NCBI GenBank assembly: GCA_009840355.1
Contig: VXNZ01000023.1
Span: forward strand, 62,001-126,000
Direction: 5' to 3'
Length of the DNA: 64,000 bases
From: Chloroflexota bacterium
GTDB lineage: Bacteria > Chloroflexota > Dehalococcoidia > Lucifugimonadales > JADFKI01
The translations under genes and the position numbers were made by a program. Under the pieces are notes generated by a model that was not told where the DNA came from, searched no databases, and worked only from the letters and a program-made list of their open reading frames with translations. This document shows, one piece after another, positions 1 through 64,000 of the stretch; the first letter of the stretch is position 1; each line of letters starts with the position of its first letter.

Positions 1-870
1 GAAGGTAGGCTCAAGATCGAAGTCGGCGCTATGCCCGCCATGCTGGGCATGGCGAATCTCGTTGCCATCGGACTTCTCAGCCTCGAAGCCGTCAACATTC
101 TGGACGCGGACAGCCGCAGGTGGGATTCGCTCCTCGACCTGATAGAGCGGCTCGACCGCCTCGGAAACGGAGCGACCGTGGCGATTACGGCGCTGTGGGC
201 GATATACGGCGCTGCAGTGGCGGGCGTCGGCTTACTCAGGCGTTACGAGCCTGCGCGCTGGGCGGGCGTCGCCCTGCTCGCTCTGGCAGTCTGGAAGCTC
301 ATCACCTACGACTCGGTCAACGTCTATATCGACCCGCAGGACTTCACGCCCGTACTCAACATCCGCTTCCTCTGCTTCGCGCTCGTACTCGGTCTGCTCT
401 CCGCGCTCGCCGTCCGGTTCGGGCGCAGCAGGTCCGACCTAGGCGAAAACGAGAATATCCTCTTTCTGGGCGTACTGATAGCCGCCAACGCCGTCGCCCT
501 TTGGATGCTCAGCCAAGAGGTCTATTACTACTTCGACAGCCTGGGCATCCGCAACGGCGCAGACTACGAGGACGCGATGCACCTCACTCTGACCGTACTC
601 TGGGCGCTTTACGCGATGGCAGTAATCGGCGCGGGCATTGCCAGCGGACATAGCCGCGTAAGGCTTGCGGGGATAGCCCTGCTTGCAGTCCCGGTCGCCA
701 AGCTCTTCGTCTTCGACGTCTTCCTGCTGGAAATGGCATTCAGGGTCGTCGCATTCATCACGCTCGGCTGCCTGCTGCTCGGCATGGGCCTGGTGTACCA
801 GCGATACAGCCTCGTCGTGCGAGGCTTCCTGTTCGGCTCACGCTCCGAAGCCATCGCGCAGGACGACTAG
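1..870 (+). CDS. DUF2339-type polytopic membrane protein, 3' part
   Basis: The frame is open from base 1, ten codons before the first Met at 31, so the gene starts outside the window and only its C-terminal part (about 289 codons) is present. The protein is a run of hydrophobic segments separated by short charged loops, consistent with about eight membrane helices. The C-terminal stretch KLFVFDVF, followed by GCLLLGMGLVYQRY, is the pattern I associate with DUF2339 predicted membrane proteins. Their function is unknown. It converges on the acyl-CoA ligase gene with only 13 bp between the stops. The family call rests on the C-terminal pattern and topology, with no catalytic motif to support it. 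Confidence 0.7.
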   Translation, partial: EGRLKIEVGAMPAMLGMANLVAIGLLSLEAVNILDADSRRWDSLLDLIERLDRLGNGATVAITALWAIYGAAVAGVGLLRRYEPARWAGVALLALAVWKLITYDSVNVYIDPQDFTPVLNIRFLCFALVLGLLSALAVRFGRSRSDLGENENILFLGVLIAANAVALWMLSQEVYYYFDSLGIRNGADYEDAMHLTLTVLWALYAMAVIGAGIASGHSRVRLAGIALLAVPVAKLFVFDVFLLEMAFRVVAFITLGCLLLGMGLVYQRYSLVVRGFLFGSRSEAIAQDD

Positions 871-883
871 CATTCTCCTGTTC

Positions 884-2449
884 CTACTCCACCACTACGG
901 GATAGCTATACTCTTCCTTCAGGATCCGCTTCAGCACCTTCCCCATCTGGTTGCGCGGCAGTTCTTGGCAGAACACCACTGACTCCGGCTTCTTGAAACT
1001 GGCTAGGCGCTGCCGGCAGTATTCGGAAATATCATCCTCGCTTGCCTGCTCGCCGTCCTTTAGCACGACCAGCGCGCGCACCCGCTCGCCCCAGTCTAGG
1101 TCGGGGACGCCGATTATCGCCGCCTCTTCTACCGCTTCGTGAGACAGTATTACCTGCTCTACCTCTTCGGGCGATACCATCTCGCCGCCGCGCTTGATGA
1201 AGTCCTTCGCGCGTCCCGCCAAGTAGATGTAGCCGTCTTCGTCCTGATAGCCCAAGTCACCCGTGAACAGCCATCCGCCGCGTATCGTCTCCGCAGTCGC
1301 GTCTTCCTGATTCCAGTATCCCTTCATCAGCCGCGCGCCGCGCGCCGCAATCTCGCCCGTCTCGCCCAGAGCGGCAGGTTCGCCGTCCTCGTCGAAAATC
1401 CGCACATCCACATCTTCCAGCGGCTTGCCGATAGAACCCAGATGCTTCAGCTTCCGCTCAATCTCCTCTTCGTCGCCTTCCAGCACATGGTCGTCAGGTG
1501 GCAGCATTGTGATAGTCGCCGCCGTCTCCGTCTGCCCGAATGCGTTGATGAACGAAGTCCCGGGGAACTCCTTGATCGCCTGCCGTATCACAGGCACGGG
1601 CATCGGGGCTGCGCCGTAAGTTATCACCTCGAGGCTGCTCAGGTCGTGCGCGTGAAACTCCGGATGATCCATCAGCATCTTCAGCATCGTGGGCACCATC
1701 ATCGCGCGGTTGACGCTCTCTCGCTCCACCAGTTCCATCCACTGCTTCGCCTCGAACTGCCTCTGTATAATCAGCGTGCGCCCCGCGAATATAGCCGCCA
1801 TCACCGACTGCACCCCAGCGATATGATACAGCGGCACAGTCAGGATATTGCTCGTCTCTTCAACAGGGTCAGCCGGCGTTACGGTAGCCAGGATGTACGA
1901 TGCAAAACTGTCGTGTGATAGCATCACGCCCTTTGGGAAACTCGTCGTCCCCGATGTGAACAGAATCATCGTCAGGTCGTCGTCGTCGTCTTCCGGCACA
2001 CGCTCGTACTCGTCCCCATTCTCTATCAGAGAATCGTAGCTGTGCCAGCCCTCTACATCATCCTCCAGCGTAACGAAATGATCCAGCGACTCCACATTGT
2101 CGGCGCACTCTTTGACCAGCCTCACATAACGCCCTCCGACGAATATCACCTTCGGCGCGGCGTCGTTCAGCATGTGCGTTAGCTCGTCCGCCCGGGTGCG
2201 GTAGTTGATTGGCACGAACACCGCATCCAGCCTCGCCGTGGCGAAATACGCTTCGATATATTGGTTGCAGTTCACCTGTAGCATCGCCACACGGTCGCCA
2301 GCGCCCACTCCCAGCTCCGCCAGCGAGTTCGACAGACGATTTACCCGAATCTCCAGTTCCGCGTAGCTGATACGCCTGCCCTCGAATATCATCGCCGGTC
2401 TGTCAGGCACGATAGCCGTCGCAATTGTCAGAAACCCCGTGGTATTCAT
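884..2449 (-). CDS. Class I adenylate-forming acyl-CoA synthetase/ligase
   Basis: This 521-residue cytosolic enzyme would activate a carboxylic acid with ATP to an acyl-AMP and then transfer it to CoA. Family motifs are in order: the P-loop-like FTSGTTSFPKGVMLSH near residue 165, YGAAPMP, GQTETAATITMLPP, the hinge region GWLFTGDLGYQDEDGYIYLAGR with KDFIKRGGE, and the C-terminal PRNQMGKVLKR carrying the catalytic lysine. Length is normal for the family. The ATG at 2449 is preceded by a purine-rich GGGGGAA stretch. Substrate cannot be read from sequence. A medium- or long-chain fatty acid or an aromatic acid would suit the enoyl-CoA hydratases and CoA-transferases elsewhere in the window. It is transcribed alone. 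Confidence 0.93.
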   Translation of the reverse strand: MNTTGFLTIATAIVPDRPAMIFEGRRISYAELEIRVNRLSNSLAELGVGAGDRVAMLQVNCNQYIEAYFATARLDAVFVPINYRTRADELTHMLNDAAPKVIFVGGRYVRLVKECADNVESLDHFVTLEDDVEGWHSYDSLIENGDEYERVPEDDDDDLTMILFTSGTTSFPKGVMLSHDSFASYILATVTPADPVEETSNILTVPLYHIAGVQSVMAAIFAGRTLIIQRQFEAKQWMELVERESVNRAMMVPTMLKMLMDHPEFHAHDLSSLEVITYGAAPMPVPVIRQAIKEFPGTSFINAFGQTETAATITMLPPDDHVLEGDEEEIERKLKHLGSIGKPLEDVDVRIFDEDGEPAALGETGEIAARGARLMKGYWNQEDATAETIRGGWLFTGDLGYQDEDGYIYLAGRAKDFIKRGGEMVSPEEVEQVILSHEAVEEAAIIGVPDLDWGERVRALVVLKDGEQASEDDISEYCRQRLASFKKPESVVFCQELPRNQMGKVLKRILKEEYSYPVVVE

Positions 2450-2476
2450 TATTCCCCCGTACCTTCATTCTTCGTC

Positions 2477-2496
2477 ATTCCTGTCTTCGCAGGAAT
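2477..2496. repeat. Short REP-like palindrome ATTCCTG...CAGGAAT
   Basis: Two 7-bp arms, ATTCCTG (2477-2483) and CAGGAAT (2490-2496), surround a 6-base loop in the 262-bp spacer between the acyl-CoA ligase and the DUF4258 gene. The same stem is seen inside the MITE-like element at 30895-31009, and a C/G variant occurs at 19403-19423. The rest of the 2450-2711 spacer holds no gene I can support. Confidence 0.5.
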
Positions 2497-2711
2497 ACGC
2501 GCGCAGCGGCAAGCGCCGACTACACTTTTGACTGTAACGATAATGTAAATTGCGCCAAGAAATGTTATCACATTGGCGCGTATTTAGTCAGGGCGATGCC
2601 CTATCGCAACTGTTTCTTCGTCAGCGCAGAGCCCTCTCTCCCGAGTATAGGCTAAGGAGGAAGTGAAGCGGCGAATTGGTATGATAATTGTTGACCTGCT
2701 AGTATTGGCAT

Positions 2712-2975
2712 GTGGAATTTGAAATAACGGAACACGCCAGAGACGAATTAGCGCGCAGGTCGATTCCCATCGCGTTGCTTAGCGAAGTCCTACATTCCCC
2801 GCAACAGGTTGTTCCTACCTACGGAGACAGGGTAGTGTATCAATCTCAAGTGGTCTTCGGGAACGGCAAAACATACTTGCTGAGGCTCATTGTAGATGAC
2901 AACGCTCAACCGGCAAGGATTGTAACGGTCTATAAGACGAGTAAGATAGGCAAGTATTGGAGTCACTCAGTATGA
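2712..2975 (+). CDS. DUF4258 family small protein (toxin-like member of a two-gene cassette)
   Basis: The 87-residue product begins at a GTG (2712). The overlapping ATG at 2710 terminates after four codons. It has the DUF4258 layout: an N-terminal ITEHARDELARRSI helix, a central GDRVVYQSQVVFGNGKTYLLRLIV strand region, and a C-terminal VTVYKTSKIGKYW. DUF4258 proteins are small RelE/BrnT-like folds that are often the upstream partner of a DUF2283 gene. A toxin role is proposed for this arrangement but is not established. The stop overlaps the start of the DUF2283 gene as ATGA, implying translational coupling. A decayed copy of the same pair lies at 8436-8689 on the other strand. Confidence 0.8.
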   Translation: MEFEITEHARDELARRSIPIALLSEVLHSPQQVVPTYGDRVVYQSQVVFGNGKTYLLRLIVDDNAQPARIVTVYKTSKIGKYWSHSV

Positions 2976-3169
2976 AAGTAACCTATGATACCTATACGGA
3001 TACGCTTCGCATAGTTCTCACCGACTCTGCCATCGACGAGAGTGACGAGGACAAGCCGGGCGTCATATTAGACTACGACGCGGCTGGCAATGTGGTGGGT
3101 ATGGAGATACTCGACGCTTCCATGCGGATGGAGATTCCTGATGCGGTGGAGTATGCGGTGGTTGGATAA
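2972..3169 (+). CDS. DUF2283 family small protein (antitoxin-like partner)
   Basis: I start the gene at the ATG at 2972, which overlaps the DUF4258 stop as ATGA, rather than the in-frame TTG at 2957. This gives a 65-residue acidic protein beginning MKVTYDTYTDTLRIVLTD, with a central GVILDYDAAGNVVGMEIL. That is the DUF2283 signature of a small antiparallel sheet with one Asp/Gly-rich turn. DUF2283 proteins are commonly encoded directly after DUF4258-like genes and are suspected antitoxins. The acidic composition and coupling fit that role, but no DNA-binding domain is visible. Confidence 0.82.
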   Translation: MKVTYDTYTDTLRIVLTDSAIDESDEDKPGVILDYDAAGNVVGMEILDASMRMEIPDAVEYAVVG

Positions 3170-3219
3170 TACAAAGCGGTTTAATGATTTGACTTGACGC
3201 TAAGCCTCGGAGGAGAGAC

Positions 3220-3768
3220 ATGGCACAGGAAATTGGCGACGGTAGAGTCAAGGCTTCCCTGGTGGTGCCTGTGCCCGAGTCCGAGGCACTTGTGGGACGC
3301 TTTCGATCAGAATATGATCCGGGAGCCAGAAGAGGCATGCCCGCACACATCGCAATCAACTATCCTTTCATTCCTGGTGTTACACCTTCTGCCGACACTC
3401 TCGACCGCCTGACGAAGGTGTTTGCCTCCACGCAGCCATTATCATTTACCCTCAACCATATCGCAAGATTTCCCAACGTCATATATCTGGCTCCTTCTCC
3501 CTCTACACCGTTTGAGCGATTGACCGCCCGGATTGCTCACGAGTTTCCCGAATCGCCACCTTATGGAGGGCAATACGACAGCGTGACTCCCCATCTCACA
3601 GTTGCGGATTCAAAGGATGGAGACCTGCCCGGGTCCGTCGAACGGGAGTTTTCGGAAGTGGCAGCAAAGTATCTCCCTCTGGAGGCGTTCGCAGACAGTG
3701 TGTGGCTGATGGACGATAGCACTGGGCGATGGGAGAAGCGCCTATCTTTCTCATTAGGAGGCATGTAA
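3220..3768 (+). CDS. 2H phosphoesterase / 2'-5' RNA ligase superfamily protein
   Basis: The start is the ATG at 3220, nine bases after the Shine-Dalgarno-like GGAGGAGA. The 182-residue protein carries the two His-x-Thr/Ser-like motifs that define 2H phosphoesterases. One is HIAI near residue 43, after the GMPA turn. The second is HLTV near residue 126. Relatives (LigT, CPDase, YjcG types) act on 2',3'-cyclic phosphates or 2'-5' linkages in RNA or nucleotides, in the cytosol. The first motif has Ile where Thr/Ser is typical, so activity is uncertain. The gene stands alone downstream of the DUF4258/DUF2283 pair. Confidence 0.75.
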   Translation: MAQEIGDGRVKASLVVPVPESEALVGRFRSEYDPGARRGMPAHIAINYPFIPGVTPSADTLDRLTKVFASTQPLSFTLNHIARFPNVIYLAPSPSTPFERLTARIAHEFPESPPYGGQYDSVTPHLTVADSKDGDLPGSVEREFSEVAAKYLPLEAFADSVWLMDDSTGRWEKRLSFSLGGM

Positions 3769-4014
3769 CCACCGCACGCAAGTATCGGGCAGAACTTTAT
3801 TCCGAGAAACCATCGCCGCAGAGCGTCTCACTTTTCACCAAAGGTATCCTCTAATACCTTCATTTGCCGGAATCGAAACACTGCAAGCGCCAGCGTGAGC
3901 CGTCGCCTGTCCATCACACAGAAGAGCAACGCCGAAGTGTCCAGCACAGGCATTACACATCCGTCTATTCGTCAATAGTCGGAGCATCAGGTTAACACCG
4001 CAAAGGACAAAACC

Positions 4015-4890
4015 ATGACCACCAAATCCACCACCATCCACGTCCTCGGCGCAGGCACTCCTACCCCAACGCCCACCCGCTTCGGCTCCGCGTTTGCGAT
4101 GCAGATTGGCGACGAGCAACTCATGGTGGACTGCGGTCCCGCCGCTACGCACAAGCTCGTCAAGGCGGGGCTTTGGCCTACGGACATCGACTACCTCTTC
4201 TTCACGCATCATCACTTCGACCACGACATCGACTATCCGTGCTTCTTGCTGTGTCGCTGGGACCAGAGCAACGGCACGGAGAACGACTTGCAAGTGTTTG
4301 GGCCGACGCTGACAGAGCGCGTCACGCGCGGCATTCTCGACGAGAACGAGGGCGTATTCGCGCACGACTGGAAGGCGCGCGTCGGGCATCCGCTGAGCCA
4401 GCGCATTCACCAAAATCGCGGTGGCACGCTGCCGCGCAGACCGCCGCATGTTAGTGCCACGGACATCGGGCCGGGCAAGGTATTCTCCGGCAGCGACTGG
4501 GAAGTTAGCGCCGCTCCCGCAGTGCATGTGCAGCCGTTCTTAGACTCGCTGGCGTACCGCATCGACACGCCGGCGGGCAGCGTGGTCTTCACCGGCGACA
4601 CGGAGCCATGCGACACCGTTACCGAGCTGTCGAAGGACGCGGACCTGATGCTGTGCATGTGCTGGGACAACCAAGAAGTCATGGATGCGGACGGTGAGGC
4701 ATTTGGTCAGACTGGCACGCTCGGCGCGGCGCGGATGGCGCAGGCGGCGGGCGTAAAGCAGCTGGCGCTCGTGCATATCGGACCCCATCTGTCGCAGCAC
4801 GGGCCCATGGAAAAGGGCATCGGCGATGTGCGCCGAATATACGACGGAGGCATCCTTTTCACCGACGAACTGCAATCGATTAGCCTGTGA
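4015..4890 (+). CDS. MBL-fold metallo-hydrolase (RNase Z-like subgroup)
   Basis: The ATG at 4015 follows an AAAGGA ribosome site. The 291-residue protein has the metallo-beta-lactamase fold motifs. They are an N-terminal strand with GAGTPTPTPTR, the metal-binding HHHFDHD (fits H-x-H-x-D-H) near residue 65, a GDTEPCD motif near residue 197 that supplies the bridging Asp, and a C-terminal LVHIGPH His. Together these give a dinuclear zinc site. The GTGTP-like opening and overall spacing resemble RNase Z/ElaC-like and arylsulfatase-type MBL proteins, but the long exosite insertion of true RNase Z is not apparent. Substrate is unknown. The preceding 246-bp spacer (3769-4014) shows nothing recognisable. 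Confidence 0.88.
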   Translation: MTTKSTTIHVLGAGTPTPTPTRFGSAFAMQIGDEQLMVDCGPAATHKLVKAGLWPTDIDYLFFTHHHFDHDIDYPCFLLCRWDQSNGTENDLQVFGPTLTERVTRGILDENEGVFAHDWKARVGHPLSQRIHQNRGGTLPRRPPHVSATDIGPGKVFSGSDWEVSAAPAVHVQPFLDSLAYRIDTPAGSVVFTGDTEPCDTVTELSKDADLMLCMCWDNQEVMDADGEAFGQTGTLGAARMAQAAGVKQLALVHIGPHLSQHGPMEKGIGDVRRIYDGGILFTDELQSISL

Positions 4891-4979
4891 TATGCTCGGT
4901 TGCGCTATCCCCTATAATGGGATGTCCAGTTATATGGCAATAACGCAGTTTGCGATGTACGACATAGGAAGGCGCGGCG

Positions 4980-5087
4980 ATGGATACGAATAAGGCGCTG
5001 AAGATACTGTCGGCACACCGGCAGGCGCTTGCAGATGAGTACGGATTAGACAGATACTTAGAAAGGATATATTCCCATGCGCCGTGA
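4980..5087 (+). pseudogene. Truncated N-terminus of a nucleotidyltransferase (MntA-like) gene
   Basis: A 35-codon frame starts at the ATG at 4980, after the GGAAGG at 4967, and reads LKILSAHRQALADEYG before stopping inside the start of the next gene. This is the typical first helix of an MNT-type nucleotidyltransferase, aligning with EILSILSLHRKELRKFG of the complete gene that follows. The catalytic GSxxR region expected next is missing. The simplest reading is a deletion remnant of a tandem MntA copy. A short translated leader is the alternative. Confidence 0.5.
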
Positions 5088-5373
5088 CGAAATCTTGAGT
5101 ATTCTGTCCCTCCATCGTAAAGAGCTGCGAAAGTTCGGCGTTACATCGATAGGCGTCATCGGTTCTGCCGCCAGGGACGAACTTGAACCGTATGAAGATT
5201 TGGAACTCATCGTCGATTTTGATCCCGATGAGCATGTTGGGCTATCCGGCTTCGTGCGTCTGGAGAGACACTTGTGTCAACTGTTCGACAGGACTGTTGT
5301 CTTGGGAATGCCCGACGCTCTGAAAAAATGGAACCGGCAGAGTTGGCTAGAGGATGCGGTGTATGCCGAGTGA
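5077..5373 (+). CDS. mntA: MntA-type minimal nucleotidyltransferase (antitoxin of HepT/MntA pair)
   Basis: The 98-residue protein starts at 5077 behind GAAAGGA. It is a minimal nucleotidyltransferase. In the characterised HepT/MntA system the MNT partner transfers AMP to a tyrosine of the HEPN toxin and so silences it. The motif GS-x10-D-x-D appears here as GSAARDELEPYEDLELIVDF (residues 29-48), with Gly29-Ser30 and Asp41 present. The second Asp is replaced by Glu43, so catalysis could be weakened. It overlaps the HEPN gene by 11 bp, the usual arrangement. A truncated copy lies directly upstream (4980-5087). Confidence 0.83.
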   Translation: MRRDEILSILSLHRKELRKFGVTSIGVIGSAARDELEPYEDLELIVDFDPDEHVGLSGFVRLERHLCQLFDRTVVLGMPDALKKWNRQSWLEDAVYAE

Positions 5374-5671
5374 CAGAACATGGCGACAGCGATTTCAGGA
5401 TATGCTTGACGCGGCCTATCGGATCCTAGCTTACACTGAAGGCATGACCTTTGAGCAGTTTGTTTCGGACAGACGAACGTTCGACGCAACGCTATACAAT
5501 ATTGCAGTCATAGGCGACGCAGCAAACAATGTGCCAGACGAGATACAGTCTTCGTTGCCGGAAGTTCCTTGGAGCGACCTTGTGGGCATCAGAATTGTGA
5601 TTGTCCACCGATACTTTCATATCAGCGGTCCGCTAATATGGGATGCCGCCACTCTCATACATCGCCGCTAA
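5363..5671 (+). CDS. hepT: HepT-like HEPN (DUF86) toxin
   Basis: I choose the ATG at 5363 (102 residues, MPSDRTWRQRF). An upstream in-frame ATG at 5354 would add three residues. The protein is a short all-helical DUF86/HEPN domain. Its family RNase motif R-x4-H is intact as RIVIVHRYF near the C-terminus, and the following Tyr is the residue modified by MntA in studied systems. HEPN toxins cleave RNA, including tRNA, in the cytosol. Together with mntA this forms a complete-looking toxin-antitoxin module in which the toxin motif is better preserved than the antitoxin catalytic motif. Confidence 0.86.
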   Translation: MPSDRTWRQRFQDMLDAAYRILAYTEGMTFEQFVSDRRTFDATLYNIAVIGDAANNVPDEIQSSLPEVPWSDLVGIRIVIVHRYFHISGPLIWDAATLIHRR

Positions 5672-5733
5672 TTCGCCGACTCCAAGATTACCTCCAATCC
5701 AACTAACCCCATAACCACCGCCCATCACGCACA

Positions 5734-7077
5734 TTGACCATCCTCAAAACCATCGCCGAGTGGCGACCGCGTGTACCGTTTTACTACGGCTGGCTTATCC
5801 TAGCCATGTCTGCTGTTGGCACTTATGCGGCGACGGGCGCTACGCAGCTTGTCATTGGCGGTGTACAGAACTTTATCTTTGAGGATATGGGCTGGGAGCG
5901 CAGCACGATAGCCTATGCCGTTACTGCGGGCACCTGGGTGTCGGGCTTGCTTACGCCGTTCGTGGGCAGGCTCGCGGATAGATACGGGCCGCGCGGGCTA
6001 ATGCCACTCGCGGCGTTCATCGCGGGCGGCTGCTTCTTCGCGCTTGCGGGCATACAAGCGGTCTGGCAGTTCTATATCGCGTACATCATCGCGCGCGCCA
6101 TCGCTAACCCGATGCTCGTAGGCGTAGTGCCTCGCACGACGGCGGTGAACTTCTTCAGCCGACGTCGCAATCTCGCGCTCGGCATATCCGCGATGGCGCG
6201 TCCGTTCGGCGGCGCGATAAACATCCAGATATTCTCGCTCATCGCCATCGCAACGAGCTGGCGCACAGCGTTCCAGGTGCACGGCGCAATATCGCTGCTC
6301 ATCGTCATCCCGCTGCTGCTCATAATGCGCCGCCGCCCGTCCGACATCGGCCTGCGACCCGACGGCGCGCCCGTAACACCGGCGCGGCGCAGAACCGGCG
6401 GCAATCAAAGCGCGAGTGAACCGAGCACGGCACGCAGTGAACCGGCACGCCGAGAATCCGATAGGCTTGACAACGATCCGCCCGAAGCGAACTGGCGCGC
6501 CGGGGAGGCGGCGCGAACTTCGGCGTTTTGGCTTATTGTGGCGGCGGAAGCGTTGGTCATCCTGATTTCGGGGACGATAAACTACCAGATAGTGCCGTAC
6601 TTGCGCGATGTAGGTATTTCGCCGGCGGTGGCTGCGGGCGCGCTTAGCGTCAGTTCGCTGATAGGGTCGTTGGGCAACCCGTTCTGGGGCTGGCTTGCGG
6701 ACATATTCTCGCCGCGCAGACTGGCGCTGCTCACGCTCTCAATATCCGGCGCGGCAGTCGCGCTGTTCGTCGTCGTACCAGAGGGCAGGCTCAGCGTCGG
6801 TGTCGTCGTGCTGTACGGCACGCTCGCCGGCGGGCTGAACATACTGGGGCACATGATGATAGCGCAGTACTTCGGCAGGTCGTCATTCGGCGCCATCACG
6901 GGCTTGATGGGACCATTCCAAACGGGCGCGCTCGGGCTTGGCCCCACGCTCGGCGCGCTGCTCTACCGCATCACCGGCGGATACCGCTCCATATACCTGT
7001 TCGGCGTGCTATCCTACATACTGGCGCTCGGCTGCATTCTAGCGGCGCGCCAACCCAATAAAAAAATCCTAGAATAA
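5734..7077 (+). CDS. MFS transporter, organic-anion permease type
   Basis: The 447-residue protein starts at a TTG (5734) with no clear ribosome site. A later start is possible, but PFYYGWLILAMSAVG would still have to be included. About twelve membrane segments form two halves, separated by a hydrophilic loop rich in Arg, Ser and Pro (about residues 215-265). The first loop holds GRLADRYGPRG, the MFS motif A. The opening FYYGWL is typical of the oxalate/formate antiporter-like MFS group that moves small carboxylates. A clear paralogue is at 40858-42165. It precedes an FAD-dependent oxidoreductase in the same direction, so it may import that enzyme's substrate. Confidence 0.88.
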   Translation: MTILKTIAEWRPRVPFYYGWLILAMSAVGTYAATGATQLVIGGVQNFIFEDMGWERSTIAYAVTAGTWVSGLLTPFVGRLADRYGPRGLMPLAAFIAGGCFFALAGIQAVWQFYIAYIIARAIANPMLVGVVPRTTAVNFFSRRRNLALGISAMARPFGGAINIQIFSLIAIATSWRTAFQVHGAISLLIVIPLLLIMRRRPSDIGLRPDGAPVTPARRRTGGNQSASEPSTARSEPARRESDRLDNDPPEANWRAGEAARTSAFWLIVAAEALVILISGTINYQIVPYLRDVGISPAVAAGALSVSSLIGSLGNPFWGWLADIFSPRRLALLTLSISGAAVALFVVVPEGRLSVGVVVLYGTLAGGLNILGHMMIAQYFGRSSFGAITGLMGPFQTGALGLGPTLGALLYRITGGYRSIYLFGVLSYILALGCILAARQPNKKILE

Positions 7078-7131
7078 ATCACCATCCTACCCATCCCGAC
7101 TATCGATGTAAGTTAATTCGGAGAAAGCAAA

Positions 7132-8235
7132 ATGACACATGTGGCGATAATCGGCGGCGGCGCGATGGGCTGCTCGGCGGCGTACTATCTGGCAAAGGCG
7201 GGCGTCCGCTCGACCATCATCGAAAGCGAGGGCATTGGCAGCCAAGCGTCCGGCTACAACGCGGGCGGGCTGAATCCGCTGACCGGCGAGGGCATCCCCG
7301 GACCGCTTGGCGAGATTGCCGCGACTTCGTTCGCCATGCACGCCGAACTTGCACAGACGCTTGAAGAAGAGTCTGGCGTCGAGTATCACCACAAGTCCAT
7401 CGCGTTCATAACCGTCGCGTTCGACGACTCGGACATACCGGGGATGCAGATGACGCACGACATATTCGAAGGCGCGGACGGCTTTAACGCGCACTGGATA
7501 GATGCGGCAGAATTGCGGCAACTCGAACCGCGCCTGAACCCGGATGCGAAGCGCGGGCTGTATGCTTATGGCAACGCAATCGTCAGCGGCTACGAGTTCA
7601 CGAACGCACTGGCGCGCGCCGCAGAGCGCATGGGCGCTACGATACGGCAAGCTACCGCGGTATCGCTGCGAACCGACGGCGAGCGCGTAACGGGCGTGGC
7701 GCTGGAAGACGGCGCGATTGACTGCGATGCGGTGCTGATAGCGTCGGGACCGTGGAGCGGCAAGGCGGAAGAATGGCTAGGCATCGACATTCCGATTGAG
7801 CCGTACAAGGGCGAGATTCTGCGCCTTCGCATAGACGGCGATATGCCGCCGTACGATTTCAGCGGCGGCGGCGCGAACCTGCACCTCCGCGCGGACGGGC
7901 TGCTGTGGGTAGGCGCGACCGAAGAGCGCAAGGGCTTCGACCGCGAGCCGAGCGAGTACGCGCGCAGCACGCTAATGCGCGGAGCGACGACGCTTATGCC
8001 ATGTTTGGAGTCTGCGGAGATAGCGCGGCACACGGCTTGCCTGCGTCCGCTGACACCGGACTGGCTACCGATAGTGGGCGCCGCGCCGGGCTGGGACAAC
8101 GCCTACCTCGCAACCGGCGCCGGCAAAAAAGGCATCCTGCTAGCGCCTGCGATAGGCAAAGCAACCGCCGACATAATCACCACCGTCGCGACGGATATGC
8201 CGGTGGGTGGGTTCGGGATAGAGCGCTTTGCGTAG
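7132..8235 (+). CDS. FAD-dependent oxidoreductase, DAO (sarcosine/glycine oxidase-like) family
   Basis: The 367-residue cytosolic flavoprotein starts at the ATG at 7132, after GGAGAAAG. The dinucleotide-binding motif VAIIGGGAMGCSAAYYLAKAG is at the extreme N-terminus, followed by ASGYNAGG, the FAD-contacting turn of the D-amino-acid oxidase group. A C-terminal LRPLTPDWLPIVGAAP and GAGKKGILLAPAIG complete the fold. Relatives oxidise amino acids or N-methylated amines to imines, passing electrons to oxygen or a quinone. The exact substrate is not deducible. It sits 54 bp after the MFS gene on the same strand. Confidence 0.9.
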   Translation: MTHVAIIGGGAMGCSAAYYLAKAGVRSTIIESEGIGSQASGYNAGGLNPLTGEGIPGPLGEIAATSFAMHAELAQTLEEESGVEYHHKSIAFITVAFDDSDIPGMQMTHDIFEGADGFNAHWIDAAELRQLEPRLNPDAKRGLYAYGNAIVSGYEFTNALARAAERMGATIRQATAVSLRTDGERVTGVALEDGAIDCDAVLIASGPWSGKAEEWLGIDIPIEPYKGEILRLRIDGDMPPYDFSGGGANLHLRADGLLWVGATEERKGFDREPSEYARSTLMRGATTLMPCLESAEIARHTACLRPLTPDWLPIVGAAPGWDNAYLATGAGKKGILLAPAIGKATADIITTVATDMPVGGFGIERFA

Positions 8236-8258
8236 AGGGGGACTTGCACGAATTTACA

Positions 8259-8386
8259 GGTATTCTCACTATGCAGTAATTTCGATTCGTCATTCCTGAG
8301 AAGCATGCCCCTACGAAGGCAGGGAGCAGGAATTCACACGATTGAGACCCTTATGCGTCACAATATCTCCCTATGGTGAGAATACC
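8259..8386. mobile_element. MITE-like element, GGTATTCTCAC termini (copy 1)
   Basis: This 128-bp non-coding block is bounded by GGTATTCTCAC (8259-8269) and its exact reverse complement GTGAGAATACC (8376-8386). The interior shares TTCGTCATTCCTG and TTGAGACCCTTA with a second copy at 30895-31009. No transposase is present. On both sides a short TTTACAGG occurs (8253-8260 and 8390-8397), which may be a target-site duplication or flanking similarity. Confidence 0.72.
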
Positions 8387-8435
8387 GATTTACAGGATGG
8401 ACAGGGTGCGAATGGCAATATGCGATGGAGGATGG

Positions 8436-8605
8436 TCATCTCCTAATCGCATATTCGACAGTTTCCGGAATTTCCATGCCCACGACATTGTCGCTGCCGT
8501 CGTAGTCCACCACCACGCCGGGCTTATCTTCATCGCTCTCGTTGACAGGGCATCGGTGAGGATTATTTGCATCGTATCTATGCGGGTGTCATAGGTTATT
8601 TTCAG
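8436..8605 (-). pseudogene. Frameshifted DUF2283 gene
   Basis: Reading the minus strand, the first part gives LKITYDTRIDTMQIILTDA. After a shift near 8535 another frame gives NESDEDKPGVVVDYD, then NVVGMEIPETVEYAI and a stop. Together they match the intact DUF2283 protein at 2972-3169 almost throughout. The start ATG is replaced by CTG, while the stop of the upstream DUF4258 remnant still overlaps it as CTGA. Frameshift and lost start indicate a dead copy. Confidence 0.8.
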
Positions 8606-8689
8606 GGCTGGGCACTCCAATACTTGCTTATTTTGCTGGTCTTGTAGGCTGTTACGACCATCACGGGGTACAGGTCAAATGCGAACATG
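8602..8689 (-). pseudogene. C-terminal remnant of a DUF4258 gene
   Basis: The last 28 codons of a DUF4258 gene survive (MVVTAYKTSKISKYWSAQP and a stop), matching IVTVYKTSKIGKYWSHSV of the copy at 2712-2975. Everything upstream is cut off where the uvrA stop codon begins at 8690. It overlaps the DUF2283 pseudogene exactly as the intact pair does, so the two are one decayed cassette. Confidence 0.75.
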
Positions 8690-11600
8690 TCAGTCCGCGG
8701 CGCTCACAGTCGCAGCTGCTTCCCGCGTTATGCCCAGCAATGGGGCTAGGTAGCGAGCGGTTTGGGAGTGGTCGAGTTGTGCTATGGTCTCGGGCGTGCC
8801 TTCGGCGATTAGCTCGCCACCTTTGTCGCCGGCGCCGGGTCCTAGGTCTATCAGCCAATCGGCGCTCTTTATCAGGTCTAGGTGGTGTTCTATCAGCACT
8901 ACGGTGTTGCCCGTGTCCACTAGGCGCTGCAAGACTCGCAGCAGGTGCGCGCAGTCTTCGAACGACAACCCGGTGGTCGGCTCATCCAGGATGTACAGCG
9001 TCTTGCCGGTGGCGCGCTTGGATAGCTCCTTCGCCAGTTTTACGCGCTGCGCCTCGCCGCCGCTGAGCTGCGTTGCGGGCTGACCGAGCCGTATGTAACC
9101 CAAGCCGACATCCTGCAATGTCTGCAAGCGCCGCCGCACGCGCGGGATGTTCTCGAACGCTTCGAGCGCCTCGGATACCGTCATCGCCAGCACATCGGCG
9201 ATATTCGCGTCCTTCCAGTAGATTTCCAGCGCCTCGCGGTTGTAGCGCTTGCCCTCGCAGACCTCGCACGGCACGGTAACATCGGGCAGGAACTGCATCT
9301 CGATGTTGATGTAGCCGTCGCCGGTGCACGCCTCGCAGCGGCCGCCCTTGACATTGAACGAAAATCTGCCGGGCTTGTATCCGCGCATACGCGCCTCCGG
9401 CACGGTGGCGAACAGCTCGCGGATGGGCGTGAAGGTGTCTGTGTATGTCGCCGGATTGCTGCGCGGCGTCCTGCCGATGGGCGACTGGTCGATGTCCACC
9501 ACCTTGTCGATGTGCTCCACGCCTTCTATGTCGCGCACCGCGCCTGCCCTGTCTCGCGCGCGGTAGAACTGCTGCGCCAGTTTCTTGTACAGGATTTCGT
9601 TGATGAGCGTGCTCTTGCCGCTACCGGACACGCCAGTTACGCAGACGAGCTTGCCGAGCGGGATTTCCACATCGATGTCTTTCAGGTTGTTCTGGCGCGC
9701 GCCGCGAATGACGAGTCGCTCGCCATTTCCCTCGCGCCGCCGTTCGGGCAGCGGAATCTGCCGCGTGCCGCCGAGATACTGCCCTGTCAGCGAGCGCGGC
9801 TCTGCGATTATGTCTTCAACGGGACCGGTCGCGACTATGTGTCCGCCGCGTTCGCCCGCGCCGGGTCCGAGGTCCACGATGTAGTCTGCGGCGCGCATTA
9901 TCGCCTCGTCGTGCTCCACGATTAGCACGGTGTTGCCCAGATCGCGCAGGCGCTTGAGCGTCTGTATCAGGCGGTAGTCGTCCGCCGGATGCAGACCGAT
10001 GGACGGCTCGTCGCACACATACAGAACACCCATCAGCCCGGAGCCTATCTGCGTGGCGAGCCGGATGCGCTGCGCTTCGCCGCCGCTGAGCGTGGACGCG
10101 GTGCGCGAGAGCGTGAGATAGTCCAGCCCAATGTTCAGCAGAAAGTTCAGCCGCGCCGAGATTTCTTTGAGTATCTGCTCGGCGATAGCCATCTCTCGGT
10201 CGGTCAGCGTCTGCGGATGCTCGATGTTCACACGCCCGTTGCTCTTCGATTTGCCGTTGCGCCCCGGCTTGCCTTCGCGCTTGGACTGCCCGTTGCGGCT
10301 TGCCTTTGCCGCCTTCGCCGCGGGCAGAACGTCCAGCCCATGCCCGTCCGAGCTATACCCGTCCGGGCTATGTCCGTTCTTCCCATTCTGTCCATTCGGC
10401 GCATACTGCCCGTTCTGCGCGCCGACGCCTGCCGCTTGCAGGTCGATGCTTGCCGAGTCGCCGCCTATCTGGGCAACCCACGCGCTCGCCTGCGCGATGG
10501 ACTTGTTCGTAACATCCATGATGTTAAGCCCGCAGACGGTGACGGCGCGCGCTTCGGGACGCAGCCGTTCACCTTTGCAGGCGTTGCACGGCCGCGACGA
10601 CATGTATCGCTCTATCTCGGCGCGCACATGGTCGGATTCGGTTTCTTTGTGTCGCCGCTCGAGATTGTTGATGACGCCCTCGAACGCGGAGCGCCAACGG
10701 TATGTCTTGCCGCGCTGCGTGTGGTGCTGCACGTTGATCGCCTTGCGCTTCGTGCCGTACAGCACGCGGTCGAGGTCGCGCTTTTTCATATCCTTGACCG
10801 GCACATCGAGCGAGAACTCGAATGCGCGCGCCAGCGATTCCAGTTGGCTGTAGTACCACGGGCTCATCGCGCCGGAACGCGCCCACGGTTGCACCGCGCC
10901 TTCCGCGATGGATAAGTTTTTGTTGGGCAACACGAGGTCGGGATCGATTTCCAGCTTGTAGCCCAAGCCGGTGCAGGTGGAGCACGCGCCGTGCGGATTG
11001 TTGAAGCTGAAGGTACGAGGTTCAAGTTCGCCCATGCTGATGTTGCAGTGAACGCACGCGAACTGCTCGGAGAACAGCAGCTCATCGCCGCCGACGACAT
11101 CGACAAGCACCGTCCCGCTCGCCATCTTCAGCGCCGTCTCCACCGAGTCCGCAACCCGCGTCTGCTCCGCGCTCGCCCCGATTACTAGCCTGTCCACAAC
11201 GACTTCGATGTCGTGCCACTTCTGCTTGTCCAAGTCGAACGACTCGGACAGGTCGTGTACCTCGCCGTTGACGCGCACGCGCACGAAACCGGATTTGCGA
11301 GCGTCCTCGAATATCTCCTTGTGTTCGCCCTTGCGCCGCCGCACGATGGGCGCCATTATCTGGATGCGGCTGTCTTCGGGCAACGACAGCACGGCATCGA
11401 CGATTTGCTGCACGGTCTGGCGCTCGACAGGTCTGCCGCACTTGTAGCAGTGCGGATGCCCGGCGCGCGCGAACAGCAGGCGCAGATAGTCGTAAATCTC
11501 GGTAACCGTGCCGACGGTGGAGCGCGGGTTGTGCGAGACGCCCTTTTGGTCGATAGAAATCGCAGGCGACAAGCCTTCGATGTAGTCCACTTCGGGCTTA

Positions 11601-11812
11601 TCCATGCGCCCCAGGAACTGCCGCGCGTAGGACGACAGCGATTCGACATAGCGGCGCTGCCCTTCCGCATAGATAGTATCGAACGCCAGAGAACTCTTGC
11701 CGGACCCGGAGACGCCGGTCATCACGACGAGTTTGTTGCGCGGAATCGTAACGCTGACATCCTTCAGATTATGCTCGCGCGCGCCCTGAACGACAATGTT
11801 GTCTAGCGGCAT
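8690..11812 (-). CDS. uvrA: Excinuclease ABC subunit A
   Basis: UvrA is the ATP-dependent damage-recognition subunit of nucleotide excision repair. It dimerises, loads UvrB and acts on DNA. The 1040-residue protein starts at 11812 behind AAAGGA. Walker A GVSGSGKS is near residues 33-40 and again at GVSGSGKST in the C-terminal half. Both ABC signatures (TLSGGEAQR near 575 and QLSGGEAQR later), three CxxC zinc pairs and the two DEP(S/T) Walker B motifs are present. Unusual is an insert of about 80 residues (about 452-534), rich in Asn, Gly, Ser and Lys with repeated NG dipeptides, before the [16 protein letters not shown] helix. Typical UvrA has only a short linker there. Confidence 0.98.
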
Positions 11813-12189
11813 GGGTTAGTCCTTTGTTGCAATGCGTATTTTCGATGGTTATGGACGGGACGAAGGCAGCAAGTCGGCGTAAGTGGCAAGATGCCGCAAC
11901 ACGCGGAACAGAGCCGCAAGCCGTCGCGCCCTGCGCATCATTTTAGCATTGAGCGGGGAATTGGGACAGGTGTTTTAGGCTGTTGTTGGGTTGGGGAGCA
12001 AGAAAATCCCCGTCCATAAAATCCCTTCCCCCATCTAAGGGAGAAAGCTAGGCTAGGGGTGAAGCCTGCATCAAAAGCAATGTCGAAAATGACACCGACA
12101 CCAATGAGCGATACCTAAATATGGGGAAAGCTCGATTCAAAAGCCGACTACGTTCATGTCGCCGGCGCTGTCAAGGACGCCCTCTGCCT
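11813..12189. other. Intergenic region without a supported gene
   Basis: This 377-bp spacer between uvrA and the nuclease gene contains a fragment of the CCTTCCCCC...GGGAGAA repeat family (about 12013-12055). I see no open frame with coding character, RNA gene or convincing terminator. Confidence 0.5.
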
Positions 12190-12690
12190 TCAGCCCGTTT
12201 CGCCGATGGCATCTCGGATGCGCTCAGGCAAACCTTCAATATCGACCATATCGCCAACTTTCTTAGTGAGCTTATACGTCACCGCCTGCCCTTCTGCCAT
12301 TCGTACCAACGCGCCCGCCTTATTCTCTGCCACATCACCTTTGCGCCACATATTGAAAACCAAACGGTCCGGGCAGATTCCCAAGCACAGCAGGTACGAA
12401 TAATTCCGATCTAATCGAACATGATTGAACTGAAATGTCCCGTTTGCGCCAAGCGACGCGGTTTTGACCTCAAATGGAACAGATTCGATACGTAAATCCG
12501 TTCGCGAGGTTCTACTCCCGCTGCTAGTCTTGATCCCATGTTGCTCAAGGTATCGGCGGATGAATTCCTCGCCGATCGCGCCACGATTTGTATTGCCGAG
12601 CAATCGATAGCCGATTAACGGCGAGTCTCGCCAAATATCTGTCGGCGTGTGCTCTTCGATAACTGCTAGTAGCAGTTCTACGGCGTTCAT
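12190..12690 (-). CDS. Probable restriction endonuclease, PD-(D/E)XK fold
   Basis: The 166-residue protein starts at the ATG at 12690, overlapping the methyltransferase stop as ATGA. After a helical N-terminus it shows GAIGEEF (Glu41), a basic SGSRTSRTDLRIES and then VPFEVKTAS. Asp65, Glu74 and Lys76 form a credible D...E-x-K active site of the PD-(D/E)XK nuclease superfamily. I do not recognise the specific restriction family, so the function is inferred from the motif and from translational coupling to a DNA methyltransferase. It would cut unmodified invading DNA. A Mrr-like or Holliday-junction-type nuclease is the alternative. Confidence 0.68.
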   Translation of the reverse strand: MNAVELLLAVIEEHTPTDIWRDSPLIGYRLLGNTNRGAIGEEFIRRYLEQHGIKTSSGSRTSRTDLRIESVPFEVKTASLGANGTFQFNHVRLDRNYSYLLCLGICPDRLVFNMWRKGDVAENKAGALVRMAEGQAVTYKLTKKVGDMVDIEGLPERIRDAIGETG

Positions 12691-13445
12691 TTCGACGGCG
12701 GTTCCCAGACCCTAGAGCCTTCTCTCTTCCAGAAGACTAGAAAATACGAATGATTCTTCCTGGCATGCACCTGCTTGATTACACGGCTAACTCCGGGGCG
12801 GTTCCGGCGCATCACTACGAACAAGTCCTCCGCAACGAAGCCGATTCGTTCATACGCCTGCATAATTTCGACGTGTGTGAATCTCTGGCGATTTGAACAC
12901 ACTTCATCTTGGCATTTCACGATCAAAACGCCCTTGTCTCGCAGAACCCTATGTGCCTCCGCGCCGGCGTCTTCGTACAGCGCCAGCACTGCCTCGTGAT
13001 ATTTCCTGATAGTTTTGTTTCCGGTTCCATTGTTCCTGTAGTGGCGTTCAAAGGCGCCATGAGCCGTGTGCGCTGTCCCTCCGGGAGAATGCATATACGG
13101 CGGATCCAATACAACGCAGTCTATCTCGCCATCTCCATACGGTAAATCGCGGCAGTCAACACCGTCCTGAATATCGCTCGCAAGCAACCTGTAAGCGTCT
13201 TCAGGGACATTTCGCCAAAAGACGCCTCTTCCATAAGTCACATCAGCAACCGTACTTTTAGGAGCGACGTACAGGCTCAGGATGCGAGGGAAAACATCCT
13301 CGTTGCCCGCCAGGTAAGCGCTGTGGACAAGATCATTTGTCGGCTTTCCGTTTCGGACGCGGCGACTGAGCATGGGTAATAACCTGTTGGGATGTCCGTT
13401 CAAACGACCACCGGATACGGTAAATTGAGCATACCTTATTGGCAA
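12687..13445 (-). CDS. DNA methyltransferase (N4-cytosine/N6-adenine type)
   Basis: The 252-residue S-adenosylmethionine-dependent methyltransferase has a motif I-like VADVTYGRGVFW (residues 66-77), then the catalytic DPPY at 114-117 and a later GVLIVKCQDE strand. The DPPY motif marks methylation of an exocyclic amino group. The order motif I then DPPY, without a large intervening recognition domain, suggests the short gamma-like layout. The listed start is a TTG at 13445, and a downstream ATG is possible. It overlaps the putative nuclease gene by 4 bp. With that gene it looks like a compact type II restriction-modification operon, with a macro-domain gene 58 bp upstream. Confidence 0.87.
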   Translation of the reverse strand: MPIRYAQFTVSGGRLNGHPNRLLPMLSRRVRNGKPTNDLVHSAYLAGNEDVFPRILSLYVAPKSTVADVTYGRGVFWRNVPEDAYRLLASDIQDGVDCRDLPYGDGEIDCVVLDPPYMHSPGGTAHTAHGAFERHYRNNGTGNKTIRKYHEAVLALYEDAGAEAHRVLRDKGVLIVKCQDEVCSNRQRFTHVEIMQAYERIGFVAEDLFVVMRRNRPGVSRVIKQVHARKNHSYFLVFWKREGSRVWEPPSK

Positions 13446-13503
13446 ATATGGGCATTGTCAATTCAAAGTAGCAGCCATCTTGCAATCTATATGAATGGCT
13501 TCA

Positions 13504-14019
13504 TTATGAATTCACAATCTGCTCCAGACTTAATTGTGTAGCCTTCGGAACTCTGTGCTCAGGCTTGAAGCCGGCGGAAGCGGAATATACATGCACGAAT
13601 ATCTCAATTGGAAGCCCCTTCAGGTACTTCTCCATCAGTGGCCTTGACTCAGTCTTCCAGTCCAGTTCGCCATTTCCGCAGCCGAGTTGCGGGAAAGAAA
13701 TAGATGTAATCCTAGCCTCTTGATATACTTGCGCGAACTTCTTCAGCCCTGCTTCCAGATACTCCGGTTTTGAGCGACTCCTCCAGTGCTTTTTCGTGGG
13801 GAAGTTTAGCACCCTTTTGTGAGGTGTCTTATAGACCCACAGGTCGCCTACATTGAGCATGCCCCTCTCGCACAACTGCTGGTACTCAGTGAACATCTCC
13901 GGGTAGATGCTCTTGAACTCTTTAGCGATGCCCTTCCCCATCACTCCGACGGTGTTGACCGTATTCACCAGCACCTTAGCGGGGCTGTCGAATAGGCTGA
14001 AATCGACATAGGTAATCAT
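13504..14019 (-). CDS. Macro-domain protein, DarG-like
   Basis: The ATG at 14019 follows GAGAGG. The 171-residue protein is essentially one macro domain. VNTVNTVGVMGKGIAKEFK (residues 18-36) forms the ADP-ribose-binding loop, FPTKKHWRSRS is the middle element, and ISFPQLGCGNGELDW is the second loop. This is closest in pattern to the N-terminal domain of DarG antitoxins, which strip ADP-ribose from DNA. The long C-terminal DarT-binding region of DarG is absent and no darT gene is nearby. It is co-directional with, and just upstream of, the methyltransferase/nuclease pair, so a role in the same defence cassette is plausible but inferred. Confidence 0.85.
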   Translation of the reverse strand: MITYVDFSLFDSPAKVLVNTVNTVGVMGKGIAKEFKSIYPEMFTEYQQLCERGMLNVGDLWVYKTPHKRVLNFPTKKHWRSRSKPEYLEAGLKKFAQVYQEARITSISFPQLGCGNGELDWKTESRPLMEKYLKGLPIEIFVHVYSASAGFKPEHRVPKATQLSLEQIVNS

Positions 14020-14203
14020 CGGTCAACCTCTCTTAAGCAGAACATGTGTATGCATGATAAAGCATTGCCCGAAAGCGTGCAAATGTTCTGCCAATCTTCA
14101 GCGGAAACAAACGGCGCCTTGGCTAACCACAAGCGAGTGTCAAGGTAACGAATACCCGATGAGTATTTCAAGGCTTGCGAAACCCCGTTTAACTCGCAGC
14201 GCC

Positions 14204-15067
14204 CTACGCCACCGGAATCCGCGTCCCCGCTGTTTTCATGCGCAGGCTGTACACGGATGAGTTGGATGTGAAGTACATGGTGCGGTTGTCTTCGCCGCCC
14301 CAGCCGCAGTTGGCAGGGTATTCCGGCAGCTCGATTATGCCGATTAGCGTGCCGTCCGGCTCGAAGACCCAGCAGCCGTTCGGTCCGGTGCAGTACACTC
14401 GCCCTTCGACATCGACTTTCATGCCGTCCGGGACGCCGTTGTTCGCGTGCTCGGAGGGCATGTCCGCGAAATGCCGCACGCCAACGACATCGCCGTCCGC
14501 GTTGAGGTCGTATGCCACGATGTATTGCCCGGGCCTTGTGTTCGCCACATACAGCACGCTTTCGTCCGGCGAGAATGCGATGCCGTTAGGGTATTCGAAC
14601 GGCGCGATGAGTTCGACTTCGCCGCTAGGTCGTATGCGATGCACGCTGTTGTACTGTAAGTCCACATCCGCCGGGTCTAGGCGGTCGCGTCCCGGGTTCG
14701 TGAAGTACAGACTGCCGTCCGACTTCAGCACGACATCGTTCGGACGGTTTATCCGCTTGCCCTCGGATGTTTCGGCTATCGGCGTGTACGAGCCGTCCGA
14801 CTCCATGCGCGTAACGCGGCGGTTGACCATCTCGCAGATGACAACTCGCCCTTGCGCGTCGAATGTCATGCCGTTGGACTCGCCGCTGTTCTCACGGATG
14901 ATTGTCGGCTCTTCGCCGGGCACTAATCGGAAAATCTGCGAGCGGCGAATGTCCACGAACAGCAGGTAACCGTCAGGATGCCAAAGCGGTCCTTCGGTGA
15001 AGACGAACCCTGTCGCAAGCCGCTCCGCTTCCCCGGATTCAACGATATTGGATAGTCCGTTTGCCAT
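14204..15067 (-). CDS. SMP-30/gluconolactonase/LRE family protein
   Basis: The 287-residue six-bladed propeller starts at 15067 after AAAGGA. Metal-site residues of the family are recognisable: Glu in FTEGPLWHPDG near the N-terminus, Asn in YPNGIAFSPDE near the middle, and Asp in VPDGMKVDVEGRVY near residue 215. Members hydrolyse sugar lactones or related esters with a divalent cation. No signal peptide is visible, so it is probably cytosolic. The neighbouring gene upstream (15338-16249) is also a propeller, but the folds differ and a repeat-filled spacer separates them. The lactone substrate cannot be assigned. Confidence 0.9.
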   Translation of the reverse strand: MANGLSNIVESGEAERLATGFVFTEGPLWHPDGYLLFVDIRRSQIFRLVPGEEPTIIRENSGESNGMTFDAQGRVVICEMVNRRVTRMESDGSYTPIAETSEGKRINRPNDVVLKSDGSLYFTNPGRDRLDPADVDLQYNSVHRIRPSGEVELIAPFEYPNGIAFSPDESVLYVANTRPGQYIVAYDLNADGDVVGVRHFADMPSEHANNGVPDGMKVDVEGRVYCTGPNGCWVFEPDGTLIGIIELPEYPANCGWGGEDNRTMYFTSNSSVYSLRMKTAGTRIPVA

Positions 15068-15097
15068 AGTTTGCGTCCTTTCAAGTTCCTTTCCCTG

Positions 15098-15165
15098 AGG
15101 GGCTGACAGGGGTATGTAAAGTTCCTTTTCCCTGAGGGGGAAGGTTAGGATGCGGGTGAAATTCT
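15098..15165. repeat. Dispersed palindromic repeat, GGGGAAGGTTAGGATG family
   Basis: The segment reads GGGGCTGACAGGGGTATG, then TTCC and GAGGGGGAAGGTTAGGATG. Nearly the same block is at 38802-38861, and shorter or inverted members lie near 12013, 18848, 23708, 31566, 44090, 46832, 48422 and 61912. Arms of C-runs and G-runs can pair. No coding potential. Confidence 0.65.
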
Positions 15166-15212
15166 CCCCATCTTGTCCATCCTGTTAAGTTAAACGCCAG
15201 GGTCTTTCGGTT

Positions 15213-15338
15213 GTCACCCCGAACGAAGTGCAGGGTCTAAAATCGCTGTGTAGAAACAAGCCTGTCCGTAGTCAACGCGTTTAGATTTCTCGCTTCGCTC
15301 GAAATGACAGGAATAAATTGCATTTGTGAAATCGTCTC
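15213..15338. mobile_element. Modular palindromic element, copy A
   Basis: This copy carries the core TTCTCGCTTCGCTCGAAATG and the right terminus ATTTGTGAAATCGTCTC (ending 15338). The left part is GTCACCCCGAACGAAGTG. The outer base of the terminus is the last base of the stop codon of the propeller gene at 15338-16249, so the element abuts or supplies that 3' end. Confidence 0.75.
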
Positions 15339-16249
15339 TAAACCCGCGTGTACTTGACGATGCGCCGTCCCGTGCTGCCTTCGCCCGATGTGGGCTGTAT
15401 GAAGTAGATGCCGCCGTTGGAGTCGCCCGCCGCGCCGTGGCAGCTGCGATACGGCTCGCCGCCCCAGCGTGCCAGCAGCTCGCCGGCGGCGTTGACCACG
15501 CTGAAATGCCCGCTGTTGTGCTCGGCGATGTAGCAGTCGCCGGCGGTGTCTTCCCAGACCACGGCAGGCCCGATGAACTTCGTCTGCCACTGCGAGACAA
15601 ACTCGCCGTCCTGCGTGAAGACTTGCACGCGGTCGTTCTCCCTGTCCGCGATGAGCAGTCGCCCGTCCGCCGTAACGCAAGCGCCGTGCGGCAGCATGAA
15701 CTCGCCCGGTCCGTCGCCCGGTTCGCCCCAAGACTGCTTGAGCGCGCCGTCTGCGGAGAATCGATGCACGCGCGCGTTGGCGTATCCGTCGGCGATGAAT
15801 ATGTCGCCGGATGGCGCGACCGCAATGCCGGCGGGCATGTTGAACGGCTCGCCGCCATGCGTAACCTGCGTGTAGCCGTTCGAGCCGAAGTCGGTCGGGG
15901 CTGCCCCGGTGTCGGAGCGGAAGCCCTTCTCGCCGATGGTCATCAGCAGTTCGCCCTGCGGCGTGTACTTCAGGACTTGCTGGTCGTTGCGATCTACAAT
16001 CCAGATGTTGTCGTGGGCGTCCGCGTAAATCGCGTGCGGGAACGAAAAAGTCGTCTCGCCCCAGTCATACAGGTAGTTGCCCTCCGTGTCGAACACGATG
16101 ACGCCGTGCGCGCCGCGATTGAATCCGTACACGCGGTCATGAGAATCGACCGTAACCGCCGCCATAGGCGCATCCCAGCCGTCGGGCACCTGCGCCCAGC
16201 TCTCGTTGACTTCGTAAGTGTGCCTGCTGCTGCCGACTGTGGATGTCAT
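15338..16249 (-). CDS. NHL-repeat six-bladed beta-propeller protein
   Basis: The ATG at 16249 lies behind AAAGGAG. The 303-residue protein is built of NHL-type repeats, each with a D-x-x-G-N/R turn followed by hydrophobic strands: VTVDSHDRVYGFNRG, IYADAHDNIWIVDR, IAVAPSGDIFIADGYANARV, ACVTADGRLLIADRENDRV and so on. Such proteins resemble peptidyl-alpha-hydroxyglycine lyase and other NHL propellers, but I see no catalytic residues to justify an enzyme name. No signal peptide is evident. The stop codon lies at the edge of repeat copy A, so the native 3' end may have been altered. Function unknown. Confidence 0.82.
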   Translation of the reverse strand: MTSTVGSSRHTYEVNESWAQVPDGWDAPMAAVTVDSHDRVYGFNRGAHGVIVFDTEGNYLYDWGETTFSFPHAIYADAHDNIWIVDRNDQQVLKYTPQGELLMTIGEKGFRSDTGAAPTDFGSNGYTQVTHGGEPFNMPAGIAVAPSGDIFIADGYANARVHRFSADGALKQSWGEPGDGPGEFMLPHGACVTADGRLLIADRENDRVQVFTQDGEFVSQWQTKFIGPAVVWEDTAGDCYIAEHNSGHFSVVNAAGELLARWGGEPYRSCHGAAGDSNGGIYFIQPTSGEGSTGRRIVKYTRV

Positions 16250-16434
16250 TGTGGTTCTCCTTTATTCCTTGCCCGCCGCGACAACTTCGCTCACAGGTCG
16301 TTGCTGCCCAGAATCTTGGCTATGATAAGAATGTCGCAGCCTGGCGCCCGCCTCACTGAAGAAAGGCTGTTGCTCGTTCTTGTGATATTTGAGAAACGGG
16401 GCGGAAACCAAACGCCATAAGTAATGACATAAGC

Positions 16435-17049
16435 TCATGAAGTAATAGATATAGCCTGTTCCCGGTAGGCAGAGTCGTTAACTTGTTTTACCAGAAAATC
16501 TGCGAGGTCTGCGCGACTGATGTTTTTCACTTTACCAGTGTTGCTGGCAGTATAGTTCCCTGATTCAGGGTCATCTTTGAGAATAGCGGCTCGGACTATC
16601 GTCCAGTCCAGCGAACTCTGCTCGACCAGCGCCTCTTGCGCTTGGTGGTCCGAGTATATGTTACGCAGCATTGTCTTGAACATTATCCGAGCCAACAATG
16701 GAGTTTGCCGCCAGCTTTCTCCCACTCCGGCGGCGGACAATACTACGATGCGTCGCACATTGTGCCTCGTCATGCCTTCAACCACATTTCTTGTGCCGGC
16801 AGTGAGCGTAGTCTTGTCGCCCAGCCCATTGCTGCCCAGAGCTACTATTGCCGCGTCCTGATTGGCGATGGCAGCAGCCACCGCCTCCGGGTCGTTGACA
16901 TCGCCTTGGGCGGCGCGTAGATTTGGGCTGCCGCCATCAATTTTACTGGCTGATCGAGTAAATGCCGTGACACTGTGTCCCTCTGCCAGCGCTTTTTGGC
17001 ACACATGCTGTCCCGTTTTTCCTGTTGCGCCGAAGACGACAACTTTCAT
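16435..17049 (-). CDS. NAD(P)-binding NmrA/SDR-type protein
   Basis: I start at the ATG at 17049 (MKVVVFGATGKTGQHV), which follows AAAGGA at good spacing. A TTG at 17070 would add seven residues. The 204-residue protein has the atypical-SDR glycine motif GATGKTG and a following R-containing loop (AFTRSAS) that favours NADPH. It also has GDVNDPEAV and a C-terminal half of only modest length. It belongs to the NmrA/BVR-B-like NAD(P)H-binding group of redox-sensing or small reductase proteins. It is close to the LLM oxidoreductase gene but separately spaced by 48 bp on the same strand, so co-transcription is possible. Confidence 0.85.
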   Translation of the reverse strand: MKVVVFGATGKTGQHVCQKALAEGHSVTAFTRSASKIDGGSPNLRAAQGDVNDPEAVAAAIANQDAAIVALGSNGLGDKTTLTAGTRNVVEGMTRHNVRRIVVLSAAGVGESWRQTPLLARIMFKTMLRNIYSDHQAQEALVEQSSLDWTIVRAAILKDDPESGNYTASNTGKVKNISRADLADFLVKQVNDSAYREQAISITS

Positions 17050-17097
17050 TAGAGGTATATCCTTTTCCAACTGCGATACTCTGTTGTTTAGTGACGC

Positions 17098-18138
17098 TCA
17101 GCTCGGGCGGCAAGCCTCCATCACCGCACGCACCGAATCGATGCCCGGACGCGCGGCTACTACTCGAACCATAGCGATGTCTAAGCCTTCGGATAGGCGC
17201 CTGAACTCGGCTGCTGCGCCGGATGCGTTGCCGTAGTAGCCTACGGTGCGCAGCAACTCCGGTGAGAATGCGTCTGCGACTTCGTCCGCGCTTGCGCCCT
17301 TGCGCCGCATATCGTCCAAACCGGCGAGTTCGTCGGTGAAGCCCATGCGCTCAAAGTGCGCTCGGTAGCCTAGCTGCCGCTCGCGCTCCGTCGGCACGGA
17401 TGCGCCCAGCGCGTAGTTCATCGTCGCCTTGGCGAACGCGCGCCGCGCCACATCTTCGTCGTCATCCACGCATACTCGGATGTATTCGGCGAGCTTGACC
17501 TCGGACGGGTCGCGCCCTGCCTTTGCCGCGCCGGCGTTCACGCGCTCGCGGCTCCACGCTATCTGCTCCGGGCTGCACCAGTTAAGGCACGCGCCGTCCG
17601 CAAGCTCGCCCGCAAGTTCCAACATTCGCGGGCCGAGCGCGCCGAGATACACGGGCGTCTTCGGCGGCGGGTTGATGGCGAGACTCGCGCCTCGCAGGGT
17701 GATCACATCGCCTTCGTAGTCCACGCGCTCGCCGGCGACGAGAGGGCGTATCGTGGAGAGATAGTCGCGCATCAACGCGAGCGTGGACAGATTCGGCAGT
17801 CCCAAGCCTTGCCGCGCGCGCGGTCGATACGACGCGCCGGAGCCGATGCCCATAATGAACTTGCCGCCGCTGATGTCGCTCACCGTGCCGCCGGTCATGG
17901 CGAACGCCATCGGCGTGCGATACATCACGGGTGACACCGATATGCCGGTAGTAACGCCGCCGTCCACCACATCACAACTCGCCTGCCATCGGCGCAGACA
18001 GAGCTGATATGAGTCGTGCCCCGTGCCTTCGGGCGTCCAGATGCTGGTGTATCCCTGAGCCGCCGCCTCGCGAGCGAGCGTGGCTTGGTCGTCCCAAGTC
18101 AGGTTAAGCGTCGCGTCCAATCCAACGCCGATTTGCAT
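17098..18138 (-). CDS. LLM-class flavin/F420-dependent oxidoreductase
   Basis: This is a 346-residue luciferase-like monooxygenase-fold protein starting at 18138 after GGGAG. The N-terminal MQIGVGLDATLNLTW strand, ISVSPVMYRTPM, IMGIGSGASYRPRARQGLG and the C-terminal GSVDEV-type region match the TIM-barrel pattern of the LLM superfamily, in particular F420-dependent members. These enzymes oxidise or reduce diverse organics and are abundant in some Chloroflexota. The cofactor (FMN or F420) cannot be fixed from sequence alone. It lies in a minus-strand run with the two hot-dog dehydratases, suggesting a catabolic context. Confidence 0.9.
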   Translation of the reverse strand: MQIGVGLDATLNLTWDDQATLAREAAAQGYTSIWTPEGTGHDSYQLCLRRWQASCDVVDGGVTTGISVSPVMYRTPMAFAMTGGTVSDISGGKFIMGIGSGASYRPRARQGLGLPNLSTLALMRDYLSTIRPLVAGERVDYEGDVITLRGASLAINPPPKTPVYLGALGPRMLELAGELADGACLNWCSPEQIAWSRERVNAGAAKAGRDPSEVKLAEYIRVCVDDDEDVARRAFAKATMNYALGASVPTERERQLGYRAHFERMGFTDELAGLDDMRRKGASADEVADAFSPELLRTVGYYGNASGAAAEFRRLSEGLDIAMVRVVAARPGIDSVRAVMEACRPS

Positions 18139-18355
18139 TCTCGTACTCCCTGTGTTCTATCCGCCGCATCTAATAGCGGAGCTTTGGGTGTGGTCAATCG
18201 GGCTATCTATGTCAAGCATTTGCGCGCAAAATAGACGACAGGACGGACCGGACGCGGCGATCTCAGCGAACCGCATCCTGCCCATCCTGTCTATTCAGGC
18301 AATTGCGATAAGTCCGGCGACGGCGCGGCACAGGAACGCCGCAGACGCCGTGAAA

Positions 18356-18787
18356 TTATTCGCGAGAAGGCAGCGCCACCGTCGCCGCGCCAGGCGTGGT
18401 CTTCTTGCCTTCGTGGTCTTCCAACCAGATGTCGCAGTCAACGAGATTTTCGCCGTTCTCGGTGTACTTCTTCGTGATCACGCCCTTGCCGAACATCGGC
18501 GTGCCGGGCACATCCATGCCACGATACTGCGTGGTTAGCGACTTCAGCATGCCTTGTTCGCCAATCCAGTCGGTCATCAGCTGCCCCAGGAACGCTCCCT
18601 TAAGCGCGCCGTGCAGGATGACATCGGGCAGGCCGTTGCCCTTCGCATAGTTCTGATCGTAGTGAATCTGGTAATAGTCGCCGGACGCGCCCGCGTACTT
18701 CACGAGCTGCTGCGTCGTCGGGTCCTTGCGCAGCGTGGGGACTTCCCCGCCTTCCTGCACATCTTCAAAATATAGCTGGCTACCCAT
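18356..18787 (-). CDS. MaoC-like hot-dog dehydratase
   Basis: The 143-residue hot-dog protein begins at 18787, preceded by AGGAGG. The hydratase-2 type sequence ASGDYYQIHYDQNYA, with the Asp and His of the catalytic pair, is near residues 33-47, followed by DVILHGALKGAFLGQLMTDW. Such proteins hydrate (R)-enoyl-CoA or related acyl thioesters. The companion gene at 18920-19375 encodes another hot-dog domain resembling the N-terminal half of MaoC dimers, so the two products probably form a heteromer. Its upstream region carries the 8-bp-period TCAG tract. Confidence 0.88.
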   Translation of the reverse strand: MGSQLYFEDVQEGGEVPTLRKDPTTQQLVKYAGASGDYYQIHYDQNYAKGNGLPDVILHGALKGAFLGQLMTDWIGEQGMLKSLTTQYRGMDVPGTPMFGKGVITKKYTENGENLVDCDIWLEDHEGKKTTPGAATVALPSRE

Positions 18788-18838
18788 CAGAGAGACCTCC
18801 TGTTAGTTTGCCGGTATGTTGATTTGTCAGTGTGTCAG
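18787..18838. repeat. Degenerate 8-bp-period TCAG tract at a start codon
   Basis: TCAG or TTAG words occur at 18787, 18803, 18827 and 18835, all in the same 8-base phase, beginning within the MaoC start codon region and covering its ribosome site. This is one arm of the repeat type that is seen as inverted pairs at 22212-22328 and 30836-31099. Confidence 0.5.
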
Positions 18839-18919
18839 TTTCTGTTGTCCCTTCCCCCTATGGGGGAAGGTTAAGATGGGGGCAATATGAAGCGTATGCC
18901 CTATGCCGCATTCCGCGCC

Positions 18920-19375
18920 TTATGGCTCGTAGCTGATGCCGGTGGTTCGCTGTAGGGCGACCGTCTGCCCGAACTGGTTGACGTACTTCGTCTCGCGTAC
19001 GCTGAAGAGCATGTTGCCCAGCCTGCCGGGACGCTCGAACAGGTCCGCGAGCATGGTCGTAACCGTGATGCGGTCGCCGGGACGAACGGGATGGAAGTAT
19101 TCCCACTGGCTACCGCCGTCTAGGTTGGCGGAATACGGACTCTTGAAGTCGGGCGCGGGGTTGGATATAAGCGAGCGCATGAACGTGGGCGGCGCGATGA
19201 TGCCGCCGTAGCGCGTCTGCCGCGCGGCTGCCTCGTCGTTGAACAGCGGGTTCGTATCGCCGATAGCCTGCGCGAACTTGACGATTGCGCCCTTTTCGAC
19301 ATCGTGCGTTATTGGCTCAGATTCCACGCCGACGGCATCGCGCATCTGCTGGGTTATGACCGACTCCTGTGTCAT
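18920..19375 (-). CDS. MaoC N-terminal-type (FAS1-like) hot-dog dehydratase
   Basis: The 151-residue protein starts at 19375 behind AGAGGAG. The pattern is that of the MaoC N-terminal dehydratase domain: KGAIVKFAQAIGDTNPLFND near residues 28-47, YGGIIAPPTFM, then DGGSQWEYFHPVRPGDRITVTT. These domains usually pair with a catalytic hot-dog partner, and the gene for one lies 132 bp downstream on the same strand. Together they would hydrate an enoyl-CoA intermediate. The spacer between them holds the TCAG tract and a GGGGGAAGGTTAAGATGGGG repeat. Confidence 0.88.
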   Translation of the reverse strand: MTQESVITQQMRDAVGVESEPITHDVEKGAIVKFAQAIGDTNPLFNDEAAARQTRYGGIIAPPTFMRSLISNPAPDFKSPYSANLDGGSQWEYFHPVRPGDRITVTTMLADLFERPGRLGNMLFSVRETKYVNQFGQTVALQRTTGISYEP

Positions 19376-19402
19376 ACGAATTACTCCTCTGGAATTGCGA
19401 CA

Positions 19403-19423
19403 TTCCCGATTTGCGCGGGAATC
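19403..19423. repeat. Short REP-like palindrome ATTCCCG...CGGGAAT
   Basis: The arms at 19403-19409 and 19417-19423 are perfect complements around a 7-base loop, a C/G variant of the 2477-2496 palindrome, located just upstream of the MaoC-type gene. Confidence 0.5.
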
Positions 19424-19492
19424 CGCTCGCTAAACTACAATTTTGGCAAAAGTTTAAGTCGCACCCGCCAATGTGTCAAGAAACAGGCACGG

Positions 19493-19521
19493 TTGACATT
19501 CTCAACATCTGCGGATTATCA
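19493..19521 (+). promoter_or_regulatory. Candidate sigma70-type promoter for the 19654 gene
   Basis: A perfect TTGACA (19493-19498) is followed after 17 bp by TTATCA (19516-19521), a weak -10. It lies 132 bp upstream of the preferred start of the membrane protein gene and points toward it. Confidence 0.35.
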
Positions 19522-19653
19522 AAGCAGTAACTTCTCCAACAGGAAGGCGTGCGGCGTCTTGATTCAATTGCGGCATCATCCACCCGTGTTGATAGCGCCG
19601 CGTGATTGACAACGCGTGCGCGGTTTGACAGACTTTCAGCGAGGTATAGACTA

Positions 19654-20130
19654 TTGGCAACTCTGAATGATGCATGGCAAGAGCGGCAACGTTGGACCAT
19701 CGGAAGCATTAGAGGCCGATGGCGATTGCTTTTCTCCATACTCTATGTCGTCCAGACGCTGCCGGGCATGGCTTTTATCGTTTGGTTGGAGCTTGCCCAC
19801 ACGACTACGGATTCCGCAATCGACACCGTTAAGGCTATAATTTGGGGCATAGCCGTTGTCGGCGGAGCGGCATTAGCGACAACGGTATCATTAGTGGAGG
19901 TGCAAGAACTCATGCTGGGAACGCGGGACATCATAAACGACTGGCTTCAGAAGCGAAACGAAGCTGCGGAGGCAAAAGGACACGCAGAAGGACATGAAGA
20001 AGGCCGTGTAGAAGGACGCACTGAGATGCGCGAAGAATTCCTTTCTTGGGTCGGCCGCCGCGATACCGCGCGTGAGAATGACGAGCCGTTCGACGAGCCG
20101 CCACCCGGCTCCGACAAACCAATAGACTGA
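19654..20130 (+). CDS. Small two-helix membrane protein of unknown function
   Basis: I prefer the TTG at 19654 (158 residues, MATLNDAWQERQRW), because GAGG lies nine bases upstream. A TTG at 19606 would add 16 residues but lacks a ribosome site. Two hydrophobic segments follow (LLFSILYVVQTLPGMAFIVW and AIIWGIAVVGGAALATTVSL). The C-terminal tail is long, charged and probably helical, with repeated EG/HxEG steps (AEAKGHAEGHEEGRVEGR) and an acidic Pro-rich end. I recognise no family. The tail could be a coiled coil or a protein-binding segment in the cytosol. It precedes the SDR gene by 34 bp on the same strand. Confidence 0.65.
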   Translation: MATLNDAWQERQRWTIGSIRGRWRLLFSILYVVQTLPGMAFIVWLELAHTTTDSAIDTVKAIIWGIAVVGGAALATTVSLVEVQELMLGTRDIINDWLQKRNEAAEAKGHAEGHEEGRVEGRTEMREEFLSWVGRRDTARENDEPFDEPPPGSDKPID

Positions 20131-20164
20131 TTACCGTAAACTGACCACTTAAAGGAGACAAATT

Positions 20165-20923
20165 ATGACTGCAAACGGCAAAGTTGCCATCGTTACCGGC
20201 GGAGGTTCCGGCATCGGCAGGCACAGCGCGCTCGCGTTGGTGAACGACGGCTATTCCGTCGCTATCGGTGGCAGGCGGCTTTCTGCGCTCGAAGAGACTA
20301 TCGCGGAGGCGGGAGACGCCGGTGAGCGCATGCTCGCCGTCTCTACCGATGTAACGGATGTCGATTCGATTCGCAACCTGTTCGCGCAGACGAAGGAAAA
20401 GTTCGGCAGGCTCGATGTGCTGTTCAACAACGCGGGCATCGGCTCGCCGCGAATGCCGATGGAAGACATCCCGGTGGATGCGTGGAAGGCGGTCGTCGAT
20501 ACCAACCTGACCGGCTCGTTCATCTGCACTCAGGAAGCCATCAAGATTATGAAGAACCAAGACCCGATGGGCGGGCGCATAATCAATAACGGCTCTATAT
20601 CGGCGCACACGCCGCGCCCCGATTCCGTCGCCTACACCGCGACCAAGCACTCCATCACGGGCTTGACGAAATCCACATCGCTGGACGGGCGCAGGTACAA
20701 CATCGCTTGCGGGCAGATAGACATCGGCAACGCGGCGACGCCTATGACCCAACGCATGGGCGGCGGGGTCCCGCAGGCAAGCGGCGAGACGATAGTCGAG
20801 CCTACCTACGATGTCAACCACGCTGCCGAAGCCGTACTGTTCATGTCGAACCTGCCGCTAGACACCAATGTGCAGTTCATCACCATAATGGCGACGAAGA
20901 TGCCTTATGTCGGCAGGGGGTAG
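20165..20923 (+). CDS. SDR-family NAD(P)-dependent oxidoreductase
   Basis: The 252-residue classical short-chain dehydrogenase starts at 20165 after AAAGGAG. All landmarks are present: GGGSGIGRH (residues 12-20) for cofactor binding, NNAGIG near residue 92, the catalytic Ser in NNGSISA near residue 141, and YTATK near residues 155-159. The GGRR loop after the second strand suggests NADP(H). Substrate is an alcohol or ketone that cannot be specified. It ends 78 bp before repeat copy B. Confidence 0.94.
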
Positions 20924-21000
20924 GCGTTCGCGCTTGTCGCTCTGACTGCCGCGCATTTTCCGGGCATGTAGTTCGGATACGCGCGGCATTTCTCTGGGTC

Positions 21001-21125
21001 TTGTGGACATTTGCCCAGATACGCTTATAGTGTCATTCCGAACGCAGTGAGGAATCTAAAATCGTCGCACTTGCATTCCGCGATTTTGGATTCCTCGCTT
21101 CGTTGTGCTGCGTGCGGAATGGCAG
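21001..21125. mobile_element. Modular palindromic element, copy B
   Basis: The left module GTGGACATTTGCCCAG (from 21003) is joined to the core CATTCCGAACGCAGTGAGG, and the right part GGATTCCTCGCTTCG with TGCGGAATGGCAGG closes a long imperfect hairpin. The same left module occurs in copies D and E. The 415-bp spacer 20924-21338 otherwise holds only the perfect hairpin at 21256-21306. Confidence 0.75.
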
Positions 21126-21255
21126 GATGAAGTGGGCGAAATGATAGCGGATGAGTGCTTTTCTTTGGGCGCTTTGCCTCCATCCTAACATTCTCCCCCT
21201 ATGGCGCTGACAGGGAGAAGGGGCTTATTCCCATTCGGAGATTTTGCCTTGAAGT

Positions 21256-21306
21256 AATACCGCCCCTTGCCCTGTGGACAATGTGTTTAGGGCAAGGGGC
21301 GGTATT
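21256..21306. terminator. Perfect 18-bp inverted repeat downstream of coxM
   Basis: AATACCGCCCCTTGCCCT (21256-21273) and its exact complement (21289-21306) flank a 15-base loop, 33 bp beyond the coxM stop on the minus strand. Stem strength and position suggest a transcription terminator or 3' stabilising hairpin. There is no strong U-tract on either side, so intrinsic termination is uncertain. Confidence 0.6.
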
Positions 21307-21338
21307 ATCGCTTGTTATATGGTGTTGCGTAGTCGTGC

Positions 21339-22208
<870 letters not shown>

Positions 22209-22211
22209 GTT

Positions 22212-22328
22212 TCAGCCTCCTAGTATTTCAGTCTGTCAGTGCGTCAGCCTTTCAGTTAGTTGCTATCATTCCAGCCATTCTACTTTAGAGGAACCGATAG
22301 ACTGAATAACTGATGGACTGACGGACTC
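22212..22328. repeat. Inverted pair of 8-bp-period TCAG/CTGA tracts filling the coxS-coxM spacer
   Basis: TCAG/CTAG words fall every 8 bases at 22212, 22220, 22228, 22236, 22244 and 22252. In the opposite sense CTGA falls at 22302, 22310 and 22318, ending as CTCT at 22326. The left arm includes the coxM ribosome site and the right arm ends flush with the coxS stop at 22329. Confidence 0.65.
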
Positions 22329-22802
<474 letters not shown>

Positions 22803-23003
22803 ACGAATCCTCCCAAAGAATATGATCAGTGCTATAAACCGGCATTAGAGATTGTTGTAAAAGCAGTCTCAAATGCAATCGGGGAGCGTCGCGCACCCCT
22901 GCGGATTTTGGGCGATTATAACAGGATAAAGTACAATGGGCTATACCCGTGAAAACTGACATCGATGGACAAGATGTGCCAGATAGGTAGGATGCGCATG
23001 ATG

Positions 23004-23145
23004 GAGACGACTTCACAAATACAATTCATTCGTGTCATTTCGAGCGAAGCGAGAAATCTAAAGTCGGAAACAGGTTTGCATGCGACGATTTCAGATTCCT
23101 CACTGCGTTCGGAATGACAACGGTAGGGATTTGTGAAATCGTCTC
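23004..23145. mobile_element. Modular palindromic element, copy C (fullest, with terminal inverted repeats)
   Basis: This 142-bp unit is bounded by GAGACGACTTCACAAAT (23004-23020) and ATTTGTGAAATCGTCTC (23129-23145), which are complementary at 16 of 17 positions. The interior is the core hairpin in reverse orientation (TCATTTCGAGCGAAGCGAG ... CACTGCGTTCGGAATGAC). It encodes nothing. The size, termini and dispersed copies fit a MITE. Confidence 0.82.
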
Positions 23146-23256
23146 ATGATGGGATAGTTGACTGTCATAGCAGCCGCATGTGCTAGAATCTGTGGTGGAT
23201 GGGCCTGATTGGGTCTGATTTGGGACTGATTCAAGATAATCGAGAGGAGTTTTGGC

Positions 23257-23694
23257 TTGAAGGTAGAAGGCGCTTTCACCATTGACGCCGAGCGCGAGCG
23301 CGTTTGGGACATGCTGATGACTCCGGAGACGCTCGCCGGCTGCATACCCGGTTGCGAGAGCTTCGAGCCGGTGGACGAGGACACATACAACATCGCGATG
23401 CGCGTGGGCGTGGCGGCGGTGCGCGGCAATTACACTGGCAGCGTTACCATTGCCGATAAGCAACACCGCGAATCGTACAGGATGGTCGTGCAGGGCAGAG
23501 GCAGAGGCGGCAGCGTGCGCGGCGAAGGCGTGCTGACGCTCTCGGACATCAATGGCGGCACGCAGGTAAGCGTCGTAGGAGACGCGCAGGTTACCGGCGT
23601 GGTCGCCCGCGTGGGACAGCGCCTTATGGGCAACGCATCGCGCATGCTGATGAACCAATTCTTCAACTGCCTGAAATCCAAGATAGAAGGATAA
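23257..23694 (+). CDS. coxG: CoxG/SRPBCC family protein
   Basis: The 145-residue protein starts at a TTG (23257), supported by GAGAGGAG nine bases upstream. It has the START/Bet-v-1-like fold pattern of CoxG: an opening strand KVEGAFTIDAERERVWDML, then ETLAGCIPGCESFE near residues 25-38, which is the family hallmark. CoxG proteins accompany CO-dehydrogenase genes and help recruit or mature the enzyme at the membrane. The usual hydrophobic C-terminal anchor is not obvious here. The gene diverges from coxS-coxM across a spacer carrying element copy C, and it is followed by an enoyl-CoA hydratase. Confidence 0.9.
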   Translation: MKVEGAFTIDAERERVWDMLMTPETLAGCIPGCESFEPVDEDTYNIAMRVGVAAVRGNYTGSVTIADKQHRESYRMVVQGRGRGGSVRGEGVLTLSDINGGTQVSVVGDAQVTGVVARVGQRLMGNASRMLMNQFFNCLKSKIEG

Positions 23695-23761
23695 CAGGGT
23701 AAGAAGGATAATGTTCCTTTCCCCCGTGTGGGAAGGTTAGGATGGGAGCGAATAACAGGAA

Positions 23762-24613
23762 ATGTCATATCAATACATCGAAACGCAAGAGATCGGCGGC
23801 GTGCTGGTCATCACGATGGACGACGCGCGCACTCGCAACGCCATTGGCGACGAGATGGCGGCGGAGATTAACGCCGAGATAGACCGCTTGGAGGCGTCTT
23901 CTACTCTGCGCGCGCTGGTGTTGACCGGACGCGATCCGTCGTTCTGCTCCGGCGCGAATGTGAAGCGCATGAACGAAGCCAACGAAGAGCGCGATGAAGC
24001 ACCCATCCCGGACGACCGGACGCCCTGGCAACACCTCGAGGAGCAGTGGGAAGCCGCCGCGTCGGGCGAGAGCTACATGGACGGCGTGCGCTTTATGCCG
24101 CTGACGCTGCACAACATGCAAAAGCCCACAATCGCCGCTGTGAACGGCTACGCGATGGGGCTTGGAATGGGCATCGCGCTGTCTTGCGACATCCGCATCG
24201 CGTCCGAAAACGCGCGTTTCTCGGAAACATTCATCCGGCGCGGTCTCATCCCTGCGGACGGGTCGTGCTGGCAGCTGCCGCGCATGATAGGCATCAGCAA
24301 CACTTTCATCTTGCAATACACAGGCGACATCGTGGACGCGGACGAGGCGTATCGGCTGGGCATGGTCAGCAAGGTTACGCCGCACGACAGGCTGATGGAT
24401 GCGACGCTTGAGTTGGCGCAGCGCATCGCGGACGGTCCGACATACTCCATGGCGATGATAAAGCGGCTCGTGCAAAAATCGCTGCATACCGATTTGGAAG
24501 AAAGCCTGCGTCTCGCCGGACCCGCGCAGAACATCGCGCGCCGTACCGCCGACCACAAAGAAGGCGTGCGGGCATTCGTGGAAAAGCGCCAACCTCGCTA
24601 CATCGGCAGGTAG
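23762..24613 (+). CDS. Enoyl-CoA hydratase/isomerase family protein
   Basis: The 283-residue crotonase-fold protein starts at the ATG at 23762. Oxyanion-hole motifs are present as SFCSGANVKRMNE near residue 60 and AAVNGYAMGLGMGIALSCDIRIA near residues 122-144, followed by FIRRGLIPADGSCW. It carries an extra stretch, acidic in part, at residues 75-105 compared with compact family members. It would hydrate or isomerise an enoyl-CoA in the cytosol. It follows coxG by 67 bp, which includes a GGGAAGGTTAGGATGGG repeat, so co-transcription is uncertain. Confidence 0.9.
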   Translation: MSYQYIETQEIGGVLVITMDDARTRNAIGDEMAAEINAEIDRLEASSTLRALVLTGRDPSFCSGANVKRMNEANEERDEAPIPDDRTPWQHLEEQWEAAASGESYMDGVRFMPLTLHNMQKPTIAAVNGYAMGLGMGIALSCDIRIASENARFSETFIRRGLIPADGSCWQLPRMIGISNTFILQYTGDIVDADEAYRLGMVSKVTPHDRLMDATLELAQRIADGPTYSMAMIKRLVQKSLHTDLEESLRLAGPAQNIARRTADHKEGVRAFVEKRQPRYIGR

Positions 24614-24684
24614 TTTCTACCGCCACAAGCAATTGCCCACAAGCGCCCGCAATCAGACACAATCGCCCACCGTTCGAGACGACT

Positions 24685-24924
24685 ATGCCTGCTGATAACA
24701 CAACGGTCGAGTTTGCCACCTATCCCAACGAGATGGAGGCGCAGATGGTGGCTCAGCTTCTTCGGGAAAACGGAATCGGCGCATTTGTCCAGCCACTGGG
24801 TTTCGGGTATGGCGGCGTAGGCACGTTCCAGTTCATTCCCCACCGCGTACTGGTGTACGAGCACAACCTGGAACGCGCTCAAGGGATTCTTGACGCGGAT
24901 GCCGATTGGGAAGACGAGGAATAG
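24685..24924 (+). CDS. DUF2007-like small protein
   Basis: The 79-residue protein has the pattern of DUF2007 putative signal-transducing proteins: an opening strand VEFATYPNEMEAQMVAQLLRENGIGAFV, a central hydrophobic turn, then RVLVYEHNLERAQGILD and an acidic tail. This is a ferredoxin-like alpha/beta fold with unknown ligand. The start at the ATG at 24685 has only a weak upstream purine run. It converges on the alpha/beta hydrolase gene. Confidence 0.75.
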   Translation: MPADNTTVEFATYPNEMEAQMVAQLLRENGIGAFVQPLGFGYGGVGTFQFIPHRVLVYEHNLERAQGILDADADWEDEE

Positions 24925-24960
24925 CGAATAGGCGAAGAATCCTACTACTCTATCTTTGCG

Positions 24961-25839
24961 CTATTTGGACGCATCCTTGACGGCGCGCATGAACCAGCGG
25001 ACTGTGGCTTCGAAGGCGCCGGGGAACTCTTGGTAGAACCAGTGCCCACCGCCTTCGAGTTCGGCAAGACGCACTAAAGGCGCGGTGTTCGCAATCGCCT
25101 CGCGCATCCGCACGGCGACTTCGTGCGTCAGCAGGTTGCTCTGCCGGCCGCGCACAATCAGCGTGGGCACGGCGACTTTGCCCCATATGTCCCACACGTC
25201 GGGGCGCTCGTAGGCGGCGAGCAGTTTGCGGTCGCGCTTCCAGACTCGCCTGCCGCCCGCGGTTTCGCGCGTCATGCATAATGCCTGTTGCAGCAGCATA
25301 TCGTCCGTGGACTGCGGCTGCCGCAAGCGCAAGCGTTCCACCACCGCGTCGAGCGAGTCCCACTCGTCGGACTCGCTGTTGTAGCGCACAAACATGCTCT
25401 GAGAATCCGCATTCACCGCGTCCGGATCGATGTCCACGATGAGCAGCGCGCGGACCAGTTCGGGATGTTCCGCCGCGAATGTAAAGGCATATCGCCCGCC
25501 CGCCGAGTGCCCAACTAGCACGAAGTCGCGCAAGCCGAGATGCGCCACCAGCGATTCGAGATCGGAGACATAGTCGCGGTAGCCGTATGCGTCCGGCGTC
25601 GTATGCGCGCTGTCGCCGTGTCCGCGATGGTCCAGCGATACAACATGATATTCCGAGCGCATCGCGGCGGCGAATGTATCCCAGCTATGCGCGCAATCCT
25701 GCAAGCCATGCAGCAGCACGACTGTTGGGGGATCGGGCGGCGCGTCATCGTTCGGCGCGCCCCAGTCGGCATAGTGCAGGCGCACGCCGTCAGCGGCATT
25801 GAAGAACCTGTCGGTGGGCTGCGTGTTCGTGTTAGTCAT
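24961..25839 (-). CDS. Alpha/beta-fold hydrolase
   Basis: I start at the ATG at 25839 (MTNTNTQPTDRFF, 292 residues). The frame continues upstream but with non-family sequence that overlaps the next gene region. Motifs are VLLHGLQDCAHSW for the oxyanion hole, DHRGHGDS, and the nucleophile elbow VGHSAGG near residue 115. A late Asp region (LIVRGRQSN) and the catalytic His in GGGHWFYQEFP complete the triad. Typical activities are esterase, epoxide hydrolase or C-C hydrolase. Substrate is unknown. Cytosolic, as no signal peptide is seen. Confidence 0.9.
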   Translation of the reverse strand: MTNTNTQPTDRFFNAADGVRLHYADWGAPNDDAPPDPPTVVLLHGLQDCAHSWDTFAAAMRSEYHVVSLDHRGHGDSAHTTPDAYGYRDYVSDLESLVAHLGLRDFVLVGHSAGGRYAFTFAAEHPELVRALLIVDIDPDAVNADSQSMFVRYNSESDEWDSLDAVVERLRLRQPQSTDDMLLQQALCMTRETAGGRRVWKRDRKLLAAYERPDVWDIWGKVAVPTLIVRGRQSNLLTHEVAVRMREAIANTAPLVRLAELEGGGHWFYQEFPGAFEATVRWFMRAVKDASK

Positions 25840-25897
25840 TGGCAATGCTTTGCTCAGTGGTGAGCTTTTCGATGTTTCAGTCAGCTTGTTAATGTTC

Positions 25898-26218
25898 TCA
25901 GTCGGCTTCTGCCGCTTCCATTCCGATATTAACTTTCGCCTGCTTGTGGAATTGCAAGGTATCAAGCGATACGCCATACTTTGCCAGAATTGCGTCCACG
26001 AACGGCTTGAGCACATATTCCGCAAGGTCAAGTCGTACGGCGGCGACTTCGTTCTCGTTTTCCCGATCATAAAACACAGTTATGAATTGGGCGATTTCCT
26101 CGCCGTCTCCCAGTGCCTTGCCGTTGTGTATTTCCAGTACTTGGTCGTCTGCCCAATACTTGACAGTAGCCTCTGGCAGCGCGTCAATTTCTTGGGGAAC
26201 ACTTATAGGCTCTGCCAT
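25898..26218 (-). CDS. DUF2283-like small acidic protein, possible antitoxin
   Basis: The 106-residue acidic protein starts at the ATG at 26218. The segment VKYWADDQVLEIHNGKALG followed by FITVFYDRENENEVAAVRLD resembles the DUF2283 layout (a strand pair, then an Asp-rich turn and a final strand). It has an added C-terminal helix of about 40 residues. The resemblance is partial and I would not insist on the family. A multiply frameshifted gene on the same strand lies directly upstream, so this may be the surviving antitoxin-like half of a two-gene cassette. Confidence 0.55.
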   Translation of the reverse strand: MAEPISVPQEIDALPEATVKYWADDQVLEIHNGKALGDGEEIAQFITVFYDRENENEVAAVRLDLAEYVLKPFVDAILAKYGVSLDTLQFHKQAKVNIGMEAAEAD

Positions 26219-26251
26219 GGTCTCACTACGTATCTCTTTGATAGCCTTCTG

Positions 26252-26522
26252 TCAGGATAAGCAGTGAGCAACTCGCGAGTATTGCACTCCGATAAACACT
26301 ACCTTAATCCATTGGTCGAATGTGGGACTCTGCCAACAATGATTATCCTGCGTTGCTCGCTTCTTTCGTGGGTTTCAATCTATTCGTCGTAAGGCTCTTA
26401 GATATTATCCACTCCGGCATCACATCAGGGTGGCGTGATGTTACAGCGCTTCCATGACTGCCGCTCTTAGGCAGACGGTCAAACGCTCGCCGTAGCCTGG
26501 CATTTTCTCCGTTGTCAGCCAT
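26252..26522 (-). pseudogene. Shattered small gene upstream of the DUF2283-like gene
   Basis: From the ATG at 26522 one frame reads SRHPDVMPEWIISKSL before stopping. A second frame continues ERSEQRRIIIVGRVPHST. A third reads QWIKVVFIGVQYSRVAH and stops at 26252. Laid end to end, these resemble small proteins with a HPDV...EWI helix, a GRIRYxGxVP strand and a WLKVVF strand, a layout I associate with toxin-like partners of DUF2283 genes. At least two frameshifts are needed, so the gene is dead if this reading is right. The rest of the 26219-26540 spacer shows nothing else. Confidence 0.45.
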
Positions 26523-26540
26523 TGACGGAGACCCTGACCG

Positions 26541-27758
26541 CTAACTCACCCCCACCACTTCCTCATCCACCAGCGACTGCACTTGGTCGTCGGAATAGCC
26601 TAGAATGTCGCTTAGCAACTCGCGGGTGTGCTGCCCTACTGTCGGCGCAGAACCCACTACCATCGGCGTGCGGCTGAACTTGATGGACTTGCCGCTGACC
26701 CACATCGTGCCTGCGACGGGATCGGGCACTTCCATCAGGATCTCGCGCTCGTGCAGCTGCGGCTCGTTCGCCGCCTGCTCGGTGGTGTTCACCGGCGCGA
26801 CGGGTATGCTGTGCGCCGAAAGTTCGTCCACCGCCTGCTTCGTGCTGCGCTGCTTGAGCCAATTGCCGATTTCACCTTCGAGCACATCCACATGCTCGGT
26901 GCGAGAATCGCGAGTCTCGAAGCGCGGGTCTTCCAGCCATTCGGGATGCCCTAGCGCCTCGCAGGTGCGCGGCCACATGTTGTCGTTGCCGGCGGCAAGT
27001 ATGACATAGCCGTCGGAAGTTTCGTACATGCCGCCGAATGGCGTACCGCCGCCGCCGACCGCTTCGTCCGGGCGCGTGGTCTCTACGCCGCCGCCGAGAT
27101 ACGCGGAGATGGGGATTTCGTTGACCGTGAAGCCGGTGTCCGCAAGGCAGACTTCGAGCGCTTGTCCTTCCCCTGAAATTTCGCGCTCTCGCAATGCCGC
27201 CAGCGCGCCGATGCATGCGTGCAGCGCGGTGATACGGTCGATAAGCGGGAAGTATGTCTTGATTGGCGGAAGGTCGCCGTACCCGGTGAGCGTCATCAAG
27301 CCGCCCATCGCCTGCCCGATGGGGTCGAAGCCGACTTTGTCGCGGTTGGGCCCGTATTGCCCATAAGCCGACACGTTAATCATGATGATTTTCGGGTTCA
27401 GCTCTTTAATCTTGTCGTAGCCGAAGCCCATGATGTCTATGGTGCCGGGCCGGAAGTTTTGCAAGAGTATGTCGGACACCTTCACGAGGTCGCGCAGTAC
27501 TTCCTTGCCCTTTTCGGTGCGCAGGTTGATGGCGAGGCTCTTCTTGCCGCTGTTGTACTGCACCCAGTAGGCGGACTGCCCGCGCACGCGGGGCCCGTTC
27601 GCACGGCTTTCGTCGCCGCGCACCGACTCCACCTTGATTACCTCGGCACCCATGCGCGCGAACATCAACGCGCAGCGCGGCCCGGCCTGATAGCGTCCCA
27701 GATCCAACACTCGTATGCCTTCAAGCGGTGTCTTCAACTTGCCATTTGCAGATGTCAT
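26541..27758 (-). CDS. CaiB/BaiF family CoA-transferase
   Basis: I start at the ATG at 27758 (405 residues), because AAAAGGA lies eight bases upstream. The upstream TTG at 27782 lacks a site. Family III CoA-transferase landmarks are LEGIRVLDLGRYQAGPRCALMFARMGAEVIKVE at the N-terminus, then SGKKSLAINLRTEKG, DILLQNFRPGT and GFDPIGQAMGG. The catalytic Asp is probably in EVCLADTGF near residue 200. The enzyme moves CoA between organic acids (formyl-, carnitinyl- or succinyl-CoA donors in relatives). An enoyl-CoA hydratase gene lies upstream on the same strand. A second member is at 59102-60292. Confidence 0.93.
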   Translation of the reverse strand: MTSANGKLKTPLEGIRVLDLGRYQAGPRCALMFARMGAEVIKVESVRGDESRANGPRVRGQSAYWVQYNSGKKSLAINLRTEKGKEVLRDLVKVSDILLQNFRPGTIDIMGFGYDKIKELNPKIIMINVSAYGQYGPNRDKVGFDPIGQAMGGLMTLTGYGDLPPIKTYFPLIDRITALHACIGALAALREREISGEGQALEVCLADTGFTVNEIPISAYLGGGVETTRPDEAVGGGGTPFGGMYETSDGYVILAAGNDNMWPRTCEALGHPEWLEDPRFETRDSRTEHVDVLEGEIGNWLKQRSTKQAVDELSAHSIPVAPVNTTEQAANEPQLHEREILMEVPDPVAGTMWVSGKSIKFSRTPMVVGSAPTVGQHTRELLSDILGYSDDQVQSLVDEEVVGVS

Positions 27759-27842
27759 CGGCGTGTCCTTTTCAATTATCAATGGGCTTTGTTTATCAAT
27801 AGGCTTTGCTGTTGTATGATGCGATTTGGGATAGATAGCCCG

Positions 27843-28013
27843 TTACGACATGAACTGCCCAACGACGCTCGCAATCACGACTGCCAATATCGCCAAAGCA
27901 AGCCAGCGTTGCAAACGTATCTCTGCCTCTAACTTGGCAATATCAGCCTTTGTCGCCAAGTGTTCATAAGCGCCTTCAGGACGGCTGATTCTGTCAGAAT
28001 CGGTGGTCATCAT
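27843..28013 (-). CDS. Small single-helix membrane protein with coiled-coil stretch
   Basis: The frame reads 56 codons from ATG-ATG at 28013/28010. After a polar N-terminus comes HLATKADIAKLEAEIRLQ, an amphipathic coiled-coil motif (LATK-D-I--LE-EI) often found in tiny bacterial proteins. A single hydrophobic helix (WLALAILAVVIASVVGQF) ends at the C-terminus. The gene lies between the CoA-transferase and the enoyl-CoA hydratase on the same strand, so it may be co-transcribed. Function unknown. A similar coil-plus-helix design is at 34256-34462. Confidence 0.7.
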   Translation of the reverse strand: MMTTDSDRISRPEGAYEHLATKADIAKLEAEIRLQRWLALAILAVVIASVVGQFMS

Positions 28014-28053
28014 CGTCCGTCCATTTGCTTCAGGCGCTATTGCGTTGGATTGC

Positions 28054-28818
28054 CTAGGCGTCTTTGCGGCCCTTACGCGCTATGAAATCCGCGAAGCCTT
28101 CTTCGACCGGGGTGGGCGCGAGATATGTCTTCTGAGCTTGCGATTCGTTGTCGTGCATCCAACGCCAGCCCTCGCCGACATCCTCGGTCATCAGCTGCTT
28201 GATGCCCTGCACCATGCGGGCGTCGTTGGCGGCGATTAGCTTGGCGATTTCCATCGCCTTAGGCATAAGCTCGTCCACTTCGACGAGATGATTCAGCAAG
28301 CCAATCTGATACGCCTCTTCAGGCTCCACCACTTTGGCGCTGAACAGCAGCTCTTTAGCTTTGGGCCAGCCGACCTGCATCGGCAATGTCCAGGTGGAGT
28401 TCACGCGGCCGTATGACGCGGCGAGGAAGCGGAATCGCGAGCGATCGCAGCCCACGCGGATGTCGAAGCTGGACGCCATGACCGCGCCGCCGCCGTATGA
28501 CAGGCCGTTGAGAGCGCCGATGGTAGGCTTCGTGCAGGTGGCGACATGCCAGGAATACTCGGCACGGTTGGGGTCGGGCGGAGGCGGGTTTTCGGCGTCT
28601 CGCACCTGTTCGTGGATGTCCGCGCCGGCGGAGAACGCGCGATCGCCCGTGCCGGTGAATATCACCGCCTTGATGTCCGCGTCGGCTTCCATGTCGCCAA
28701 TGGCGGTGTCAACCTCGCGGTACAGTCGCTTGCTGAGCGCGTTCAGCACTTTCGGCCTGTTCAGCCTTATGACGCCCACGCCCTCCTCTTTGGTAACAAC
28801 AATGTCTTCGTAGCTCAT
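28054..28818 (-). CDS. Enoyl-CoA hydratase/isomerase family protein
   Basis: The start is the ATG at 28818 with AGGA six bases upstream (254 residues). A TTG two codons earlier is less likely. Crotonase motifs are RAFSAGADIHEQV near residues 58-70 and ALNGLSYGGGAVMASSFDIRVG near residues 98-119. The Glu of the second catalytic position is not clear in NSTWTLPMQVG, so hydratase versus isomerase or another crotonase activity is open. It sits upstream of the small membrane protein and the CaiB-type gene, consistent with a CoA-thioester catabolic operon. Confidence 0.92.
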   Translation of the reverse strand: MSYEDIVVTKEEGVGVIRLNRPKVLNALSKRLYREVDTAIGDMEADADIKAVIFTGTGDRAFSAGADIHEQVRDAENPPPPDPNRAEYSWHVATCTKPTIGALNGLSYGGGAVMASSFDIRVGCDRSRFRFLAASYGRVNSTWTLPMQVGWPKAKELLFSAKVVEPEEAYQIGLLNHLVEVDELMPKAMEIAKLIAANDARMVQGIKQLMTEDVGEGWRWMHDNESQAQKTYLAPTPVEEGFADFIARKGRKDA

Positions 28819-28930
28819 AGTCAATCCTTCGGCATGTCGATACTGCGGTTTGGCTGTAAGTATAATCTGGCATGCACAAGGGCGTCAAAGCGGTGGGCAA
28901 TTAATGACAGCCGTTAAATTAGTACGCGGT

Positions 28931-29248
28931 CTAGTCGAGGGTGATGGCTACGGAGACGCGAGTTTCGTCGCCCACTGCCTTTGTGGTGTGCCCCTGTCCG
29001 GTAATGTCTTCGGCGAGCATCATATCGCCGGGTCCCAGCGTATAGACGGTGCCGTCGCCAAGCCCAATCTCCACATTGCCGCGCAGGGTGATGATGTACT
29101 GGCGGCGCGGCGCGGGATGCCAGTCGATGAAGTAGCCGACTTCCTGCTTGCGCACCACGATGCTAGTAGCGCCCTGCACCTCAGGCGGGTCGTGGCTCTC
29201 GTCCATGTGCGACTGTCCGTCGTCGCCGGTATATAGCCTGTAGAACAT
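28931..29248 (-). CDS. Cupin-domain protein
   Basis: The ATG at 29248 (MFYRLYTGDDG, 105 residues) is preceded by GGAGG at eight bases, so I prefer it to the ATG at 29272. One cupin barrel is present: the second motif is recognisable as VYTLGPGDMMLAEDITGQGHTT, and the first is degenerate around GYFIDWHPAPRRQYIITLRG. His residues of the metal site are partly conserved. It is a small cytosolic metal-binding or sensor-type cupin with unknown ligand. Confidence 0.85.
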   Translation of the reverse strand: MFYRLYTGDDGQSHMDESHDPPEVQGATSIVVRKQEVGYFIDWHPAPRRQYIITLRGNVEIGLGDGTVYTLGPGDMMLAEDITGQGHTTKAVGDETRVSVAITLD

Positions 29249-29314
29249 GGTTCTTTCCTCCGGTGGTTTCATATCTTTCTATTATCAACGATGCCTCAGC
29301 GCGACCAGCACAGG

Positions 29315-29794
29315 TCAAGATTGCGGCAGTGGGGGTAAGCCTTCAGCGATGGCGGCACGGTTGAGGGCGGAGTCTAGGGTTGCGAGGGGCGCTCGGCGTC
29401 TCTTCGCGAGTTCTAAGTAGGTGGCGTCGTAGAATGAGAGACCGTGAGTTCTTGCGAGCGCAAAAGCGGTATCCAAGTCTGATAATTCATCATTTCTGAT
29501 GGGTAATGTAGTCAAATCACGTAAGAGTTCATCAAGGCGATCCGCAGCGAGGCGCCCACGTCGTTCAGACGAAAGGAGGACATTCCTTACTTCCAAGTGC
29601 CATATCGGTGGAACGAAGGGTTCATATTGAGCCATCTGAGTCCATACCGAACTGGTTATGGGATCGACAACTTCGTCTAGAAACCAGTTAAGCGTCAGTG
29701 AAGCGTCGATAACTATATCACCTAGAAACGATGTCCCTCGTGGCGCAGGTCCAGAATCTCCTGAGTCGTCATAGTCTTCCCTGTCTTCTGCCAA
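29315..29794 (-). CDS. PIN-domain ribonuclease toxin (VapC family)
   Basis: The PIN domain begins IVIDASLTLNWFLDE, with the first acidic residue in VIDAS. A later Glu in HLEVRNVL, then SDLDTAFALARTHGLSFYDATYLELAKR and LATLD supply the remaining acidic residues of the metal site. This indicates a VapC-type RNase that cleaves tRNA or rRNA. No ATG, GTG or TTG lies just before the domain. The only in-frame start is a TTG at 29794 inside the antitoxin gene, adding about 27 non-domain residues. A rare start nearer 29715 is therefore possible. It overlaps the antitoxin gene directly upstream. Confidence 0.85.
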   Translation of the reverse strand: MAEDREDYDDSGDSGPAPRGTSFLGDIVIDASLTLNWFLDEVVDPITSSVWTQMAQYEPFVPPIWHLEVRNVLLSSERRGRLAADRLDELLRDLTTLPIRNDELSDLDTAFALARTHGLSFYDATYLELAKRRRAPLATLDSALNRAAIAEGLPPLPQS

Positions 29795-30012
29795 GTGGCC
29801 CGCCTTCGCTCAATTTCGTCCCAAGCTTCTTTTCGCAGCTTGCGCTCTAGTTCGTCGTTCGGCGGCGTCAGGTGTGCGACCTTCTTGCCCTGTCGAGTGA
29901 TGATTATAGTCTCGCCATTCTCAACACACTTCAGGAGTTCCAGCAACTTGTCATCAGCTTCTGCCGCATGCACGTAGCGTATTAACCTATCCTTTTTTTC
30001 ATTCTCACTCAT
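29722..30012 (-). CDS. Phd/YefM-like antitoxin of the VapC pair
   Basis: I start at the ATG at 30012, one base after the Mrp stop (96 residues). The protein has the small Phd/YefM pattern: an N-terminal helix, then LLKCVENGETIIITRQGKKVAHLTPP near residues 25-50, and a charged C-terminal helix ending EILDLRHEGHRF. The N-terminal half would bind DNA and the C-terminal half would plug the VapC active site. It lies directly downstream of the Mrp-type ATPase and may share its transcript, so toxin and antitoxin may be expressed with a housekeeping gene. Confidence 0.85.
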   Translation of the reverse strand: MSENEKKDRLIRYVHAAEADDKLLELLKCVENGETIIITRQGKKVAHLTPPNDELERKLRKEAWDEIERRRATWQKTGKTMTTQEILDLRHEGHRF

Positions 30013-30013
30013 A

Positions 30014-30826
30014 TCATCCCCCATCCAGGGCGGCGCGGGCTTTATCGGCGATGGCGGCGTATTCGCCTAACACTTCGTTGCTGAGCAGCACGGTCGGCTT
30101 AGATGTATCACGGTAGTCGGGACGCAGTTCCAGGCTGCCTAGGAAGTCCAGCCCTAGTTCGCCCGCAAGCTCCTCACCTGCGCCTCTGCCGAAGATGTCG
30201 CCGGAGAAGTTTTCCACGACGCCCAGCACATTCACTTGCAACTTGCGAATCATGTTGATGGAGCGCTTGGCGTCTATCTTGGCGAGTTCCTGCGGCGTGG
30301 TAACCACGATGAAACCGTCGAGGTCGAGGTTCTGCATCACGGTAAGCGGCGCGTCCGATGTGCCCGGCGGCAAGTCCACGACTAGGTAGTCCAGCTCACC
30401 CCAGTCGGTCGTCTGCAAGAGCTGGTTGATGGCGTTGTGCACCATAGGTCCACGCCAGATGATTGCCTCTTCTTCGTTCTGCTGGAAAAAGCCCATAGAC
30501 ATAATCTTCACGCCGAAACGCTCGGAAGGCAGCATCTTGTTGCCCTCTCCGACTTGCGGACGCTCGGCGACCTTCATCGCGCGCACCACATTAGGGCAGT
30601 CAATGTCCACATCCAAGATGCCCACGCTGTACCCCTGGTGCGCGAGAGTGGACGCGAGGTTCACGGCGACGGTCGTCTTGCCCACGCCGCCCTTGCCGGA
30701 GTACACGCCAATCTTGCGCCCTATCTGCGCCAGCGCGTCCGCGAGCTGACGCTTCTGCTCGAACTGGCGTTGCATCGCCTGTATGCGCTGGCGTGCCTGA
30801 GCCGCCTGCTGCGGGTTCATAGTCAT
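30014..30826 (-). CDS. Mrp/NBP35-type P-loop ATPase, iron-sulfur carrier-like
   Basis: The 270-residue ParA-like ATPase has the deviant Walker A GKGGVGKTT near residues 44-52, DVDIDCPNVVRAM, and DLPPGTSDAPLTVMQ typical of Mrp/ApbC. In most Mrp proteins GVVENMS is followed by a CPxC motif that holds a bridging 4Fe-4S cluster. Here the text runs GVVENFSGDIFGRGAGEEL with no cysteine pair, so this segment appears deleted. Its normal N-terminal MIP18 domain is encoded separately at 31100-31414, on the other side of a repeat-filled spacer. It may be a non-canonical Fe-S carrier or a related regulator. Confidence 0.9.
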   Translation of the reverse strand: MTMNPQQAAQARQRIQAMQRQFEQKRQLADALAQIGRKIGVYSGKGGVGKTTVAVNLASTLAHQGYSVGILDVDIDCPNVVRAMKVAERPQVGEGNKMLPSERFGVKIMSMGFFQQNEEEAIIWRGPMVHNAINQLLQTTDWGELDYLVVDLPPGTSDAPLTVMQNLDLDGFIVVTTPQELAKIDAKRSINMIRKLQVNVLGVVENFSGDIFGRGAGEELAGELGLDFLGSLELRPDYRDTSKPTVLLSNEVLGEYAAIADKARAALDGG

Positions 30827-30835
30827 GAGAGTGCC

Positions 30836-30895
30836 TCAGTCTTTCAGTATCTCGGTATGTCAGTATGTCGGTTCGTCAGTCCGTTAGTGCATCGG
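30836..30895. repeat. 8-bp-period TCAG tract upstream of the Mrp gene
   Basis: TCAG/TCGG/TTAG words occur at 30836, 30844, 30852, 30860, 30868, 30876, 30884 and 30892, exactly every 8 bases. The tract runs from just upstream of the start codon to the edge of the MITE-like element at 30895. The mirror arm is at 31063-31099. Confidence 0.7.
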
Positions 30896-31009
30896 GATAT
30901 TCTCACTGTGCAGTGATTTTCAATTCGTCATTCCTGCTTTCGCAGGAATCGACGATATTGAGACCCTTACGCGCCGCAATATCCCTCTATGGTGTATGGT
31001 GAGAATACC
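30895..31009. mobile_element. MITE-like element, GGTATTCTCAC termini (copy 2)
   Basis: This 115-bp non-coding element is bounded by GGATATTCTCAC and GTGAGAATACC (30999-31009) and shares its interior (TTCGTCATTCCTG and TTGAGACCCTTA) with the copy at 8259-8386. It contains the ATTCCTG/CAGGAAT stem (30930-30949). It is inserted between the MIP18-type and Mrp-type genes. Confidence 0.75.
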
Positions 31010-31062
31010 GTGCATTGAGCATCTATTGCGTAACCGCCAACAGACTGCGCGAAAGACACTTA

Positions 31063-31099
31063 CGGACTGATTGATAAACTGACTAACTGACAGACTCCC
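31063..31099. repeat. CTGA tract, inverted partner arm of 30836-30895
   Basis: Four-base phased words (CGGA, CTGA, TTGA, TAAA, CTGA, CTAA, CTGA, CAGA) run up to the first base of the MIP18 stop codon. With the TCAG tract this forms an inverted pair enclosing the MITE-like element. Confidence 0.6.
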
Positions 31100-31414
31100 T
31101 TAGTCCAACCCCAGCAGCTTCCTGCCCTCGTCGGTAATCTCGTCCGGCGTCCAAGGCGGGTCGAAAACGAGGTCCACGTTGATGTCCTCCAAGCCCTCGA
31201 TTTCGGCGAGACGCCACTCCGCCTGCTGCGCGATATAGGGACCCATGCCGCAGCCGGCGAAGGTCAGGGTCATCTTCACATCGACATTCTTCTCGACCAG
31301 CGCGACATCGCGCACCAGCCCGAGATCGACGATATTCACCGGGATTTCGGGGTCGTACACATCTCGCAGTGCCTCGTACAAATCGTCCAGGGTAACGTCA
31401 GTCTTATTCGTCAT
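31100..31414 (-). CDS. MIP18/DUF59 family metal-sulfur cluster assembly protein
   Basis: The 104-residue protein starts at 31414 after GGAGG. The family motif DPEIPVNIVDLGLV (residues 21-34) is followed by TLTFAGCGMGPYIAQQAEWRL, with its conserved Cys near residue 54, and the C-terminal FDPPWTPDEITDEGRKLLG of SufT/PaaD-like proteins. It assists maturation or transfer of Fe-S clusters. It is the upstream partner of the Mrp-type ATPase. The two domains are often fused or adjacent, but here a 273-bp repeat-filled spacer separates them. Confidence 0.93.
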   Translation of the reverse strand: MTNKTDVTLDDLYEALRDVYDPEIPVNIVDLGLVRDVALVEKNVDVKMTLTFAGCGMGPYIAQQAEWRLAEIEGLEDINVDLVFDPPWTPDEITDEGRKLLGLD

Positions 31415-31761
31415 GGTGCTCCTCCATACTTATGCCATATCAGACAGGCATCCTAGGACGCTATTGTATCACGCCGCCCGTAACCATGTGTTTGCCTGAC
31501 GGCGCTTTGGACAATTTCCCCTGAGCGGCGTTCATGTGATACCAAAATCCCAATAAATCACCATTTACATACCCCTGTCAGCCCCTCCGAGGAAGGTTAG
31601 AATAGTTAGAATAGAAGGAAGGCTAGGATAGGATAGGAGCAAGATACCGCTACTGACACACCACACTTGCACGACCATATCAATTATCCGAACCCCAAAC
31701 CTGTGAATTCGTCTCACGAGCAAACCGCCCCGGCGCATACGCATACACAAAGGACACGACC
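31415..31761. other. Intergenic region with a repeat fragment
   Basis: This 347-bp divergent spacer between the MIP18-type and OsmC genes carries an inverted fragment of the CTGACAGGGGTATG repeat (near 31566-31590) followed by a short AGAATAG tandem. It must hold promoters for both genes, but I cannot pick out convincing -35/-10 pairs. Confidence 0.5.
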
Positions 31762-32196
31762 ATGACAGACAGACCCACAAGCAGCGTCAACCTAGGCTGG
31801 CAGGGGGATTTCCAATTCTCATCGCAGGATACACACGGGCACACGGTAACCGTTGACGCGCCGCAAAGCGAAGGCGACGCATTCGACGGCATGATGCCCG
31901 GCGACCTGCTGCTGACGAGTCTCGGCAGTTGCAGCGGCATCGATGTGGTGAACATACTGCGAAGGCAGCGCCAAGATGTGACCGGGCTGGAGATAAGCGT
32001 CACCGGCGAGCAGCTGCCGGACGCGCCGTGGACATGGGTTGCCATTGAGTTGCAATACACGGTGCGAGGGCGAGGACTGCGCGAATCCGCCGTCCGCCGC
32101 GCGATCGAATTATCGGAAGAACGCTATTGTTCGATAGGCGCGACGATAGGAGGACGCGCTGAGATTACGAGCACTTTTACGATTGTGGAAGAGTAG
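31762..32196 (+). CDS. OsmC family peroxiredoxin-like protein
   Basis: The 144-residue protein starts at 31762 behind AAAGGA. Both redox cysteines are present: the first in LLTSLGSCSGIDVVNILRR near residue 53, and the second in ERYCSIGATI near residue 119, with the intervening Glu of the active site in the helix region. OsmC-type proteins reduce organic hydroperoxides, or more generally bind acyl thiols, in the cytosol. It is transcribed alone and diverges from the MIP18-type gene. Confidence 0.93.
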   Translation: MTDRPTSSVNLGWQGDFQFSSQDTHGHTVTVDAPQSEGDAFDGMMPGDLLLTSLGSCSGIDVVNILRRQRQDVTGLEISVTGEQLPDAPWTWVAIELQYTVRGRGLRESAVRRAIELSEERYCSIGATIGGRAEITSTFTIVEE

Positions 32197-32416
32197 GGAC
32201 GCGGAGAGTGCCATCCGCCATAAGTGTTTAGATGATTTGTGGTTACTCTTGCCGTCATCCTTAACCTGCCTAACCTGCCCCCGGAGCGGAAATGGGACTT
32301 GTGGTGGCATCTGTGCGGCAGTTCGGCGCTGTGTGGTATGATTTGAATCGTTCAAGCAGGCTTTGCCATGCGATTTTTCGACGATTCTGACACTTGCACA
32401 TATCAGGAGGTTGCCA

Positions 32417-33109
32417 GTGCCTAATTTGACCGCCGAGCAGTTGGAAGAACTGCGACAGATTCCGACTTGCTCCGTCGCCAACGCCATCGAAACATTCGAC
32501 GTAATGCCGCGCACGGAAGGCTTTATGCTCCCCGCCGTCAAGTCCATCTTCCCGGAAATGGGACACATGATTGGCTACGCGGTTACTGCCGTTATCACAG
32601 CGAATATGCCGCCGAGCGGACACATGAATGTCTCGCGCCTCGATTGGGTCGATGCGATTTTGAGCGTGCCGGAGCCGCGCGTGCTAGTGCTGCAAGACCT
32701 CGACTATCCCAATGTCATCGGCTCGTTCTGGGGCGAAGTGCAGGCGAACATCCACGGCGCGCTGGGCTGCGTGGGCACCGTAACCGACGGCGGCGTGCGC
32801 GACCTCGACGAAATGCGCGAGCTGGGCTTCAACGCCTTCGCCACCGATGTCCTCGTCTCACACGCGTATGTGCACCTCATCGATGTTGCCGTGCCGGTTA
32901 CCGTCGGCGGCTTGAAGGTAAACATGGGCGACATTATTCTGGGCGACCAGCACGGCGTGATGAGCATTCCGCACGACATCGCCGCGGATGTGCCGGCTGC
33001 CGTCAAGCGCGTGGAAGACCGCGAGCGCGAGATGATTAGCCTGTGCCAGTCCGAAGACTTCAGCGTAGAAAAGCTGAAGGACCAACTCCGCAAAATGTAC
33101 GGCGGATAA
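32417..33109 (+). CDS. RraA family protein (aldolase/decarboxylase-like)
   Basis: The start is the GTG at 32417 (MPNLTAEQLEEL, 230 residues), because AGGAGG lies six bases upstream. The longer frame has unrelated N-terminal sequence. Family features are LRQIPTCSVANAIE, the Gly-rich WGEVQANIHGALGCVG and the TDGGVRDLDEM Arg-Asp pair near residue 125 that binds metal and substrate in HMG/CHA aldolases and oxaloacetate decarboxylases. True RraA, an RNase E inhibitor, is shorter, so an enzymatic role is more likely. It is followed by a D-2-hydroxyacid dehydrogenase on the same strand, which suits a hydroxyacid pathway. Confidence 0.9.
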   Translation: MPNLTAEQLEELRQIPTCSVANAIETFDVMPRTEGFMLPAVKSIFPEMGHMIGYAVTAVITANMPPSGHMNVSRLDWVDAILSVPEPRVLVLQDLDYPNVIGSFWGEVQANIHGALGCVGTVTDGGVRDLDEMRELGFNAFATDVLVSHAYVHLIDVAVPVTVGGLKVNMGDIILGDQHGVMSIPHDIAADVPAAVKRVEDREREMISLCQSEDFSVEKLKDQLRKMYGG

Positions 33110-33171
33110 GCGAATGTCTCGCGCCGCCGACGGTTCGACGACAGCAGTGTTCAAGTAGTCTGGAGTACGAT

Positions 33172-34146
33172 ATGCAGGGCGCAAAGGTAGTCTTTCTTCA
33201 CGGGCTGCGGCCGGAGATTGTGGATGTCATAACGCAGTACACGCCTGACGGCTGGACGACCGAGCTCGCGACCGCCGCCACTCCCATCGACGAGCAGAAG
33301 GCGATGGTCGAAGACGCCGATTTTCTGCTGGTCTATGGCGCGCGCCTTCACGACGATGTGCTGCGCGCCGCCGAGAATGCGCGGCTGGTGCAGCTGCTCG
33401 CGGCAGGCTATGACAGCATGAATCTGCCACTCATGGCAGCGCTCGAAGTGCCGTGCGCGAACAACGGCGGCGCAAATTCGTGGGCTGTAGCCGACCACGC
33501 TCTCTTGCTGATGTTGGCGCTGTACAAGCAGCTGATGCCCGTCGAACCCGCCACGCGCGAAGGTCGTTGGAACGCGCCGATTACCGGCAGCAACACCTTC
33601 GAGATGGCAGACAAGCTCGTGGGCGTGCTGGGCATCGGCAACATCGGGCGGCAGGTCGCGCGGCGCGTGCAGGGCTTCGACGCGCAGGTGCAGTACTACG
33701 ACCCGTACCCTCTGGACGAAGAGCGCGAGCGCGAACTCGATGTGCGCCGTGTCTCGCTCGACGAACTGTTCCGCACATCGGACATCGTAACCTGCCACGC
33801 GCCGCTCACGCCGCAGACGCACCACATCGTCAACCGCGAGCGCCTCGCCATGATGAAGCCCACAGCCGTGCTAATCAACACCGCGCGCGGTCCCGTAGTG
33901 GACGAATCCGCGCTGATAGATGCACTCCAAAATGGCGTCATCGCCGGCGCAGGCTTGGATGTGTTCGAGCAAGAGCCGGTCGATCCCGACAACCCGCTGC
34001 TGCGAATGGACAATGTCGTGGTAACGCCGCACATGGCAGGCACCACTTGGAACACTTGGTTCCGCCGCGCCCAATTCGGCTACGAAAACATGCAGCGAGT
34101 CTGGAACGGCGAAGCCCCACAGTCCATAGCCCGCGACTTCGACTAG
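33172..34146 (+). CDS. D-2-hydroxyacid dehydrogenase
   Basis: I choose the ATG at 33172 (MQGAKVVFLHG, 324 residues) with GGAG upstream. Upstream codons in this frame overlap the RraA gene. NAD-binding motif GIGNIGRQVARR is near residue 155. Catalytic residues are the Arg in INTARGPVVDE, the Glu in DVFEQEPVD and the His in VVVTPHMAGTT. The enzyme interconverts a 2-keto acid and a D-2-hydroxy acid. It lies 62 bp after the RraA-type gene and is probably co-transcribed. A second, distinct member is at 42916-43914. Confidence 0.93.
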   Translation: MQGAKVVFLHGLRPEIVDVITQYTPDGWTTELATAATPIDEQKAMVEDADFLLVYGARLHDDVLRAAENARLVQLLAAGYDSMNLPLMAALEVPCANNGGANSWAVADHALLLMLALYKQLMPVEPATREGRWNAPITGSNTFEMADKLVGVLGIGNIGRQVARRVQGFDAQVQYYDPYPLDEERERELDVRRVSLDELFRTSDIVTCHAPLTPQTHHIVNRERLAMMKPTAVLINTARGPVVDESALIDALQNGVIAGAGLDVFEQEPVDPDNPLLRMDNVVVTPHMAGTTWNTWFRRAQFGYENMQRVWNGEAPQSIARDFD

Positions 34147-34255
34147 TTGTCAGGTGTCAGTAGTCAGGGGTTGCAAATTGTACCCAAACTGACAACTGAT
34201 AACTACGCTTATCAAGCATTTAAGCTAGCAAGGCATTAGCGGGAAGGGCAACGAT

Positions 34256-34462
34256 ATGACACTGATTGCAGAGCGAACGGCTCGGCTGAAAGCGGAACGC
34301 GAGAACGAACAGGAGTGGCGGCGCGAGATGCTGGAACGGCTAGGGCAACTGGAAGCGCGGCAGGATGCAGGGCTTGACCGCGTGGAAGGCAATCAACGCT
34401 GGATTATCGGGCTGCACAGCGTCACGATTGGCGCGATTTTCGCAGCAGCGGTGTTGTTCTAA
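34256..34462 (+). CDS. Small coiled-coil protein with one C-terminal membrane helix
   Basis: The 68-residue protein starts at 34256 after GGGAAGGG. A strongly charged helix (residues 8-45, ERTARLKAERENEQEWRREM) precedes one hydrophobic segment (WIIGLHSVTIGAIFAAAVLF) at the end. It looks like a tail-anchored coil that could oligomerise at the membrane. I recognise no family. The design matches the gene at 27843-28013 with little shared sequence. Confidence 0.6.
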   Translation: MTLIAERTARLKAERENEQEWRREMLERLGQLEARQDAGLDRVEGNQRWIIGLHSVTIGAIFAAAVLF

Positions 34463-34581
34463 ATCATCGCTCACCAGCCCTAGCAAAACCCTATGCTTAC
34501 GCAAGGTCAAAATTGCCCCGCTAAACGCCTTATAATTCCAAAGCTACAACCAACAATGCAACCACCCGAAGGGAGCAAATC

Positions 34582-34893
34582 GTGGAACCAGTCATAAAGA
34601 ACTACGAAGGCTTGGAAAACCCAATCTTGGGTCCCGAAGACGGTGTGCCCAACTATGTGATGCTGTATGTGCAGCACCCGCCGGGAGGCACCAGCCCCGG
34701 GCACATCCACGAGTGGGAGCACCAGGCGTTCATCACCGAAGGCGAGGGCGTGCTGTGGGTAGAGGGCACTGAATACCCTATCAAGAAGGGCGACGCAGTG
34801 CTCGTGCCGCCCAATGTGAACCACCAGTTCCGAAACACGGGGGACAGTACGCTGAGCAGGGTTACGGTCAATCCGCTGAACTCAGTGGAATAG
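34582..34893 (+). CDS. Cupin-domain protein
   Basis: The start is the GTG at 34582, supported by GGGAG upstream. The 103-residue single cupin has a clear motif 1, GHIHEWEHQAFITEGEG, with metal-binding His-His-Glu-His positions (residues 34-50). Motif 2, IKKGDAVLVPPNVNHQFRNTG, ends in the fourth His. This is a complete metal site, unlike the cupin at 28931-29248. Small stand-alone cupins of this type include isomerases and oxygenases. The substrate is unknown. Confidence 0.9.
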   Translation: MEPVIKNYEGLENPILGPEDGVPNYVMLYVQHPPGGTSPGHIHEWEHQAFITEGEGVLWVEGTEYPIKKGDAVLVPPNVNHQFRNTGDSTLSRVTVNPLNSVE

Positions 34894-34906
34894 CCCTTCA
34901 CGCGAT

Positions 34907-34960
34907 GCCGGCGGCGATGTCGAACGCTGTGTTACGACATTACCGCCGGCTTTCGTTTTA
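34907..34960 (+). terminator. Rho-independent terminator candidate
   Basis: GCCGGCGG (34907-34914) pairs with CCGCCGGC (34943-34950), extended by ATGTCG/CGACAT after a two-base mismatch. It is followed by TTTCGTTTT. It lies 14 bp after the cupin stop and before the TPP-enzyme gene. Confidence 0.75.
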
Positions 34961-34997
34961 ACCAGATTTCGTTTTCAGGCTGACGGGAGGACGAATT

Positions 34998-36617
34998 ATG
35001 CCACGAATGAGCGGCGCGCAGGCTCTTGCGCGGCAACTGCGATCCGAAGGCGTCGATGCCATATTCACCTTGCCGGGCGTGCAGATAATGGCGGCGTTCG
35101 ACGCCCTATACGACCTGCGCGACGACATCCAACTCGTGCATACGCGCCACGAGCAGGCGACCACATACATGGCTGACGGCTACTCCAAGGCAACGGGCAA
35201 AGTGGGCGTGGCGATGGTCGTGCCCGGTCCCGGCGCGCTCAACGCCACCGCCGGTCTTGGCACGGCGTTCGCAAGCTCCTCGCCCGTGCTGCTCGTATCA
35301 GGACAGATTGCCAGTAACACACTCGGCAAGCGGCAGGGGCAGCTCCACGAAGTCGAAGACCAGCTCGATGTGTTCAAGCCCATCACCAAGTGGAATCACC
35401 GCGTAACCGAAGTCGGCGAGATACCGGAGGCTGTGCACGAGGCGTTCCGCCAGCTGACGACAGGACGCCCGCGACCTGTCGAACTAGAGGTGCCGCCGGA
35501 CACTCTCGCCGCTATGGGCGACGCGGACATCATCGAACCGGAAGTCTATCCGTCCGACGCCGCCGACGCGGACGCCATACGGCGCGCAGCCGAAGTCTTG
35601 GCGCGCGCGGAACGACCGGCGATAATCGCCGGTGGCGGCACAATCATATCCGGCGCGGCAGATGAACTCCGCGAGGTCGCAGAGTTTCTGCAAGCGTCCG
35701 TAATGACCACGCAGCAAGGCAAAGGCGCGCTGCCGAACGACCACGACCTGATGGTTGGCGTGAACTACGCGCTCGTCGAGCCTGTGAAGCATGTGCTGCC
35801 GGACTGCGACGCGCTGCTCGCGGTAGGCACGCGCCTGCTATTCAGGGCATTCGAGCCAGACAGCATCCCGCCCATCGTCCACATAGACGCGGACGCCACC
35901 GAAATCGGCAAGAACCTGCCGACCGAAGTGGGCATAGTGGGTGACGCCAAGCAGGCATTGCGCCAACTGCTAGAAAGCCTGCGAGCAATCAGCGCGCCAA
36001 AGGAATCGCGCAGCCAAGAGATTGCAGGATACAGGCAGTCCGCAGACAACGACCTAGACGAACTCGCTTCCGACCAGTTGCAGATAATCCAAGACATACG
36101 CGGTGCGCTTGACGACGACGACATTCTGGTAAGCGGCATGACGAACATCGGCTACTGGAGCCATGTCGCCTATCCGGTGAACACGCCGCGCACCTACCTA
36201 ACATCGTCATACTTCGGCACACTCGGCTATGCCTATCCGACCGCGCTCGGCGCGAAAGTAGGCATGCCCGACAAGCGCGTAGTCGCGCTGTGCGGAGACG
36301 GCGGCTTCATGTACAACATACAGGAGCTTTCCACAGCCGCGCGATACGGCATCAACGCCGTGGCAGTCGTCTTCAACAACCACGCATACGGCGCATCCAT
36401 GTGGGACCAAACGCACCAGTACGGAGAACGCTTCATCGGCACAGACCTAAACAACCCGGATTTTCTGAAAGTAGCCGAAGCGTTCGGCGTAACCGGCATG
36501 AAAGCCGACCCCGCCAACATAGGCGAAGCCCTACACCAAGCCCTACAAGCCAACGCGCCCGTCCTGCTCGAAGTCGAACTGCCCAACATGATGCCGCCCT
36601 TCCAGATAGTGCGGTAG
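34998..36617 (+). CDS. Thiamine-pyrophosphate enzyme, acetolactate-synthase-like
   Basis: The 539-residue enzyme starts at 34998 after GGGAGG. It has the three-domain TPP fold. In the N-terminal PYR domain, HTRHEQATTYMADGYSKATG carries the catalytic Glu near residue 52. The middle domain binds a nucleotide or FAD in some relatives. The C-terminal PP domain has GDGGFMYNIQELSTAARYG ... VFNNHAYG, the GDG-x-NN metal/TPP motif. It decarboxylates or ligates 2-keto acids. Sequence alone does not separate acetolactate synthase from benzoylformate decarboxylase or sulfoacetaldehyde-type enzymes, and no regulatory small subunit is nearby. Confidence 0.92.
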   Translation: MPRMSGAQALARQLRSEGVDAIFTLPGVQIMAAFDALYDLRDDIQLVHTRHEQATTYMADGYSKATGKVGVAMVVPGPGALNATAGLGTAFASSSPVLLVSGQIASNTLGKRQGQLHEVEDQLDVFKPITKWNHRVTEVGEIPEAVHEAFRQLTTGRPRPVELEVPPDTLAAMGDADIIEPEVYPSDAADADAIRRAAEVLARAERPAIIAGGGTIISGAADELREVAEFLQASVMTTQQGKGALPNDHDLMVGVNYALVEPVKHVLPDCDALLAVGTRLLFRAFEPDSIPPIVHIDADATEIGKNLPTEVGIVGDAKQALRQLLESLRAISAPKESRSQEIAGYRQSADNDLDELASDQLQIIQDIRGALDDDDILVSGMTNIGYWSHVAYPVNTPRTYLTSSYFGTLGYAYPTALGAKVGMPDKRVVALCGDGGFMYNIQELSTAARYGINAVAVVFNNHAYGASMWDQTHQYGERFIGTDLNNPDFLKVAEAFGVTGMKADPANIGEALHQALQANAPVLLEVELPNMMPPFQIVR

Positions 36618-36642
36618 GGCAGGACTGCCGCGCCATTAGCGC

Positions 36643-38352
36643 CTAAAACGCGTCGTCCTCCGCCGCTATCCGCTCGAAGTCCGCATGCGTATAAGTCCCC
36701 AGGCTGCGGAAGTTTAGCTCGGTGTAATTCTTGATCCAGCGCAATGACACCTTGAACGCCTTGTTGTAGCGATCTTCTTGTTCTTGGTAGGCGGCATGCG
36801 CGGCTTCGTCGCCTGCCGGTATGACCGCTTCGCGGCGCTTTAGGATGTCCGCGAGTTCGTCCTGCATGAACTTCTTGGCTAGGACGAGGTCGTGCGCCTG
36901 CTCGGTGTCTTCGCATACCGCGCCGTGGATGATGCGCTGCCCCATCTGCGCCACTGAGATGCGCCCCGTGGCTAAGTCCTCCATCAGCGCCGGATGCGCG
37001 CCGGGCTTGCCTTCTAGGCTGTCGATGCCCTTTGCGCCGCGTCCCTGCAGCCAACCCTCGACATACTCAATTATCATCCGCGCGTTTCGCCGCGAACCTT
37101 CGGCGGTGATGGGACCTTCCGGCCGTTCGATGCTCACCGGGTAGTTGTCCGGGTCAAGCATATCTTCGCTGGGCTGCCAGTCGTCGGTGATATACTCCTT
37201 GAACGGGTCGCTCGCCGTCTTCATGTGGAAAATGTGTGCCACCCAGCCGCGCAGGAAGCCTTGCTGTGCCTCCCACACCTTGTCGGCGCGAATCGATGCG
37301 GCGGCGATTTCATTCACCTCGTTGTCGCGGCTCGGCAGCGCCGTCGCCATGCCTCCGATGGGCACCGCGCCGCGCCTGAGACACACCGCCACCAGACGAC
37401 GGAATATGTTCGCCATGAAGTCGGTCGTCTTGATGTCCACGCCGAACCTGTCAGGCCAAACCATATCAGGGTCGTTCATGATGTATTCTAGTATGCTCGC
37501 CTTCAAGTCCCAGCGCGCCGCATTCAGACCTGCCGCGTATGGACCGAGTTCGTGCATCAGGTCGTCCATGATATACACTGCCGGCAGCGATTCCACGAGG
37601 AAAATCCCGCGTATCACGGCATCGTCCGGGTATCCCAGATGCTCGCTGCTGAACGCGAAGAAGTCGCGGTAGAGCGCCGCCTCTTCGACCAGTTCAGTCT
37701 TCGGCAGGTAGAAATACAAGCCCTGTCCGCGCTCGACCTGCGCCTTGCCGCCGTAAGCGAATGTGAGCGCCATACCCAATAGAGTCGCGGGTATCGGCTT
37801 ACCGTCCACGGTGAAATCGGCTTCGTCGAGATGCCAGCCGCGCTCGCGGTGCATGAAGAATGGCGTGTCGCCGTCCGCGATGGTATATGTGCGGTCACGC
37901 ACCGGGTTGTGGAACGACAGCGTGCGCTCCGTGATGCCGAGCCGGTTGCGCGCCGCGCTCAGCGTGTCCACAAGGCGATGTCCGCCGGAGTCCTCGTCAT
38001 CGTCTAGGTAGCCAACCGCGCGCTCGCCTTCCGGACCGGGGTTGACCGCGTTTATCGCCATGTTCGTGATGGAAACAGGCCCCGAAATCTCGATGCCGGG
38101 CACACGCAGGTCGTCCGGAACTTCCGGCACTTGCCAGTCGCCGCCCGCCGCGGAATCGGGCAGGAATGTGGGCATAATGCCCTCGTCGAGCGCCTTGCGA
38201 AGCAGTGCCTCTCGCTTGTCGCGCACTTCCTGCACACGGTCGGCGAACCTGTCATACGCAGCCACGACATAATCGAGAAATGCGGGTGTCAGCAGGTCTT
38301 CCGCGCCTTCGACGCCGGCGTAACTAACCCTGCTGCTTGCTGTGCTTACCAT
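36643..38352 (-). CDS. aceB: Malate synthase (A type)
   Basis: Malate synthase condenses glyoxylate with acetyl-CoA in the glyoxylate bypass. The 569-residue protein starts at 38352 behind TAGGAGAA. The family core is visible: GIFLVESLPAVYIMDDLMHEL around residues 255-275, then GLNAARWDLKASILEYI, which corresponds to the GLNxGRWDYI signature. GGMATALPSRDNEVNE, the acidic SIERPEGPITAEGSRRNARM and a C-terminal CEDTEQAHDL also fit. Length is near that of AceB. No isocitrate lyase gene is in the window, so glyoxylate may come from another route such as purine, glycolate or C2 catabolism. A malic-enzyme-like remnant sits just upstream. Confidence 0.92.
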   Translation of the reverse strand: MVSTASSRVSYAGVEGAEDLLTPAFLDYVVAAYDRFADRVQEVRDKREALLRKALDEGIMPTFLPDSAAGGDWQVPEVPDDLRVPGIEISGPVSITNMAINAVNPGPEGERAVGYLDDDEDSGGHRLVDTLSAARNRLGITERTLSFHNPVRDRTYTIADGDTPFFMHRERGWHLDEADFTVDGKPIPATLLGMALTFAYGGKAQVERGQGLYFYLPKTELVEEAALYRDFFAFSSEHLGYPDDAVIRGIFLVESLPAVYIMDDLMHELGPYAAGLNAARWDLKASILEYIMNDPDMVWPDRFGVDIKTTDFMANIFRRLVAVCLRRGAVPIGGMATALPSRDNEVNEIAAASIRADKVWEAQQGFLRGWVAHIFHMKTASDPFKEYITDDWQPSEDMLDPDNYPVSIERPEGPITAEGSRRNARMIIEYVEGWLQGRGAKGIDSLEGKPGAHPALMEDLATGRISVAQMGQRIIHGAVCEDTEQAHDLVLAKKFMQDELADILKRREAVIPAGDEAAHAAYQEQEDRYNKAFKVSLRWIKNYTELNFRSLGTYTHADFERIAAEDDAF

Positions 38353-38511
38353 TGGATTCTCCTATTGATGGACCGGATTCTGTGATGGGAATATCTGCCC
38401 GGACTAGCGCGGCAGACCATTGTTGGCTATCCATTTCGTTCCGAGATTTCGTCCTGCCGTGCGTCGCTCACCGCTTTGGCGACGGGCAGGCACAATGTTA
38501 GTGTTCAGTGC

Positions 38512-38675
38512 TTATTGGATGATTTCGTCCGGCGTCGGTTCCAGAATAAGATCCGAGATTGCGAAGCCGGCGGCGACTTTCATGTGTGTGGTGATGCGGT
38601 CGGCATCGCACCTTCCATGCCGAGCTTACCCAGATTGCGGGCGTGCAAATCCAGCGCCATTCCGTCGTAATCCAT
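38512..38675 (-). pseudogene. Deletion remnant resembling malic enzyme
   Basis: Behind AGGAG an ATG at 38675 opens MDYDGMALDLHARNLGKL, which looks like the first helix of bacterial malic enzymes. The frame soon stops. In an overlapping frame MKVAAGFAISDLILEPTPDE leads to a stop at 38512, resembling the C-terminal end of the same family. Head and tail without the middle suggest an internal deletion. The surrounding 803-bp gap (38353-39155) otherwise contains only repeats. The assignment rests on short stretches. Confidence 0.42.
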
Positions 38676-38801
38676 ACACACTCCTTTGCCGCGTTTGCCG
38701 TCGCGCGGACTCGGCGCGTTAAGTTTATTCCCGCGCACAAGGTTAGTCAAATATATGCACGAGGCAACAGGAGTGGTGGCGCAGACAGCTCCCCACCTCA
38801 C

Positions 38802-38861
38802 GGCTGACAGGGGTATGTAAAGTTCCTTCCCCATGAGGGGGAAGGTTAGGATGGGGGCGAA
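38802..38861. repeat. Dispersed palindromic repeat, GGGGAAGGTTAGGATG family
   Basis: CGGCTGACAGGGGTATG, AAGTTCC and GAGGGGGAAGGTTAGGATG repeat the 15098-15165 block almost base for base. Confidence 0.65.
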
Positions 38862-38913
38862 AATCGTTGCCCACCAACCATATCGCTTCCTGCAAGTGCT
38901 TGAAATCCTAGGT

Positions 38914-39110
38914 TATGTGGACATTTGCCCAGATACGCTTATTATGTCATTCCGAATGTAGTTTTCTCTGTCATTCCGAACGCAGTGAGGAATCTAAACT
39001 CCCTGACTACAAATAGCCCTGTCTTGCAAATAGCCCTGTCTTGCAAATAGCCCTGTCTTGCCACGAGAATTTCAGATTCTTCACTTCGCTGCGCTGCGTT
39101 CAGAATGACG
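38914..39110. mobile_element. Modular palindromic element, copy D
   Basis: The left module GTGGACATTTGCCCAG is followed by a partial duplication of the core (TCATTCCGAATGTAG, then TCATTCCGAACGCAGTGAGG). An internal 17-bp tandem array follows, and then the right arm TTCTTCACTTCGCTGCGCTG with CAGAATGACGG. It is longer than other copies because of the duplication and the array. Confidence 0.72.
39010..39060. repeat. Three perfect tandem copies of a 17-bp unit
   Basis: CAAATAGCCCTGTCTTG is repeated three times without mismatch (39010-39026, 39027-39043, 39044-39060) inside element copy D. The number of copies may vary between strains. Confidence 0.92.
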
Positions 39111-39155
39111 GAATGAGTAGGTCTTGTAAGGAAACAAATCAACCGCAAATGCCCC

Positions 39156-39650
39156 CTACATCGAAAGTCCATCAATGAACTGCGCGCCGGGAATCTTAGC
39201 AATATCTTGTGGCGCAATCTGTATTTTGGATGAGCGGCTGCCGGAGCCTAGGATGATGGACTCCTGAGACAGCAACTTCTCATCCGCGTAAACAGGCAAA
39301 TCGTCGGGCAGCGCAAACGCGGTTACGCCGCCAATCATCATGCCGGTCAGTTCCTTCGTCTCGTCTGCCGACGCGAAAGACGCGCGCGATACGCCCATCA
39401 GCCGCTTGACCGTCTTGTTCACATCCAGCCGCGCCGACCCCTGTACGATGCAGGCGCAGAACTTCTTCGCGCCGCGCTTGGACGCCACGATGATAGTATT
39501 GCCGCTGCCTTTGAGCGTGTAGCCATACTTCTCGCAAAACTCGGCAGTATCCGCAAAATCCGGATCAATGCGAATAACCTCATGCTCAATGCCAAGCCGC
39601 TCAAGCGTGGCAACCACGCGGGATTCTATGTCGGTGTCGGTCATAGTCAT
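39156..39650 (-). CDS. YbaK/EbsC-type aminoacyl-tRNA deacylase
   Basis: I start at the ATG at 39650 (164 residues), with GGAGG upstream at somewhat long spacing. The ATG at 39644 is equally possible. The fold signature is LKGSGNTIIVASKRGAKKFCACIVQG with its lysine pair, then DVNKTVKRLMGVSRASFAS and GGVTAFALPDDLPVYADEKLL. YbaK-type proteins hydrolyse mischarged aminoacyl-tRNA (Cys-tRNA-Pro in the best-known case) in the cytosol. Its stop lies 45 bp beyond the end of repeat copy D. Subfamily (YbaK, ProX or Ala-X-type) is not resolved. Confidence 0.9.
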   Translation of the reverse strand: MTMTDTDIESRVVATLERLGIEHEVIRIDPDFADTAEFCEKYGYTLKGSGNTIIVASKRGAKKFCACIVQGSARLDVNKTVKRLMGVSRASFASADETKELTGMMIGGVTAFALPDDLPVYADEKLLSQESIILGSGSRSSKIQIAPQDIAKIPGAQFIDGLSM

Positions 39651-39737
39651 AATCTGCGTTGAACCTCCATAAGATTGCAAGATTGCGTGAATAATATAGC
39701 GTCTTGCGGATGCTGGGGCAAACTGAAAGCAAGCGGC

Positions 39738-40763
39738 TTACGCTGAAACCAGCCGTTCCGCTAGTGCGAGCGCGTCGATGGGCCAGAAAACATCGGGACG
39801 CGGCTTGAACACATGCGGCTGCTCGGCGTGCGGCCGGCAGTTCAGCACGGCGTCGCTCCATTGCGCGGGAACGGCTTCGCGTCCATATACCGCGCCCATC
39901 AGCGCGCCGCATATCGCCGCTGTGGTATCGGTGTCGTCACCGAGCATCACGGTATCCACTACGCCCGCTTCCAAACTGTCCACATTGAGCAGCTGCCAAA
40001 ATGCGTTGTGCAGCGCGACAAGCACCCACAGCCGCAATGGGATGTTGAACGGTTTATCGGACGCGCCTATATCGGTGGGATAGAACGGTTTGCGGTCCCT
40101 CGCATGCCGGAGAGCGTCAATCACGCTGTCGGCAATCCCGCTTTCCGCCGCCCAGTCGATAATCCAGCGATGAAGCGCCGCGCCGTCGCAGCCCGTGCGG
40201 ATGGCGTGCGCTATGGATACGGTGAACACCGCTACGGAGTCCTGGCAAACGGGATGAATATGCGTGAGCCTCGAATCTTGCCTCGCCCAGTCCGCGACTT
40301 GCGTCGGGTCGTGGTTGACGCCGAATATACCCAAGGGGCTAATCCGCATAAGCCCGCCGTTGGATTGGCTGTCGGGGTCTAGGTATCCGCGCTCCAACGC
40401 CTTCTGCGCGGTTGGTCCGTAGCCGAATGCGGGCGAGTTCCACCAGAACTTGTAGGCGTCCAGCACGGCGTCCGCGTCGAACTTGCCCTGTTCCGCAAGC
40501 GTGCGCGCCAGCATTATCGCCATCTCGCCGTCGTCGGTCAGCTGAGCGAGCGCAGGCTGTGCATCGTTCATGCCAAGCGGCAACAAAGCCGTCTTGCCGT
40601 CGGATATGATCGTAAGTCCGTCGGGATACAGTTGCCTGAGGTCGTCCGACTGCATGCCCTCAACCGGCATGCCGAGCATTTCGCCCTCGAACTGTCCGAG
40701 TAAGCATCCTTGCGCGCGGGCAAGGATTTCGGGAGCGGCGGTTGTTTCTGTTGCTTGCGTCAA
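39738..40763 (-). CDS. ADP-ribosylglycohydrolase family protein
   Basis: The 341-residue protein starts at a TTG (40763) with AGAGG seven bases upstream. ADP-ribosylglycohydrolase landmarks are GCLLGQFEGEMLGMPVEGM at the N-terminus, the metal-binding LTDDGEMAIMLAR near residue 77, and the C-terminal MLGDDTDTTAAICGALMGA near residue 277, whose acidic residues hold the second metal. The family removes ADP-ribose from proteins or small molecules or hydrolyses related N-glycosides. The macro-domain protein at 13504 is the other ADP-ribose-linked gene here, but the two are far apart. Confidence 0.92.
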   Translation of the reverse strand: MTQATETTAAPEILARAQGCLLGQFEGEMLGMPVEGMQSDDLRQLYPDGLTIISDGKTALLPLGMNDAQPALAQLTDDGEMAIMLARTLAEQGKFDADAVLDAYKFWWNSPAFGYGPTAQKALERGYLDPDSQSNGGLMRISPLGIFGVNHDPTQVADWARQDSRLTHIHPVCQDSVAVFTVSIAHAIRTGCDGAALHRWIIDWAAESGIADSVIDALRHARDRKPFYPTDIGASDKPFNIPLRLWVLVALHNAFWQLLNVDSLEAGVVDTVMLGDDTDTTAAICGALMGAVYGREAVPAQWSDAVLNCRPHAEQPHVFKPRPDVFWPIDALALAERLVSA

Positions 40764-40857
40764 TGGGATACCTCTTGTTGAAGTTATGGATGGTAAATGC
40801 TTGCGCGTTAGGTGAGCGTCATATAGGTTGCATTGTAGTGTACAGACATTTTAGTGG

Positions 40858-42165
40858 ATGGCAATCGACTTGGAAGTGAGAAACATCGGTGCCAATATCC
40901 TAGACTGGCACCCAAAGCCGCGCTTTTACTACGGCTGGCTCGTGCTTGGCACGGCTGCGCTCGGCGCGTTCATCGCTACGGGCGTAGCCCAGACCGTGCT
41001 CGGCGGCATACAAGACCTGATTGCGAACGACATGGGCTGGGATCGCACGACCATCGCTTTCGCCGCGACCATCGCAACTTGGGTGTCGGGCATGACGATG
41101 CCCTTCGTAGGCAAGCTGGTTGACCGCTATGGCCCGCGCTACATGATGCTCGCCGCCGCGCTAATCGTGAGCGCGTGCTCGTTCACGCTGAGTGGCGTCA
41201 ACTCCGTCTGGCAGTTCTACGTCGCGTACATCATATCGCGCTCGTTCGCCGGTCCCAACCTGCAAAACCTTGTGCCGCGCACCGTCGCCGTGAACTTCTT
41301 CCGGCGCAAGCGCAATCTCGCGCTGGGCATCACCGCGCTCAACCGCATCGGCGGCGAGGCTCTCAACCTGCTGATAATCACGCTTGTGGCAAGCGCATTC
41401 AGCTGGCGCGCGGCGTATCGGACACTGGGCATCATCGCGCTGCCGCTGTGCATACCGCTGTTCCTGATAATGCGCCGCAGACCGGAGGACATCGGACTGC
41501 GCCCGGACGGCGACACCGCGCCGAGCATGCCGCGAGCGCGTGCGGGTGCAGCGTTCGCGCCGCCCGCCGAGTACGCCTGGGGACTGCGAGAAGTGATACA
41601 CAAGCCGCCGTTCTGGTTCATCGTCTGGGCAGAGTTCTTGTCGGTAACAACCACGGCGGCGGTAGCGTTCCAACTCGTCCCGTTCCTGACGGACAACGGC
41701 ATGCCATATCGCACGGCGGCGTTCGCGCTGATGATAAGCGTGCTGCTGGGCGGGCTGAGCGTGCCGCTGTGGGGACACCTGTCGGACAAGTTCACCATCC
41801 GCCGTCTGACGATGACCGTGATGCTTGCGACAAGCGTGCCAACGGCAGCCTTCGCCTTCATCGACCCGCAAAGCGTCGGGTTCTACGCGTCGATAATTTG
41901 GGGAATAGCGTCCGGCGGCATCCCAATAGTGGGCAGCATGATGATAGGCGAGTACTTCGGCCGCCGTTCGTTCGGCGCTGTGTCAGGCTTGACCGGCCCA
42001 TTCCGCACAGCCGCAATGGGACTAGGACCCGCGCTCGGTGCCCTGATAGTCAACGCCACCGACGCATACACCGCGATCTTCGCGCTGGCAGTCGCATCAT
42101 ACATCGTATCCGCGACGCTAACCTACGCCGTGCGGTATCCTAGTGTTCCTAATAGAGTTTCATGA
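40858..42165 (+). CDS. MFS transporter, paralogue of the 5734 gene
   Basis: The 435-residue protein starts at the ATG at 40858 with no clear ribosome site, so leaderless translation or a weak start is possible. It shows the same plan as the permease at 5734-7077: RFYYGWLVLGTAALGAFIATG, DMGWDRTTIAFAATIATWVSG, motif A GKLVDRYGPRYM, IMRRRPEDIGLRPDG before the central loop, and the PFRTAAMGLGPALGALI ending. The oxalate/formate antiporter-like group is the best fit. Divergent from the ADP-ribosylglycohydrolase gene, it is followed by a tiny membrane protein gene. Confidence 0.9.
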   Translation: MAIDLEVRNIGANILDWHPKPRFYYGWLVLGTAALGAFIATGVAQTVLGGIQDLIANDMGWDRTTIAFAATIATWVSGMTMPFVGKLVDRYGPRYMMLAAALIVSACSFTLSGVNSVWQFYVAYIISRSFAGPNLQNLVPRTVAVNFFRRKRNLALGITALNRIGGEALNLLIITLVASAFSWRAAYRTLGIIALPLCIPLFLIMRRRPEDIGLRPDGDTAPSMPRARAGAAFAPPAEYAWGLREVIHKPPFWFIVWAEFLSVTTTAAVAFQLVPFLTDNGMPYRTAAFALMISVLLGGLSVPLWGHLSDKFTIRRLTMTVMLATSVPTAAFAFIDPQSVGFYASIIWGIASGGIPIVGSMMIGEYFGRRSFGAVSGLTGPFRTAAMGLGPALGALIVNATDAYTAIFALAVASYIVSATLTYAVRYPSVPNRVS

Positions 42166-42188
42166 GCAGAAACTATGGAGGTTTAGCC

Positions 42189-42326
42189 GTGGATCGCATT
42201 TTTGACGGGTTCAAGTTCGGTCTGGGGTTTGGTTGCGCAATGCTTGCCTTTTACGCAATCGCGCTTATCATAATATTGATAGTCGGTGGACTAGCGGGGC
42301 TGTTTAGTCTGTTTAGCCTGTTCTAG
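42189..42326 (+). CDS. Tiny hydrophobic membrane protein
   Basis: A GTG at 42189, seven bases after a perfect GGAGG, opens 45 codons: a short charged start (MDRIFDGFKFG), then Gly-rich and Ile-rich hydrophobic sequence (AFYAIALIIILIVGGLAG) and a closing LFSLFSLF. One membrane helix is predicted by eye. It follows the MFS gene by 23 bp and could be an accessory subunit or leader peptide. The strong ribosome site is the main argument that it is real. Confidence 0.6.
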   Translation: MDRIFDGFKFGLGFGCAMLAFYAIALIIILIVGGLAGLFSLFSLF

Positions 42327-42361
42327 GCTGAGTCTATGTAGTTTCCACTCAGCCCGTCATC

Positions 42362-42850
42362 TCATTTGGTTTCTTGAAGGCAATCTTCCAGCAACGCAAA
42401 CGCCGCCTCTGCGAACGCCCACATATTGCCTTCGCGGTCGCTGTCCCCCGTCTCGATGGTGATGGCTCGTTCGACGGGGCCCGATACGGCTATGCAGGCG
42501 TGCCCTGCGTCGTCGCCGTAGCGGTTGCCCGTAGGTCCGCTCGCGCCCGTCTCGCTTAGCGCCCATGTCGTGCCGTGTATCTCGCGTATTGTGCGGGCGT
42601 TCAGGGTGGCGTAGTATTCGGTGCTGGCACGCTGCCCCTCCATTGCCTCATCAGGCACGCGCAGCAAACCGGCCTGCGCCACGCGCGTGTAAATTATCGC
42701 GCCGCCGACGTAGTATGCCGATGCGCCAGGAATCGCTACGAGAGCTGCGGACAGCAACCCACCGCACGACGATTCGGACACGGCTATGGTGTCGCCGCGT
42801 TCTTTCAGTAACTCGCTGACATTCGCCGCCAATGCGCTCAATTCGGTCAT
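42362..42850 (-). CDS. CinA C-terminal-domain protein (NMN amidohydrolase type)
   Basis: The start is the ATG at 42850 with GGAG upstream (162 residues). The longer frame is not family-like. The domain opens with ERGDTIAVSESSCGGLLSAALVAIPGASAYYVGGAIIY, which contains the ESCTGG-like active-site loop. It continues with WALSETGASGPTGNRYGDDAGHACIAVSG, as in stand-alone PncC/CinA amidases. It would deamidate nicotinamide mononucleotide in NAD recycling. The N-terminal ADP-ribose pyrophosphatase domain of long CinA proteins is absent, as in E. coli PncC. Confidence 0.9.
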   Translation of the reverse strand: MTELSALAANVSELLKERGDTIAVSESSCGGLLSAALVAIPGASAYYVGGAIIYTRVAQAGLLRVPDEAMEGQRASTEYYATLNARTIREIHGTTWALSETGASGPTGNRYGDDAGHACIAVSGPVERAITIETGDSDREGNMWAFAEAAFALLEDCLQETK

Positions 42851-42915
42851 AGTGGTACTCCGTGCAGAGTTAGTGTGTCGCGCCAATCGCTAATCAATCG
42901 TCAGTCGCGCACGCG

Positions 42916-43914
42916 CTAGACCAGATGCAGATGCTCCAGCACCTGCGGGTTGACCAGATTGCGCGGCTTCTTGCCGTCCAGCACCGTGGCGACTTCTTCG
43001 CCGTAGCGCCCTGTGCGAATTCGCAGCGACAAGACAGAAGTGTGCCCGGAGTGCGGCGACAGAATCACATTGTCCATTGACAGCAGCGGGTTGTCCTGGT
43101 CCGGTGGCTCTTTCTCCAGCACATCCAAGCCCGCGCCGGCGATCCAGCCCTCTTGCAGCGCCTTGATTAACGCCGCCTCGTCCACGACCGGACCGCGCGA
43201 TGTGTTGATGAGATACGCGTTGGGCTTCATAAGCCGCAGCGCGTTCTCGTCGATGATGTGCCGCGTCTCGTCGGTCAGCGGCGTGTGCAGCGATATGTAG
43301 TCCGAGTGCGACATCATGTCCTCGAACGACACGCGCGTTACGCCACACTCCCCGAACACTTCGTCGCCGATGTACGGGTCGTGCGCGATAACATCCAGCT
43401 CAAAGCCCTTGGCGCGCTGAGCCATCGCGCTTCCGATCCGTCCAAGCCCAAGTATGCCGATGGTCTCGCCGTGCAGCGAGCCGACTTCGTATGGCGGTCT
43501 CGGCGTCCACGAGTTCGCGCGGATGTCGTCGTGCAAATTCACCACGCGCCGATTCAGCCCAAGCAGCAGCGACATCGCCTGATTCGCCACTTCGCGCGTC
43601 CACATGTCCGGGATGTTGACAACCGCGATGCCATTCTCGGTCGCCGCTTCCACATCGATCACATCGAAGCCCACGCCGGTTCGCAGCACGACCTTGCACT
43701 GCGTCAACGACTCCAGCACCTTGCGCGTGATAGGCGACTCGGATGTGATGATGCCGTCCGCGTCCCGCACCTTTTCGATGATTGCGTCCTCATCGTGCAT
43801 AGAGTCCAGCAATTCGAGATTCGCGCCAACTTGCTCAAGCGCCGTGCGCGTGTCGCTCAAGTCCTCGCTCTGCCAGCGTCCCATATAATAGACCGTGAAT
43901 TTATGCTCGCTCAA
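42916..43914 (-). CDS. D-2-hydroxyacid / phosphoglycerate dehydrogenase family protein
   Basis: The best start is a TTG at 43914, because GGAGG lies six bases before it. The track of coding sequence upstream has no site. The 332-residue protein has GILGLGRIGSAMAQRAKGF for NAD binding, and INTSRGPVVDE, DVLEKEPPDQDNP and VILSPHSGHTS for the catalytic Arg, Glu and His. It lacks the ACT domain of longer SerA enzymes. A glyoxylate/hydroxypyruvate-type or other 2-keto acid reductase is as likely as serine biosynthesis. Confidence 0.92.
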   Translation of the reverse strand: MSEHKFTVYYMGRWQSEDLSDTRTALEQVGANLELLDSMHDEDAIIEKVRDADGIITSESPITRKVLESLTQCKVVLRTGVGFDVIDVEAATENGIAVVNIPDMWTREVANQAMSLLLGLNRRVVNLHDDIRANSWTPRPPYEVGSLHGETIGILGLGRIGSAMAQRAKGFELDVIAHDPYIGDEVFGECGVTRVSFEDMMSHSDYISLHTPLTDETRHIIDENALRLMKPNAYLINTSRGPVVDEAALIKALQEGWIAGAGLDVLEKEPPDQDNPLLSMDNVILSPHSGHTSVLSLRIRTGRYGEEVATVLDGKKPRNLVNPQVLEHLHLV

Positions 43915-43959
43915 TTTGTGCCTCCGTAAACCAGTGCGTGCCGATGCGTATCGGCGCAT

Positions 43960-44179
43960 AGTATATCAGGTTGGCATATCGCTTTGTCAGATTACCGCTA
44001 TTTCGACCATCCGAATGGAAACGCTATCCGTCGCCGTTCCCAACTTGAAGATAATCTGCCACCATGATACCTGATTTACCCAAATACACGCCCCTGTCAG
44101 CCCTTTGATGGGAAAAGCGACAAAGCGACACCTGCGTGGCGAATCATGGCGTTGAGCATCAGTTGAACATCAATGGACT
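43960..44179. other. Divergent intergenic region
   Basis: This 220-bp spacer between the dehydrogenase and the HTTM gene carries a CCCCTGTCAGCCC repeat fragment near 44090 and probably both promoters. I see no other feature. Confidence 0.5.
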
Positions 44180-45643
44180 ATGACTCGGACTATGACTATC
44201 GGCGGAGCCATACGGAACAGAATCACAAGCGCGGCATCCCGCCCCACCTCCGGCGCGTCCGTTGCGGCATTTCGGGTTGCGTTCGGGGTTCTGGCGCTGG
44301 TGGCGATTGGGCGGCTGTTTGCCAATGGGTGGATCGATGACTTGTACATCGAGCCGGTGCATCGCTTTGCGTATCCGGGTTTTGGGTGGGTGATGCCGCT
44401 GCCCGGCTGGGGGATGTATCTGCACTTTGCCGCGCTTGGCGTGCTTGCAATGTGCATTGCCGCCGGGTATCGATACCGGCTGTGCGTCGCGCTGTTCTTC
44501 GTGGGTTTCACATACTCGGAACTAATCGACCGCACGATATACCTGAACCACCACTATTGGATGATCCTCGCCGCCTTCTTGATGATATTCCTGCCGCTCG
44601 ACCGCGTGTATTCCGTGGACGCATGGCGCAACAGGTCAATGCAGGATGCCGCGATACGCCGCGGTACGGTGCAGGCGTGGGTGTTGTGGGCGCTGAGAGC
44701 GCAGGTCGGCGTGGTGTATGTGTTCGCGGGCATCGCCAAGCTCAACCCGGATTGGCTGATGCACGCGCAGCCGCTGCGAATATGGCTGTACCAGCACGGC
44801 GATATGCCGATCGTAGGGGCGTTGCCGCAAGAACTCTGGCTCGCCTACGCGATGAGCTGGGCAGGCGCAGCGTTCGACCTGACTATAGTGGGCTGGCTGC
44901 TGTGGCATCGCACGCGCCTGTGGGCATACATAACGCTGGTCGTGTTCCATCTGGCGACATGGCTGCTGTTTCCCAAGCTCGGCATATTCCCGTGGCTGAT
45001 GATAGCCGGAGCGACCGTGTTCCTGCGCCCGGATTGGCCCCTGTTGTTCCTGCGTAGTCTGCCCTTGCGCCGGGTGCCCTTGCGATGGACAAAAGAGCGC
45101 ATGGTTTCACGCGGTGCAGACACCAGCGCCTGCACGCTCGCAACGGCGCACGCCAATGGACAAGAACACGGGCAGGTTCGCCTATCCTGGACGGCGCGGG
45201 CGACAATCGTCGTGCTGGCGATATTCTCGGTCGCGCAGGTGGCGCTGCCGCTGCGACACTTCGCGTATCCGGGCAATGTGCGCTGGACAGAGGCAGGCTA
45301 TCTATTCGCGTGGCGAGTAATGCTGACCGAGAAGACGGGGCTGGTGCACTACCATGTGCGCGATTTGGACGGCGGCAAGGCTTGGCTTATCACGCCGGAC
45401 GACTACCTGACGCCGTTGCAGGTCGAGCGCATGGCGTTCCAACCGGACCTGATACTACAGACCGCGCAATTCATCGCAGACGACTTCGCAATGCGCGGCT
45501 ACAACGGCGTCACCGTGAACGCAGAAGCGTTCGTAGCGTGGAACGGCAGACCTCACGGCAGGCTAATCAACCCCGAAGCAGATTTGGCAAGCGTCAAGTC
45601 CGGCAGCATGCCAAACAAGTGGATACTGCCATACGAGAATTAA
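44180..45643 (+). CDS. HTTM-domain protein, vitamin K-dependent gamma-carboxylase-related
   Basis: The 487-residue membrane protein starts at 44180. It has at least six hydrophobic segments in its first 300 residues and a soluble C-terminal part. The segment QVGVVYVFAGIAKLNPDWLMHAQPLRIWL (residues 174-202) is the hallmark of the HTTM/VKGC family and includes the conserved Lys of the active-site region. YLNHHYWMILAAFLMIFLPL precedes it. Animal relatives gamma-carboxylate glutamate using reduced vitamin K. Bacterial members are widespread with mostly unknown substrates. The end overlaps no other gene but converges on the imelysin operon with a 15-bp gap. Confidence 0.87.
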   Translation: MTRTMTIGGAIRNRITSAASRPTSGASVAAFRVAFGVLALVAIGRLFANGWIDDLYIEPVHRFAYPGFGWVMPLPGWGMYLHFAALGVLAMCIAAGYRYRLCVALFFVGFTYSELIDRTIYLNHHYWMILAAFLMIFLPLDRVYSVDAWRNRSMQDAAIRRGTVQAWVLWALRAQVGVVYVFAGIAKLNPDWLMHAQPLRIWLYQHGDMPIVGALPQELWLAYAMSWAGAAFDLTIVGWLLWHRTRLWAYITLVVFHLATWLLFPKLGIFPWLMIAGATVFLRPDWPLLFLRSLPLRRVPLRWTKERMVSRGADTSACTLATAHANGQEHGQVRLSWTARATIVVLAIFSVAQVALPLRHFAYPGNVRWTEAGYLFAWRVMLTEKTGLVHYHVRDLDGGKAWLITPDDYLTPLQVERMAFQPDLILQTAQFIADDFAMRGYNGVTVNAEAFVAWNGRPHGRLINPEADLASVKSGSMPNKWILPYEN

Positions 45644-45658
45644 CCCCGTCGGTTGAGT

Positions 45659-46828
45659 TCACCCCCCGTCGCCGTCGGTGTCGGCGAAGCCCACGGTGAT
45701 GTCTAGCAAGCTTACGATGTCGGTGCTGAGCGTGAGCTGCATTTGCTTGAGCGCGGCGTGCGCGTCTAGGGCGGCAGCAGGGTTGCTTTGCAGCGTCTCC
45801 GGCAGAGGCTCTTCCAGCGCGTCTATAGCGGTCAGCGCGTTTGTGAAGGCAGTTCGCATCGCGGTGTCGGTCTCTTCGGACAATCCGCGCACTAGGGCGC
45901 TCACTCCCATATCGGTGTTGCCCAAGCCGCCTTCCGCACCGCCGAGATACACATCCTGCATACCCAACACCTGATTGCGCATGTCCGCGATGGCGTTGTT
46001 TCCGCTGCTGGCGAGTATCGCGGACGGGTCGGCGTTCACGCCATCGATTCCTAGCGCCTTGCCGAGACGCATATCGGTGATAGTGCGACTCATAAACACC
46101 GAAGTGCGCACCAGTTCGTTGAGCGCGGTTTTGCCCAGCAGCGAGTCGTTCGCCGTGCCGTTGAAGAAAGTCGCGAATGCCACGCCTTCGGCATTGTTTC
46201 CGGTCCAATCCCCCAGTGCGCCGTTCGTCTCAGCAACCGCAAGTTCGCCCAGCGCCATCAGATATTGGCAGCGGATAGAGCCGGGCTGTCCCAGAGCATC
46301 GAGCACAGCGGCGTCATCGTCGAATATCACATATTCCACCGCGCCAAGTCCGCGCTGCGTTGATGCTAGGTAGTCTTTCAAGTACAAGGCATCGACAGAA
46401 TCGCGATCGGCGAGCATATTTTCGATACGCTCGGGTTCGACGGGTGCCCAATCGACATACGACCGCGTGCGGCGGTCCATCACCGGCCCGAACCACATCG
46501 CCTGCGAGCGCATCCACGGCACGCGCGCGCTGCGCCAAGCGTCCCGCGCATCGTCAAGCCGCTGCTGCGTCGGGTCGTCGCAAAGCGCGTCTAGGGCAGC
46601 CTGCAGCGCGTTCATCTCTTGCGCCACCTCCTTGAATCGCGGCACTATCAGGTCGTCCGTCGCGCTGACCAGCACTTCCGCGCGTGTCGCCGGCGGCTCT
46701 TGCGCCGTACAGCCAAGCGCCACGAACAATGCCGGCAGCAATGCGCCTACAATGGCAAGCTTGATAGCGGTGTGTCCGTTTGAATTAAGTCTAATGGATG
46801 TGGTAATAGTGGGCATAATTCGGTTCAT
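45659..46828 (-). CDS. Imelysin-like lipoprotein lacking the GxHxxE histidine
   Basis: I start at the ATG at 46828 just after GGGAGGG. An ATG four codons later is an alternative. The 389-residue protein has a lipoprotein signal ending ALFVALGC (Cys40), so it should be anchored outside the cytoplasmic membrane. Two helical repeats of the imelysin fold follow. At the place of the conserved G-x-H-x-x-E motif it reads RGLGAVEYVIF, keeping the Glu but not the His. It is the last gene of the imelysin / di-haem oxidoreductase / imelysin operon, a set linked to periplasmic iron handling. Loss of the His suggests a structural or altered metal-binding role. Confidence 0.87.
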   Translation of the reverse strand: MNRIMPTITTSIRLNSNGHTAIKLAIVGALLPALFVALGCTAQEPPATRAEVLVSATDDLIVPRFKEVAQEMNALQAALDALCDDPTQQRLDDARDAWRSARVPWMRSQAMWFGPVMDRRTRSYVDWAPVEPERIENMLADRDSVDALYLKDYLASTQRGLGAVEYVIFDDDAAVLDALGQPGSIRCQYLMALGELAVAETNGALGDWTGNNAEGVAFATFFNGTANDSLLGKTALNELVRTSVFMSRTITDMRLGKALGIDGVNADPSAILASSGNNAIADMRNQVLGMQDVYLGGAEGGLGNTDMGVSALVRGLSEETDTAMRTAFTNALTAIDALEEPLPETLQSNPAAALDAHAALKQMQLTLSTDIVSLLDITVGFADTDGDGG

Positions 46829-46896
46829 TCCCTCCCTAGCCTTCCCCCGGATAGGAAAGGGACAATTGGAAAATCTGGGAAGTATCGATGTTCGCA

Positions 46897-48375
46897 TCAT
46901 AGTGAGTTCAGAAACCTCAGCAGGGCTTCGCGTTCTTCGCGCGAATAGTTTCGGAAAGCCTCTTTCGCCGCCGCGCCTTCGCCGTCGTGCCACAGTATCG
47001 CCTCGGCGAGATTGCGCGCGCGGCCGTCGTGCATAAATCGCGTATGTCCGTTCACATTGTCCACAAGCCCGATGCCCCACAGCGGCGGTGTGCGCCACTC
47101 GTTGCCGTCCGCCAGAAAGTCGGGACGACCGTCCGCCAAGCCGTCGCCCATGTCGTGCAGCAGCAAGTCCGTGTAGGGGAATATCACTTGTTCGCTGAGC
47201 GCGTCGATGTCGGTCGTGCCGGTTGTGTAGCTAGGCGTATGGCAGACATTGCAGCCCGCGTTCAGGAACAGCGCCGCGCCGTCGCGTACCTGCGGGTCGT
47301 CGATGTCTCGCATTGCGGGAACTGCCAGCGTGCGATTGTAGAATGTGACCAAGTCCAGCCGCGAGTCCGGCACTTCGGGCGAGCCGCCGTTTGGCGCGGC
47401 GGCGCATTCGTCCTGACCTGCCGGGCAGTTTTCGTCCGGGAACAGCGATGATGTTATGCCGATGTCGCCATTGAACGCGCCGGCGACCTGCTGCTCCACG
47501 CTTGGCACATTCGCCTTCCAGCCGAACCTTCCGAGCCGCGTAGTTTGCCGGCGCACATCCCAGACGATGTTGGCGCGGCCCGATATGCCGTCGCCGTCCG
47601 CGTCGTCCGGATCGGCTTGCGCGAGAATGTCCGCTTCAGGTATCGCCTCGAGCAGCCCCATGCCGAACACCACGGGCGCGATGCGCGGCGAAATCATGAC
47701 CTGCGGATGCATCTGGCCGAATGCCAGCTCATCGAAAGAATACTCCGGCTTCATCAGCGTGTACCGATCACCGTCCGCGTATGTGCCGGGAATCTCTGTC
47801 CAAGTCGTCAGGAATCTGCCTTCCGGCTGCACTTTCAGGATCGCCCTATCCTGCAATTGCCCGCCGTAGTTGGGGTCGGCGACGGGCCCGCCGGTGGAGT
47901 CCGTTCCCGGAATGCTCAGCCTGAAAAGCAGCCCACGCTCCGGGTCGTCGTTGCTCAGCGGCGGCGATGCTCGCCCGTCAAGCGTGTGGCAGGACGAGCA
48001 GGACTGCGCGTTGAATGTGGGCCCTAGCCCATCGCGCGCATCCGTCGATGCCGGCGCGGTAACCCAATTCTGGTTGAAGAAACTGTCGCCCACCTCGAAC
48101 TGTCGCCGTTCGAGGTTCGTCAGATTGCGGGCGGACAGGCTGAACGCGTTGCGGTTGGACGTGAACGCGGTCGTATCGCCGCCAAGCGCGGCAGTCAGCA
48201 GCGTGTCTATCTCTGCTTGGCGCGCCGCTTGTTCGCGCTGCGACGCGATAGCCGACACAGCGATAATGGCGAACGCGCCAATCGCCAAGACTGCGCAAGC
48301 AGAAATCAAGCAGTATCGCAGGGGGTGAGCCTTAAACGCCCCTGCGATACCGTGAAAGATGTTATTCGAAGTCAA
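46897..48375 (-). CDS. Di-haem oxidoreductase (putative peroxidase) family protein
   Basis: The 492-residue exported protein has an N-terminal hydrophobic anchor (residues 21-43, with AVLAIGAFAIIAVSAIA). A covalent haem site CSSCHTLDG lies at residues 126-134, and a second haem site CNVCHTPSY near residue 380. Distal His or Met residues are not assigned. This is the DHOR family, sometimes called thiol oxidoreductase, which occurs between imelysin genes in many bacteria. Redox processing of iron before uptake is proposed from that context. Spacing to its neighbours is 68 bp downstream and 161 bp upstream. The upstream spacer contains a GGGGGAAGG repeat. Confidence 0.92.
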   Translation of the reverse strand: MTSNNIFHGIAGAFKAHPLRYCLISACAVLAIGAFAIIAVSAIASQREQAARQAEIDTLLTAALGGDTTAFTSNRNAFSLSARNLTNLERRQFEVGDSFFNQNWVTAPASTDARDGLGPTFNAQSCSSCHTLDGRASPPLSNDDPERGLLFRLSIPGTDSTGGPVADPNYGGQLQDRAILKVQPEGRFLTTWTEIPGTYADGDRYTLMKPEYSFDELAFGQMHPQVMISPRIAPVVFGMGLLEAIPEADILAQADPDDADGDGISGRANIVWDVRRQTTRLGRFGWKANVPSVEQQVAGAFNGDIGITSSLFPDENCPAGQDECAAAPNGGSPEVPDSRLDLVTFYNRTLAVPAMRDIDDPQVRDGAALFLNAGCNVCHTPSYTTGTTDIDALSEQVIFPYTDLLLHDMGDGLADGRPDFLADGNEWRTPPLWGIGLVDNVNGHTRFMHDGRARNLAEAILWHDGEGAAAKEAFRNYSREEREALLRFLNSL

Positions 48376-48421
48376 CTTCTGACTCGTCCATAAAGGTGGG
48401 CATAACGCAGGGGGGCACCCC

Positions 48422-48490
48422 CATCCCCTTCGCAGGGGCAGACCCTAGCCTTCCTCCATCAGGCTCCCCATCAAGGGGGAAGGAACTAGA
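48422..48490. repeat. Dispersed C-run/G-run palindromic repeat inside the imelysin operon
   Basis: The spacer between the first imelysin gene and the DHOR gene holds CATCCCCTTCGCAGGGG, TAGCCTTCCTCC and CATCAAGGGGGAAGGAAC, relatives of the 15098 and 38802 repeats. As RNA it could form a strong hairpin that tunes expression of the downstream genes. Confidence 0.5.
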
Positions 48491-48536
48491 CTACTCGACT
48501 ATGGGAATGGCAGGGATGGCAATTATCCCCTGACCG

Positions 48537-49712
48537 TTAGCTCACGCTAATCGTAATGCCAACGGCGGTTGCGGCTGAGACTATCGTATCGGTCTGCTTT
48601 TCCAGCGATTCGATTACGCGCAGCGTCTGCATGCGGCCAGCCGCGCTGTCGGGAACGCCCTCGGCGAGGTGCTGGTCGAAGGGCGACGGAATCTGCCGCG
48701 CCTGCGCGATGCTCAACTCCACTTCACCGGCGAGCTGTTCGGCGAGTTCGGGATTCTCAACCGCTATCAAGTCGAGGATACCGGGCCCCATCACAGTGCC
48801 GAAGTTGCCTTCCAGCACCATCTGGATGCCAATGGCGTTGCCCACGATGTCGGCGACGGTGTTATCGGAGAAACAGGAATGCTCGTCTTCCTGCGAGCGC
48901 GCTTCGTATGCGACAGTCATGCGCTCGCCGGCGAGTTCGCCGCGGCTAAGTTCGCCGATGCCGGTGATGATGTTCGTGATGGCTTCGTCGCTGGACAACG
49001 CGACGAAATCGGCGCGGTAATTGCCGCCACCGGGCGCCCAGGCGTTAACCATGTCGCCCAAATGAACCAGCAGCAGGTCGGACGCGACGGCGAGATACTG
49101 CGCGCGGCGGTCTGCGTTGTCGTTGGTCGTGTAGTCTTCGACGGGTCGCGCGCCGGGTCCTATGTCGTTAAGGTCCTGTCCCCAGAGCAGGAACTCGATG
49201 GCGTGCCAGCCCGTGGACACATTCTCCTCGCCGCCCTCTTCATTGAGGGACACGAGCAGGTCGGCGTCGATGGTAGGATATTCATCCGGCATGTTGATGA
49301 TGCCCGCGCTCGCATCGCCTTCCACATAGTCGATGTACGACTCGTCCATCGGCCAGGCGTTGAGCAGACCTTCAGGTCCATCCTCTTCGTTGTCGATGGG
49401 CCCGCTGTAGAAGCGGAACGCCTCGGTTGGGCCGTAGTCATCCCTTGCGACCAGCCAAGCGCGCTTCGCCGCTTCGAGCGTGGCGGGCGTGGGATTGGCT
49501 AGGAACGAGTCTATCGCCACATCCATAGCGCGCGCCGAATTCAAGCTCTGCGAGTAGCTCGCATGGACGCCATTAGCGTAGTTGGCGACGATTGCGGTTT
49601 TCAGTGCATCGACATCGACTTCCGGCTCGGACGGACCCGCCAGTTGTTGGCAACCTATCGCAAGTAGTAGGCTCATAGCCAGAACTAGAGACAAGACGAC
49701 TGTGTGTTTCAT
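48537..49712 (-). CDS. Imelysin family lipoprotein (IrpA-like)
   Basis: I start at the ATG at 49712 (391 residues). The frame upstream crosses the operator region and is not family-like. The lipoprotein signal SLLLAIGC ends at Cys21. The imelysin G-x-H-x-x-E motif is intact as GWHAIEFLLWGQDL near residue 155. A second repeat carries the pairing ERMTVAYEARSQEDEHSCFSD. Members are surface or periplasmic proteins tied to iron acquisition. Insulin-cleaving peptidase activity reported for a few does not generalise. It is the first gene of the operon and lies behind a readable promoter with operator-like palindromes. Confidence 0.92.
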   Translation of the reverse strand: MKHTVVLSLVLAMSLLLAIGCQQLAGPSEPEVDVDALKTAIVANYANGVHASYSQSLNSARAMDVAIDSFLANPTPATLEAAKRAWLVARDDYGPTEAFRFYSGPIDNEEDGPEGLLNAWPMDESYIDYVEGDASAGIINMPDEYPTIDADLLVSLNEEGGEENVSTGWHAIEFLLWGQDLNDIGPGARPVEDYTTNDNADRRAQYLAVASDLLLVHLGDMVNAWAPGGGNYRADFVALSSDEAITNIITGIGELSRGELAGERMTVAYEARSQEDEHSCFSDNTVADIVGNAIGIQMVLEGNFGTVMGPGILDLIAVENPELAEQLAGEVELSIAQARQIPSPFDQHLAEGVPDSAAGRMQTLRVIESLEKQTDTIVSAATAVGITISVS

Positions 49713-49736
49713 TCCTATACCCCCATCTGCGTTGTG

Positions 49737-49751
49737 CTTAGTATATCTAAG
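49737..49751. promoter_or_regulatory. Operator-like palindrome CTTAGTATATCTAAG
   Basis: The arms CTTAG and CTAAG surround TATAT, 24 bp upstream of the imelysin start and in the transcribed leader if the promoter at 49776-49804 is used. TTAG...CTAA is the half-site arrangement of DtxR/IdeR-type boxes. Confidence 0.5.
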
Positions 49752-49755
49752 TGCT

Positions 49756-49769
49756 TTAGTACGCACTAA
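49756..49769. promoter_or_regulatory. Operator-like palindrome TTAGTACGCACTAA
   Basis: Perfect arms TTAGT/ACTAA flank ACGC, giving TTAG-N6-CTAA. It overlaps the expected transcription start of the imelysin operon. A related TGAGTACGCACTGA sits at 49877-49890, about 110 bp upstream. Confidence 0.6.
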
Positions 49770-49775
49770 TAATGC

Positions 49776-49804
49776 ATTATGTACATATGCTTTTATCTTG
49801 TCAA
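49776..49804 (-). promoter_or_regulatory. Sigma70-type promoter of the imelysin operon
   Basis: On the minus strand TTGACA (49804-49799) is separated by exactly 17 bp from CATAAT (49781-49776) in an AT-rich stretch. The start site should fall near 49768, inside the palindrome at 49756-49769. Confidence 0.72.
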
Positions 49805-49933
49805 TATATTATTATCACTTTCAGATTATGGTATTTCTCATATTCCCCAATGAATATGAAATTTAATGCGACCTATTGAGTACGCACTGACTTATGTGTG
49901 CATTTGACACGTCGCTTAATTGCGTCTGATTTG

Positions 49934-50464
49934 TTATCCGGCGTGTCCGCTGTGCGAGGCGTCGTCGCTGTCCATTGCCATGCCGTGTTGGCTGCGAAGA
50001 ATGTCCGACAGAGCGTCCTCGAAGACGCCAGGGACGGGCGTGTCGCGGGATTGCGAGCGCGAGTGGTTGGCCGCGTGGTTGGCATTTTTCGCAGCGATGT
50101 CGTGTACATATATCGGCAGCCACACATGCAGCGCGAATGCGACCAGATCGACTATACTGCCGTTTATCCACGACAGTATGTGATTGTCCCGCGCGATAGC
50201 CATTGATGCTCCGACTGCGTTTCCGCCGTTGAAGGTTATGACCACCGAGCCGAACGCGCCACCGAGCGCCGAGACGCAGTCCGCGAAGATGCTGTATGTC
50301 CCGCACCTGTCGTTCAGTCCATGCCCTTCGAGCGCGATGATGTTCGCATTCGCCACCGGTATGTGCACCCTGTATTCCTCCTTGCTGTTATTCGCCTCCA
50401 GCATCATCACCGCATGCTCCGACGACCGCCCCCTGAATATCCGTGTTACCGATGCACGCTGCAT
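49934..50464 (-). CDS. Bifunctional nuclease (DUF151) family protein
   Basis: The 176-residue protein starts at 50464 after GAGAGGAG. The DUF151 pattern is present: a strand/helix VHIPVANANIIALEGHGLNDRCGTYSIFADCVSALGG, then VVITFNGGNAVGASMAI, and the diagnostic WINGSIVDLVAFALHVWLPIYVHDIA, which aligns with the SRPSDAIALALR-x-PIYV element. A His-rich, flexible tail follows. Family members are reported to cut DNA and RNA and to affect stress responses. It lies upstream of the imelysin operon on the same strand, separated by an AT-rich 220-bp region. Its own upstream spacer (50465-50714) is also AT-rich, but no promoter is certain. Confidence 0.8.
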   Translation of the reverse strand: MQRASVTRIFRGRSSEHAVMMLEANNSKEEYRVHIPVANANIIALEGHGLNDRCGTYSIFADCVSALGGAFGSVVITFNGGNAVGASMAIARDNHILSWINGSIVDLVAFALHVWLPIYVHDIAAKNANHAANHSRSQSRDTPVPGVFEDALSDILRSQHGMAMDSDDASHSGHAG

Positions 50465-50714
50465 ATCCGCTCCTCTCGACGCTTACTGAATAGCACTTGT
50501 TACACAATAGAAATGTACATTATTCGTCTATATTAAGTCTTATTATGTTTATACTAAGCGTTGCAGGAAAAACATGCAAATCATGGCGGGCACTTACATG
50601 GATGAGCAGCATGGGCAAGATATAAATGCCGCGTAGGATGGCAACCACTCCCTTCACGATGTAAACTAGGGGCATCTATCAACGGCGATTGCCCGCACGA
50701 GAAGGAGCGCAGCA

Positions 50715-51557
50715 ATGAGCACTACACCGGGAACGGAAATCATCGAACTGGAGACGGGCGTATTCGCGCGGCTGCAGGAAGGCTTGACCAATGGCGGCAT
50801 CATCATCGGCGACGCCAGCGTGCTGGTGATAGACTCGCTGCGCGTGCCGTCGTTCGCCCGCGACCTGATTCACGATGTGCGCCACATCACCGACAAGCCG
50901 ATTCAGTATCTGGTGGATACGCACTCGCACTGGGACCACGCCTGGGGCAACGAAGAGTTTCCGGACGCGACGATAATCGGGCACGAAAACTGCTACAACG
51001 AGATGGTGGATGTGGAGTGGAATGAGCAGTGGCGCGAGAGTGTGATGAACTCAGGAGACGCGTGGTCCGAAGAGGCGGGCATAGTTAAGATTACGCCGCC
51101 CAACCTGACATTCGAGACGAGCATGCGGCTGTATTTCGGAGGCCGCGAGCTGCACCTGCGATACTTGGGCAAGGCGCACACCGCCGGCGACACGCACATC
51201 CACCTGCCGGACGACGGCATCGTATTCTGTGGCGATGTCGCGCAGGACGGCGGCGTGCCATATTTGGGCGATTCCTATCCCGACGAATGGCCCGACACGG
51301 ACGACCGCCTAGTCGGGCTGCCAATCGACCGCTTCGTATCCGGGCATGGTCCCGTCGGCGAGCCTGCCGCCCTAGCGGAAGCGCGAGACTTCATCCACGA
51401 GATATTCGCCATGCTCAAAGCCGCTCACCGCGATGGAAGAGGCGCCGAAGATGCGGCATCATCCACAGTCGCCGCGCTGACCCCGCGCTACGGCGCATGG
51501 CGCAGCTTCGACCGCCTAGAAGAATCCCTGCCCGCGGTGTACGCGAAACTGGGGTAG
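50715..51557 (+). CDS. MBL-fold metallo-hydrolase
   Basis: The 280-residue protein starts at 50715 after GAAGGAG. The metal motif THSHWDHAWGNEEF (residues 74-87, H-x-H-x-D-H) is followed by KAHTAGDTHIHLPDDGIVFCGD, with the third His and bridging Asp, and a C-terminal SGHGPVG His. This is the group B3/glyoxalase-II-like pattern of lactonases and quinoprotein-relay-type hydrolases. The protein has no signal peptide. A cupin gene follows by 92 bp on the same strand. Its substrate is unknown. Confidence 0.92.
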   Translation: MSTTPGTEIIELETGVFARLQEGLTNGGIIIGDASVLVIDSLRVPSFARDLIHDVRHITDKPIQYLVDTHSHWDHAWGNEEFPDATIIGHENCYNEMVDVEWNEQWRESVMNSGDAWSEEAGIVKITPPNLTFETSMRLYFGGRELHLRYLGKAHTAGDTHIHLPDDGIVFCGDVAQDGGVPYLGDSYPDEWPDTDDRLVGLPIDRFVSGHGPVGEPAALAEARDFIHEIFAMLKAAHRDGRGAEDAASSTVAALTPRYGAWRSFDRLEESLPAVYAKLG

Positions 51558-51649
51558 GGCTTATGATGGGGGCAAGGGGCAGCGTCGGTGCATCTACTGA
51601 TGTAGAATCCGCGCAACCACGCCGGCCCCATGCAGGCAAGGAGGCGAAT

Positions 51650-52027
51650 ATGCCGATTATTGACCATAACAACGCAAAGGAAGTGCCTTGGCGGCCGAAC
51701 TATCGCAAGTGGCTTATTACGGAAGAGGGCGACGGCACGACTTCGACGGAAGCCGCCATCAGCGAGGTCGGCATCGGCATGGGCGCGCCGCTGCACACGC
51801 ACGAGGACGACGAGCTTATCGTCATTCTGAGCGGCGCTCTGAGCGTCCGCTACGGCGATGAGACGCACGAAGTCGGCGCTGATCACACCGTCGTCGTGCC
51901 GCCCAACGTGCCGCACGGCTTCACCGCAATCGGCGACGCGCCCGCCAAGATTATCGGCATGTTCCCCGCCAAAGACCCGTTCCTGCGAACAAAGTACCTC
52001 GAAGGCGAACCGCCGGCGTCGCATTAA
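51650..52027 (+). CDS. Cupin-domain protein
   Basis: The ATG at 51650 (125 residues) has AAGGAGG at seven bases. The frame extends upstream to 51563 without a site. Cupin motif 1 is GAPLHTHEDDELIVILSGAL (residues 44-63) and motif 2 is GADHTVVVPPNVPHGFTAIG (74-93), supplying His, His, Glu and His for one metal. It is a small stand-alone cupin, probably following the MBL gene on the same transcript. Confidence 0.9.
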   Translation: MPIIDHNNAKEVPWRPNYRKWLITEEGDGTTSTEAAISEVGIGMGAPLHTHEDDELIVILSGALSVRYGDETHEVGADHTVVVPPNVPHGFTAIGDAPAKIIGMFPAKDPFLRTKYLEGEPPASH

Positions 52028-52037
52028 CTAGGCGAAG

Positions 52038-52764
52038 TTAGATGCCCGCAAAGCCAATCTGCGCTTCTTGCACGGCGCGGGCTGTCAGTGCGGGGTAGTT
52101 GTTGGCGGCGCGGTTGACTTCGCTCGATACGGTGTGATACGCCATCTCTCGCCATTCATACGGCTGCAACAGCGCCAACAGATCGGACGGCTCCGAGTCC
52201 GCGCTTATCCATTCTTCGTAGTCCGCCGGCGGCAGAATGACGGGCATCCTGTGGTGGATCGGCGCGGCTAGGTCGTTCGCCGCACAGGTGATAATGGCGC
52301 ACGCATGTATGTCGCCGTCTGCCATGCGCTCGCTCCGCCAAATGCCCGCGAATGCTAACGGCGCGTCGTCCTCGCGGTGAAACCAGACCGGCGTCCGATT
52401 ACCGGACGCGTCTTTGCGCCACTCGTAGAATCCGTTGGCAGGTATGAGACCAGCGCCGCTCCCCGAATGACCGTCGGAACGAAGGCAACTCGTGCACCGT
52501 CTCCGCGCGCGCGTTGAACAATGGACGCCCGCTGCCCTTGCTCTTCGGATTGCGCGCGCCGGTCATGCCCCATCGCAGCAGGCTGGCGGTGTTCGGGCGG
52601 CAAATGCCTTCCGTATTCGCGCCGGCAGATTGCACGGTCAGCACCGGCGCAGTCGGTGGGATGTTCCAGCGCGGGGTATAGACATCTTCCATCATCGACG
52701 AATCGAAGTCGAACTGCTCTGCCAGGGGGTCTAATTCCGCGAATAAGCCGTATCGTCCGCACAT
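52038..52764 (-). pseudogene. SRAP (YedK/HMCES-like) gene interrupted by one frameshift
   Basis: SRAP proteins crosslink to abasic sites in single-stranded DNA through Cys2. The ATG at 52764 gives MCGRYGLFAELDPLAEQF, and the frame runs through the FNARAET element to FRRSFGER. There one extra base (near 52470) throws it out. The next frame resumes at once with LIPANGFYEWRKDASGNRTP and continues through HHRMPVIL to the stop at 52038. Cys2, the Asn-Ala-Arg element, the Glu of YEW and the active-site His all survive, so either the mutation is recent or the base is a sequencing error. Only the frame break prevents calling a functional gene. Confidence 0.85.
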
Positions 52765-52783
52765 ATCGTTGTCCTTGTTTAGG

Positions 52784-52930
52784 TTGTGTGGACATTTGTC
52801 CATATACGCTTATCATGTCATTCCGAACGCAGTGAGGAACTGAAATCGTCGCATGCAAGCCTGTTTCCGACTTTAGATTTCTCGCTTCGCTCGAAATGAC
52901 AGAGAAAAATTGCATTTGTGAAATCGTCTC
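52784..52930. mobile_element. Modular palindromic element, copy E
   Basis: Left module GTGTGGACATTTGTCCATA, core CATTCCGAACGCAGTGAGG, right core TTCTCGCTTCGCTCGAAATG, and right terminus TTTGTGAAATCGTCTC ending at 52930. This copy joins the left module of copies B and D to the right terminus of copies A, C and F. Confidence 0.78.
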
Positions 52931-52979
52931 TCACGCTGCCCGATCCTACCCATCCTGTCCATCGACGTTAATTGTCCGA

Positions 52980-53768
52980 TTACACCCACGGCCAGGGCAC
53001 ATTGCGGTAGGGGTCTAGCATGGGCAGTGCGCCTTGCTCTAGGACGATTTCTAGGCGTTTGATCAAGGCGCGCATTTCGACGGTGTCAATCAGATCGCCT
53101 AGGATGTAGGGCAGGTTCTCAGTGGGCGATTGCAAGGTGGCGTGCAGCTCTTGCAGGTCGTCCGCGAGGTTGTCCGGCACCGGCTTGCCCCAGAACTCCA
53201 CCATCACCGTGCGCAGCTTGAACAGCGGATGGAAAGTCAGCCCGTGGTCGATGCTCCAGATGTCGCCGTCCTCGTCTTGCAGGCAGTGTCCCGCCTTCCT
53301 GTCGCCGTTGTTTACTATCAGGTCGAACACGGCGAACTTGGCGAGCTCATCTTCGTTCTCCTCGACGAGGCTGAAGTAGGTTATGTCCGGGTCGCAGTCG
53401 ATGTACATCTGTATCGAGCCGATGCCGTATGGTCCGTCGCGCACCAGGGTGTACGGCACTTTGGGCCAGCCTAGCTCGCGGCTGACGAGGAATGTGGCGT
53501 GTTCGCGCTGGTAGAGCGTGCCGCTGGGGTAGTCGTAGAGCGGGCGCTCGCCGTCTCGCGGCTTGTATATGGCGCGGATGCACTTGCCATCGCCGGCGTC
53601 CAGATGCACCATAAAGGTGTAGTTGGAGCCGTAGGGCATGCGGTATCCGCCGATGACCTCGGCAGATTCCAGCAGTGGGATGGCGTCCGCTTCCGGCAGC
53701 TGAATCGGGACTGCATCCGAGCGCTGGGGTGAGGGTTGGCTGCGGCGTCTGCGTCTTCGTGAAGGCAA
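52980..53768 (-). CDS. SCO1664 family PI3/4-kinase-like protein
   Basis: The 262-residue protein begins at a TTG (53768), 20 bp after the DUF3090 stop. No better start is visible. The kinase-like layout is clear: CIRAIYKPRDGERPLYDYP contains the ATP-binding Lys. TLYQREHATFLVSRELGW follows. FDLIVNNGDRKAGH (about residues 150-163) carries the catalytic Asp-Arg, and IWSIDHGLTFH provides the metal-binding Asp. I associate this family with Actinobacteria, where it travels with DUF3090 and a histidine-phosphatase-type gene. Substrate is unknown. The pair DUF3090-SCO1664 is reproduced here. Confidence 0.87.
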   Translation of the reverse strand: MPSRRRRRRSQPSPQRSDAVPIQLPEADAIPLLESAEVIGGYRMPYGSNYTFMVHLDAGDGKCIRAIYKPRDGERPLYDYPSGTLYQREHATFLVSRELGWPKVPYTLVRDGPYGIGSIQMYIDCDPDITYFSLVEENEDELAKFAVFDLIVNNGDRKAGHCLQDEDGDIWSIDHGLTFHPLFKLRTVMVEFWGKPVPDNLADDLQELHATLQSPTENLPYILGDLIDTVEMRALIKRLEIVLEQGALPMLDPYRNVPWPWV

Positions 53769-53788
53769 GGCGGAGCCTAGATGCGCGT

Positions 53789-54304
53789 CTATTCGATGCT
53801 AATGTTGGCGTGCCCGTTGACGCGGGGGCATGTGTGGCCAGTTATGTCTATCGGCCTGTGGCAGAGCGGGCAAATCGGCCTGCCGGACGCGCAGACTTGC
53901 AGCGCTTCGTCGGAGAAATCCGTCATCTGCTCGCGGTCCATCCAAATGCGGATAGTTGCTGCTTCCTCATTTGCATCCTCAAAGTCGTAGGCGTCGATGA
54001 GGAACATGCCGTTGTTGCCGTCGTGTCCGAGCGCGAGCTTGCCAATTCTAAACTCCAGGCGCGTCAAGCCCGGCGCCTCACGCTCAGGCGAAATGAAGCC
54101 GTCCGTGCCGGCATTCTCCGGTAGGTTGGCGATGAGCTGCTGAATGCCCATCGCGAGTTCGTATAGGTGTTCCTTTTCGAGCCACAGCACGGCGGTGCTG
54201 CTGTCGCTGTCCGCGAGAATGCGAAAGGTGCGCTGACCCGGCTCGCCGACCGAGTCCGCGTTCAGTCGGCTCAGATTGGTGAATTCCAGTTTAGGTTCTG
54301 CCAT
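53789..54304 (-). CDS. DUF3090 family protein
   Basis: I start at the ATG at 54304 (171 residues). The protein has FTNLSRLNADSVGEPGQRTFRIL at the N-terminus and AVLWLEKEHLYELAMGIQQLI. It ends with ICPLCHRPIDITGHTCPRVNGH, a four-residue Cys/His cluster that looks like a zinc ribbon. This matches DUF3090, a family of unknown function that co-occurs with SCO1664-type kinase-like proteins. Its gene is directly upstream of that partner here, and the two are almost certainly co-transcribed. Confidence 0.88.
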   Translation of the reverse strand: MAEPKLEFTNLSRLNADSVGEPGQRTFRILADSDSSTAVLWLEKEHLYELAMGIQQLIANLPENAGTDGFISPEREAPGLTRLEFRIGKLALGHDGNNGMFLIDAYDFEDANEEAATIRIWMDREQMTDFSDEALQVCASGRPICPLCHRPIDITGHTCPRVNGHANISIE

Positions 54305-54387
54305 AGTAGTTCTAATCTTATTCGCTGCGCTAGAATGCCGCAAGGGGTTGACTCACTTGCTGGCAGGATGTGCGTCCCCGGCGCAGA

Positions 54388-54813
54388 TTAGCCCATCTCC
54401 AGCAATTCCACCCAATTCCCATCCGGGTCTTGCAAATAGCATCCTTTCTTGCCGTCAACAATCTCGATGGGCGGGTTGAGTTTTCGCGCGCCGTTGGCGA
54501 TGAGCCGCTCATACGCCGCGTCGATGTCGTCCACGACGAAGGCGATGTGCGACGCGCCGAATGCGTTGCGCTCGTGGACATGCGCGTCCGAGCCCGGCGG
54601 ATGAACATACTCGATGAGTTCCAGCATATACTCGCCGTGCGTAAACTCGGCAATCTTGATGTGCGTGCCTTCGTAGCCGAGAATCTGCGAAATCGCGCTG
54701 CCATCACGCTCACGCCTGGGCAGCGGATTCAGCCCAATCACCTCTTCGTAGAAGCGCGCCGCGACATCAATGTCGCTAACGACAAAGCCGGTGTGGTGCA
54801 TTTTGAGCAGCAT
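54388..54813 (-). CDS. VOC-family (glyoxalase/dioxygenase-fold) protein
   Basis: The ATG at 54813 has AAAGGAAAGAGA before it (141 residues). The upstream frame overlaps the next gene and is not family-like. The vicinal-oxygen-chelate pattern shows two beta-alpha-beta-beta-beta units: MHHTGFVVSDIDVAARFYEEVIGL, then ASHIAFVVDDIDAAYERLIANG and GCYLQDPDGNWVELLEMG. Metal ligands would be His, Glu, His and Glu across the two units. Methylmalonyl-CoA epimerase and lactoylglutathione lyase are possible relatives. Confidence 0.9.
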   Translation of the reverse strand: MLLKMHHTGFVVSDIDVAARFYEEVIGLNPLPRRERDGSAISQILGYEGTHIKIAEFTHGEYMLELIEYVHPPGSDAHVHERNAFGASHIAFVVDDIDAAYERLIANGARKLNPPIEIVDGKKGCYLQDPDGNWVELLEMG

Positions 54814-54886
54814 TCTCTTTCCTTTCGCCTGAAGTTTCGGACACCGAGCAATGTAATAGGATGCACAGGATGGGCAGGATACGCCC

Positions 54887-56614
54887 CTACCCCACATGCC
54901 GCAGGTAGCGCTCCATTTCGCAGGCGAACCATAGCGCCATCGCGCCGCCGCGTTCGTCCCAGCCGAATATCGCGGGTCTGTCTAGGTACTCGCGCGTGCT
55001 GGACATTACGCCTGTGCCGGTGCACACATCCACCAGCCCGCCTTCGTCGTCGATGCGCTCCGATACGCCCTGCCACGCCAGCGCGAGCGCATCCGAGTAC
55101 GATTCGTCGAGCCAGCCGAGCCGCATGCCGCGCGCCATCGCGTAGCCGACCATGCAGGTTACCGTCATCTCCTGATACGAGCCGGGGAAGTCGATTATCT
55201 GCCGCCACATGCCCGACGGCTGCTGATAGTCCAACAGCGCAGTCAGGTGCCGCCTGTGCTGCGAAACTAGCGCGTCGCGGTCGGCGTGGTCTTCCGGCAG
55301 GTATGTCAGCGTCTCGGAGTAGCCGAGCGCCGCGAATCCATTGCCTCTGCCCCAGTACCATGCGGCGTTGTCGCAGTGCCAGAACAGCCCGTCGTCTTGC
55401 TGCACAACGGCGTCCAGCAGAAACCGCGTCTGAATGTCGAGGTAGCTCGTATCGCCCCGTCCCAGGTTATTACAAACAGCCTGCGCTCTGCCCAGCACCG
55501 CGCCGTTGAAGAACATGTCCTCCACGCGGTAGTCGTCATCAGCGGCTGGCGGTATGCGGCTGGCGTTCACCGGGCGGAAGCGCTCGTCTGCTGCGCGAAT
55601 CAGCAGGTCGTTGTAGTTCGCGTTGCCCGATGCGGCGGCGAGTTCGTCCGCATACACCAGCCCGGCAAGGTTCGCGCCGCCGCTGTTGTGCCCGAACACA
55701 TCGGTTACGCTGCTGACGGCGTATCCCCTGACCATGCGCTCGATGTCCGCGACAGGCCCATCCCCGGGGTAATCCCCGTCCGGGTCAAGTTCGAATAGGC
55801 GCAGTCTGCCGCTCAGCGCGACGCCCTGCGTGTAGATGACCGGGTTCAGCTTGTGCCCGTATGCGCCGGCGAGAATGCGCGCCGCCTCGATTGGCGAGCG
55901 ATTGCGCCGCTTGTCCATCTCACGGCGCGCGAGCGACGACGACAGCGCGGATGCCTGCGCGAATATGCGCCATAGCTTGCCTACTTCGGCTTCGACGGCG
56001 TCTGCCGGACAGGTCAAAGTGAGTGACGGTATGGGCGCGAGGTTGCTCGGCTTGCCTTCCGACAGAGCGGCGACGAGTGTGCCGTCCTTGCCCATCGGAT
56101 ACGCGCCGAGCGAGTTTGCGATGCGCTCGATAGGACCGGCGTATTCCCAGCGCACGCTGTACGCTTCGCGCACTTCCAGCACGACATCCGGCGCATGGAA
56201 AGCGACCCAGCGCCACAGATAGCGCGCCTCCGGGTCGTTATGGTCGTAATAGTAGTTGTCGCGCGGTGGGTAGTCTGTCGAAGGATTGCCACCCGCGCCG
56301 TTGCCGAGCAGCGTGCCTTGTTCATAGCCGTCCGGGTTGGCGCAAGGTATCGCGCTCAATGCCACATCGCGCTGCAATGACTCGCCCAAGCCGGCGTAAG
56401 ACTCCAGCACGCGAAAGCCGTTGTCCACGCCCGCCGTCCTGCCCGTCAGCCCGCTAAGCAGCAGCACGCGGGTTCGGTCGGTGTCCGGCACATACGCATC
56501 CGGATGCAGCAGCGCCGGTATCTGCGTATCAGCGCGAGTAACCCCACAAGCGTCAAGAGTCCACAAATCAGGATATTCGCGCGCAAGTGCATCAATTCGT
56601 TCGGCAATACTCAT
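54887..56614 (-). CDS. Fusion of degenerate M14 carboxypeptidase-like domain with GH88/GH105-type glycosidase
   Basis: I start at the ATG at 56614 (575 residues). Residues 1-230 have the order of a zinc carboxypeptidase: LLLSGLTGRTAGVDNGFRVL where GxHGxE is expected, IPCANPDGYEQG for the usual NPDGYE, then DVVLEVREAYS. The His and Glu ligands are missing, so it is a pseudo-peptidase. Residues about 310-570 match unsaturated-uronyl or rhamnogalacturonyl hydrolases: NSGGANLAGLVYAD, DDGLFWHCDN, WYWGRGNGFAALG and a late GTGVMSS. Such enzymes cut unsaturated sugar ends left by polysaccharide lyases. The fusion is unusual. No signal peptide is seen. Confidence 0.78.
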   Translation of the reverse strand: MSIAERIDALAREYPDLWTLDACGVTRADTQIPALLHPDAYVPDTDRTRVLLLSGLTGRTAGVDNGFRVLESYAGLGESLQRDVALSAIPCANPDGYEQGTLLGNGAGGNPSTDYPPRDNYYYDHNDPEARYLWRWVAFHAPDVVLEVREAYSVRWEYAGPIERIANSLGAYPMGKDGTLVAALSEGKPSNLAPIPSLTLTCPADAVEAEVGKLWRIFAQASALSSSLARREMDKRRNRSPIEAARILAGAYGHKLNPVIYTQGVALSGRLRLFELDPDGDYPGDGPVADIERMVRGYAVSSVTDVFGHNSGGANLAGLVYADELAAASGNANYNDLLIRAADERFRPVNASRIPPAADDDYRVEDMFFNGAVLGRAQAVCNNLGRGDTSYLDIQTRFLLDAVVQQDDGLFWHCDNAAWYWGRGNGFAALGYSETLTYLPEDHADRDALVSQHRRHLTALLDYQQPSGMWRQIIDFPGSYQEMTVTCMVGYAMARGMRLGWLDESYSDALALAWQGVSERIDDEGGLVDVCTGTGVMSSTREYLDRPAIFGWDERGGAMALWFACEMERYLRHVG

Positions 56615-56700
56615 CTTTCGGACACTCCGTTTCAGACTAGGACAATCTAAAGCAATAGGGATGTAGGGCAAAATCGCAGCGCAAATCTCAATCTCTAATC

Positions 56701-57444
56701 TCAATCCCCAACCGGCGGAAGGTGGTTTATCAGGGCGGCTAGGTAGCCGGCGCCGAAGCCGTTGTCGATGTTGACGACGCCAATGCCGGTGGCGCAGCTG
56801 TTTAGCATCGCGAGCAGCGCGGCTAGTCCGTCGAAGCTCGCGCCGTAGCCTACGCTCGTCGGCACTGCGATGACCGGCACTTGCACGAGACCGCCCACTA
56901 CGGACGGCAGCGCGCCTTCCATGCCCGCCACGGCGACGACCACGCGCGCGCGTTGCAGCGACTGCATCTGCGCGAGCAGACGGTGCAGACCGGCGACTCC
57001 CACATCGAAGACTTGCTCAACATCGCAGCCCATCATCTCGGCGGTTACGACTGCTTCGCGCGCTACCGGCAGGTCGGCGGTGCCGGCGCCTACCACTAGC
57101 ACTCCCGGCGTCTGCTTGCGCTCAGACTGATGCCGCCGGTCAACGACGATGCAGCGCGCCATCTCTTCGTAGCGCGCTTGCGGCACCTTGTCGATTACGG
57201 CGTCGAACGCCTCCGGAGACGCACGCGTTACCAGCAGGCGGTCGGAGCGCCGCAGCAGCGCCTCGGATATGGACGCGATGTGCTCGGGCGTCTTGCCCTG
57301 ACCGAATATGACCTCCGGAAAGCCCTTTCGCAGCGCGCGGTGGTGGTCAACCTTGGCGAATTCCAGGTCCTCAAAAGGCAGGTCTATCAGGCGCGATATG
57401 ACATCGTCTTCGCTGATGCCGTTCGCCTTGAAATCTTGCAGCAA
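56701..57444 (-). CDS. larB: LarB, nickel-pincer cofactor biosynthesis carboxylase
   Basis: LarB carboxylates and hydrolyses nicotinic acid adenine dinucleotide in making the nickel pincer cofactor of lactate racemase and related enzymes. The 247-residue protein has RYEEMARCIVV, GVLVVGAGTADLPVAREA, DVGVAGLHRLL and VVGGLVQVPVIAVPTSVGYG. NSCATGIGVVNIDNGFGAGYLA near residues 215-236 carries the Cys of the active site. All are typical of the AIR-carboxylase-like fold. The listed start is a TTG at 57444, but a perfect GGAGG sits six bases before ATA at 57468. larA, larC and larE are not in the window. Confidence 0.94.
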   Translation of the reverse strand: MLQDFKANGISEDDVISRLIDLPFEDLEFAKVDHHRALRKGFPEVIFGQGKTPEHIASISEALLRRSDRLLVTRASPEAFDAVIDKVPQARYEEMARCIVVDRRHQSERKQTPGVLVVGAGTADLPVAREAVVTAEMMGCDVEQVFDVGVAGLHRLLAQMQSLQRARVVVAVAGMEGALPSVVGGLVQVPVIAVPTSVGYGASFDGLAALLAMLNSCATGIGVVNIDNGFGAGYLAALINHLPPVGD

Positions 57445-57612
57445 AGCCCGTAGGCGTGTCTCGTCTATGGTTGTCCTCCGGCTATGGTTCGCCTTGTGCT
57501 GCGCCTAGCAAGCGACGAACCGTTGTCTCGCAGATGTCAGTGTGAGCATATCTGCGACAGTATTCTAACGCATTATAATGCGCCGCTTGACTGTCAGTAA
57601 AGAAACATGGCT

Positions 57613-57754
57613 GAGACGATTCCACAGAGCCCTAATGTCGTCATTCCAAACGCAGTGAGGAATCTGAAATTGTTGCATGCAAACCTGTTTCCGACTTTAG
57701 ATTTCTCGCTTCGCTCAAAATGACAGGTATGAATTGCATTTGTGACATCGTCTT
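57613..57754. mobile_element. Modular palindromic element, copy F
   Basis: Left terminus GAGACGATTCCACA (from 57613), core TCATTCCAAACGCAGTGAGG, right core TTCTCGCTTCGCTCAAAATG, right terminus TTTGTGACATCGTCTT (to 57754). Both termini are present but more diverged than in copy C. It occupies most of the 340-bp spacer between larB and the P450 gene. Confidence 0.75.
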
Positions 57755-57808
57755 AACATGGATGACAGGATACATCCAGTATGTCCTGTTTATCCATATC
57801 AGTAAGCC

Positions 57809-59047
57809 CTACGACCACTTGACATCTACCCATAGTTCTTCCAAGCCGCGCAGGACTACTTGCTCTCTGTACACAGGTTCGGCGACCAGTTCAATGTCCG
57901 AGAAGCGATCGAGGACGGCGGAGAAAGCGGCGCGCGCCTCTAGCAAGGCTAACGGTGCCCCGAGGCAGTGGTGGATGCCGCGTCCGAATGCGATGTGGCT
58001 CTTTTCGTTGCGCCCGATGTCGAGTTTGTCCGGCTGCGAGAACGCGGCAGGGTCGCGGTTTGCGGCGCCTATCGCGCACAGTACCCGCTGACCGGCGCGG
58101 ATGGGCTGTCCGGCGATTTCCACATCGTCGTGCACAAGCCTGCCGTCCAGCTGCACAGGGCTGTCGTATCGCAGCAATTCGTTGATTGCGGAATCCAGCA
58201 TGTCAGGGTTGTCGCGCAGTCTTTGCAGCTGCACCGGGTTCTTCAGCAGCGCGTGCATGCCGTTGCCGATGAGGTTGCGAGTGGTCTCGTTGCCCGCGAC
58301 GAGCAGCAGCACCAGCGTGCCGAGCATCTCTTCGTGCGTGAGCTTGTCGCCCTCGTCCTCGGCGTTCAGCAGCGCGGTAACCATGTCGTCCTGTGGGTCG
58401 CTGCGGCGCTGTTCGATGATAGATTCAAAGTATGCGTAAAACTCGTCGGTGGCGTGCTGAACACGGCGAATTTGGTCATCGTTCAGCGTGGGTTCGATGG
58501 TGAGCGATATGTCGTTCGACCAGTCATTGAACCTGTCCATGTCCTGCGCGGGAACGCCCAGCATCTCGGCTATCACGGTTACGGGCAGCGGATAGGCGAA
58601 GGCGTCTATCAGATCAAACCTGTCCTTGCCGTCTAGGTCTGCCAGCAGTTCGTCCACGATGCGCTGCACCCTTGGATGCAGCTCTCGCACCGAGCGCGGC
58701 GTGAACGCCTTGGACACGAGCGAGCGCAGCCGCGTGTGTTCGGGCGGGTCGTGGTGCAGCATGCTGCGGTATTCGTCCACGACGCCGTCGTTCTTGCGAA
58801 AGCGCCGGTGGTCGCGCAGAACCGTGTCCACATCGTCGTATCGGGTCAACACGAAACCGTTAATCAACCGCATGCGGTGAATCGGGTCTTTTTCGCGCAG
58901 GCGGTCGTAGGTATCGTATGGGTTGTTGCGAATGCTTGCCGAAGTTGGATCGTAGCTGACTCCGGATTCCATGCGCTCCCAAGCAAGCAGCGCCGGAGAC
59001 AGCACGGGCTGCAGCGCGCGCCGAACGGGTCGGGGAAGAATAGCCAT
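57809..59047 (-). CDS. Cytochrome P450
   Basis: The start is the ATG at 59047 with GGAGG five bases upstream (412 residues). The I-helix LLVAGNETTRNLIGNG is near residue 240, the ExxR as INELLRYDSPV near residue 285, and the haem-binding FGRGIHHCLGAPLALLEAR near residues 345-363 contains the ligand Cys. This is the soluble bacterial class I type that needs separate ferredoxin partners. No ferredoxin or reductase gene is beside it. It would hydroxylate or epoxidise a small hydrophobic substrate. It lies after a CaiB-type gene on the same strand, 54 bp away. Confidence 0.95.
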   Translation of the reverse strand: MAILPRPVRRALQPVLSPALLAWERMESGVSYDPTSASIRNNPYDTYDRLREKDPIHRMRLINGFVLTRYDDVDTVLRDHRRFRKNDGVVDEYRSMLHHDPPEHTRLRSLVSKAFTPRSVRELHPRVQRIVDELLADLDGKDRFDLIDAFAYPLPVTVIAEMLGVPAQDMDRFNDWSNDISLTIEPTLNDDQIRRVQHATDEFYAYFESIIEQRRSDPQDDMVTALLNAEDEGDKLTHEEMLGTLVLLLVAGNETTRNLIGNGMHALLKNPVQLQRLRDNPDMLDSAINELLRYDSPVQLDGRLVHDDVEIAGQPIRAGQRVLCAIGAANRDPAAFSQPDKLDIGRNEKSHIAFGRGIHHCLGAPLALLEARAAFSAVLDRFSDIELVAEPVYREQVVLRGLEELWVDVKWS

Positions 59048-59101
59048 ACAAGCCTCCAACTACAAACAACGGAATCGCCGGCAAGTATAGCACGCGCGCC
59101 G

Positions 59102-60292
59102 CTAAACCGCGCCCATGCCCCGCAAGCACACTAATTCGGGCTTGCTATAGCCCAGCATATCCATGTACACAACGCTATTATGCTGCCCTAGTATTGGCGC
59201 GGCAGTGGTATTTGCGCTGCGTTCTCCGTCCACTAGCCAGGGCAGCGTGGGGTGTTCGACTGTGACTGCGTTGGCGTGTTCGACTTGCGCGAAGAAGCTG
59301 CGTTCGCGCAGGTGTTCCCAGCTTAGGATGTCTTGCGGCGTTGCAACATAGGCGAACGCCAAGCCGCGGCGTTGCGCGCGCTCGAATATGTCGTGGCGGT
59401 CGTGGCTCATCAGCCAAGGCAGCATCAGCGCATCAAGTTCGTCGGCGTTTTCGCCTCTGCCCGCTCTGTCGCCAAAGCGGTCGGCGGCAAGTTCAGCGAT
59501 GTCCATAAGCTCTGACATTTCGGGCCAGTTGTGGTCGGGACCTGCGATGACGCCGACATAGCCGTCTCGGCACGGATACGGTCCCCACGCGGCGCGTCCG
59601 TAACCGCGGTTGCCCGTGCGCCGGAAGTTGCTGCCGGTGTAGCTATACTGGCTGAGCGCGTTCTCCAGGATCGTCGCCAGATACTCAGAGATTGCCACAT
59701 CTACATGCTGCCCGATGCCGGATATGTCGCGGTGCAGCAGCGCGCCGAGCGTTCCCGCGAATGCGTTCTGTCCCGCGCCGTACTGCGCCAGACGCGCCGC
59801 CATGCCCAGCGGTTCGCGCTCTGCGTCGCCAGTGATATACATCAACCCGCCCATAGCGTACAGGTTGATTTCGCGCGCGCCGTAGTTGCGGTATGGACCG
59901 GTCTGTCCAAAGTTCGATACGGATGTCATTACAATTCGCGGGTTTATGTCTGAAACGCTGTCGTAGTCCAAGCCCAGCCGCTGCATCACGCCCGGTCGAA
60001 AGTTTTCCACCAGCACATCCGCCCATTGCAGCAGGTGGCGCAATATCGGCTTGGACGCGCCGTGTTTCAGGTCGAGAGTGATGGACTTTTTGCCGGTGTT
60101 CAGGTACAGATACAGTGCGCTCTTCTCGCGGTGCGGCACATCGTCCGGGAACGGGCCAATGCGGCGCGAAGGATCGCCCACGCCCGGCCGCTCCACCTTG
60201 ACGACATCCGCGCCTTGCGCCGCCATCAGCCGCGTGGCATACGGACCTGCGACATAGTGCGTTAAGTCCAGCACCTTCAGCCCGTCAAGCAT
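59102..60292 (-). CDS. CaiB/BaiF family CoA-transferase
   Basis: The 396-residue protein starts at 60292 behind GGAG. It opens LDGLKVLDLTHYVAGPYATRLMAAQGADVVKVE and contains TGKKSITLDLKHG, DVLVENFRPGVMQ, GQTGPYRNYGAREINL and VDVAISEY, where the family's catalytic acidic residue is expected. It is a class III CoA-transferase of unknown acid substrate. Identity to the copy at 26541 is limited to family motifs, so the two are not recent duplicates. A P450 gene follows on the same strand. Confidence 0.94.
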   Translation of the reverse strand: MLDGLKVLDLTHYVAGPYATRLMAAQGADVVKVERPGVGDPSRRIGPFPDDVPHREKSALYLYLNTGKKSITLDLKHGASKPILRHLLQWADVLVENFRPGVMQRLGLDYDSVSDINPRIVMTSVSNFGQTGPYRNYGAREINLYAMGGLMYITGDAEREPLGMAARLAQYGAGQNAFAGTLGALLHRDISGIGQHVDVAISEYLATILENALSQYSYTGSNFRRTGNRGYGRAAWGPYPCRDGYVGVIAGPDHNWPEMSELMDIAELAADRFGDRAGRGENADELDALMLPWLMSHDRHDIFERAQRRGLAFAYVATPQDILSWEHLRERSFFAQVEHANAVTVEHPTLPWLVDGERSANTTAAPILGQHNSVVYMDMLGYSKPELVCLRGMGAV

Positions 60293-60351
60293 CTTGATCT
60301 CCGTGCTGCCTTATCCTACCCATCCTGTCCATCTGTGTTAGTTCAGCATCA

Positions 60352-60750
60352 TCAGTCGAACGCTCTTTCAAGCGCGTCCGCGATGCGGCCGAAGTCGTTC
60401 GCGGCGCGTTCGACATCGGTCTGCGCCGTTTCGAGCGTGTTGGCGGCGCGTGTCATGTCTTCGCCGGCGCGTTCTAGCGTTTCCTTTGCGCGGCTGACAT
60501 CATCGCCCACGCGCTCTATGGTGTTTGTGATGCGCTCTGCGCTGTCGTCGAGTTCGGCGGCTAGGATGTCGAGCGAGTCGGATGTGCGCTTGAGCGATTC
60601 GGCGGTCTCACCAGCGCTGTTTATCGTGCGAAGGACGCCGGGCGCATTTATGACGACGATGATGAGCAGCAGATTCGCCAAGAACAACAGGAGCGCCAGC
60701 CCCGCCATCATTCCCCACTTCCAGTACAACTCCGGCTGCTCAAAATTCAT
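60352..60750 (-). CDS. Single-helix membrane protein with long coiled coil
   Basis: The 132-residue protein has a membrane helix at residues 12-35 (WGMMAGLALLLFLANLLLIIVVI), then an almost uninterrupted amphipathic helix. That helix repeats Ala/Leu/Ile heptads with many Glu, Asp and Arg (SLDILAAELDDSAERI, AKETLERAGEDMTRAANTLE). The pattern resembles DUF948-type and other membrane-tethered coiled coils. No catalytic residues. It may scaffold at the membrane. The gene sits between the CaiB-type and thioesterase genes on the same strand. Confidence 0.72.
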   Translation of the reverse strand: MNFEQPELYWKWGMMAGLALLLFLANLLLIIVVINAPGVLRTINSAGETAESLKRTSDSLDILAAELDDSAERITNTIERVGDDVSRAKETLERAGEDMTRAANTLETAQTDVERAANDFGRIADALERAFD

Positions 60751-60822
60751 CGTCGCCTATTCCTGCTCGTCCTGTCTATCCTGTTAAGCCGCATTATGCC
60801 GTACTTAGCCGTATTTGGGCAG

Positions 60823-61191
60823 CTACTGGACGGGTATTACGGCGCGCTTGTGGGACGCCATCGCGACGCGCTTGTCGCCTTCGTGCGCTTCTATCTGATA
60901 TGTTAGGCGGTTGCGGTCCACTTCGGTCAGCTCGACGCTGATGACCACCGTGTTGCCGACGGGCGTAGGCGCGAGATGGCGCAGCCCGTCCACCGCGTAT
61001 CCGACTGTCGTGTGTTCGGCGGGCATGTACGGCTCGGACTGCTTAATGCACGCGCCTTCCATCAGCCCGAGCAGTGCCGGTGTGGATAGTACATCCGCGC
61101 CCGGCTTGCCCATGCGGTTGGTCGTATGCTCAAGTGTAACCTCAATCTCCTGCTCAAACTTCTGCCCCGCCTCGAACTCTTCCATTGTCAT
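60823..61191 (-). CDS. Hot-dog thioesterase (FlK-like)
   Basis: The 122-residue hot-dog protein starts at 61191. The sequence EVTLEHTTNRMGKPGADVLSTPALLGLMEGACIK followed by TVGYAVDGLRHLAPTPVGNTVVIS matches the fluoroacetyl-CoA-thioesterase-like group, with the Thr/Glu and His of the active site in those two segments. A general acyl-CoA thioesterase role in the CoA-thioester metabolism around it is likely. Specificity for fluoroacetyl-CoA should not be inferred. Confidence 0.88.
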   Translation of the reverse strand: MTMEEFEAGQKFEQEIEVTLEHTTNRMGKPGADVLSTPALLGLMEGACIKQSEPYMPAEHTTVGYAVDGLRHLAPTPVGNTVVISVELTEVDRNRLTYQIEAHEGDKRVAMASHKRAVIPVQ

Positions 61192-61271
61192 TTTTTCGTT
61201 CCTTCCATTTTCAAATTGCCGATTTTCAATCTGTAAAGCGGCAATCTTCTATCCTGTCATATTCGCTTGCA

Positions 61272-61844
61272 CTACCGGCTCGGCACATAGTAGTCGAAGA
61301 CGGCACTTATTTCCACGCGCAAGCCGGGCAGTAATGGCGTTTCTAGCGCCATGCCTTCGGTGAAGACGCCGATGCGCTCGAATGCGACGGTGCGCGCGCG
61401 GAACACCACGATTGTCTTCGCTATCGGGTCGGCGAGCCAGTATTCACCTACTCCGAACTTTTCGTAGCGTTCGCGCTTCAGCGTGCGGTCGATGCGCTCG
61501 GTGCCGGGCGACAGCAGCTCAATGACCAAGCCCGGCGCGCCATGCAGCCCGTCGGAGTGGATTATGTGCAGCCGCTCGTTGGATATGAACACTATGTCCG
61601 GCTGCACCACATCGCCGTCGGACAAATATACATCAATTGGCGAGGCGACTACTCTGCCCAGCCCGTTCTCACGAACAAAGTCGCGCAGAATGGCAGCCAA
61701 ATTCAATGAGGATTCCTGATGTTCATACGAAGGCGCCGGCGCCATGTACAACTCCCCATCGATTAGTTGGTAGCGGTTTTCGTCGTCTTCGGGAATGTCT
61801 AGGTAATCCCGAACTGTGAGCCGCACTTGCTGGTTTGGAACCAT
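61272..61844 (-). CDS. Uma2 (DUF820) family putative nuclease
   Basis: I choose the ATG at 61844 (MVPNQQVRLTVRDY, 190 residues). The upstream frame is not family-like. The DUF820 pattern is complete: YLDIPEDDENRYQLIDGELYM, VQPDIVFISNERLHII, APGLVIELLSPGTERIDR, and RERYEKFGVGEYWLADP. Uma2 proteins have a PD-(D/E)XK-like fold with acidic residues in the PDIVF and VIELLSP strands, but their targets are unknown. Cyanobacteria and Chloroflexota carry many copies. Confidence 0.93.
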   Translation of the reverse strand: MVPNQQVRLTVRDYLDIPEDDENRYQLIDGELYMAPAPSYEHQESSLNLAAILRDFVRENGLGRVVASPIDVYLSDGDVVQPDIVFISNERLHIIHSDGLHGAPGLVIELLSPGTERIDRTLKRERYEKFGVGEYWLADPIAKTIVVFRARTVAFERIGVFTEGMALETPLLPGLRVEISAVFDYYVPSR

Positions 61845-61977
61845 AGCCCGCCCTCTTACTGCACTGCTGCTTATACTGATGTATGGTGTTTTTTCTCGCC
61901 CCATTCCGGCCTTCCCCCCATGAATCCCCATGAAGATGGAAGGGACTACTTGGGCAGGAACATTTGTGGAAGAAATT

Positions 61978-62745
61978 TTAGAAAACTTCGATGCGCTTGA
62001 AGGCTTCGGCGTAGGTTACGCCTATGCGCTTGCCGACTTCGGCGTAGCGTGTGCGTGAGCGCACTTCGCGCAGTTCCCAGCCTTGTCCGACTTGGCTACG
62101 ATGGCGGCTGAGCGCGTCTAGCTTGTCTTCGAATGTGTCCGTAACGTCAAGGTATGTGTCCGGGTCTAGCGAACCCCACATATACACTTCGCGCACCTTG
62201 TGCGGCTGCAAGCCTTCTTCGTTATGCTCCGGGAACGCCATCCTGTCGCGCGCGTACGGAAACACGCAGTTGAGCGTTACTCTGCCGCATACATAGTGGT
62301 CTTCGTGGCGGATGTACGGGCGGTTCGGATCCATAGTCAGCACGGTGTGCGGCGTGTGTATTTTTATCTGGCGTGAAATCTGCTCTCGCAGCTCGTAGGT
62401 ATCGCTCAACCACTGGTCCGGATGCCGCAGGAACACGACCTCGGACACGCCCAACACTTTCGCCGCCTCGCGCTGTTCCACCTCGCGTATGGCGGCGAGT
62501 TTTGGCGATGTCATCTCCGGGTCGGAGCTGCCCTTGTCGCCGTTCGTGCAGACGACGAGCACAATCTTGCGACCTTGCTTCGCCCACTTGACTATCGTCC
62601 CGCCGGCTCCCGTTTCGGCGTCGTCCGGATGCGGCGTAACCACCAGCACAGTCGTCGTGCTGCGCGACAGGTCATGCGATTCGTCAGGGTTGGGATACGC
62701 CTGCGAAGCCTGGCTTGCGTTGGGATTAGAACTCGCTTGTGTCAT
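61978..62745 (-). CDS. PIG-L family deacetylase
   Basis: The 255-residue protein starts at 62745 after AGGAG. The zinc site of LmbE/PIG-L deacetylases is visible as TPHPDDAETGAGGTI (residues 36-50) and HEDHYVCGRVT near residue 155. PHTVLTMDPNRPYIRHE lies just before the latter. These enzymes remove acetyl groups from N-acetylglucosamine-type sugars or thiol precursors such as those of mycothiol and bacillithiol. The N-terminal 25 residues are low complexity (Ser/Asn/Gln) and not part of the fold. Confidence 0.94.
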   Translation of the reverse strand: MTQASSNPNASQASQAYPNPDESHDLSRSTTTVLVVTPHPDDAETGAGGTIVKWAKQGRKIVLVVCTNGDKGSSDPEMTSPKLAAIREVEQREAAKVLGVSEVVFLRHPDQWLSDTYELREQISRQIKIHTPHTVLTMDPNRPYIRHEDHYVCGRVTLNCVFPYARDRMAFPEHNEEGLQPHKVREVYMWGSLDPDTYLDVTDTFEDKLDALSRHRSQVGQGWELREVRSRTRYAEVGKRIGVTYAEAFKRIEVF

Positions 62746-62968
62746 TTGTCTCCTATATCCTCATAACATTGCGATGTGGACAGCGTCTTTTCTGTCGTTT
62801 ATTGGCAAAGCGGATTGAGTGTCAAACCGTTTCTTTGCGCCGTGAACACTGCCATCTCAACATCTCTGGCGCTCCATCCATGCGTTGTAAGCATCTCACG
62901 CTTCTGTCCAAGATTCAGGCATTTCTAGTCCGTCCCTAAGATGTATGGTTTGTTATTCGCCCGAAATG

Positions 62969-63008
62969 CTGACTGACTGATGGACTGACACACTGACCGA
63001 CTGAAAAA
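62969..63008. repeat. CTGA tract flush with a stop codon
   Basis: Four-base words CTGA, CTGA, CTGA, TGGA, CTGA, CACA, CTGA, CCGA, CTGA, AAAA run without gap to the first base of the enoyl-CoA hydratase stop at 63009. This is the same motif and placement as at 22302-22328 and 31063-31099. The rest of the 62746-62968 spacer holds nothing I recognise. Confidence 0.65.
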
Positions 63009-63776
63009 CTAGCTGCCCTTGAACACCGGCGTGCGCTTTTCTTGGAACGCTTTGATGCCTTCAATGGCGTCGTCAGTGCGCTGCAGTCGGCGGTTGACGA
63101 TGCCCGCGAGCCGCACGCGGTCTTCCAGCCGCATGCTCAAGCCTCTGACCGCCACTTCCTTGATGGCGCGCATCGGCAACGGCGCGTTCTGCAGCAGCTT
63201 CTGCACCAGTGCGTCCGTGCGTTCCATCAGTTCGTCGTGCGGCACGACCATGTTCACCATGCCAAGTTCGTATGCGCGGTCTGCGCTTATCAGGTCGCCG
63301 GTGAACAGAAACTCCAGAGCGAAGTTGAGCGGCACGCGCTGCGACAGCATGCAGGGGCCGCTGACCGAGCCGATGCCGCGTTTCGCCTGCGGCCAGCCGA
63401 ACTGCGCCTGATCGGAAGCGATGCGAATGTCGGACGCTAACGCGATGCCGCCACCCTGCGCCAAGCAGAACCCGTTGATGGCTGATATTATGGGCTTGAA
63501 TATCTCGGACTGATAGACATATAGGTCTTCGGTGGAGATTTCGGTGTCGTACAGCGCATCGCTGCGCCCGGACATTGACACGAGGTCGTGTCCGACCGAG
63601 AAGGCGCGGCCATTGCCTGTCAGAACCGCCATCCAAATGTCAGGGTTGTCGTTCACCTCGTGGAGCATCTGCCAGAGCATATCTCGCATCTCCACATCGA
63701 TAGCGTTCAGCTTGTCGGGCCTATTGAGCGTGATGTAAGCCACTCGCTCCCGCAATTCAAACTCCACGACCGCCAT
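63009..63776 (-). CDS. Enoyl-CoA hydratase/isomerase family protein
   Basis: The 255-residue crotonase starts at 63776 behind AAGGAAGG. Motifs are RAFSVGHDLVSM near residues 60-71 and AINGFCLAQGGGIALASDIRIASDQAQFGWPQAKRGIGS near residues 99-137. The His in place of the usual Ala after Gly in the first oxyanion loop is a variation. The catalytic Glu pair is not clearly conserved, so hydratase, isomerase or dehalogenase-type chemistry are all possible. It differs clearly from the copies at 23762 and 28054. Confidence 0.92.
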   Translation of the reverse strand: MAVVEFELRERVAYITLNRPDKLNAIDVEMRDMLWQMLHEVNDNPDIWMAVLTGNGRAFSVGHDLVSMSGRSDALYDTEISTEDLYVYQSEIFKPIISAINGFCLAQGGGIALASDIRIASDQAQFGWPQAKRGIGSVSGPCMLSQRVPLNFALEFLFTGDLISADRAYELGMVNMVVPHDELMERTDALVQKLLQNAPLPMRAIKEVAVRGLSMRLEDRVRLAGIVNRRLQRTDDAIEGIKAFQEKRTPVFKGS

Positions 63777-63941
63777 GTTCGTACCTTCCTTTGCAATTCA
63801 TCAGTCCAAATATCCGTCCAACCATCCGCATGTTCATAGTCAACCCACATGTTAGACTGCCACCTACCCATCCGCAAGTTGAGCCGCATACTGCCGATTC
63901 TGTCCATTGATATTTATCCCTCGCAGCCCCGCGACTTAACC

Positions 63942-63970
63942 TTGATACTGCGGTCAGGCTTCGCTACACT
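63942..63970 (+). promoter_or_regulatory. Sigma70-type promoter reading out of the window
   Basis: TTGATA (63942-63947) and TACACT (63965-63970) are exactly 17 bp apart. A GGAGAAAGG ribosome-site-like stretch follows at about 63990, so a plus-strand gene probably starts just beyond base 64000. Confidence 0.55.
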
Positions 63971-64000
63971 GAAAGGTGCTTATCCCTCGGAGAAAGGCTG

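Follow-up and report, generated by a model that had tools for sequence, protein, structure and literature searches.

Among the closest known relatives of the system considered here are the iron-dependent repressors IdeR and DtxR of Actinobacteria. For the IdeR operator a 14-bp single-dimer consensus, TTAGGNNNNCCTAA, has been proposed. A direct hydrogen bond to a base is made by Gln43 alone, with the first C of CCTAA; contacts to the second C and to the T come from Ser37, Pro39 and Thr40 (PMC8464063). According to the literature, IdeR tolerates a change of this first C to T, and the Q43A variant still binds its consensus. At positions 10 and 102 of the primary metal site IdeR has sulfur ligands, and the manganese-responsive MntR has Asp/Asn and Glu (PMC10317159). 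Imelysin operons are governed by another regulator, Fur, in Pseudomonas and Vibrio (PMC3143127). In the open-licence literature we found no paper that treats imelysin, iron and DtxR together and no DtxR motif for Chloroflexota, and earlier work elsewhere is possible.

Here we describe an imelysin operon of a Chloroflexota bacterium of the class Dehalococcoidia whose promoter carries the palindrome TTAGT-RYRY-ACTAA. Judged from sequence comparison, this palindrome is probably the operator of the single DtxR/IdeR-family metal-dependent repressor encoded in the genome. Control by DtxR/IdeR proteins is already known, and what is new is most likely the changed operator half-site, DNA contact and metal site.

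Promoter and putative operator of the imelysin operon

The window, i.e., the whole stretch of 64,000 nucleotides that was analyzed, contains the following features around the promoter:

44180..45643, plus strand: HTTM / gamma-carboxylase-like protein (PF05090, PF22777), convergent and outside this transcript
45659..46828, minus strand: second imelysin-like protein (PF09375, E 2e-37), conserved gene order, start picked by eye
46897..48375, minus strand: di-haem oxidoreductase / putative peroxidase (DHOR; PF06537, E 2e-106), conserved gene order
48537..49712, minus strand: imelysin-like lipoprotein (Peptidase_M75; PF09375, E 4e-70), first gene of the operon
49737..49751, strand not given: CTTAGTATATCTAAG, TTAG-N5-CTAA, not accepted as operator
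49756..49769, minus strand: putative main operator TTAGTGCGTACTAA, exact match
49776..49804, minus strand: sigma-70-type promoter TTGACA-17-CATAAT, 11/12 consensus positions
49877..49890, minus strand: possible auxiliary site TCAGTGCGTACTCA, about 110 bp upstream, weak with 2 mismatches

The cluster of imelysin, di-haem peroxidase and second imelysin belongs to the imelysin (M75) iron-uptake type, and its gene order is retained in about 20 related loci. The three genes are presumably co-transcribed. In most of the related loci the cluster has as its neighbour, in either orientation, a gene for an HTTM protein that carries a gamma-carboxylase lumenal domain.

The minus-strand promoter proposed in the initial annotation was found as described, with the -35 element TTGACA at 49804-49799, a spacer of 17 nt and the -10 element CATAAT at 49781-49776. 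The main operator (exact site TTAGTACGCACTAA at 49756-49769) begins 6 nt past the -10 element, and the predicted transcription start at about 49769, some 7 nt past the -10, is its first base. The annotation had likewise placed the start inside the palindrome, which spans approximately +1 to +14 of the predicted transcript. The same annotation read the site as having the half-site layout of DtxR/IdeR boxes; this holds for the TTAG-N6-CTAA arrangement, but the half-sites are TTAGT/ACTAA and not the classic TTAGG/CCTAA.

A second TTAG-N6-CTAA palindrome had been claimed 4 bp further downstream. We rejected the sequence at 49737-49751 as an operator, since it is one base short of N6, and its offset of about 18 bp from the main site differs from the 22-23 bp that recur in relatives. 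The variant claimed about 110 bp upstream does exist at 49877-49890, where the DNA reads TGAGTACGCACTGA, with two mismatches to TTAGTRCGYACTAA, and it has the 10-mer AGTACGCACT (AGTGCGTACT in the minus-strand reading) in common with the main site; comparison with relatives gave no support for it as an auxiliary site. When up to three mismatches are allowed, the pattern is found twice in the window against 4.2 times expected from shuffles, and because such loose matches are no commoner than in shuffled sequence, counting them in the window is uninformative.

The same site at other iron genes

Unlike the window count, the search for exact sites in the whole genome was informative. In the 3.28-Mb genome, TTAGTRYRYACTAA with its RYRY core occurs exactly at two sites only, both at promoters of iron genes, namely the imelysin promoter and an iron-transporter promoter. 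The latter site lies at contig C49:31306, 11 nt past TTGACA-17-TATATT, upstream of the ferric ABC transporter operon fbpABC, which encodes a ferric-binding protein, a permease and an ATPase; FbpA belongs to the ferric-binding family (7w3w, E 1.6e-83). This exact operator and its promoter are located about 670 bp upstream of fbpA (L017:9265-9976), and a weaker site, TTTGTGCATATTAA, is found at a second TTGACA promoter directly before the gene. A recognisable site persists at both positions in a second species of the genus (G001), even though the flanking sequence has changed. The region between the distal promoter and fbpA may be a long leader or contain a small RNA; the open reading frame within it (L017:9365-9700) has no match to an NCBIfam family, i.e., it is a leader without a recognisable gene. 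A CCCTTTCTCGNGGCCGGCCCCTCTTTACCCTCCCAATAGAGGGGG-like block at about L017 9725-9785 is conserved among four congeneric species in the fbp leader and looks like a dispersed repeat element. The genome holds a third perfect TTAGTNNNNACTAA (TTAGTTTATACTAA; contig C39, L099:1501-1514), which lies upstream of prfB and not of an iron gene, and its one-mismatch sites are mostly within coding sequence or next to unrelated genes.

We scanned 147 genomes of the order for exact sites, using the reversed pattern as control, and obtained 28 sites in 23 genomes compared to 9 for the control. Most of these sites (22 of the 28, in 17 of the 23 genomes) have fbpA, imelysin or another iron-type transporter as a neighbour; in 21 cases the neighbour was recognised as fbpA or imelysin by homology, and in one it was judged by eye to be a siderophore/cobalamin-type binding protein. 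In G099 the pattern of the window's genome is repeated, with two exact sites, of which one is at fbpA and the other at the orthologous imelysin gene. No exact site occurs in 124 of the 147 genomes, so either a search for the exact consensus catches too few sites or the regulon is not the same in all genomes.

Of 30 fbpA orthologues, 6 have the exact motif upstream, against 0.01 expected from dinucleotide shuffles, and 11 have a site with at most one mismatch (5 of them one-mismatch sites), against 0.9 expected. Reversed control patterns showed no excess upstream of these 30 genes, and a gap of four was the best among gaps of two to eight. Many of the fbpA sites overlap the -10 element itself, with TATACT or CATACT within the operator, and others begin 6-11 nt past it as in the window; either placement would block the polymerase. 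For imelysin, 4 of 14 Chloroflexota upstream regions have a site with at most one mismatch, against 0.08 expected, and the remaining 10 have none within one mismatch. Upstream of 20 dtxR genes there was no excess of sites, and autoregulation of dtxR was therefore rejected.

In other orders of the class we found 10 sites. Five of them are at fbpA, and two, both exact, precede genes that were identified by eye as encoding an FTR1-like iron permease and a siderophore permease of the FecCD-like type (L226:41-1312 and L230:394-1500). The initial annotation had suggested scanning for the motif at further iron genes, and it does recur there, in the genome itself as well as across order and class. Five loci (L118, L120, L123, L124 and L130, around position 1501) have a further operator-like site at 22-23 bp from the first, and this spacing of two helical turns suggests paired dimers.

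The DtxR-family protein and its contacts

A DtxR-like regulator, on which the earlier reading depended, is present: the genome encodes a single DtxR/IdeR-family protein of 247 aa on the minus strand of contig C13 (L012:919-1662), with the helix-turn-helix domain PF01325 and the dimerisation domain PF02742 both above cut-off. Its gene adjoins a ferritin gene. The best solved relatives of the protein are IdeR proteins, and its predicted structure (mean pLDDT 86) aligns with three-domain IdeR over residues 21-245 with a Z of 24.6, including the C-terminal SH3-like domain. The manganese repressor 5zr6 matches the model with the same Z, and among the NCBIfam models the score for MntR comes close to that for DtxR, both far below cut-off.

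The gene is near fbpA in at least 10 relatives and within 10 kb of it in about 9 of 40, and three loci (L127, L132 and L231) have the motif between the two genes. All 17 genomes with iron-linked sites encode DtxR, and in G076, the only genome with the motif but no DtxR, the site stands at a gene that is not an iron gene. Since 125 of the 147 genomes of the order have DtxR, the co-occurrence of motif and regulator is by itself weak (about 0.05 by hand calculation).

The IdeR operator TTAGGNNNNCCTAA does not occur at these loci, as G5 is replaced by T and C10 by A in every site used. The layout and the other eight bases are unchanged, so that the half-site ACTAA differs from that of IdeR only at the first C. 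In the regulator, position 43 is Gly, Ala or Ser in 22/22 orthologues of the order, replacing Gln43, while Ser/Thr37 and Ser/Thr40 are kept in all 22 and Pro39 in 21/22. A nine-residue insertion precedes the recognition helix in the protein and in the 22 orthologues. The loss of Gln43 matches the change of C to A in the operator and is consistent with direct recognition. However, this falls short of proof because the independent changes are few, IdeR tolerates C to T and its Q43A variant binds; the latter implies that position 43 would modulate preference without being required for binding. In Acidimicrobiia with the same imelysin cluster, 6 of 10 upstream regions have TTAGG-N4-CCTAA boxes with at most one mismatch, against 0.03 expected, and the DtxR homologues carry Glu43. 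In the Chloroflexota genome of L039, residue 43 of DtxR is Ala and the site is of the TTAGT type.

The primary metal site is also altered, as Met10 is replaced by Asn and Cys102 by His in 22/22 orthologues, while the primary ligands Glu105 and His106 are retained. The ancillary ligands His79, Glu83 and His98 are conserved in 21/22, including the protein of the window's genome. Because the Met10/Cys102 primary site is absent, we assign the protein to the DtxR family and not to IdeR itself. From the target genes and the ferritin neighbour we infer that iron is the activating metal; this is not certain, as the primary ligands differ from those of IdeR and the fold is equally similar to that of a manganese repressor.

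Proposed regulation and alternative explanations

We propose that when iron is sufficient, a metal-loaded DtxR dimer would bind the 14-bp site at approximately +1 to +14 and block transcription of the imelysin, the di-haem peroxidase and the second imelysin. When iron is scarce, DtxR would release the DNA and the operon would be expressed together with fbpABC, which carries the same operator. Binding and repression by DtxR are presumed here from the operator and the regulator, and the metal from the target genes. The idea in the initial annotation of an iron repressor covering the start site is thus favoured by the comparisons above.

A sensor of manganese that resembles MntR, reading the same operator, would account for Asn at position 10, which occurs in some MntR proteins, as well as for the equal structural Z of 5zr6 and IdeR and the nearly equal NCBIfam scores. 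We nevertheless consider it unlikely, as the targets are imelysin and ferric-binding transporters, the neighbouring gene encodes ferritin, and position 102 is His and not the Glu of MntR. Control of the promoter by a Fur-family protein instead of DtxR is very unlikely. The genome does have four PF01475 matches, one of them a fragment, and Fur has this role at the imelysin operons mentioned above, but an excess of Fur boxes was not found in the 14 Chloroflexota imelysin upstream regions, whereas the same test was positive in proteobacterial and other orthologues (20/52 with at most four mismatches against 3.4 expected). The layout of the motif is moreover that of DtxR/IdeR sites, and dtxR shows genomic linkage to the targets.

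The lack of enrichment of loose matches in the window and the perfect site by prfB might suggest a chance palindrome on an ordinary promoter. This is highly improbable given that the two exact RYRY-core sites both stand at promoters of iron genes, with matching spacing from the -10, that the orthologous imelysin gene in G099 has an exact site, and that the motif is in excess upstream of imelysin genes. Preferring DtxR as the repressor, we lean towards a wider conclusion, which is less firm than that for the operon itself: an iron regulator common to the Dehalococcoidia may have replaced Fur at ferric transporters and imelysin clusters. It would be a DtxR subfamily that reads the shifted single-dimer operator TTAGTRYRYACTAA, with Gln43 lost, an insertion in front of the recognition helix and an altered primary metal site (Asn/His/Glu/His).

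Comparison with known systems

For SAR202-like and other Dehalococcoidia, almost all of which are uncultured, the results supply both an operator motif and a candidate for the regulator of iron genes, so that iron-stress genes can be predicted in them from sequence. The change of residue 43 together with operator base C1 is a natural specificity change with which the reading of DNA by DtxR-family proteins can be tested, and the primary metal site of the orthologues is a natural variant as well. Furthermore, the same imelysin cluster carries a Fur-type, IdeR-type or Chloroflexota-type site in different phyla.

Compared to the Fur-controlled clusters, the locus has the same imelysin, di-haem peroxidase (EfeB/DUF1111 type) and second imelysin, with iron control being predicted here, but a DtxR-type operator is present and no Fur box. 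The manganese-responsive MntR, ScaR and SloR (5zr6) share the fold, and Asn10 occurs in some MntR, whereas His102, the iron-uptake targets and the IdeR-type operator layout set the present system apart. With IdeR/DtxR of Actinobacteria it shares the three-domain fold, the TTAG-N6-CTAA layout, iron-uptake targets, the Ser37, Pro39 and Thr40 contacts and the ancillary metal ligands. It differs from them in having TTAGT/ACTAA instead of the TTAGG/CCTAA of TTAGGNNNNCCTAA (PMC8464063), in the replacement of Gln43, in the nine-residue insertion and in the changes of Met10 to Asn and Cys102 to His.
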